Positions 1 to 33,469 of a stretch of 33,469 nt of DNA are shown here, in pieces. The stretch comes from a virus: IMG/VR virus record IMGVR_UViG_3300024262_000137, positions 1 through 33,469 of that record. One strand, written 5' to 3'. The position numbers were made by a program, and so were the translations under genes. Each line of letters starts with the position of its first letter. Positions within the stretch are counted from its first letter, which is position 1. The notes under the pieces were generated by a model, which searched no databases, was not told where the DNA came from, and was given only the letters and a program-made list of their open reading frames with translations.

Positions 1-2
1 CT

Positions 3-812
3 AGAGGTAGGTTTTATTGGAAGGATGGTGTAAAAGATTCAGAAGTTATATGGACTCCTGACTCTAGGGGTAGATTTAAAGTTTCTTGGACACCTAAGAA
101 AGGTTTAAGTAATGCTAAGTATTCTAAGCATGGAATTTATTTTCCTTCTAACGAACATATAGGAGCGTTTGGTTGTGACTCTTATGATATATCTGGAACA
201 GTTGGAGGTGGAGGATCTAATGGAGCATTGCACGGTTTAACTAAATATAATATGGATGAAGCTCCAAGTAATGAGTTTTTCTTAGAATATGTAGCAAGGC
301 CACAAACAGCTGAGATTTTTTTTGAAGAAGTATTGATGGCTTGTGTGTTTTATGGTATGCCAATTCTTGTAGAGAATAACAAACCAAGGCTTTTATATCA
401 TTTTAAAAACAGAGGTTATAGAGGGTTTAGTATGAATAGACCTGATAAGCATTACAATAAACTTTCTAAAACAGAAAAAGAACTTGGAGGTATACCCAAT
501 ACATCTGAAGATATAAAACAATCACACGCAGCAGCCATAGAGTCTTATATCGAGAAATATGTTGGACTTGATTTAGATGGTGGTTATAGACCTGGTGATG
601 AGATGGGAAGTATGTGTTTTACAAGAACGCTTGAGGATTGGGCAAGGTTTGATATTAGCGCAAGAACAAAGTTTGATGCAAGTATAAGTTCAGGTTTAGC
701 TATTATGGCAAATCAAAAGAATGTGTACTTGCCTCAGAAAAAAGAATCAAAAATAAGTCTTAACTTTGCAACATATAATAATAAAGGAACATTAAGTGAA
801 TTAATTAGATGA
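3..812 (+). CDS. terL: Terminase large subunit, C-terminal part (partial at window start)
   Basis: The reading frame is open from base 3 with no start codon in the window, so this is the 3' part (about 269 residues) of a longer gene; a TTG at 228 is internal. The large terminase cuts and pumps genome DNA into the prohead. The visible part looks like the RNase H-fold nuclease domain: FGCDSYDISGT near the start offers a metal-binding Asp, and the stretch FFLEYVARPQTAEIFFEEV followed by YGMPILVENNKPRLL is typical of phage terminase nuclease domains. The ATPase domain lies outside the window. The stop overlaps the portal start (ATGA), as expected for a terminase-portal pair. Family recognition is from memory of such sequences; confidence is high because position and neighbours agree. 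Confidence 0.85.
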   Translation, partial: RGRFYWKDGVKDSEVIWTPDSRGRFKVSWTPKKGLSNAKYSKHGIYFPSNEHIGAFGCDSYDISGTVGGGGSNGALHGLTKYNMDEAPSNEFFLEYVARPQTAEIFFEEVLMACVFYGMPILVENNKPRLLYHFKNRGYRGFSMNRPDKHYNKLSKTEKELGGIPNTSEDIKQSHAAAIESYIEKYVGLDLDGGYRPGDEMGSMCFTRTLEDWARFDISARTKFDASISSGLAIMANQKNVYLPQKKESKISLNFATYNNKGTLSELIR

Positions 813-3244
813 AAGAGGTAAACATAAACATTTCATCTGTAGGATTCCCTAGTCAATTCGTATCTGATGCTGAGAAAGCAACCGATGAGTTTGGATTACA
901 AATAGGACAGGCTATTCAATATGAATGGTTTCGTAAAGATTCTAACGGATGTAGATACTATAGTCAGTGGAGGGGCTTTAATAGATTACGCCTATATGCA
1001 AGAGGTGAACAATCCATAGCAAAATATAAAAATGAATTAGCCGTTGACGGTGATTTATCTTATCTAAATTTAGACTGGACTCCAGTTCCTATTATTCCAA
1101 AGTTTGTAGACATTGTTGTAAACGGAATGTCTGATAGATTGTTTAAAGTAAAAGCTTACGCACAAGATGCATTATCTCAATCTAAAAGAAGTAAATATCA
1201 AGAAATGATTGAAGGGCAGATGGCTGCAAAAGACGTTCTTGAAATTGTACAAAAAAATACAGGGTTTGATCCTTTTATAATGAACCCTGATGAATTACCA
1301 GCGAGCGACGAAGAGTTATCGCTTTATATGAATTTAAATTACAAACCAGCCATAGAGATTGCTGAAGAGGAGGCGATTGATACAATGTTTGCCGAGAATC
1401 ATTATGATGATATTCGTAAACGATTAGATTACGATATGATGGTGACGGGTATGGCTGTAGCAAAACACGAGTTTCTTCCTGGTTCTGGAGTAAAAGTAGC
1501 TTACGTTGACCCTGCTAATGTGGTATACAGTTATACTGAAGACCCGCATTTTAAAGATTGTTTTTACTGGGGTGAAATAAAAACTGTTCCTATAGCAGAG
1601 TTAATGAAAATTGACCCTACACTAACAAATGATGATTTAGAACAAATTTCAAAATATTCACAAAGTTGGTATGATTATTTCAACACAGCTCAGTTTTATG
1701 AAAACGATATATTCTATCGTGATACTTGTACGTTAATGTACTTTAATTATAAAACCACAAAGAAGATGGTTTATAAGAAAAAAGTTAAAGACAACGGTAA
1801 TATAAGTATGATAGAAAAAGATGATGGTTTTAATCCACCAGATGAGATGATGGAAGAAAACAATTTTGAGAAGGTAGAAAAAACAATTGATGTTTGGTAT
1901 GATGGAGTAATGGTTATGGGGACAAACATAATTTTAAAATGGGAGCTTGCTAAGAACATGGTAAGACCTAAGTCTTCATCTCAACACGCAATACCTAATT
2001 ACGTAGCTGTTGCACCAAGAATGTACAAAGGGGTTATTGAATCTTTGGTTAGAAGAATGATTCCTTATGCTGATTTAATTCAGATGACGCATTTAAAATT
2101 ACAACAAGTTATATCACGTACAGTTCCTGATGGTGTCTATATTGATGCAGATGGTTTAAATGAAGTTGATTTAGGTACAGGAGCAGCATATAACCCAGAA
2201 GACGCATTAAGACTTTATTTCCAAACAGGTAGTGTAATTGGTAGAAGTTATACACAAGAAGGAGATTATAATCAAGGTAAAATACCAATACAGCAGCTTA
2301 CAAGCAATTCGGGAGCTTCTAAGACACAAATGCTTATAGCTAACCTAAACCACTATTTAGACATGATTCGAGCTGTAACAGGCTTAAATGAAGCGAGAGA
2401 TGGTACAATTGCTAACTCCGATGCTTTAGTGGGTGTTCAAAAGTTAGCAGCATTAAGTTCTAATACCGCTACTCGACATATATTAGATGGAAGTCTTTAC
2501 ATATATAGAACGTTAGCTGAGGCTTTAACTTACAGGGTAGCGGATATTTTAGAATACGCAGACTTTAAAGATGATTTTGTAAACAAAATAGGTAAATACA
2601 ATGTTAGTATACTTGGAGAAATATCTGATTTATATATATATGACTTTGGAATCTTTATTGAATTGTCTCCAGACGAAGAGCAAAAAGCAATGCTTGAGCA
2701 AAATATTCAAATGGCATTATCAAAAAGTGATATTAACTTGGAAGACGCTATTGATATACGTGAAATTAAAAATCTTAAACTTGCGAATCAGTTGCTAAAA
2801 GTAAAACGTAAGGCTAAGCAAGAGCAAGATCAGCAAATGGAAATGCAGAAGCAAGCTATGATTACTCAGCAACAATTAAAATCTCAGGAGTTAGCTGCTC
2901 AAGTAGCTATGCAAAAAATACAAGCTGAAACTCAAGCTAAGATGCAATATAGACAGGCGGATGTAGCTTTTGAAATTGAAAAACAAAAAGCAGAAGCTCA
3001 ATTGAAAGCTCAGTTAATGCAGCAAGAGTTTAATTATAACTTACAGCTACAAGGAATGACACAGACACAACTTTCACAAAGAGAGGCTGATAAAGAAAAA
3101 GCAAAAAGTGATAGGATAAGTCAACAAAATACAGAACAATCAAAATTAATTACTCAACGAAAGAATAATTTACCTCCACAGAACTTTGAATCTAACGAGG
3201 ATAGTTTAGATGGTTTTGATTTATCAGAGTTTGAACCAAGATAA
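809..3244 (+). CDS. Portal protein
   Basis: This 811-residue protein probably forms the dodecameric ring at the capsid vertex through which DNA enters and leaves. Support is its position directly after the terminase (4-base ATGA overlap), its large size, which is usual for podovirus and crAss-like portals, and an N-terminal pattern of such portals (YYSQWRGFNRLRLYARGEQ, then LNLDWTPVPIIPKFVDIVVNG near residues 87-108). The last 150 or so residues are rich in Gln, Lys and Ala (from about KVKRKAKQEQDQQ) and should form a long helix or coiled coil, as in the C-terminal barrel of other portals. The end is acidic and probably disordered. No membrane segment is visible. Confidence 0.8.
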   Translation: MKEVNINISSVGFPSQFVSDAEKATDEFGLQIGQAIQYEWFRKDSNGCRYYSQWRGFNRLRLYARGEQSIAKYKNELAVDGDLSYLNLDWTPVPIIPKFVDIVVNGMSDRLFKVKAYAQDALSQSKRSKYQEMIEGQMAAKDVLEIVQKNTGFDPFIMNPDELPASDEELSLYMNLNYKPAIEIAEEEAIDTMFAENHYDDIRKRLDYDMMVTGMAVAKHEFLPGSGVKVAYVDPANVVYSYTEDPHFKDCFYWGEIKTVPIAELMKIDPTLTNDDLEQISKYSQSWYDYFNTAQFYENDIFYRDTCTLMYFNYKTTKKMVYKKKVKDNGNISMIEKDDGFNPPDEMMEENNFEKVEKTIDVWYDGVMVMGTNIILKWELAKNMVRPKSSSQHAIPNYVAVAPRMYKGVIESLVRRMIPYADLIQMTHLKLQQVISRTVPDGVYIDADGLNEVDLGTGAAYNPEDALRLYFQTGSVIGRSYTQEGDYNQGKIPIQQLTSNSGASKTQMLIANLNHYLDMIRAVTGLNEARDGTIANSDALVGVQKLAALSSNTATRHILDGSLYIYRTLAEALTYRVADILEYADFKDDFVNKIGKYNVSILGEISDLYIYDFGIFIELSPDEEQKAMLEQNIQMALSKSDINLEDAIDIREIKNLKLANQLLKVKRKAKQEQDQQMEMQKQAMITQQQLKSQELAAQVAMQKIQAETQAKMQYRQADVAFEIEKQKAEAQLKAQLMQQEFNYNLQLQGMTQTQLSQREADKEKAKSDRISQQNTEQSKLITQRKNNLPPQNFESNEDSLDGFDLSEFEPR

Positions 3245-3261
3245 TGTGTTTAAATTTTACG

Positions 3262-3269
3262 TAACTTTG
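3262..3269 (+). promoter_or_regulatory. Bacteroidetes-type promoter -7 box (TAACTTTG) before the scaffold gene
   Basis: TAACTTTG matches the Bacteroidetes -7 consensus TAnnTTTG and lies 22 bases before the start codon at 3292, just after the portal stop. It implies extra transcription of the scaffold and capsid genes. A clear -33 TTG element was not found. Confidence 0.55.
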
Positions 3270-3272
3270 CAA

Positions 3273-3294
3273 TTAAATTAAATTAAATCAAATG
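3273..3294 (+). repeat. Leader repeat, copy 1 (22 bases including ATG)
   Basis: The 22 bases that end with the scaffold start codon (last 20: AAATTAAATTAAATCAAATG) are identical to those that end with the start codon of the gene after the capsid (5978-5999). It is an A/T-rich leader without Shine-Dalgarno bases, suggesting a shared translation-initiation signal. Confidence 0.6.
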
Positions 3295-4452
3295 GACATT
3301 AAAGTAAGAGAAGTGTCGGCTGAAGAAAAGTCGTCTCAAGAAATAGAACAAGAACTCCTTGATAAGCATGAGGAGAAGCAACAGTCAGAGACTGGGCAAG
3401 AAACTACAGAGGTTAAAGTCGAAGAACCTCAAGAAAATGTAGAAGTAAAAGAAGAAAGTATACCAGAGGATGCTCCGGTTGAGGAGGTTAAAGTTGAAGA
3501 ACCTCCACTAATGGAAACTCCTTCTGAATTAAACGAAGACGAAGTTCTTTCATATATTGGAAAAAGATATGGTAAGGAGATTAATTCTATTGATGAATTA
3601 GTTAGCCAGCGTGAAGAAAGCGAACCGCTTCCTGAAGATGTGGCTGCTTACCTAAAGTATAAAAAAGAAACTGGACGAGGTTTTGGTGATTTTGCAAAAT
3701 TGCAAAAAGATTACACTGACTTAGGTCCAGATGCTTTGCTACGTGAATATTACTCTATAACTGAAGAAGGTTTAGATTCAGAAGATATAGATTTATTAAT
3801 GGAAGATTTTGTGTTTGATGAAGAAATTCATGAGCCAAATGAAATTAAAAAAATAAAACTAGCAAAGAAAAAAGAAATTGCCAAAGCAAAAAAGTTTCTC
3901 AAACAACAGCAGGAACAATACAAACAGCCCCTTGAGTCAAGGGAAAGTTCTGCCACTGCTAACAATGATGAAATAATTGAATACAGGCAATATCTTGAGG
4001 CAGCTAAGACTCAAGAGGAGCAAGCAAACCACAAAAGAGAATGGTTTGTTAAAAAAAGTGATCAAGTTTTTAACACCGAGTTTAAAGGTTTTAAATTCAA
4101 TATAGGTGACAACGAGGTTGTTTATACTCCAGGCAGTGCTTCTGAACTTAAGAAAGCTCAAGAGACTCCATTAAATTTTGTAAATAAATTTTTGGACAAC
4201 AATGGGTATTTAAAAGACGCAGAAGGATATCACCGCTCTTTAGCAATTGCAATGAACCCTGAAAAGTTTGCACAGTTCTTTTATGAACAAGGCAAATCCC
4301 AGGCAACTGATGATGTAATACGTAAAACTAAAAATATAAATATGAGTGAGCGTAGTGCACCAGAGGTTTTTGTCAAATCAGGTTTTCAAGTGAAAGCAGT
4401 TTCTCAGCCTTCGAGCAAAGGACTGCGAATTAAGAGTATAAAAAAAACGTAA
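3292..4452 (+). CDS. Probable head scaffolding protein
   Basis: The 386-residue product lies between portal and major capsid genes, where scaffolding proteins usually are. Its first 100 residues are strongly acidic and low in complexity (repeats of VEEP/VKVEEP), the middle is charged and helical (KKIKLAKKKEIAKAKKFLK, then a Gln-rich stretch), and the C-terminus is basic (LRIKSIKKT). A charged helical body with a basic C-terminal tail that can bind the capsid protein is typical of scaffolds. No protease motif is visible, so a separate head protease is not supported here. A Bacteroidetes-like promoter box precedes it, and the capsid gene follows 23 bases downstream. The call rests on position and composition, not on a recognised domain. 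Confidence 0.6.
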   Translation: MDIKVREVSAEEKSSQEIEQELLDKHEEKQQSETGQETTEVKVEEPQENVEVKEESIPEDAPVEEVKVEEPPLMETPSELNEDEVLSYIGKRYGKEINSIDELVSQREESEPLPEDVAAYLKYKKETGRGFGDFAKLQKDYTDLGPDALLREYYSITEEGLDSEDIDLLMEDFVFDEEIHEPNEIKKIKLAKKKEIAKAKKFLKQQQEQYKQPLESRESSATANNDEIIEYRQYLEAAKTQEEQANHKREWFVKKSDQVFNTEFKGFKFNIGDNEVVYTPGSASELKKAQETPLNFVNKFLDNNGYLKDAEGYHRSLAIAMNPEKFAQFFYEQGKSQATDDVIRKTKNINMSERSAPEVFVKSGFQVKAVSQPSSKGLRIKSIKKT

Positions 4453-4475
4453 TAATAATTTAAAAATAATATAAC

Positions 4476-5933
4476 ATGGCAGGACAAGTAAAAGCAACGC
4501 CAACATTCGCGTTGACTCCGAGTTCAGAAAGAACTCCAACAGCTCAAAACTATATTGTAAATTTTGATTTCTTAAATCAGTATCTACCAGATACGTATGA
4601 AAAAGAATTTGAAAGATACGGTAATAGAACGATTTCTTCATTCCTTAGAATGGTAGGAGCGGAAATGCCTACAAACTCAGACCTTATTAAATGGGCTGAG
4701 CAAGGTAGGTTACACACGAAATATACAAGCGTAGGTACAGCTGCAGCACTAGCTGCTGACCAAGCTGTATTTCAGGTAAACGATGCAATCGACCCAGCAA
4801 CTGCTGAGCAAGTAATCAGAGTAGGACAAACTATTGTAGTTGTTCAAAATAATGGTTCAGGTCTTAACAAAGCAGTAGTAAGCGCAGTAAACAATGCCGG
4901 TGGTGGTAAAGGACAGTTCACAGCTGACTTTTACGAAGCAGGTGGTTTAGTAACTGCAGGTACTGGTGTTGGTAACGCAGACGTTACAGTATTTATTTAC
5001 GGTTCAGAATTTAAAAAAGGAACAGCAGGTATGGTAGGTTCATTAGAATCTAACGACTTCATTTTCGACAACAAGCCAATCATCATTAAAGATACTTACA
5101 ACGTATCTGGTTCTGATATGGCACAAATCGGATGGGTAGAAGTAACTACTGAAGACGGTGCTACTGGTTACCTTTGGTATTTAAAGTCTGAGCACGAAAC
5201 AAGATTAAGATTCGATGACTATTTAGAAACAGCTATGATTGAAGCTGTACCAGCTGAGCAAAACTCAGGTGCTGCTGCAATTTTAGGTAGCGCAGGTGGT
5301 GCTGCTAACCCAGGTGCTGGGTCAGACGGTATCTTTTATGCTGTTGCAAACAGAGGAAATATCTGGGACGGTGGTAATCCAACTACCCTAGCAGATTTTG
5401 ATTCTATCATTAGTAGATTAGACAAACAAGGAGCTATTGAAGAAAATGTAATTTTCGCAAACAGACAATTCATTTTTGATATGGACGATATGTTAGCTGC
5501 TCAAAACTCTTATGGAGCGGGTGGTACTTCTTACGGTCTATTTGACAATGACGAAGATATGGCATTGAACTTAGGATTCTCTGGATTCAGAAGAGGATAC
5601 GATTTCTATAAAACTGATTGGAAATACTTAAACGACCCTACAATGAGAGGTGGTTTACCATCAGGTGCAGGTTCAGGTAAAATCAATGGACTATTAGTTC
5701 CAGCTGGTTCTACAAGTGTTTATGACCAAATTCTTGGTAAAAACGCTAAGAGACCTTTCTTACATGTTAGATATAGAGCTTCAGAAACTGAAGACAGAAG
5801 ATATAAGACTTGGATTACTGGCTCTGCTGGTGGTGCTGCAACGTCGGATATCGATAACATGCAAGTAAACTTCTTGTCTGAGAGAGCTGTATGTACTTTA
5901 GGTGCAAACAACTTCTTCTTATTCCAAGACTAG
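4476..5933 (+). CDS. Major capsid protein
   Basis: The 485-residue protein follows the scaffold gene and is followed by a strong terminator, the usual situation of the most abundant virion protein. Its sequence is soluble and rich in Gly and Ala, without membrane segments. The N-terminal part (FLNQYLPDTYEKEFERYGNRTISSFLRMVG) resembles the N-arm and first helices of large HK97-fold capsid proteins, and the region near residues 40-80 carries the polar loop pattern expected of an E-loop precursor. The DNA is clearly richer in G+C than neighbouring genes (27 and 23 of 60 in two sampled lines), consistent with selection on codon use in a highly expressed gene. No decoration domain or cleavage site could be assigned. 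Confidence 0.75.
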   Translation: MAGQVKATPTFALTPSSERTPTAQNYIVNFDFLNQYLPDTYEKEFERYGNRTISSFLRMVGAEMPTNSDLIKWAEQGRLHTKYTSVGTAAALAADQAVFQVNDAIDPATAEQVIRVGQTIVVVQNNGSGLNKAVVSAVNNAGGGKGQFTADFYEAGGLVTAGTGVGNADVTVFIYGSEFKKGTAGMVGSLESNDFIFDNKPIIIKDTYNVSGSDMAQIGWVEVTTEDGATGYLWYLKSEHETRLRFDDYLETAMIEAVPAEQNSGAAAILGSAGGAANPGAGSDGIFYAVANRGNIWDGGNPTTLADFDSIISRLDKQGAIEENVIFANRQFIFDMDDMLAAQNSYGAGGTSYGLFDNDEDMALNLGFSGFRRGYDFYKTDWKYLNDPTMRGGLPSGAGSGKINGLLVPAGSTSVYDQILGKNAKRPFLHVRYRASETEDRRYKTWITGSAGGAATSDIDNMQVNFLSERAVCTLGANNFFLFQD

Positions 5934-5944
5934 TAATTAATTTT

Positions 5945-5972
5945 AAGGGGCGTAGCAATATGCCCCTTTTTT
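5945..5972 (+). terminator. Rho-independent terminator after the capsid gene
   Basis: The inverted repeat AAGGGGC / GCCCCTT is separated by a 10-base loop and followed by a run of T (TTTTTT at 5967-5972). It lies 12 bases after the capsid stop. Confidence 0.85.
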
Positions 5973-5977
5973 AAATT

Positions 5978-5999
5978 TTAAATTAAATTAAATCAAATG
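5978..5999 (+). repeat. Leader repeat, copy 2 (22 bases including ATG)
   Basis: These 22 bases are identical to 3273-3294 and end with the ATG at 5997. They fill most of the space between the terminator and the next gene. Confidence 0.6.
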
Positions 6000-6800
6000 A
6001 AAAAAGAAAATACAAGTCCTAAAACGGACACAGTAAAAATTACCCCTAAAAAATCTACACCTAAATTCGTAGATAAACAATATAAACTTACAAGAGAAAC
6101 ACCACCTTTATCTTTGATATTAGCATCAAGGCATACTACAAGGTTTCCGTTGTTATACTTTGATGAAGACACTGGTCTTAATAGACCTTTGAGATACGCC
6201 AGGAATCAAAACTCTCCATTCCAAGATGAGCAAGATGATAACGCTATCATTGAGCCTATTGTATTTGAAGATGGATTCTTACACGTTCCTAAAAATAATC
6301 AAGTCTTACAAAAATTCATGGACTTACATCCTGGAAAAGGAAGAGTGTTTACAGAAGTAAATAAAGCAAAAGAAGCTGCTGAGTTAGTAGAAGACTTAAA
6401 CTTAGAAGTTGATGCTTTAATAGAAGCAAGGCAACTTACAGTAGAGCAAGTTGAAAATGTAGCTAGAGTGTTATTTCAAAAAGACGTTTCTAAAGTTACA
6501 ACAGCTGAGCTTAGAAGAGATATTTTAATATTTGCAAAACAAAACCCAGGTGGTTTTATGAATTTATTAAAAGACCCTGCTCTTAAGTTTAACGCTACTA
6601 TTCAAAACATATTAGATAAAAATCTAATACAACTTAGAAATAATAAGAAAGAAGTGTGGTTTAACACAGCGTCTAATAAAAATAAGATGTGTAATATACC
6701 ATACGGGGAAGACCCATTGTTCATTATAGCTTCATACTTTGAAAGCGATGATGGATTAGAGTCATATAAGCATTTAAAAGCGTTAGCAAAAAATTCGTAA
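5997..6800 (+). CDS. Unknown late protein after the capsid gene
   Basis: I do not assign a family to this 267-residue protein. The first 25 residues are basic and Lys/Thr-rich (KTDTVKITPKKSTPKF). They are followed by a compact part with LYFDEDTGLNRPLRYARNQ and a Phe/Pro-rich stretch, then a helical segment at about residues 118-190 with many Glu and Lys. There is no membrane span or signal peptide. Its place between capsid and connector genes suggests a head-completion, decoration or head-tail joining role, but this is only context. It starts just behind the capsid terminator with the same leader as the scaffold gene, and its stop codon is part of the next promoter box. Confidence 0.7.
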   Translation: MKKENTSPKTDTVKITPKKSTPKFVDKQYKLTRETPPLSLILASRHTTRFPLLYFDEDTGLNRPLRYARNQNSPFQDEQDDNAIIEPIVFEDGFLHVPKNNQVLQKFMDLHPGKGRVFTEVNKAKEAAELVEDLNLEVDALIEARQLTVEQVENVARVLFQKDVSKVTTAELRRDILIFAKQNPGGFMNLLKDPALKFNATIQNILDKNLIQLRNNKKEVWFNTASNKNKMCNIPYGEDPLFIIASYFESDDGLESYKHLKALAKNS

Positions 6801-6805
6801 CTTTG
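6798..6805 (+). promoter_or_regulatory. Bacteroidetes-type promoter -7 box (TAACTTTG)
   Basis: TAACTTTG matches TAnnTTTG; its first three bases are the stop codon of the preceding gene. It lies 31 bases upstream of the ATG at 6837. The surrounding bases (TTCGTAACTTTG) resemble those of the box at 19257. Confidence 0.55.
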
Positions 6806-6836
6806 TACTTTAAGTTTAACTATTAATTTTTTTACA

Positions 6837-7118
6837 ATGCAAAAATTTTTAAATATTCCAGTAACTAATGAGCAATACCAATTGGTAGCTATTAGTGATA
6901 TTGTATTAATAGAGCAAGCATCTACTACTACAGTAACAATTACTTATGGTGGTGGTAAAGTAACTACCATTACTCACGCAACAGCAGCTGCGGGAGATGA
7001 AACAGAAAGAGACACAATTGAAAGTGCAGTTGTAGCAGCATTAGCTACTTCTTGGACAAACCCAGCATATAACGTAGATAACCTACCTTATGCTGTAAGT
7101 GGAATTGCAGTAGCATAA
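6837..7118 (+). CDS. Small late protein, possible decoration or head-completion protein
   Basis: The 93-residue product is rich in Thr, Val and Ala with strong beta alternation (STTTVTITYGGGKVTTITHAT) and a short C-terminal hydrophobic end (AVSGIAVA). It carries no recognised catalytic motif. It has its own promoter-like box upstream and a strong terminator immediately downstream, so it forms a single-gene transcription unit, which suggests a separately tuned, abundant product. A small beta-rich virion protein such as a capsid decoration protein would fit, but the sequence does not prove it. Confidence 0.6.
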   Translation: MQKFLNIPVTNEQYQLVAISDIVLIEQASTTTVTITYGGGKVTTITHATAAAGDETERDTIESAVVAALATSWTNPAYNVDNLPYAVSGIAVA

Positions 7119-7148
7119 CGATTTAATCCTTCCTTTACTATCGACAGG

Positions 7149-7175
7149 AAAGCACCCGAATCAGGGTGCTTTTTT
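7149..7175 (+). terminator. Rho-independent terminator
   Basis: The perfect 9-base stem AAAGCACCC / GGGTGCTTT has a 6-base loop and is followed by T residues up to 7175. It separates the 93-residue gene from the connector genes. Confidence 0.9.
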
Positions 7176-7183
7176 ATTTTATG

Positions 7184-7191
7184 TATCTTTG
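7184..7191 (+). promoter_or_regulatory. Bacteroidetes-type promoter -7 box (TATCTTTG)
   Basis: TATCTTTG matches TAnnTTTG, directly follows the terminator, and lies 15 bases before the ATG at 7207. Terminator plus promoter marks the start of the tail transcription unit. Confidence 0.6.
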
Positions 7192-7206
7192 TAAAAAGAT
7201 TTTCAA

Positions 7207-7926
7207 ATGATAAACTCTGTAAGAAATACTGTACTTGCTATTATCAATAAAAATAACTACGGATATATATCTCCAGGTGATTTTAATTTGTTTGCTAAAC
7301 AAGCACAGCTAGATATATTTGATGAATATTTTATAAGATATAATCAGCAAATAAATGAAGAGAACGCAAGGATATCTGGGACAGGATATGCTGATATTAA
7401 AAAAGGTTATGAAGAGGTAATTGACACTTTTTCTGTTACAAAAACTTTAGTACAAAAATCTAACAACATATACTACCTTCCTAGTCAAACCACAACAGGT
7501 GATGATTATTATTTATTAAACAAAGTTTTATGTTATCAGAATAGCGTTCTGCAAGGTGAAGCTGAAAAAGTAAGTTTAAATAAAATTGATTTATTGAATA
7601 AATCTCTTTTAACTGCTCCTTCATCTCAATACCCAGCTTATACTCAAAAAGGTGACTCTATAACCATTTTTCCTACAACATTTAACGGGGCTTTAGATAT
7701 ACAAGGAACGTATGTGCGATATCCTTTAGATCCTAAATGGACTTATGTTACTTTGTATAACGGTGAGCCATTGTTTGACCAGACGCAAAATGATTATCAA
7801 GACTTTGAGCTGCCAATTGATGACTTAAATAATTTAGTAGCAAGAATACTACAATACGCAGGTATATCAATAAGAGAGGCTGATGTATTTCAGTTTGGGC
7901 AAATAGAAGAACAGCAACAAAATTAA
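7207..7926 (+). CDS. Probable head-tail connector / ring protein 1
   Basis: This 239-residue protein is encoded between the head genes and the giant tail protein. The N-terminal part (VRNTVLAIINKNNYGYISPGD) is helical and the middle is beta-rich with short repeats of aromatic residues (NNIYYLPS, DDYYLLNKV), as in adaptor-type connector proteins. The C-terminal end is Gln-rich (GQIEEQQQN). There is no membrane segment or catalytic motif. Size, order and neighbours match one of the two ring/adaptor proteins that podoviruses place between portal and tail hub. The functional call is by position; the gene itself is certain, with a promoter box upstream and a second connector-type gene 14 bases downstream. 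Confidence 0.55.
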   Translation: MINSVRNTVLAIINKNNYGYISPGDFNLFAKQAQLDIFDEYFIRYNQQINEENARISGTGYADIKKGYEEVIDTFSVTKTLVQKSNNIYYLPSQTTTGDDYYLLNKVLCYQNSVLQGEAEKVSLNKIDLLNKSLLTAPSSQYPAYTQKGDSITIFPTTFNGALDIQGTYVRYPLDPKWTYVTLYNGEPLFDQTQNDYQDFELPIDDLNNLVARILQYAGISIREADVFQFGQIEEQQQN

Positions 7927-7940
7927 ACTAATACATAATT

Positions 7941-8861
7941 ATGGCATATATTAATCAAAGAAAATATTATACTAACGACGGTCTTGCACCTACAGACAGT
8001 AATTGGGGTTCTTATCAATACGTAAGTTTAGACAACATAATGACTAACTTTGAGTTGATGTATGATGGAAATCATTCGTTGGTTAATAATGAAAATAGAT
8101 ATAAAATATTATTTCACGCAAAAAGAGCAATACAAGAATTAAACTACGATGCTTTTAAAGAAATAAAAGCGTTAGAATTAACAGTATATGATGACCTACG
8201 TTTTGTTTTACCATCGGATTATGTAAACTGGGTGAAGCTTTATTTATTTGAAGGTAACACTTTAAGAGAGCTAACTGAAAATATTCAAGTACAATCCTCT
8301 ATTCAATATCTTCAAAACTCAACTGCTGTATTTGGATATGATGGAAACAATAATGTATCAACTATAGAATCAAGTTTAGATGCTTCAAGAAAAAGCGGAT
8401 CTTTGAATAGTATTTATTTAAATCAAAACAATGAAGGGGATGTTAATGAAAATTGTATTGATTGTGATGATGATATCTACAACTCAAGAATTGGAGCTAG
8501 ATATGGTTTAAATACAGAAACTGCTAATATAAATCCTACGTTTACTATAGATAAAAAAGCTGGTGTTATTAATTTTGATTCTACTATGGCAAACCAACAG
8601 TGCGTATTGCAATATATATCTGATGGTATGGAAAATGGAGATAACTCAAACATAAGTGTAAATAAATTATTTGAAGAATATATTTATGCTTATATACAAT
8701 ATGCTATTTTAAATAGTAAATTTGGAGTGCAAGAGTATATTATTAATAGAGCAAGAAAAAACAAACAAGCTTTATTGAGAAATGCTAAAATCAGGTTAAG
8801 TAACATTCACCCAAGCAGATTGCTTATGAATCTTAGAGGTGAAGATAAGTGGATAAAATAA
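7941..8861 (+). CDS. Probable head-tail connector / ring protein 2
   Basis: The 306-residue product begins with a helical part ([11 protein letters not shown], then [19 protein letters not shown]) followed by a beta segment with [19 protein letters not shown], a pattern seen in adaptor/ring proteins of short-tailed phages. The centre (about residues 130-190) is Asn/Asp/Ser-rich, probably a flexible loop, with the short acidic motif CIDCDDD. The C-terminal part is helical and basic ([18 protein letters not shown]). It ends one base before the start of the giant tail gene, which suggests translational coupling. The assignment is by position and overall pattern. Confidence 0.55.
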
Positions 8862-8862
8862 A

Positions 8863-11800
8863 ATGGCAAACATTCAAAGAAATTTTGTAGCTGGGCGTAT
8901 GAACAAGAGCCTTGACGAAAGGCTTATACCAAACGGAGAGTATATAGACGCTTTGAATGTTAGGCTTGGTTCTACTGAAGAATCAGAAATAGGTGCGGTA
9001 GAAAATGCTAAAGGAAATGTTCAAGTTACGTCTCTACAATATATAGATGGAACTGCTTTAAGTAGTTCTGCTAGATGTATCGGTGCATTTGAGGATGGTG
9101 CTAATGAAACCATTTATTGGTTTGTTCACGACCCTGCATTTACTGTAGGGGCAACTGGAAAATTAGATTTAATTGTTTCTTATAACGTAATTACAGGGGG
9201 ATTAATATATCATGTTGTTAGTATTAATAATGGAGGTGGAGCTAATACTACTTTAAATTTCAACCCAAATTTTCTTATAACCTCTGTAGGTAAAATAGAT
9301 AATTTAATTTTTTTTACAGATAATTTAAATGCTCCAAGAGTTGTAAATATAAATTTTAATTACTCTGTTCCTTTTAATAATGTAGATCAGTTTAGTAATG
9401 AAGAGTTATTAGTAATTAAAAAACCTCCTCTAGCTGCACCAACATTGAATTTATTAAGCACTTCTTTACAAGATTCTTTTTTAGAAGACAATTTTATTTG
9501 TTTTGCATACAGGTATAAATATTCAAATGGCGAATATTCAGCTGTTTCACAGTTTAGTGAACCAGCTTTTCAACCAAGTTTTTTTGAATTTTCTCCAAAT
9601 AGTTTTTTAAACGAGGGAATGGTTAATTCCAAAAATGCAGTACAAATTACATATAACACAGGAAGTTCATTAGTAGTTGGTATAGATTTATTGTTTAAAG
9701 AAGCTAATGATCCTACTATTAAAATAATAGAAAGAATAAAAAAATCTTCATTAGGACCACATAACACTAATGCAACTTATGTTTTTACAAACAGTAAAAT
9801 ATTTACTGTTTTACCTGAAAGTGAAATTCTAAGATTATACGATAATGTTCCAAGACAAGCTAAGGCTCAAACATTAATGGGCAATAGACTTATATATGGT
9901 AACTATACTGAAGGTTATAACTTAATCGATGTAAACAGTCAACCACTAAATTTACAATACACACTTGCATTAGAAACTCAAAACGCTAGTGGAGTAGATT
10001 TAAATTCTTCTAATTCATTAGCATTTAATTATACAGCTTTTGGTAATAATCTAAACGTAACTACTGCTGGTTTTACTTTTGATTTAGGTGGATATGAAAG
10101 TAAATTAATTCAAGGAGCAAGTTTAAATTTTGCTTTTACCTATCAACATTTATCTTACAATGGAACAGATACTCCAACTCAACTACAAGGAGAAACACTG
10201 ATTAATTTTCAGTATGTTTTAGTTGATAACTATTCTACAGTTTCAGATTTATATAATAGCTCAGATTTTCAATCTAAACTAGGCTTAATAAGTTCTGCAA
10301 TTCAAACTGTAGCAGATGCTCAGAATGGTTTAGGTGTAACATTAACAGATGCGTTTAATTTTTCTTTATCACCAACTTTATCAGGTGGAGGATTTAGTTA
10401 CTCTTTAAATCAAACAGGATTAACGTCAAGCACAAGCTCAGTTCCTCCATCAACCAATAAAGGTGAACCAATTACTTCCATACTAAACGGAACTGAAATA
10501 CAGCTAATATTTCCTGTAGCTCAATATATTCAAACATCACCAGGAACAAGTAATTTAATTGTATCCTATAATACCTTTACATCTATTACCGCTATATTGC
10601 AAGCTACTGCAGATTCACAAAGTTTGCATAGTAATAGAGGTTATGAATTAGGTATAGTATACATGGATGAATTTAACAGGGCTTCGACAGCTTTAGTTAG
10701 CAATAATAATACTATAAATATACCATGCAGAAATTCTAATACTTTAAATAAAATTATTGCAACAATACCAACTAGTCAAAGAGCTCCTTATTGGGCAACA
10801 AGATATAAGTTTGTATTAAAACCAGATAGAACAACTTATGAGACTATATACTCAAGCATATTTATTAATGACCCAAATTCTAATAATACATTTTTACTAT
10901 TAGAAGGAGATAATATTGCTAAAGTTGAAGAAGGAGATAGATTAATTGTAAAAAGAGATGCAAACGGTCCTGTTGAATCTTGTGTATTCGCAACTGTTTT
11001 AGAAAAACAAACACAAGTTGCGGACTTTATTACCCCTGACAGTGGGAATCCTGTGCCAGGTGGGACGTATATGAAGATGAACTCTCAAGATTTTTCAACT
11101 GAAGAAAGCGCTGATGATATTATTTCTTTAGGAACTTTTCAACAAACTGCAGATAATCCTCAAGAAAATCCAGTCGCAGCATATCCTTTTTATACTTCAT
11201 CAGGAGGTACAAGCACGAATTACAATGTGCCTAGCGGAAGTAGAATAGTAATGAAAATAAAACAACGAAGAGCAGGTGGCGGCGGAGGCTGTGAAGAAAG
11301 AGAAAGTGTAATTGAGAAACAATTTATTGCGCAAGATACTTACACAGACATGTATCAATGGTTTATTAATAGCAATGCAACCTTTGTAATAGAAAATGAT
11401 GCTATTACTTTTACTGGAAACCCTTCAGATCCAGTAGGAAACGTTGTTATTTCAGGTTTAGTTCCTGGTTCACCTACAGGAACTCCACAATCTAATGGAT
11501 ACGCAGGAGATAATTTAGGCAACGCCACAATGTTTACTATATTTGGTGGTCAATCTAATAGTCCATCGACTTCTAGTGATTTACTTTTAAATAACTATTA
11601 TAGATTTTATCAAAATGGAACAGACAGCACATATTCTTTATTAGTAAGTGGTACTGAAGCTTGTAATAATGCTGGTTCATCAAGTAGATATAGATCTCGT
11701 GTTGAAATTACATTTACTGTGTTTAGAAGAGATTCAGTTGTTGTGTTTGAAACAAAACCACAAGAAGCTTTACCAGATGTATGGTATGAAAATGACCAAT

Positions 11801-14800
11801 CTTATTCTATAGACTCTTTGGGTAACCACAGCGGTAACGTAACCAATCAAAATATATCTACAGGTGTTGCAGGGGTTGTAAATACTGAATTTTTTAATTG
11901 TTTTGCTTTTGGAAATGGGGTAGAAAGTTACAAAATAAGAGATGCTTTAAATGGTAAATCATTTAATTTAGGTAACAGAGTCTTCTCAACTTCTAATATA
12001 GATTATAAAGAAGCCCATAGGTTTGCTGATTTAACTTACAGTGGTGTATATAATGATGAAACTAATGTCAATAAATTAAATGAATTTAATTTAGGTCTAG
12101 CAAATTTTAAACCACTTGAAGAAAGCTATGGAGATGTTGAAATATTATATGGTAGACGAACTGATATACTTGTTTTACAAGAAGATAAAATATCATACGT
12201 TCTAGCTTCCAAGAATATTATATCAGATTCTACTGGAGGAGGTTTAGTTGCCTCAGTTCCAGAAATTTTAGGAAACCAAATAGCACGTTTGGAAAACTAT
12301 GGTATTAGTAATAACCCAGAAAGTTTTGTGGCTTGGGGTGAAAATAAATATTTTACTGATGTAAAAAGAGGAGCTGTTTTGCAACTAATAGGAGGTTCTA
12401 TTTCTGATGAAAGATTAATAGTTATATCGGAAACTGGTATGAGAAGTTGGTTTAGGGATTTATTTACTGAAGCATTTACCACTCAAAAATTAGGAGGATA
12501 TGACCCTTACATGGATGAGTATGTTTTAACTTCTAATACAATCTTAAAACCGGAAATACCAGTTTGTATAGCTTGTGGTGTCACGCAAGACATAACTATT
12601 ATAGCAAATAAAGATTTTGTGTATTGTGTAGATGTTACTGAACAAATAGGTTTGGTAACTGTTAGCTATGTAATTCCTCAAGAAGGAGAACAAGATATTG
12701 AAAGTGAAACAAGTGTTCTTATGACTGACGAGTCTGGAAATCAACTAATTACAGAAGGGTCTCAATCTCAAGTTGGTTATACAATAAAGGCTATTTATAA
12801 AGGTGTAACATATACATCAGGCTCTGTTACTGCTTCAGGTAGTTTTACATTTAATAAAAATGTTCCAAATGTACAAGAGGTTACAATAGTGGTTAGCTCA
12901 AATTCTAACCAAAACGATACTATTCAGATTAATGTAAGCTGTCCAAGATCAGGCGCATTAAACATATATAACATTTGTGTTACTGATCCACTTGAAGCTG
13001 GACAATTTATACATAACGAATTTGGTTGGACTGACGGTGTGACTGTTTCACCTACAGAATCTAATTTAGTAGAGTTTGGAAGTACTTCATCATCGTTTGC
13101 TATCTCACAATACCAGTTATTTTCTGGACCGCAGGGAAGTGGAGTTTTTCCAGTTGACGGGTCTACTGTAACTATTTCTTCAAACAAAATTAATTTTGAT
13201 GATTTTGTATTTAACCCTTCAACAGATAGATTAAAATATTTAAGAACAAACACTTTTTATCAAAATAATGTAACAGATATAACAAGTTTACTTTCTTTAG
13301 CAATTGATGCAACACCAATATCTACAGTTAACGCTCCAACAATTTATTCGGCAGATTTCACAATGCCAGCAAACGGAAGTATTTTATATTTAGTGTGGGA
13401 TTATAGGTCTACTGGCACACCTACGCCTACACCAACTCCAGTTCCAACTGTAACACCGACACCAACTGTAACACCGACACCGACTGTAACACCGACTCCA
13501 ACACCTACACCTACACCTATTGTGTATGATTATAGAGAATATACTCAGTGTGGAGGCGGAAGCACTCAAGTATTTAGGTTGCCTTCAGGAGGTACATTTG
13601 CTCCTGTTGTAAAGCATAGTGGTGTTTGTTATGAAAGTCCTTCTGTAACAGGATTAACTAGTACAGTAGATATAGTAGAAACTTATACAGATTGTTCTTT
13701 ATGTGCATCTGCTACTCCTACTCCAACTCCTACTCCGACTGCGACTCCAGTTCCGACTGCGACTCCAGTTCCGACTGCGACACCTACACCTACACCTACA
13801 CCTTCTTGTACTGAGTGGACATTAGCTTGTCCAAGTGGAAGTGGCGGTTGTAACTACTCATACACTGACTGTAATGGAAACACACAAACAGGAGTATTGC
13901 CAGGAGATTTTGATGTTGACGTATGTGTATTAAACGGAACAACACCTATAATAAGCGGTGGTACTGCAACTAACTCAGGAGTAAGTTGTAGTCCAACTGT
14001 TACTCCAACTCCGACAGTTACTCCGGTTGGCCCAACACCAACTCCAACCCCTACTCCGACTCCTACGTTTGGATATAATTATTACACTGTTACAATTTGT
14101 CCAGGACAAGGTAGTGCAACTTATATCAATGTTAGAGTAGCAGATGCTAGTGGAGATGCTCCGGGTGATATAGTATTAATGGCTGATGGCAGATGTTACG
14201 AGATAGATGAAACAAGTTCAACTGTAAACGCTAATGATTATACTAATTCTTACATAGATTGTGATACTTGTATAGCAAATAATCCTACACCTACACCTAC
14301 ACCTACACCTACACCTACACCTACACCTGGTGGTTGTAATGAATGGGATTTAGAAGGAGGGCCAGGTTCAGTTGGCAACTTTAGTTATACTGATTGTAGC
14401 GGTGTATCACAAACTGAAAGTGTAGATGATGGAGATTCAGCATCAGTTTGTGCATTAGGGGTGCCTACTTTAACAAGTGGTATTGGAACTGTTACTTTAG
14501 TAGGAGTCTGTGTTACACCTACACCAACAGCTACACCGACACCTACGCCAACACCTGGAGGCCCAACACCAACTCCAACTCCGCCATCACCTACGCCGAC
14601 GCCAACTATAGCTTATGATAACTATACAATAACAAGATGTGATGGTGGATTTAATAATTACACCGTGGGTAGAGCGCTTGCAAACACATTCCCAACTAAC
14701 ACTGTACTGTTGATGCCTGATGGAAATTGTTATGAAATTATTGATCCGACTTTTACTCTAGGTACATTTGCAAATGCGGTATATACAGATTGTAACTCAT

Positions 14801-15225
14801 GTACTACACCGACACCTACGCCAACGCCTACACTACCTCCTACACCTACACCTACGCCTGGAGGTCCAACACCTACGCCAACGCCTAGTCCAACGCCAAC
14901 AGCTACTCCTACGCCTACACCTACGCCTGGAGGCCCAACGCCTACGCCTAGTCCAACGCCTACGCCTACGCCTGCACCTTGTATTGGAATTGAAGTTGGA
15001 TACTCCTCTGGCCTTTATTATGGTTGTTGTGTACCTCCAGATAATAGTGGTATTAAATACTTTAATGCAAATTCTGTAGCTACAGCTACAAGAATCTATG
15101 ATGGGTTTACTTGTTCAACATTAGAAAGTGGCACAATATATGTTAGCGAATTTGGTTCTACTTATTATGAATTTTTTAACGGAGTTAAAACTGCAGGACC
15201 AATATCATGTCCATCATGTCCGTAA
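8863..15225 (+). CDS. Giant tail protein with C-terminal cysteine-rich domains on Thr-Pro linkers
   Basis: The product has 2120 residues. Residues 1-1230 look like a large podovirus tail/hub (muzzle- or stabilization-like) protein: the N-terminus [20 protein letters not shown] followed by [12 protein letters not shown] is a signature of this family, and later parts ([31 protein letters not shown]) are typical of its core. Residues 1230-1515 form a beta-rich, Ig-like stretch with a Cys pair. Residues 1519-2040 are beads on a string: two kinds of 55-70-residue Cys-containing domains joined by (Thr-Pro)n linkers. Residues 2041-2120 form a last Cys-rich domain ending in SCPSCP. The usual C-terminal segment of the tail family is missing here and appears instead at 20268-21023, so the gene seems opened by inserted DNA. 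The Thr-Pro linkers are candidate O-glycosylation sites because glycosyltransferase genes follow directly. Confidence 0.8.
13417..14979 (+). repeat. Array 1: Thr-Pro linkers alternating with cysteine-rich domains
   Basis: Six Thr-Pro linkers (about 13417-13518, 13709-13806, 13990-14067, 14284-14328, 14515-14610 and 14803-14979) separate five domains. Type A domains begin CxEW and contain a YTDC motif and a VC(V/A)L motif. Type B domains begin YxxYT, contain C(Y)E near the middle and end in DCxxC. The order is B-A-B-A-B. The second A copy (14335-14514) has lost two of the cysteines ([14 protein letters not shown] against [15 protein letters not shown]). The linkers differ in codon choice except for one pure hexanucleotide tract. 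Confidence 0.85.
14284..14328 (+). repeat. Pure hexanucleotide tract (CCTACA)7 plus CCT
   Basis: Seven perfect copies of CCTACA code for Pro-Thr repeats in frame. Other linkers mix Thr and Pro codons, so this one is recent or kept uniform by slippage, and may vary in length between genomes without breaking the frame. Confidence 0.9.
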
Positions 15226-15650
15226 AAACAATAGAATTTATTAAAAATGTTAATAAGCATTTAAATAATAATGTAATTATTTTAGGCGGATGGTCTAAAT
15301 TTTACAACGGCTACAATTCTAATTATGACAAACATTGGGTTGATATAAGTATTACTCCTGACTCAATAGACTTAGTATCTCAATTAGGCATCAAGCTTGA
15401 AATCACAGGAGGTCATTCATGGGGAAATTATATTAATAATCAGTTTACAGTAATGTGTGGAATAAAACCTAATAGAAATTTTTTAGATGTATTTGTTGCA
15501 GATAAATTAGAGGGATATAATATAATTGATGGTTTAAAAATATTAACCCCTCAAGCTTCTATTGATTGGCATCAAAAAGCTTATGAACAATTAGGTCACC
15601 CCTGGTTGCTTGAAAAAATTACAAAACTTAAAACACTATACGGTATTTAA
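15207..15650 (+). CDS. Small protein, possibly nucleotidyltransferase-fold
   Basis: The 147-residue product overlaps the tail gene end by 19 bases; a second ATG at 15216 is an alternative start. The layout [11 protein letters not shown], then KHWVDISI, then [16 protein letters not shown], with [15 protein letters not shown] near the end, resembles small nucleotidyltransferase-fold proteins (a Gly-Gly loop, an Asp on a beta strand, and a later strand Asp). If so, the first metal motif is incomplete (VDIS instead of DxD), so it may bind rather than transfer nucleotides. It sits at the head of the glycosyltransferase genes, suggesting a helper role in sugar-nucleotide chemistry or binding. The family call is weak; the open frame and spacing make the gene itself likely. 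Confidence 0.45.
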
Positions 15651-15707
15651 TATTTTTTTAATTAATTTATAATTAATAACTTTAATCAAATTTAATCTAA
15701 TATAATA

Positions 15708-16934
15708 ATGTCAAAAAATAGTATATTCATCCAAATTGCAGCGTACCGTGACCCAGAATTAGTACCTACATTAAATTCATTATTTGACAACGCAGAATTT
15801 CCCAATAATATAAAAGTATGTGTTGCGTGGCAGCATTCAGAAGAAGATGAGTGGGATAATTTAGGTAAATACAAAAAAGACAAAAGGGTTAAAATATTAG
15901 ATATACCTTTTAATGAAACACATGGAGCGTGTTGGGCACGTAATTTAATACAGCAAGAATATAATAATGAAAAATATACATTACAACTTGACAGTCACCA
16001 CAGGTTTGTAAAAAATTGGGATGTTAAGTTGATTAAAATGTATGAAGGTCTGCAAAAATCAGGTCATAAAAAGCCATTGCTCACTACTTACGCAACAGCA
16101 TACGACCCAAATAATTTTGACATTAAAAATAACGCTGAAGTTTGGGGAATGAAATTTGATAGATTTACACCTGAAGGTGTAGTGTTTTTCCTTCCTTATA
16201 CAATGGAAGATACAAGTAAACCTCTACCAGCAAGGTTTTATTCAGCACACTTTGCTTTTACAACAGGTAAACACGTAGAAGAAGTTCAGCATGATCCTTC
16301 TTTTTACTTTCACGGTGAAGAAATTACTCTTGCTGTTAGGTCTTTTACTCATGGTTATGATTTATTTCATCCAAATGAAATAATTGCTTATCACGAATAC
16401 ACAAGAACAGGTAGAACAAAACATTGGGACGATGATACAACTTGGGTAGAAAAAAATACACACACACATAATAGAGTAAGACAGCTATTAGGAGTAGATG
16501 GTGAAGTTTGTTCTCCTTGTAATGAAAAACATTTTGGTGTCTATGGTCTTGGTAAAGAAAGAACTTTAAATGATTACGAAGAATATAGCGGGATTAGATT
16601 TAGTGATAGAGCTATTAGACAATCATGTTTAAATAATGAAATACCAACATTAGGTATAAAAAATGAACTGTATCATCTCAAATTCAGTCACATATTAAAT
16701 TTACATGGGAATCAATTCCAATATAATGATTATACTTTTTGCGCTATAATATTTGAAGATGAACAGAAAAAAGAATTATGGAGAAAAGACATAACTCATT
16801 TAAATCAGTTAATAAAAAATAAAGATAATTTTAATATACCGGTAGAATCAAATACTCAAAAACCCTCTAATATAATTGTTTGGGCACATTCAGCATCTAA
16901 TGGTTGGGCTGAACGATTAGACATTCCTGTTTAA
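15708..16934 (+). CDS. Glycosyltransferase, GT60 / polypeptide alpha-GlcNAc-transferase type
   Basis: The 408-residue protein matches the Glycosyltransferase (GlcNAc) family (Pfam PF11397, CAZy GT60) in its main landmarks: FIQIAAYRDPELVPTLNSLF at residues 7-26, the nucleotide-sugar/metal motif DSH at 95-97 inside LQLDSHHRFVKNWD, FYFHGEE at 199-205 and HEYTR at 229-233. Known members add alpha-GlcNAc directly to protein: to hydroxyproline of Skp1 in Dictyostelium and to Thr of mucins in Trypanosoma cruzi. There is no signal peptide or membrane segment, so it should act in the host cytoplasm. It lies between two genes that encode Thr-Pro-rich linkers, which are plausible acceptors (inference). 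Its last base is the first base of the next gene's ATG. A weak promoter-like box (TAACTTTA) lies at 15677. Confidence 0.8.
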   Translation: MSKNSIFIQIAAYRDPELVPTLNSLFDNAEFPNNIKVCVAWQHSEEDEWDNLGKYKKDKRVKILDIPFNETHGACWARNLIQQEYNNEKYTLQLDSHHRFVKNWDVKLIKMYEGLQKSGHKKPLLTTYATAYDPNNFDIKNNAEVWGMKFDRFTPEGVVFFLPYTMEDTSKPLPARFYSAHFAFTTGKHVEEVQHDPSFYFHGEEITLAVRSFTHGYDLFHPNEIIAYHEYTRTGRTKHWDDDTTWVEKNTHTHNRVRQLLGVDGEVCSPCNEKHFGVYGLGKERTLNDYEEYSGIRFSDRAIRQSCLNNEIPTLGIKNELYHLKFSHILNLHGNQFQYNDYTFCAIIFEDEQKKELWRKDITHLNQLIKNKDNFNIPVESNTQKPSNIIVWAHSASNGWAERLDIPV

Positions 16935-19222
16935 TGTTAATACCTAAAAAAATATTTCAAACATTTGAAACCACTCAGTTACCTGAAGGTATGAGTAAAG
17001 CTTGTTTAAGTTGGAAAATAAAAAATCCTGATTGGGAATATTATTTTTTTGATAAAGACAATAGAGTAGAATTTATAAAAAAACATTTTAATAAAGATGT
17101 ATTACAAGCATACCTTACTCTAATACCTGGTGCTTTTAAAGCTGACTTGTGGCGATATTGTGTATTGTATATTGAAGGTGGTGTATATATAGATGCTGAC
17201 ACAATATGTGAACTTCCATTAAATAATTGGATATTGGGTGATAATCATTTCATAGCAACACGAGATGATCCTATGGCTCATAAATGGTTAGGCAATGCTT
17301 TCATAGCTACTGTACCTCAGAACCCTATATTGAAAGATTGTATTGATAGAATTGTAAAACATTGTCAAGGCAAACAAGAAATGTTTTATTTAGACTATAC
17401 AGGACCAGCATTATTAGGTAAATGTGTAAACAAAGCATATAATAGAGGTGAAGAAACAGATTATGAAATAGGTCAATTAGGTAATTTATATGTTTTAAAA
17501 CATGATTTTGGCAGAACCAAATATGTTAATCATGAAGGTAAAGATATATTGCACGTAGAATATCCAGGCAAATTACAAGAAATGGAATCTATTGGTAATA
17601 AAAAGTTTTGGGATTATGTTCAAGAAGATAAAATATTTCGTTTTATACCTCATAATTTAATTTATACATCTTATGATGTTTTAGATGTTAATGATTATAT
17701 GATTGATTCGTTCAAAGAAAAAAACCCACATTATAATTTTCTTTATTTTAATCAAAACGCAGTTGATAATTGGTTTGCTAATTCCATATACAATGATGCT
17801 TATAAAACATTAAATGAACGAGGTGAAAAAAGTGATTTCTTTAGGTATTGTTATTTGTATGAAAATGGAGGCGTATATGCTGACACTGATGTTTATTGTA
17901 ATCAACCATTAGACAACTTTATTGAATATCAAGATTTAGTTGTTGGTTTAGAAGCAAATACATCATTAGGAATATTTGATGATATAGTAGATAAAATAAA
18001 TGATAACTACGTAAGTGTGTGTAATTGGTTTATAGCAACTAAACCTAAACATCCAGCATTATCAAAATTAATAAATGATATAATTGCAAATCCAAAAAAT
18101 GGTGTATTACAAAATACAGGACCAGGTAGATTTACAAAACATATCTTAGATTATTTTGGTAGACAACATAATTTCGAGAACGATATAAATAAAAATAAAT
18201 CACAACTATTATCAATAAATAGATTTGGTAGTAATCAATCGCATTCTAATGCTAAAAAATATAGTAATCCATTTGAAATAAAGGATGATGATATATACAT
18301 CACGCACATGTTTGAAGGAACTTGGAGAACAAGTAAACAAAATGATTTACAAATTATTGAAACTGAATATTGTTCACATAATTTATCTTTGATACCAATA
18401 TCAAATGGTTATAAAGGTGTAGCACGTGTAGATAGAGATACATCAAGAACTGAATTTATGAAAAAATTAGGTGATTGTAGGACACTGTATGAATTTAAAT
18501 TTGATAAAAACTTAAAATTAATTGATTATAGTGAAAAAGAAATCAAGTACGATTACTTAGCTAAATTCGAGGATTATAGGTCATTCATCTATAAAAAGAA
18601 AATGTATCATTCGGTAGCATACATAGATGAAAATTGGAATACAAGAATAGGATTATTAGATAGAAATTATTCTTTTATAAAAGATATAGATGTAGAAGAA
18701 CCTAATAGAATGCGCTTTGGTGTTGGTGATGAAGTAATGTGGGAAAAAAATTGGTTGTTCTTTATTCACAATAATGTTTTACATTTTATATATAATACAT
18801 CTCCTAACTTTGTCGTTTATAGAGATAAAGGTAATTTTGAATTTGAAAAAATAATAGATGTTGAAAATAAATTTAATAATAAATTTCCTGAAGATGAATT
18901 ATATTTTAGTGCTAAAGTAAAAGTAGGTGGTTCAACACAACCAATTTGGTTTGAAGAACAACAATGTTATATTTATTTAGTTCATACAAAAATATACAAA
19001 GAAAGAACATACAATCATTTCGCTGTAAAATTAGATAAAGAACTAAATATAATAGATATAAGCTATAAACCATTAATACCAGCGAAAATAGGATATGCTT
19101 TGTTTTTTATTACAAGGTGGTTTGAGAAAGGGGATAATGTAGTTATGAGCGGAGGATTAGAAGATAATAAAAATTGGATCTGGGAAATACCTAAGTCAAA
19201 AATATTTAATTGTTTTAATTAA
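16934..19222 (+). CDS. Two-domain GT32-type glycosyltransferase fused to a GH130-like propeller
   Basis: The 762-residue product has three parts. Residues 1-225 are a glycosyltransferase of the DXD sugar-binding (GT32/OCH1, PF04488) type: IPKKIFQTFE at the start, DLWRYCVLYIEGGVY at 71-85 and DAD at 87-89. Residues 238-460 repeat the fold: IPHNLIYTSY, SDFFRYCYLYENGGVY at 300-315 and DTD at 317-319. Residues 480-762 look beta-propeller-like; GGSTQPIWFEEQQCYIYLVHT at 665-685 and the late NVVMSGGLED resemble GH130 phosphorylases and their relatives, though catalytic residues cannot be assigned. No membrane span is seen. Both DXD motifs are intact, so two sugars could be added in turn. Codon use is very A/T-rich (12, 15 and 9 G+C of 60 in three sampled lines). 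It follows the GT60-type gene without a gap, so they form one operon. Confidence 0.8.
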   Translation: MLIPKKIFQTFETTQLPEGMSKACLSWKIKNPDWEYYFFDKDNRVEFIKKHFNKDVLQAYLTLIPGAFKADLWRYCVLYIEGGVYIDADTICELPLNNWILGDNHFIATRDDPMAHKWLGNAFIATVPQNPILKDCIDRIVKHCQGKQEMFYLDYTGPALLGKCVNKAYNRGEETDYEIGQLGNLYVLKHDFGRTKYVNHEGKDILHVEYPGKLQEMESIGNKKFWDYVQEDKIFRFIPHNLIYTSYDVLDVNDYMIDSFKEKNPHYNFLYFNQNAVDNWFANSIYNDAYKTLNERGEKSDFFRYCYLYENGGVYADTDVYCNQPLDNFIEYQDLVVGLEANTSLGIFDDIVDKINDNYVSVCNWFIATKPKHPALSKLINDIIANPKNGVLQNTGPGRFTKHILDYFGRQHNFENDINKNKSQLLSINRFGSNQSHSNAKKYSNPFEIKDDDIYITHMFEGTWRTSKQNDLQIIETEYCSHNLSLIPISNGYKGVARVDRDTSRTEFMKKLGDCRTLYEFKFDKNLKLIDYSEKEIKYDYLAKFEDYRSFIYKKKMYHSVAYIDENWNTRIGLLDRNYSFIKDIDVEEPNRMRFGVGDEVMWEKNWLFFIHNNVLHFIYNTSPNFVVYRDKGNFEFEKIIDVENKFNNKFPEDELYFSAKVKVGGSTQPIWFEEQQCYIYLVHTKIYKERTYNHFAVKLDKELNIIDISYKPLIPAKIGYALFFITRWFEKGDNVVMSGGLEDNKNWIWEIPKSKIFNCFN

Positions 19223-19256
19223 AAAAGCAAGATAAAAGACATTGCATTTAAATTCG

Positions 19257-19264
19257 TAAATTTG
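19257..19264 (+). promoter_or_regulatory. Bacteroidetes-type promoter -7 box (TAAATTTG)
   Basis: TAAATTTG matches TAnnTTTG, with TTCG before it as at 6794-6797. The ATG at 19281 follows 16 bases later. It would give the second Thr-Pro array gene its own transcript, independent of the glycosyltransferases. Confidence 0.6.
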
Positions 19265-19280
19265 TAACAATATTTAGCGG

Positions 19281-20267
19281 ATGGCTTGTAACATTTATAT
19301 ATTATCTTGTCCCATAGGAGCAGTAGGGGATGAGTGTACGTTTGAAATTGATTGTTGTAGTGGACAACTAATTAACTACACTATGCAGCCCGATAGCATT
19401 ATTGAGGCTTGTGTACTCGAAGAAGGAGCAGTTACTGTAACATCTATATCTGGTTCAGCCTCTGACACTACCGACCCATGTTCTTCAGATTGTGGCGATA
19501 TTCCAATATCACCTACCCAAACACCTACACCAACACCAACAGCTACTCCTACGCCTACACCTAGTCCTACGCCTGGAAGCCCTACATCCACTCCTGGGCC
19601 AACGCCTACGCCGACTCCAACACCTACACCAATAAGTGTCCAGTGTTATGAATGGACTTTAGTGTGTCCAAGTGGAAGTTCTGGGTGTAGTTATCAGTAC
19701 ATAGACTGTGATGCAGTTACTCAGACAGGGACACTTGCCCCTGACCAAGATGTAGATGTTTGTGTTTTATTTCCAGAGACACCACAAATAACTAATGGTA
19801 CAGCAATAGAAACGGGTGATGCGTGTACCCCAGGGCCGACGCCTACACCAGGGCCACCAACACCGACACCAACACCTTCAACAGGATGTACAGAATGGAC
19901 TTTAACATGTCCTAGTGGTGCTACAACTTGTAATTATTTTTATACAGATTGTGATAATGTAGTACAAAACGGTACTTTATCGTTTGATCAAGATATAGAT
20001 GTTTGTGTAAAAGATAATACTACTCCAACTGTACAAAATGGAAGCGCTCAAAATCAAAATGTTGGATGTGTTACAACTACTCCTACGCCAACGCCAACGC
20101 CTAGTCCAACGCCAACTCCAGCAGGTCCGACGCCAACGCCAGGGCCTCCTACGCCAACTCCTACTCCTACTCCTACAGTACCACCTCCGACTAGTGTTGT
20201 ACCACCAATACCTTCTCCAGTAGAAACGGAGTATACTTTAACATATAGTCAAACATCAAAAGGATAA
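19281..20267 (+). CDS. Second cysteine-rich / Thr-Pro linker protein, fused in frame (past a stop) to the tail C-terminus
   Basis: The 328-residue product holds three type-A Cys domains (residues 1-73, about 120-182 and 200-264) joined by Thr-Pro linkers. The second and third are close copies of the domain in the giant tail protein (CxEWTLxCPSG, YxDC, DVCV). The first is a diverged copy. After the last linker come 15 or so residues (ETEYTLTYSQTSKG) and then TAA at 20265-20267. Without that stop the frame continues PSFYSYIPDYMLGMN, which is tail-protein sequence, so the stop separates what looks like one polypeptide. No signal peptide is present. The protein is probably a virion appendage: the Cys domains could be receptor-binding or stability modules and the linkers glycan carriers (inference). 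Confidence 0.75.
   Translation: MACNIYILSCPIGAVGDECTFEIDCCSGQLINYTMQPDSIIEACVLEEGAVTVTSISGSASDTTDPCSSDCGDIPISPTQTPTPTPTATPTPTPSPTPGSPTSTPGPTPTPTPTPTPISVQCYEWTLVCPSGSSGCSYQYIDCDAVTQTGTLAPDQDVDVCVLFPETPQITNGTAIETGDACTPGPTPTPGPPTPTPTPSTGCTEWTLTCPSGATTCNYFYTDCDNVVQNGTLSFDQDIDVCVKDNTTPTVQNGSAQNQNVGCVTTTPTPTPTPSPTPTPAGPTPTPGPPTPTPTPTPTVPPPTSVVPPIPSPVETEYTLTYSQTSKG
19512..20219 (+). repeat. Array 2: Thr-Pro linkers with two type-A cysteine-rich domains
   Basis: Three linkers (about 19512-19632, 19827-19880 and 20074-20219) flank two type-A domains. Linker units are mostly ACNCCN codons with GGN insertions (TPGPTPTPG), like array 1. The two arrays bracket the glycosyltransferase genes. Confidence 0.85.
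20265..20267 (+). other. In-frame TAA inside the tail-protein reading frame
   Basis: Removing this one stop joins 19281-20264 and 20268-21023 into a single frame of about 580 residues. Related tail proteins, as far as I recall, have a Trp at this place (KGW followed by SF). TAA is used as a normal stop by other genes here, so a global code change is excluded. Confidence 0.85.
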
Positions 20268-20297
20268 CCATCGTTTTATTCATACATACCTGATTAT

Positions 20298-21023
20298 ATG
20301 CTTGGTATGAATCAATATTTTTATACATTTAATGGAGGTAATTTATATCAACACAATGCCAATGGAAGTAGAAATAATTTTTATGGGCAGCAATATAACT
20401 CTCAAATTACAACGGTGTTCAATCAAAACCCCCTTGAGAATAAAATATTTAAAACTATTAATTTAGAGTCTGATCAAGCTTGGCAAGCAAATTTAGAAAC
20501 TGATATACAGGAAAACGGATTTATAGAAAGCACTTGGTTTGAAAAAAAAGAAGGATCTTATTTTGCATATCTAAGACAGACAGGTGAAGTTCCAGCTTTA
20601 CCAGGTCAATACGCAATGAGATCAGCGAATGGTATAGGAAAGTCTACAAGTTTTTCAACAATAGGAAATACAACTACTTTAAACTTTTCAACAAATCCAT
20701 TAGTTAGTATAGGGAGCATTGTAAGTATAGGTGACTATTTATATTTTTCTTTACCAAGCTATACAACAATTAGTTTAGGTGGACGAATAACAAATATAAC
20801 TGTAGATATTCCGTCTGGAATAAATCAAATTTCAATTGATACAAGTATTACTGGAACATCGCCTATAACAATTCAAGATTCATATATACTATTTATTAAG
20901 AGTTCGGTTGCTGAATCACATGGTTTACTTGGACACTACTGTATATTTACTCTGATTAATGAAAGTTCTAAAGCAACCGAATTGTTTGCTGTTGAATCGG
21001 AAGTAATGAAAAGCTATCCGTAA
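20298..21023 (+). CDS. C-terminal segment of the giant tail protein, now a separate reading frame
   Basis: The 241-residue product starts at ATG 20298, but homologous sequence clearly begins earlier, at PSFYSYIPDYM right after the TAA at 20265. It carries landmarks of the C-terminal part of large phage tail proteins: a tyrosine-rich strand (YFYTFNGGNLYQHNANG), NNFYGQQYNSQITTVFNQNP, and FKTINLESDQAW. I therefore read it as the missing end of the protein encoded at 8863. No promoter box or Shine-Dalgarno is seen before ATG 20298, so it depends on readthrough, on translational restart after the TAA (33 bases), or on leaderless-like initiation. It could work as a split subunit that assembles with the N-terminal part. 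Confidence 0.65.
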   Translation: MLGMNQYFYTFNGGNLYQHNANGSRNNFYGQQYNSQITTVFNQNPLENKIFKTINLESDQAWQANLETDIQENGFIESTWFEKKEGSYFAYLRQTGEVPALPGQYAMRSANGIGKSTSFSTIGNTTTLNFSTNPLVSIGSIVSIGDYLYFSLPSYTTISLGGRITNITVDIPSGINQISIDTSITGTSPITIQDSYILFIKSSVAESHGLLGHYCIFTLINESSKATELFAVESEVMKSYP

Positions 21024-21030
21024 AAATTAG

Positions 21031-21038
21031 TATCTTTG
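21031..21038 (+). promoter_or_regulatory. Bacteroidetes-type promoter -7 box (TATCTTTG)
   Basis: TATCTTTG is identical to the box at 7184 and lies 15 bases before the ATG at 21046, the same distance as at 7184. It opens the ejection-protein unit. Confidence 0.6.
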
Positions 21039-21045
21039 CAGTAGT

Positions 21046-21453
21046 ATGGAGTTTAGTATAAGAAAATTAAATCCATCTGATTATGACGATGTATTGATAG
21101 GTTGGTGGAAAGATTGGGGTTGGCAAGCGCCAGCTCAAGATTTTTTACCAGAAAATGGCGAAGGTGGTTTGATGGTAATGGTAGATAACAAGCCTGTTTG
21201 CGCAGGTTTTATGTATGTTACCAACTCAAAGGTAAGTTGGGTTGATTGGATAATATCGGATAATAAAATAGAAGATAAAGCATTGAGACACGAGGCAGTT
21301 AAATTTTTAGTTAGTACCTTAACAAATATATGTTCACAAAACGGTGGATATATTTATGCTCTATTAAGACACGATGGTTTAATTAAAACTTATGAAGACC
21401 TTGGGTATGTAAAAGGAGATAGTTATACACACGAAATGATAAAAAAAATATAA
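21046..21453 (+). CDS. GNAT-fold protein, T7 gp13-like position
   Basis: The 135-residue protein has a GNAT acetyltransferase layout: an N-terminal FSIRKLNPSDYDDVL, a central strand GGLMVMVDNKPVCAGFMYV, then helix ALRHEAVKFLVSTLT and the C-terminal YEDLGYVKGD typical of the last GNAT strand. The acetyl-CoA loop (R/Q-x-x-G-x-G/A) is not well preserved, so catalysis is doubtful. It is followed at once by three internal-virion-type genes, as T7 gene 13 (also GNAT-like) precedes genes 14-16. Its role is therefore probably in building the ejection apparatus. The stop is one base before the next start. Confidence 0.65.
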   Translation: MEFSIRKLNPSDYDDVLIGWWKDWGWQAPAQDFLPENGEGGLMVMVDNKPVCAGFMYVTNSKVSWVDWIISDNKIEDKALRHEAVKFLVSTLTNICSQNGGYIYALLRHDGLIKTYEDLGYVKGDSYTHEMIKKI

Positions 21454-21454
21454 T

Positions 21455-22192
21455 ATGGCATTAGGAACTACAGGAGCACTAATTGCTTCAGCAGCTATAC
21501 AAGCAGGAACATCTGCAGCAGGTTTCGCTCAAGCTGGAAAAGCTCGTAAAGAAATGAAAAAAGCAGAAGCTGAGGCAGATAAAGCTATGGCTGCAGCAAG
21601 AAAAAAATTAGAAGTAAATTATTTAGCAGGTCTTAGTATTGCAAAAGAACCTTATGAATTAGCAAGAGAAAACTTATTGCAACGTTCAGCAGCACTTACT
21701 CAAGCGGGTGTAGAAGGTGAGACGAGAGGGGCGGCAGCAACTGCAGGACAAGTTCTTATGGCTGGTCAAGCACAAGCTGCTCAACAAAGAGCTTCTATGT
21801 CACAGGAAATGAATAGACTGCAAGAATTAGCGGCGAGAGAAGAATCAAGATTACAAAGCGCTAGAGTTGATATAGATTTAGGAGAAGTAAAAGGAGCTCA
21901 GCAAGCAGCAGCGGATTATCAAGATGATATGGTAGCAGCTCAAAAAGGAGCTATAAATAATTTAGCGGGAGCTTTAACAACAGGGGTTCAAGTATTATCT
22001 AAAAATCCATTTGATGTAACTAAAGCAGCAGGAACGTCAGGCGCAGCGCCAAGCTTAGGAACTTATAGCGGTACAGATTATAGTAATTTTGGGCAGGACT
22101 TAATTAGCTTTGACTCAACGATTCCTAACCTAAATAATGATCCTTTCTATCAATTCATGCAACCAGGAGTATCAGCACCTAAATTAGGATAA
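21455..22192 (+). CDS. Internal virion protein, T7 gp14-like
   Basis: The 245-residue product is almost entirely helical and rich in Ala, Gln and Gly. The first 28 residues (ALIASAAIQAGTSAAGFAQAG) form a small-residue hydrophobic helix that could enter membrane. Residues 29-60 are a Lys/Glu/Ala coiled coil, and the middle (GQVLMAGQAQAAQQRASMS) is Gln/Ala-rich. This composition and the first place in a three-gene ejection set match podovirus gp14-type proteins, which form the outer-membrane part of the DNA ejection channel. Sequence identity cannot be judged by eye. Confidence 0.6.
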   Translation: MALGTTGALIASAAIQAGTSAAGFAQAGKARKEMKKAEAEADKAMAAARKKLEVNYLAGLSIAKEPYELARENLLQRSAALTQAGVEGETRGAAATAGQVLMAGQAQAAQQRASMSQEMNRLQELAAREESRLQSARVDIDLGEVKGAQQAAADYQDDMVAAQKGAINNLAGALTTGVQVLSKNPFDVTKAAGTSGAAPSLGTYSGTDYSNFGQDLISFDSTIPNLNNDPFYQFMQPGVSAPKLG

Positions 22193-22198
22193 TATATT

Positions 22199-23710
22199 AT
22201 GGCAACAAAATACGGATATGTAAGTAGAGATACAGCGAATCGTCAAATAGACTGGGGTGCTATAGGAACACAGGTGTCTGATGGTATTACTAAAATCACA
22301 GAAGACAGAAAGGAAAGAAGAGAAGATATATTAACTAAAAGCACGGACTATGCAAAGATGCTTATTGATATGCCTATGGGCTCTAACACAGCCTTCAATG
22401 AATACCTTGCACAATTTACTACTCAAGCATCCAAAGCTGCTCTTGCAGATTTAAATTTATTGAAAACAGGTAATATATCTGAACAAGAATATTACAACCG
22501 AAGAGCTAACCTTTTATCAGGCACAGAGCTTATGATAGCAGGCGCTAATAACTTTAATAAAAATTATGATTTAATTCAAGAAAGAATAGACAATGGTACT
22601 GCTTCAGCTGTAGAGATAAAGTATAGAGAAAAGATGGCTCAACTTTTAGAGTTTGGTAACCGTACTCCATTTATAAATCCTGACACTAGAGAGGTTAATA
22701 CTGCAAGGCTAGCGCCTAGTGGTATAATGGAAACCACTGTAGAGGATATAGCATCAGCTTCAGATATGTTTAGAATATCAAACTTTCAATTAAATAAGTT
22801 TGACATGAACAGTGCGATTGAAGACATTACAAAAAACATAGGTATACAGGATGTTACCATAACACCTGAAATGGTAAGAAAAGCTCAAAGTGAAGGCAGA
22901 CCAATAGGCGCAGTTGGAACAAGAGTAAAGGGTGCATTTAATTCTGCATTGATGAGTGAAAAAGAAACTGAATTAGCTAAGAAAGACTATGTTAGTTCTT
23001 ATTTAAAATACGATAGCGCTGTTATTAGTATACTTGCTGATTATGTGCCAGGGTATGATGTAACATTAGATCCGTTTGAAGTAGATGAAAAAACAGTTTT
23101 AATCGGCAGGAATGGTGCGTATGAAATAACTGATGAACAAAGAAAAGCAGCTGAAGAGTATATGATAGATAGACTAGATAAAGCGTTGCCTGAAAGTGTA
23201 GATACTTCTAAAGTTGAAACAGAATTAGATAAAAGATTAAAGACAGCACAAGTTGAAAGAGCTGAAGGTTTAGCTGATATAGTTAAAGAAGAACTTGAGG
23301 ATTTAAAGTTAGATCAAGATAGTGAAGACGAGGCAGTAAATGATATTACTAATTTTGTTAAAAATGAATTTCCTATACCTGAAACATTTGTTAAAAATCA
23401 AACAAATGTTAAATCATTATTAACATCTGGATTACAAAATTTAGGATATACATTTGGTAAGTATAATAAAGACTCAATAACAGTAAATGTTCCGGGTGGA
23501 GACTCTTTCCAAGTTAGTATAGCGGGAATTGATGACGCTGAGGGAATTGTAAATAAAATTGTTGAAGCTGTATTTATAAATAAACCTATTACAGACATAG
23601 CTAAGTTAGCTAAAGTAAGAGGCGTATTAACTGCAACACAGCAAACTGAAGAAACACCAGGTGAGGAAGTTGTAGAAGAGGGTGTAACAAAAACAGGTAT
23701 ATTAGATTAG
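22199..23710 (+). CDS. Internal virion protein, T7 gp15-like position
   Basis: This 503-residue soluble, acidic protein is mostly helical, with long charged segments (for example DKALPESVDTSKVETELDKR and EELEDLKLDQDSEDEA). No catalytic motif, signal peptide or membrane span was seen. It lies between the gp14-like gene and the giant last gene of the unit, the place of T7 gp15, which lines the periplasmic ejection tunnel. The C-terminal tail is Glu/Thr/Val-rich and probably flexible. The next start follows one base after its stop. The functional call is from synteny only. Confidence 0.55.
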   Translation: MATKYGYVSRDTANRQIDWGAIGTQVSDGITKITEDRKERREDILTKSTDYAKMLIDMPMGSNTAFNEYLAQFTTQASKAALADLNLLKTGNISEQEYYNRRANLLSGTELMIAGANNFNKNYDLIQERIDNGTASAVEIKYREKMAQLLEFGNRTPFINPDTREVNTARLAPSGIMETTVEDIASASDMFRISNFQLNKFDMNSAIEDITKNIGIQDVTITPEMVRKAQSEGRPIGAVGTRVKGAFNSALMSEKETELAKKDYVSSYLKYDSAVISILADYVPGYDVTLDPFEVDEKTVLIGRNGAYEITDEQRKAAEEYMIDRLDKALPESVDTSKVETELDKRLKTAQVERAEGLADIVKEELEDLKLDQDSEDEAVNDITNFVKNEFPIPETFVKNQTNVKSLLTSGLQNLGYTFGKYNKDSITVNVPGGDSFQVSIAGIDDAEGIVNKIVEAVFINKPITDIAKLAKVRGVLTATQQTEETPGEEVVEEGVTKTGILD

Positions 23711-23711
23711 T

Positions 23712-26700
23712 ATGGATGAAATTAAAAAACTGTATGACGTTTTAAGTAGAGACGGATACTATACTAAGTCATTCGAGGATTTTCAGGTGCAGTTTGCTAG
23801 TCCAGAATACATTGATAAAGTTTTTAATGTTGTATCAAACGATGGTTTATATACAAAAGATAAAGATAGTTTTGTAGAAAAATACACCTTAAAAAAAAAA
23901 GAAGATACGGAATTACCATTGGTCGATGGTTTATCGGAGCGATCCGAAGCACAGAAAAAATTTGATGCGGCAGGTAAAAGATTATTGGCAGGCGCTGCTA
24001 GAATACCTACCTATGTAGCTGAAATGACAGCCGCAGGGGTCGGAATGTTTAACCCAGAATTTAAAGATTATTACAATAGTTTGTCTATAGACGATAGAGA
24101 AACTTTTTTAGCAACTGTTTCAAAAGGTGTAAGCCCAGGCACAACTACAGGTTCTTTACTTGGATTTCAGGATGTAGGTAATGAAGCATTTAGTAGATTA
24201 ACTAAAGAAGCTGAGGCAATAGAGTCAACATTAGAAACTTTTGATACGGGAATTACAGAGGATATTTTTTCCGAAAATGTAGGAAGAGGTTTGATCAGAT
24301 TGCTTAATGAAGTTTATGGAGCTATACCATCTGTGGCTGCTGCATTTACTCCTGGAGGTATTGCTGTGATAGGTGCGGGGGAAGCTGCCTCTAAAAGTAG
24401 AGAGCTACAAGAACAAGGTAAAGATTTAAATTTAAGAACTGCTATCAATGCGACTGGTTCTGGTATAGCTGAGGGTATATTTGAAGGAGTGACAAGAAAT
24501 TTAGGTAAAGGCTTATTTAAAAGCCTTGCAGGTAAAACAAAAGAAGAGGCTTTAATAGGAATTACAAAAGCTTTTAGAGGTGTTCTTAAAGGTATGGGGC
24601 TTGAAGGTAGCTCAGAGGTTGGAACTTTACTATCCCAGAAAGCATTAGATAAGTGGGTAACACAAGATGAGGATGCTTTTGTAGATATAATAAAACAAGG
24701 GTTAGATACATTTCTAATTGGAGCTGCGGTTGGTGGCCCAATATCAGGTTTAGATGTTGGTCTTAGAAAATATACTCAAGTATTAGCTGGAAAAAATTTA
24801 AATAAAACTATTGAAAAAACTAAGTATGATGATTTAGTTTCTGCATTTACACCAGCTGAAGGTAAACCAACTTTAGAATTAGATCAAATAGATATTATTA
24901 ATGATTCAAACGCTAAAACATTTCTTGAAGGAACGCTTTTGAAACAAGTTAAAAGAAGTGAAATCTCTCAAGATGCAGCTGATAAAATATTAGAATCTTA
25001 TGATAAGACTGTTTCATTATATTACGATGTAGCTAATTTAAATTTAACAAGAGAACAGCAAATCGAAGCTGCAGGTCTTATAGAAGAAAAGAAACAAATA
25101 CAAAATTTAATTGCAGGTAAAGATGAAGCATTAGTTAAAAAAGAAAGAGACAGAATAAATGAAATAAATGCAGAGCTAGAAAAAATTAGTGAAGAAAGCG
25201 GTGGAGTTACCACAATAAAAGAAGCTACTAAAGAAGATGCTTTAAAAGCATTAGCAGAAGAGGGTGTATTATCACCAACAGATGAACAGATATTAAATAA
25301 ATTAGATGAATTAACAAAAATTAAAGAAGATGCCATTCAAGAGCCAAGCCCAGAGAAGGTGGATGTACAAGAACCTGCCCCAGATAGCGAAGCAGTGGGA
25401 GCGAGAGACATCCAACAACAGCCAATTACCAGAGAGGTTACACCCGAGCAAGTCGAAACAACAACGCAACCAACCGAAGAGATCGAAGCTGAGGTTGAGG
25501 TTACGCCGAGCGAGGTAATTACTGAGGAAACTGTTAAACAAATAGGTGATTTTGAAGTTACTATATCGCCTGAAAATAAAGTTACAAGTATAAAGAAAAA
25601 AGGAAAAGAGTTATCTACAAGAGGTAAAAAAGTTGCAGAGAAAAAACTGATAGAAGAAGGAGTTATAGAATTGATGCCATCCGAAAAAGTAAATATAGAA
25701 GGTATAACTAATCCAATAGAAATTACACAAAAAATATTAGACGAAAGCACAAACCCTGCAGAGCTGGCTCAAGCAATTCAATCAGTTGGTATAATTAAAA
25801 AAGAACAAAAAGATATTTTAAAACAGACTAAAGAATCTGGCTTGCCTTCTTTGTTTGGAACAAAATTTACTCCTGAATCTATTGTAAGTGTTATAGGTTT
25901 AAAGCCGTCTGAACTTGGACAGGGTTTTAGTAGGACTTGGGTAAGTAAAACAGGTGAGAATTTAGAAGATGGATTTATAGATCCTAATGGAGTGGAGTTT
26001 AATAGTAATCAAGTTGCAGAATTTATACAAGACAATCCTAATATTACTGAGTTTAACAATTCAATTACAAAATCTGTAACTCAATTAGTAGACGGTTTAA
26101 AAAATAAAATACAAGATATTACTGGAGTTAATACAAGTGCTGGGAATATTAAATTGATGGCAGAAACTACTCCTGAAGATATAGCAGAAGTTGCAGAGAA
26201 AGCAATATTTGAAGCCCAAAGAAAAGCAGAAGAAAAACCTATTATAGAAAAGGAAATAAAAGAAGAGAAAGTAAAAGTTGATAAATTAAAAAAACCTGAA
26301 GAGGTAGAAAAAGATATTGCAAAACTTTCCCCACATTTAAACACTGTTACAAATAAAGTTTTAAAAACTAACTTTGATAACTTTTTTATTAAAATAAAAA
26401 ATATATTTCTTAGACCTTTAGGCAGACAAAAAGAAAATATTATTCAAGAACAAATTAGGTCTACTCCAGTTCCAAAAGTAGATACTATGATAGGAAATAA
26501 AAATAGTACTTTATTTTACAGAACTCTTTATCTTCCTATAGTTGAATCGTATTCAACATATAAAAATGAATTTGATAGAACACAAAAAATTATAACAGAA
26601 GCAGAAGATAAGTTAGATGCGGAATCAAAAGACGACAGAAATCAAGCTATAATAAATGGATATAAAATAAGATTAGCACAATTAGCGCTCGAGCATGAAA

Positions 26701-28844
26701 GCAATCCTGATAGCGATATTACCCCTTCCCCTGTAAAATTAATTGATGCAACTATTAGAGAATCAAAAAGAGAAAATGTTTTAACACCGTTAGACGCAAA
26801 AGAGTTGACAAATATTAAAAATCAATATTTAAAAGATGGAGAAATAAAATTTCAAGATGTGTATAATAGCTTGTCTGATGTACAAAAAGAAGTTTTTACC
26901 ACATTACAAGAACAAAATAGTCAGCTAGAAAGTTTTGCAAAAATAGCGGCAGCTAGGAGAGGGAAAGATTTTAAATCAATAAAAGATTATTCACACAGAG
27001 TGGTATTAGCTGGAACTCCTAAAGAAAAATTAGATTTACTTTATGAAGAAGCTGCGCAATTTTCTACACAAGGTGGAACTATTAAAGAGAGAGAGCCTGG
27101 AGGAGAACCACCAGTTAGTTTTGACCCTTTTCAATCAGCAAGAAGAGGTGCTCAAGAAACATTTTTAGATTATTATATGTCTCCAAAAGTAACAAAGGTA
27201 CAGGATGTTGCAAGAGGTTTGTATAATAAATATGTAGATAAATCGAAAGGTCAAAGAGATACTGTTAAAGCTCTACAAGATTCTCAAAGAGAATTATTAG
27301 AGATAACTTATTTACGTTCATTTTTAGATTCTGATACACCACAAAATTTAGCTCAGGAAATTACTAGAAATTCATATAGATTATTATTAGGTTCAGTTCC
27401 TAGATTTTTGGCTGAACTTGGCGGTAATGCTTTAATGTTGAGTAAACAGCCTATGAGTGTTATTAATGATGCGTATACAACTTACGCTCCTATATCAATG
27501 ACTGTGGGCAATGAAGGAAATAATAAATTTTTAAATACATTAATTAATTTAGGATCTACAGAAACAGACAAGTTAGGTGGCAAGCTGGCTGCTGACTCTA
27601 AATACAATGATGTCACTGGTATATTAAATATTGACGAAAAAAGAAGAATGCTTTATAATAATACTTTGAATAAAATGGAGTATTTAGCTAATAAGCCTAA
27701 GCAGGTTTATAAGGCAATAACAAAAACAACTGATTTTCTTATGGGTGGAGCTGACAAAGTTATATCTAGACCTATATGGATTTCAAAATTTGCAGATGAG
27801 TTTTCAAAAAATGTTAAAAAATATAATAAAGAAACTATTAAGTTAACTGTACAAGATTTCAATGAAATATCAGAGGGAACTTCTAAATATTTAGATGATA
27901 AATACAAACAAGCAAGAGATGAAGCAAGGTTTAAATCAGATCAAACAAGCATTGAATTAATAACTTCAGGAAATCCCTTGAATGTTATTATAAAAAATGT
28001 AAGAAGACCTGAAAAAGATAGATCTGGCTTAATAAATTATTATAGAACAATAAATTCTTTTATGGCAAACTTTACATTAAACGAATATGCTACAGCAAGA
28101 TTTGCAATAGGCGCTCTTCAAAGAAGCGGAGAGATGTCAAAAGCTGAAGCATATAGGACACTTGGAGGTTTGGTTGCAAGAATGTCTTCTTATGTTTTAA
28201 TGTATAAAACTTTAAGTAATCTTATTGACTCTGCTTTAGGTGCTCCTGAAGATGAAGAAGAAGATGTAAGTAACACTTTAGCTAGACAAATTGTTGGATC
28301 TTTGTCTACTCTTATGTTTAGACAGAATTTAGGTAACATACCTTCTTTACCTATCAACGCTGGATTAGAGTATATAAATAAAAATTATTTAGAAGCATTA
28401 AGAAATGGCGAACCTTATAATGCTTATGATAACTCCATTGTTTATAGTCTTATAAATTTAGATCAACTTGGACAAAAACCTATATCAGAAATGGCAGCGG
28501 TTATAGCAGCTGGCCCACTAGGGCCACTTGTCAGAACATTATTTAGAGGAGCTGAATTAGCAGCAAGAGTTCAAACAAGAAAAACTGAAGCTGCTAGACG
28601 AAGAGCTCAAGAAGAATTAAATAACCGAATTACATTTGAGTTAATAGGTCAACTAGGATTTATTCCTTTCTTTAAAGATATAAGAAGATATCTTCTGAAA
28701 AAAAGATTTGCAGATCAATCAAGAGATGTAAAACCACCTAAAACAAGCTTAAAAGAACTACAGCAAATTGACGCTGAATTAGCTAGAGAATTGAGAGAGC
28801 TAGAAAAATCTTTTAGAGATATTGAAAAAGCTTTCGAAGACTAA
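23712..28844 (+). CDS. Giant internal virion / DNA ejection protein, T7 gp16-like position
   Basis: The 1710-residue product ends the late region. Residues 1-60 hold two copies of a short unit (LxxDGYYTKSFEDF and VVSNDGLYTKDKDSFVEKY). Residues 200-350 contain Gly/Ala-rich hydrophobic stretches (AIPSVAAAFTPGGIAVIGAG; FLIGAAVGGPISGL) that could associate with membrane. Residues 535-700 are acidic, Pro/Glu/Thr-rich and probably disordered. The rest is helical, with segments such as FLAELGGNALMLSKQP and ISRPIWISKFADEF seen in large phage internal proteins. I saw neither a lysozyme/transglycosylase motif nor an RNA polymerase DFDGD motif. Size, order and neighbours fit the inner-membrane ejection protein. 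An alternative-frame gene lies inside (25330-25518). Its stop overlaps the convergent small gene by four bases. Confidence 0.65.
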   Translation: MDEIKKLYDVLSRDGYYTKSFEDFQVQFASPEYIDKVFNVVSNDGLYTKDKDSFVEKYTLKKKEDTELPLVDGLSERSEAQKKFDAAGKRLLAGAARIPTYVAEMTAAGVGMFNPEFKDYYNSLSIDDRETFLATVSKGVSPGTTTGSLLGFQDVGNEAFSRLTKEAEAIESTLETFDTGITEDIFSENVGRGLIRLLNEVYGAIPSVAAAFTPGGIAVIGAGEAASKSRELQEQGKDLNLRTAINATGSGIAEGIFEGVTRNLGKGLFKSLAGKTKEEALIGITKAFRGVLKGMGLEGSSEVGTLLSQKALDKWVTQDEDAFVDIIKQGLDTFLIGAAVGGPISGLDVGLRKYTQVLAGKNLNKTIEKTKYDDLVSAFTPAEGKPTLELDQIDIINDSNAKTFLEGTLLKQVKRSEISQDAADKILESYDKTVSLYYDVANLNLTREQQIEAAGLIEEKKQIQNLIAGKDEALVKKERDRINEINAELEKISEESGGVTTIKEATKEDALKALAEEGVLSPTDEQILNKLDELTKIKEDAIQEPSPEKVDVQEPAPDSEAVGARDIQQQPITREVTPEQVETTTQPTEEIEAEVEVTPSEVITEETVKQIGDFEVTISPENKVTSIKKKGKELSTRGKKVAEKKLIEEGVIELMPSEKVNIEGITNPIEITQKILDESTNPAELAQAIQSVGIIKKEQKDILKQTKESGLPSLFGTKFTPESIVSVIGLKPSELGQGFSRTWVSKTGENLEDGFIDPNGVEFNSNQVAEFIQDNPNITEFNNSITKSVTQLVDGLKNKIQDITGVNTSAGNIKLMAETTPEDIAEVAEKAIFEAQRKAEEKPIIEKEIKEEKVKVDKLKKPEEVEKDIAKLSPHLNTVTNKVLKTNFDNFFIKIKNIFLRPLGRQKENIIQEQIRSTPVPKVDTMIGNKNSTLFYRTLYLPIVESYSTYKNEFDRTQKIITEAEDKLDAESKDDRNQAIINGYKIRLAQLALEHESNPDSDITPSPVKLIDATIRESKRENVLTPLDAKELTNIKNQYLKDGEIKFQDVYNSLSDVQKEVFTTLQEQNSQLESFAKIAAARRGKDFKSIKDYSHRVVLAGTPKEKLDLLYEEAAQFSTQGGTIKEREPGGEPPVSFDPFQSARRGAQETFLDYYMSPKVTKVQDVARGLYNKYVDKSKGQRDTVKALQDSQRELLEITYLRSFLDSDTPQNLAQEITRNSYRLLLGSVPRFLAELGGNALMLSKQPMSVINDAYTTYAPISMTVGNEGNNKFLNTLINLGSTETDKLGGKLAADSKYNDVTGILNIDEKRRMLYNNTLNKMEYLANKPKQVYKAITKTTDFLMGGADKVISRPIWISKFADEFSKNVKKYNKETIKLTVQDFNEISEGTSKYLDDKYKQARDEARFKSDQTSIELITSGNPLNVIIKNVRRPEKDRSGLINYYRTINSFMANFTLNEYATARFAIGALQRSGEMSKAEAYRTLGGLVARMSSYVLMYKTLSNLIDSALGAPEDEEEDVSNTLARQIVGSLSTLMFRQNLGNIPSLPINAGLEYINKNYLEALRNGEPYNAYDNSIVYSLINLDQLGQKPISEMAAVIAAGPLGPLVRTLFRGAELAARVQTRKTEAARRRAQEELNNRITFELIGQLGFIPFFKDIRRYLLKKRFADQSRDVKPPKTSLKELQQIDAELARELRELEKSFRDIEKAFED
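25330..25518 (+). CDS. Overlapping gene in another frame: FKSxAQRRWM-type phage protein
   Basis: This frame, shifted against the 1710-residue gene, codes for 62 residues beginning MPFKSQAQRRWMYKNLP, followed by IAKQWERET and LPERLHPSKSK, and ending in an Arg/Lys/Leu-rich tail. The pattern FKS-x-AQRR(W/F)M(Y/F), then P-x-(I/M)AK-x-W-E, then LPER is one I recognise from many short phage proteins of unknown function, and it is very unlikely to arise by chance in a shadow frame. The DNA here has 91 G+C of 180 (25321-25500) against 15 and 16 of 60 on either side. The main frame reads an acidic Pro/Glu-rich linker here. So the patch is either foreign DNA carried in an unread frame or a true overlapping gene. 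Function is unknown. Confidence 0.6.
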   Translation: MPFKSQAQRRWMYKNLPQIAKQWERETSNNSQLPERLHPSKSKQQRNQPKRSKLRLRLRRAR

Positions 28845-28927
28845 TTAAATAAATGCCAGAAGATAACGTAAAGTATCACTGCGTTTATAATAGCTACAAT
28901 TAGAAAGTTAAGTTTTGAATTTTTCAT
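28841..28927 (-). CDS. Small single-span membrane peptide (28 residues)
   Basis: A short ORF on the minus strand starts at 28927 with an ATG that overlaps the stop of the metallophosphoesterase gene (ATGA) and stops at 28841, overlapping the late-gene stop by four bases. The peptide has a basic N-terminus (MKNSKLN), a hydrophobic stretch FLIVAIINAVILYVIFW of membrane-spanning length and the end HLFN. It could be a holin-, antiholin- or spanin-like lysis factor, or a membrane anchor; no family can be named. The tight start overlap and the clean hydrophobic profile argue that it is real, but its shortness keeps the confidence moderate. Confidence 0.5.
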   Translation of the reverse strand: MKNSKLNFLIVAIINAVILYVIFWHLFN

Positions 28928-29640
28928 AGTTCCATTAGACAATTTATTGCGGTATGTCCGCCCAGTACAACGCCACATCCTATCGCTTGTTTCTTAAAAT
29001 GCTTTGCGTAAGCAGCTGCGTATGATGTTGTGTCTATACCACAGCCTACCTGCATACCGAAGATACGAAAGTTTCTTCCAACCATCCACTCAATATATGC
29101 CTGTGTATGTATGTGTCCCTGTACAGTAGACATCATGTCGTTCTTAGCTTTTGTTCTAGCCGTTCCTCCCTCTCCGTGAATGTATTGTACATTATCATAC
29201 ACTACTCTCTCTACCCAGTTCCAAGCAGTTCCTAAAACCTCATTGTAAGATTTAATCCACATAGAAGGTATCGCTGATGTCTGAGCTTTACGCATTACCA
29301 TCCTGTCATGGTTTCCTATAATTACATCTGCATCAGGAAAAGAATCTTTCCATTCAGACACAGCTCGAATTGCATACTCTAGCTCATCAGCTCCACCTAA
29401 AGCATCGCTTGATGTTTCGTGGTATGAACTGTAATGATTATCAATAATGTCTCCAATAAATATTACTTGGTTACATAAATACTTTGCGTATATATCCTGA
29501 CAAAACTCTAAATATCCATCAAGTTCAAAGGGTGCGTGTATATCTCCTATGACAAGGATGCGTCTTTCATTTTTAGTTAAGTTATCGTAAGCTATTTTTT
29601 TATCACCTTTAAGGCGAGGTCGGAAATCTTTATATCTCAT
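28924..29640 (-). CDS. Calcineurin-like metallophosphoesterase
   Basis: The 238-residue protein has the ordered metal-binding motifs of the calcineurin-like phosphoesterase superfamily: GDIHAPF, then GDIID, then IGNHDRM, then HGEGG and GHIHT. They bind two metals and cleave phosphomono- or diesters, often nucleic acids or nucleotides in phage members. I prefer the ATG at 29640 to an upstream TTG at 29646. It overlaps the previous gene by 11 bases and the next one by 4, so it is inside the operon. Position among replication genes suggests a role in DNA or nucleotide processing; the substrate cannot be told from the sequence. Confidence 0.85.
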   Translation of the reverse strand: MRYKDFRPRLKGDKKIAYDNLTKNERRILVIGDIHAPFELDGYLEFCQDIYAKYLCNQVIFIGDIIDNHYSSYHETSSDALGGADELEYAIRAVSEWKDSFPDADVIIGNHDRMVMRKAQTSAIPSMWIKSYNEVLGTAWNWVERVVYDNVQYIHGEGGTARTKAKNDMMSTVQGHIHTQAYIEWMVGRNFRIFGMQVGCGIDTTSYAAAYAKHFKKQAIGCGVVLGGHTAINCLMEL

Positions 29641-29818
29641 CTTCAAGGGAGTCAGTTATGGCTTTAAGTTTTGTTGTTATATTAGAAACCTCTCCCTTTA
29701 AATCGCTATACTCTTGATCTATTAACAACTCGTAGATGTTGTTAACGGAGTCGTGAAGATCATCCATTATATAATTTATATTACGAATGCGCTTTTGTTC
29801 TAGCGGTGTTATATTCAT
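29630..29818 (-). CDS. Small helical protein of unknown function
   Basis: The 62-residue product is charged and helical throughout (heptad-like hydrophobics in NINYIMDDLHDSVNNIYELL and VSNITTKLKAITDSL), suggesting a coiled coil. No domain was recognised. It starts with ATG, follows the upstream gene by nine bases and overlaps the next by 11, which supports a real gene in the operon. Confidence 0.55.
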   Translation of the reverse strand: MNITPLEQKRIRNINYIMDDLHDSVNNIYELLIDQEYSDLKGEVSNITTKLKAITDSLEDEI

Positions 29819-29827
29819 TTTTAAGGT

Positions 29828-30055
29828 TTACTGTTCTCTTAACAATAACCTCCCTGTGTACTCATCGATTGTTTTGATAGCCTTATATATTTTACGAGAC
29901 TGTCTTTTAACTTTGTCTACTTCTGTCTTACTAGACTCGCTACCTAAATTACAATATAGGTCTGCGTCAATTTCAAAAAGAGTATCTATTTTCCTTTTTT
30001 TACTCCAGCTCGTGAAGTTTAGAATCTTTTCAATGTCATCTATTTTATAAGACAT
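29828..30055 (-). CDS. Small basic protein of unknown function
   Basis: The ATG at 30055 is preferred to an upstream TTG at 30064, giving 75 residues. The protein is basic and helical (WSKKRKIDTLFEIDADLYC, then VDKVKRQSRKIYKAIKTID). It might bind nucleic acid, but no motif proves that. It lies between the DnaA-like gene and another small helical gene, with gaps of about 10-20 bases, so it is an operon member. Confidence 0.55.
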   Translation of the reverse strand: MSYKIDDIEKILNFTSWSKKRKIDTLFEIDADLYCNLGSESSKTEVDKVKRQSRKIYKAIKTIDEYTGRLLLREQ

Positions 30056-30076
30056 AAGTATCAATGCTACATAAAG

Positions 30077-30598
30077 TTATAAAATTTTTTCTAATTTTTG
30101 ATTTAATTGCTTATATTTTTCTTTAGCGTGATGGGGTTCGTAACCATAATGTTTTTTAGCTAGAGCAAAAAAACTATCGTATTCTTTAAGAAGACCATCC
30201 TCTATAAATGATTTTAAAATTTTACATCTATTAGATAAAATTTCGTTTTGCTCAATCAATTCGTCTATTGTAAAATAAGTATCTTTTTGTATAGGAACTT
30301 TTAATTTTTCCATTAAAATTTCTTTAAGCTCATTATACGGGTCAAGGTATTTTTTGTCATTAGAAAATTTAAAATTATCAAACTGCCTTAAACCATGTAA
30401 GACTGTAGCATGATTTCTTTGAACTGCATCTCCTATCTGAGTCAAGGTACAAAAAGTAAAATCTCTACATAATTTATAAAAAAGAAAACGTGATACAACG
30501 TAACGATGTAAACGAGACTTACGTTTTAATTGAACATCAAATTTTGATTCTACTAATTTTAATATTATGCTTATAGATTTATTGTATTTAGGTTTCAT
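30077..30598 (-). CDS. DnaA domain IV-like DNA-binding protein
   Basis: The 173-residue product contains, at about residues 10-85, the pattern of DnaA domain IV, the helix-turn-helix that reads DnaA boxes: VESKFDVQLKRKSRLHRYVVSRFLFYK (truncated here for brevity as VESKFDVQ, then SRLHRYVVSRFLF), then LTQIGDAVQRNHATVLHGL. The DnaA signature (IGxxFGxRDHTTVxHA) is recognisable, with RNHATVLHG in the key place. There is no AAA+ ATPase domain, so it is not a full initiator. The C-terminal 80 residues are helical and lack a known domain. It probably binds sites in the phage or host origin, as an initiator or competitor. It overlaps the upstream gene by 11 bases. Confidence 0.75.
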   Translation of the reverse strand: MKPKYNKSISIILKLVESKFDVQLKRKSRLHRYVVSRFLFYKLCRDFTFCTLTQIGDAVQRNHATVLHGLRQFDNFKFSNDKKYLDPYNELKEILMEKLKVPIQKDTYFTIDELIEQNEILSNRCKILKSFIEDGLLKEYDSFFALAKKHYGYEPHHAKEKYKQLNQKLEKIL

Positions 30599-30929
30599 AA
30601 TTAATAGTTTTGTTTAGGTTTATATAGTCTAAGTATTCATCCGAAGATATTATATTAAATTTATAAAACAAAGGAAACATACTTCTTGAGTTAAGATATT
30701 CAACGCTGAAGAACAAAGGTTCTTGCATGGTCACAACACCTGCAATCATACCAAATCTTTTAGGCTCATCAGCATATTTTTTTTCTTCCTGCATTTCACT
30801 TGCCAGTTTATCTAGCTGCATTATAATTCCAGCACTATAAAGTGGAGGCAAACTTTCTAGCTCTTCTAAAAATTTTTCTTCCATTTCATAGAAGTGGTCA
30901 TCCCCTGTAAATCTCTGCGGTAAATCCAT
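30588..30929 (-). CDS. Unknown early protein
   Basis: I do not recognise this 113-residue product. It is acidic at the N-terminus (DDHFYEMEEKFLEELESLPP), has a helical middle and a hydrophobic aromatic segment (EPLFFSVEYLNSRSMFPLFY), too polar to be a clear membrane span. It overlaps the VRR-NUC gene by 32 bases and the DnaA-like gene by 11, which suggests translational coupling in one operon. Confidence 0.6.
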   Translation of the reverse strand: MDLPQRFTGDDHFYEMEEKFLEELESLPPLYSAGIIMQLDKLASEMQEEKKYADEPKRFGMIAGVVTMQEPLFFSVEYLNSRSMFPLFYKFNIISSDEYLDYINLNKTINYET

Positions 30930-31137
30930 ATTCTTTTAATTCTTTCATTCGGTACTCCTGAAGCTTAGAAGTCTTACCTTTCTTAGTTTTAATTTCATAA
31001 AACTCAATACCATATTCTGGATGTAAAGCTAACACGTCAGGTATCCCGTTCTTATTAGTCTTGATTAATTTTAAAACATAATAACCATCAGCCTCCAACT
31101 CTTTTATTTTCTTTGTTTGAATCTGTTGTTCGGTCAT
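30898..31137 (-). CDS. VRR-NUC domain nuclease
   Basis: The 79-residue protein is essentially a single VRR-NUC domain (PF08774), a PD-(D/E)xK-type fold. Visible landmarks are GIPDVLAL (the catalytic Asp after a Gly-x-Pro) and IEFYEIKTKKGKTSKLQEY (the E-x-K pair and the following Gln-containing helix). Such small phage nucleases resolve branched DNA or cut replication intermediates. It is two genes downstream of an SNF2-like helicase, a common pairing. A candidate promoter box (TAAATTTG on this strand) lies just upstream, at 31142-31149. Confidence 0.85.
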   Translation of the reverse strand: MTEQQIQTKKIKELEADGYYVLKLIKTNKNGIPDVLALHPEYGIEFYEIKTKKGKTSKLQEYRMKELKEYGFTAEIYRG

Positions 31138-31141
31138 TATA

Positions 31142-31149
31142 CAAATTTA
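31142..31149 (-). promoter_or_regulatory. Candidate promoter -7 box (TAAATTTG) before the nuclease gene
   Basis: On the minus strand TAAATTTG matches TAnnTTTG and ends four bases before the ATG at 31137, so the transcript would be leaderless or nearly so. No -33 TTG was found, and the A/T-rich context makes chance matches likely. Confidence 0.3.
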
Positions 31150-31150
31150 A

Positions 31151-31357
31151 TTAATCTTTTGATTGCTTTTCTTTTTCCTTTTCAGAATCAGCTTTTAATT
31201 CTTTAAGAGCTTTATCATACCCCTTCATTCTCTTGATAGTTTCAAGCGTACCAACGGATAAGTTTTTTAAGTTATACATTTCCTGTATAACCTGTTGCAT
31301 TATTTGGTCAAGCTTGTTGACCTTATTAATCATCTCTATTAATTTTTGTTCTTTCAT
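31151..31357 (-). CDS. Small coiled-coil protein
   Basis: The 68-residue product is helical with heptad-like spacing (LIEMINKVNKLDQIMQQVIQ, then LKALK-like repeats) and a strongly charged end (SEKEKEKQSKD). No domain was recognised. It lies between the helicase (two bases away) and the nuclease, so it may be an accessory subunit of either. The reading frame is short but tightly packed in the operon. Confidence 0.55.
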   Translation of the reverse strand: MKEQKLIEMINKVNKLDQIMQQVIQEMYNLKNLSVGTLETIKRMKGYDKALKELKADSEKEKEKQSKD

Positions 31358-31359
31358 AT

Positions 31360-32586
31360 TTATAAACTTAGTAAATCTTTTTGAAAATGTTTTAATGTAT
31401 AATCTTTTTTCTTGGTCACCGCCCTATATATCTTTTCTTCAATACCTCCCTCAGAGAAAATCCAATACACATCATTCTGTATAGAATCCTTAGTTGTCAT
31501 GCGATCACGTGACTGCCAGTAGCTAAGAGCAGAGAAATCTATGTTGTAATTCACAAGACAATCCGCTTCCTTTAAACTAATCCCTTCACGTCCACTCACC
31601 ACCTGGAGTGCTATGTTCTTATCAGTGGTTTTGAAGTCATTTAAATCATCAGTCAAGTCATCCCCATACACCTCTTTTAAGGCATCATACTCAGCTTTAA
31701 ACTTATAAAATATACCTATCTTCATATTCTTAAATTGGCTGCGTATAAACTCAGCTTTTGAAAGGTCTATTACGGTAGCCTTACCGCTCTCAAACTTCAC
31801 AGTTCCAGAGTAAAGCTGGTGTAATTTTGACATCAGCTTCACGCCTGTGTCTGCCAAAACAACTTCATCCTTCCCCTCAATAACTAAATTCTTTTTTAAT
31901 TGTTTTACCATGCTATAAGTTAAATCAGACATCTTAACCTTCAATACCTTTTCTATGGTTTCTACTTTGAAACCTGCCTCCTTTTGGGTGTAGGAGATCA
32001 TATAAGGCTTCATCTGGTCTAAAATAGCCTGCCTACCTCTACTGTAATTATTGTGCGGCATAGCCCCTATTCTTATTTGAACTACATCCACGTAATCTTT
32101 AGCAAACTTATAAAAGTTGGTGTAGTTTCTAAAGGGATTGTGAGGACAGGCATACACCTGGTGATACATCTGACTAAATGATTCTGGAGTGGGAGTACCA
32201 GACATTAAAATAACAAAAGGGTTTTGCTTTTTAATTATTTCCTTTATCATCTTAGTTCTTTTGCTAGGTTTAGGATACGCACCCATACCATGAGCTTCAT
32301 CAAGGACAATACATTCATACTCCCCTGCTACCTTATGTAGACTCTCGTAGTTTACTACATTAATATGAAACTTTGGATTAAGTAATTTATAATCACTCTC
32401 AATAGAAGAGATCGCTTTCTTTTTAGTTACGAACAACATGTTGTCAACGCCTAACTTTTGAGCAGTACCCATAGCAGTAAGAGTCTTGCCTGTTCGTACC
32501 TGCATCGATAGGTAAACAAAGCCATACTTAACAAGCACATCAAATGCCTTGTCTATAATTTCGGATTGGTATTTTCTAAATTTCAA
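31360..32586 (-). CDS. SNF2-like superfamily 2 helicase
   Basis: The 408-residue protein has SF2 motifs in order: FRKYQSEIIDKA (Q-like), the Walker A variant MQVRTGKTLTAMG near residue 32, DEAH (motif II), MSGTPTPES (motif III), VSGREGISLKEAD (motif V) and WQSRDRMT (motif VI). The ending EGGIEEKIYRAVTKKKDY resembles SNF2 proteins. It should use ATP to move on double-stranded DNA during replication or recombination. Motif VI has RDRMT instead of the usual GRxxR. No in-frame ATG lies near the N-terminus; TTG at 32586 overlaps the upstream stop as TTGA and is the likely start. Confidence 0.85.
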   Translation of the reverse strand: MKFRKYQSEIIDKAFDVLVKYGFVYLSMQVRTGKTLTAMGTAQKLGVDNMLFVTKKKAISSIESDYKLLNPKFHINVVNYESLHKVAGEYECIVLDEAHGMGAYPKPSKRTKMIKEIIKKQNPFVILMSGTPTPESFSQMYHQVYACPHNPFRNYTNFYKFAKDYVDVVQIRIGAMPHNNYSRGRQAILDQMKPYMISYTQKEAGFKVETIEKVLKVKMSDLTYSMVKQLKKNLVIEGKDEVVLADTGVKLMSKLHQLYSGTVKFESGKATVIDLSKAEFIRSQFKNMKIGIFYKFKAEYDALKEVYGDDLTDDLNDFKTTDKNIALQVVSGREGISLKEADCLVNYNIDFSALSYWQSRDRMTTKDSIQNDVYWIFSEGGIEEKIYRAVTKKKDYTLKHFQKDLLSL

Positions 32587-33469
32587 AATGGTATAAATTC
32601 AGTGTTATTATCTTCTGTTTCCTCTGAAGCTTCAGTCATCATAAACCATTTACCGGTCATATCTCTACCCTCTTTAGGATTCTCTCCGGTTTTATAAGAA
32701 CAGTAAGCAGTAATCCATTTGTAAAACCTTTGCCTGCTAATAGTCATCTTAGACTTAGGCCCATAATCTGGATACTCATTTATAAAATCAAAATACATTT
32801 CATTCATATATATTCTAGTGTCAGGCATAAGTTTTTGATTTTCCTGAGCATCCTTAAGTAATCCGCACCACTCTATAAAGTCATGACTTGTCTCAGCAGA
32901 AAGCTGTCTTATCTTCAGGTTAACAAACTCACTTTGTACAAGACCTTCTCTTAAATACAACTGAAGACATTGTATCATATAGTTATCAAACACACACCAC
33001 TCATCATCATCCCAATCACCAAAGAATAATCTACCAAACTCATCTTGTGGTGTAAAGCTTTTGTTGTAATGCTGATATAACTCTAACTCCCACTTCCTTC
33101 TTTGAAAACTATTTCCAGCACCTTTAATGGCATAATTTGTGGTGATAGCTATCTTAGGACTCTTGCTAAACGGTATCTTAATTGCATCCTTATTTTTCTT
33201 TTCAAGTGTTAACCCTTCGGATACCACACTAAACAATCTTTCAAAGTCAAAGTATTTTTTTACATCATCAAAGCAAAGTATCTGCGTGTCTGCTGATACT
33301 AACTGATAAGCAAAAGATTTTGCAAAATCGAATGCCTTACCATCAATAGTCACTAGCTTTTTCATGTGACTAAGTGCGTTCATAAAAACACCTTTACCTG
33401 TACCACCCTCTGGATTATCAGATATAACCTCGTCATTTAATATTACTGCTGGACAATACGATAAGTTTT
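32583..33469 (-). CDS. SF3 / D5-type replicative helicase, C-terminal part (partial at window end)
   Basis: The frame is open to the window edge, so the ATG at 33383 is internal. Just upstream of it the frame reads DNPEGGTGKGVFMNAL, a Walker A motif. The next strand KLVTIDGKAFDFAKSFAYQL, the acidic QILCFDDVKK (Walker B) and KIAITTNYAIKGAGNSFQRR (sensor 1 with Asn, then Arg finger region) match superfamily 3 helicases of the D5/primase-helicase type. The partner primase domain, if any, lies outside. The protein would unwind phage DNA at the fork. The acidic tail (TEDNNTEFIPF) ends in TGA, overlapping the next gene's TTG. Confidence 0.8.
   Translation of the reverse strand, partial: NLSYCPAVILNDEVISDNPEGGTGKGVFMNALSHMKKLVTIDGKAFDFAKSFAYQLVSADTQILCFDDVKKYFDFERLFSVVSEGLTLEKKNKDAIKIPFSKSPKIAITTNYAIKGAGNSFQRRKWELELYQHYNKSFTPQDEFGRLFFGDWDDDEWCVFDNYMIQCLQLYLREGLVQSEFVNLKIRQLSAETSHDFIEWCGLLKDAQENQKLMPDTRIYMNEMYFDFINEYPDYGPKSKMTISRQRFYKWITAYCSYKTGENPKEGRDMTGKWFMMTEASEETEDNNTEFIPF

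Follow-up and report, generated by a model that had tools for sequence, protein, structure and literature searches.

The usual explanation for overlapping genes is that a new frame arose within an older gene. A 33,469-nt stretch of viral DNA (IMG/VR record IMGVR_UViG_3300024262_000137, positions 1 to 33,469; hereafter the window) raises the question of whether a short open reading frame (ORF) inside the gene of a giant virion-module protein is a gene in its own right, and which of the two frames came first. The ORF 25330-25518 encodes MPFKSQAQRRWMYKNLPQIAKQWERETSNNSQLPERLHPSKSKQQRNQPKRSKLRLRLRRAR, a basic protein with a pI of 12.0, while the main-frame translation of the same DNA has a pI of 4.1 (Table 1). 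That this ORF is a working overlapping gene is, as a whole explanation, very likely, with its translation being inferred. Moreover, one and the same gene is found here both free-standing and fully nested. The original prediction, made from the sequence alone, had placed the ORF in another frame of the giant, had set its basic product against an acidic main-frame linker, and had claimed a motif common to many short phage proteins. All three claims held, the last with at least 421 relatives in IMG/VR, and the observation proved larger than stated.

Table 1. Coordinates of the nested gene, the giant gene and their surroundings in the window.
Feature	Position	Strand	Remarks
Giant virion-module protein gene, 1710 aa	23712..28844	+	phrog_32588 match, E 4e-250; all-helical C-terminal domain
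Nested gene, small basic protein of the MPFKSxAQ family	25330..25518	+	62 codons and stop; +1 frame of the giant
A-rich, weakly structured leader of the nested gene without Shine-Dalgarno (SD) motif	25310..25329	+	Inferred translation initiation region; cf. Flavobacterium johnsoniae, PMC6847099
TAA stop in the nested frame	25312..25314	+	Five codons upstream of the nested ATG; relatives show the same pattern
Giant's reading of the nested-gene DNA: acidic P/E/T/Q-rich linker (DAIQEPSPEKVDVQEPAPDSEAVGARDIQQQ...)	25329..25517	+	
Slot immediately 3' of the giant gene	28845..28923	+	Empty in the window; holds a free-standing gene in relatives with a patch-free giant
Convergent 240-aa ORF	28924..29646	-	

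The length of the ORF was rejected as evidence. When the codons of the giant gene were shuffled, 42 of 500 shuffles gave an alternative-frame ATG ORF of at least 62 codons, which is not significant, so the case depends on homology. The relatives in the scan of IMG/VR contigs, the best of them 90% identical over 52 residues, show that this homology is not due to chance. These small basic proteins (MPFKSxAQ...LPxR) form an old and widespread phage family in which free-standing forms are included and, since the family exists in free-standing form too, the small frame is most simply ancestral and the giant's reading a secondary, sequence-tolerant linker. The giants of relatives with a downstream copy have no P/E/T/Q-rich linker corresponding to 25329..25517. 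Matches to the PHROG 1375 profile were weak (E 0.028 for the window protein; 19 of 30 members match, best E 6e-5), no usable match to the small protein was found in Pfam, NCBIfam or the PDB, and both sequence and fold searches of the PDB returned nothing usable. A Pfam match to Oxygenase-NA lay under its cut-off and was judged to be chance. AlphaFold predicts two helices (residues 6-15 and 17-26), being confident only at the N-terminus and of low confidence in the basic tail. Elsewhere, a protein of about 425 aa on a 198-kb phage contig (L077:5001-6278) has the small family as its N-terminus, and the small gene lies directly 3' of the portal gene in a G+C-rich phage (L073:5001-5144). Host assignment through GTDB contigs was discarded; it yielded two MAG contigs with conflicting taxa, which were judged to be misbinned phage.

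Among the 80 best loci, the small ORF is nested in a longer ORF in 71, always in the same relative frame, and is free-standing in the remainder. The host ORFs of the 71 loci range from about 200 to 2800 codons, some of them truncated at contig ends, and the giants are homologous. At L017, L018, L019, L033, L036, L060 and L067, the free-standing gene starts no more than 2 nt from the stop of the giant's homologue; at L060 and L067 it is followed by an ORF with the length and orientation of the window's 240-aa ORF, homology with which is untested. To avoid bias, two surveys started from the giant, using two types of its C-terminal domain as queries instead of the small ORF. The counts of states come from these two surveys only, in which contigs of the small-ORF scan recur. 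The state could be assigned at 115 loci: 90 carry a nested copy, 16 a copy just downstream, 9 no detectable copy, and none both (62, 10 and 9, respectively, after clustering at 90% giant identity). In the 9 loci without a detectable small gene the giant is complete, and the small gene is possibly dispensable for some phages of the group, or it may have been missed there. Every scored nested copy is in the giant's +1 frame, and no stop was found in the first 30 residues of any of the 87 nested matches, all of them in that frame. A tree built for one giant type, which has long branches, requires at least four switches between the nested and free-standing states. The giant ORF seems broken elsewhere in a few survey records, and it is open in nested loci. 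A model in which translation simply continues past the giant's stop codon into a gene downstream was also considered and rejected, with about 1100 aa of the giant following the patch and the frame of the free-standing gene relative to the giant being variable. In addition, L192, L200 and L225 carry a second, truncated nested copy (MPFQSQAQKSKFQKTDLENIIQTKG) at about giant residue 922, beside the intact one, which could be a relic of an earlier patch. One 105-kb contig, IMGVR_UViG_3300030101_004148, has two different giants with a nested copy in each (L037 and L118), and might represent two joined genomes or a chimeric assembly.

Substitutions in the overlap indicate which frame is maintained. 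Entropy across 27 core codons has its minimum at nested position 2, corresponding to position 3 in the giant's frame, and its maximum at nested position 3. In 28 disjoint pairs compared over core codons 2-27, the dN/dS-like value is 0.19 for the nested frame and 2.63 for the main frame, and 113 of the 172 main-nonsynonymous changes are nested-synonymous, against 28% expected (p ~1e-24). The pattern is reversed in the flanks, where the giant's own third position is most variable; the most variable codon position thus differs between overlap and flank (p 5e-17). The dN/dS-like values are pairwise site counts and do not come from a full model of overlapping codons; recombination may also link some of the pairs. 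Constraint on the small frame acts at the protein level, whereas in the core the giant's frame has mainly to remain open, without stops and with G-rich first positions.

Base composition carries a second mark of double coding. A third-position T that precedes AA, AG or GA, and would create a stop in the giant's frame, occurs at 0 of 790 sites in nested copies versus 60 of 186 in free-standing ones, and third-position G amounts to 51% versus 28%. Two expectations for overlapping genes are fulfilled, namely that the second frame is conserved as a protein across relatives and that the first frame stays open through the overlap. G+C is 0.43-0.60 in nested copies and 0.37-0.47 in free-standing copies beside the giant. 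The G+C jump is explained by double coding, as T is avoided where the giant's frame would stop; given this avoidance and the G+C of the free-standing copies, foreign G+C was dismissed as an unneeded source. The original prediction had counted 91/180 for 25321-25500 and 15/60 and 16/60 in the lines at 25261 and 25561. Recomputation reproduced these counts exactly, and the jump need not be a mark of foreign DNA.

Translation of the nested gene is inferred to proceed by internal initiation at ATG 25330 from a Bacteroidota-type SD-less leader; neither ribosome profiling nor proteomics nor genetics is available. No Shine-Dalgarno 4-mer was found in any of 62 nested leaders, and 2 of 22 of the window's other genes have one. 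Weakly structured, the nested leaders are rich in A from -14 to -11 and at -6. Although the leader sits in an AT-rich gene, it surpasses the controls at other same-frame ATGs in both A content (11.7 versus 7.4 A per 20 nt, p 4e-28) and start-region minimum free energy (-1.0 versus -4.2, p 2e-22). This profile matches the translation determinants measured in Flavobacterium johnsoniae (PMC6847099), although A at -3, which is helpful in that species, is not enriched in the nested leaders (26%). A nested-frame stop lies 0-12 codons upstream of the ATG in 70 of 72 loci, four codons upstream in 28 of them, which makes independent initiation likelier than frameshifting.

The clearest view of the exchange between states comes from L182, L184 and L185, whose giants are closely similar but for one linker. 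L184 has the patch in that linker and no downstream gene, while L182 and L185 lack the patch and carry the free-standing gene 2 nt beyond the giant's stop. The ORF has also crossed between giants that are only 25-39% identical. L198 and L217, with giants 39% identical, match at 200 of 207 nt in the nested ORF and also share about 18 nt of leader, and identity falls to background (0.50-0.55) in the further flanks; L131 and L144 have 105 of 114 nt in common in giants that are 32% identical. Transfer or conversion is favoured over constraint because nested-synonymous sites vary freely elsewhere, and the ORF, along with some 18 nt of leader, has moved or recombined between diverged giants. The empty site in distant pairs could not be resolved to the base because the linkers are too variable. 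At L087 and L112, the patch lies on opposite flanks of a 75%-identical module, and either the patch or the module has relocated.

Three of the checks that the original prediction had proposed were run: the search for homologues found them, the comparison of synonymous change in both frames showed that selection in the overlap follows the small frame, and the patch-free relatives (L182 and L185) keep giants that closely match that of L184 except in the patch linker. Neither of its refuting cases was observed: homologues exist, and stops break the motif in none of the 87 nested matches. Its two readings, gene capture yielding a linker and a working overlapping gene, are both supported, and the evidence fits them together.

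The family also reaches cultured phages. All 68 records of Flavobacterium elemo phages, as well as MW202828, contain a divergent member inside a giant gene. In the two records examined (L231 and L232), the nested copy lies in the +1 frame of genes of 3694 and 3859 aa and is unannotated; the predicted nested product of the elemo phages is MPFKSKAQMKACYSQDNPKWDCKKW... Between an elemo phage and MW202828, the DNA match is confined essentially to the nested ORF. Giant homologues at L177 and L232 are annotated as 'tRNA methyltransferase' and 'reticulocyte binding/rhoptry protein', labels that look spurious.

As for the giant itself, its C-terminal domain is predicted to be all-helical (pTM 0.82), and among its BFVD matches are internal virion protein D and a structural protein from a Flavobacterium phage. 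Its resemblance to the T7 core protein 9jyy_I is weak (Z 5.5 over 221 aa), and common helical arrangements score similarly. The name 'giant ejection protein' used in the original prediction is therefore possible and plausible, but unproven. A glycosyltransferase-type gene (15708-16934, phrog_24687) also lies inside the late gene region of the window.

In the proposed mechanism, an old free-standing family gene would have become nested in the giant, with the giant's linker being a secondary reading of its DNA. The nested gene would be translated by independent initiation at its own ATG from the A-rich, unstructured, SD-less leader, and the gene would switch between the slot after the giant and nesting within it, never both in the 115 loci. 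Nesting might couple the expression and inheritance of the small gene to those of the giant gene. The small protein, which probably has two helices at its N-terminus followed by a basic tail, may work with the giant as an assembly partner or as a co-packaged virion protein; this is our best guess on its role, inferred only, and we hold it with more doubt than belief. A bolder reading, which taken jointly in all its parts we favour by a narrow margin, regards the ORF as a relocating overlapping gene: a cassette of leader and ORF, open in two frames, would repeatedly replace the free-standing gene, the overlap would have come from an old gene moving into a tolerant linker of the giant and not from the birth of a new frame, and the cassette may additionally act as a conserved seam where giants recombine.

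Several alternatives were weighed against the working overlapping gene. Only the giant's frame might be functional, leaving the small frame as a fossil of an inserted gene. In favour of this, the nested gene is unannotated in the deposited L231 and L232, direct evidence of translation is absent, and the ORF length alone is unremarkable. However, none of the 87 nested matches is decayed, the nested frame keeps its low dN/dS-like value while the giant's residues are free to change, and the downstream gene is missing where the patch is present (L182/L184/L185), which leaves the fossil very unlikely and strongly disfavoured. Programmed frameshifting into the small frame, yielding a truncated giant with a basic tail without internal initiation, would fit the constant +1 frame and the A-rich runs upstream. 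It is nevertheless very improbable, as the ATG and MP start are conserved in free-standing copies too, the upstream nested-frame stop leaves only a short window for a shift, and no common slippery heptamer was seen on inspection of the leaders.

A selfish or homing insertion that carries its own protein out of frame is suggested by the movement of the ORF between diverged giants with the host frame open throughout, and has a precedent (PMC11855218). Against it, the products are only 37-68 aa without a nuclease match, the nested copy is never additional to a free-standing copy, free-standing copies occupy one fixed slot, and insertions are surrounded by variable linkers without a conserved target site; there is thus very little room for this explanation. 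Finally, the constraint might act on DNA or RNA, such as a recombination site, a packaging signal or an RNA structure, instead of on protein, in line with some pairs whose very high nucleotide identity ends at the ORF bounds. This is all but ruled out: the variation follows the nested frame's codon periodicity (position 2 lowest, position 3 highest), the conserved unit is the ORF from ATG to near its stop, and free-standing homologues keep the protein with other codons.

The working overlapping gene, with the large gene's linker as its secondary reading, points to a class of conserved genes missed by annotation, for which the absence of T where the other frame would stop offers a simple finder signature, and cultured host-phage systems exist for testing. 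No prior report of this nested gene was found in one open-access library, and earlier notice cannot be excluded.

Among known systems, two-component spanins (Rz/Rz1 type), the foremost case of nested phage genes, likewise include a small gene wholly nested in a larger phage gene and elsewhere free-standing or overlapping, with nested genes mostly missed in annotation and disorder-promoting residues in the shared region (PMC6139136). The proteins, however, are unrelated: the lipoprotein signal and transmembrane segment of spanins were absent when the sequences were read directly, the nested frame encoding a basic, soluble protein and the giant's reading being an acidic linker. Moreover, the spanin survey recorded no family with both embedded and separated members (PMC6139136), whereas close relatives here include both nested and free-standing members, and the ORF moves from giant to giant. 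The ShiLan element in phage methylases is similar in being a stretch open in the host frame, with another protein out of frame and a patchy distribution (PMC11855218). It differs in encoding a 195-aa HNH endonuclease; the family here is small, basic and non-nuclease, without a Pfam or NCBIfam nuclease match in the hidden frame, and alternates with free-standing copies that occupy a fixed slot. The small phage proteins of PHROG 1375 resemble the nested family through their weak profile match, but have no assigned function and give no hint of nested copies. T7-type internal virion proteins are all-helical like the giant's predicted C-terminal domain, but the structural scores are weak and no sequence relation was found. 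Classical overprinting (PMC8227390) also involves an internal overlap on the same strand in the +1 frame, but the order is reversed here: the small nested frame, with its broad homologues, appears to be the older, and the linker of the large gene is secondary.
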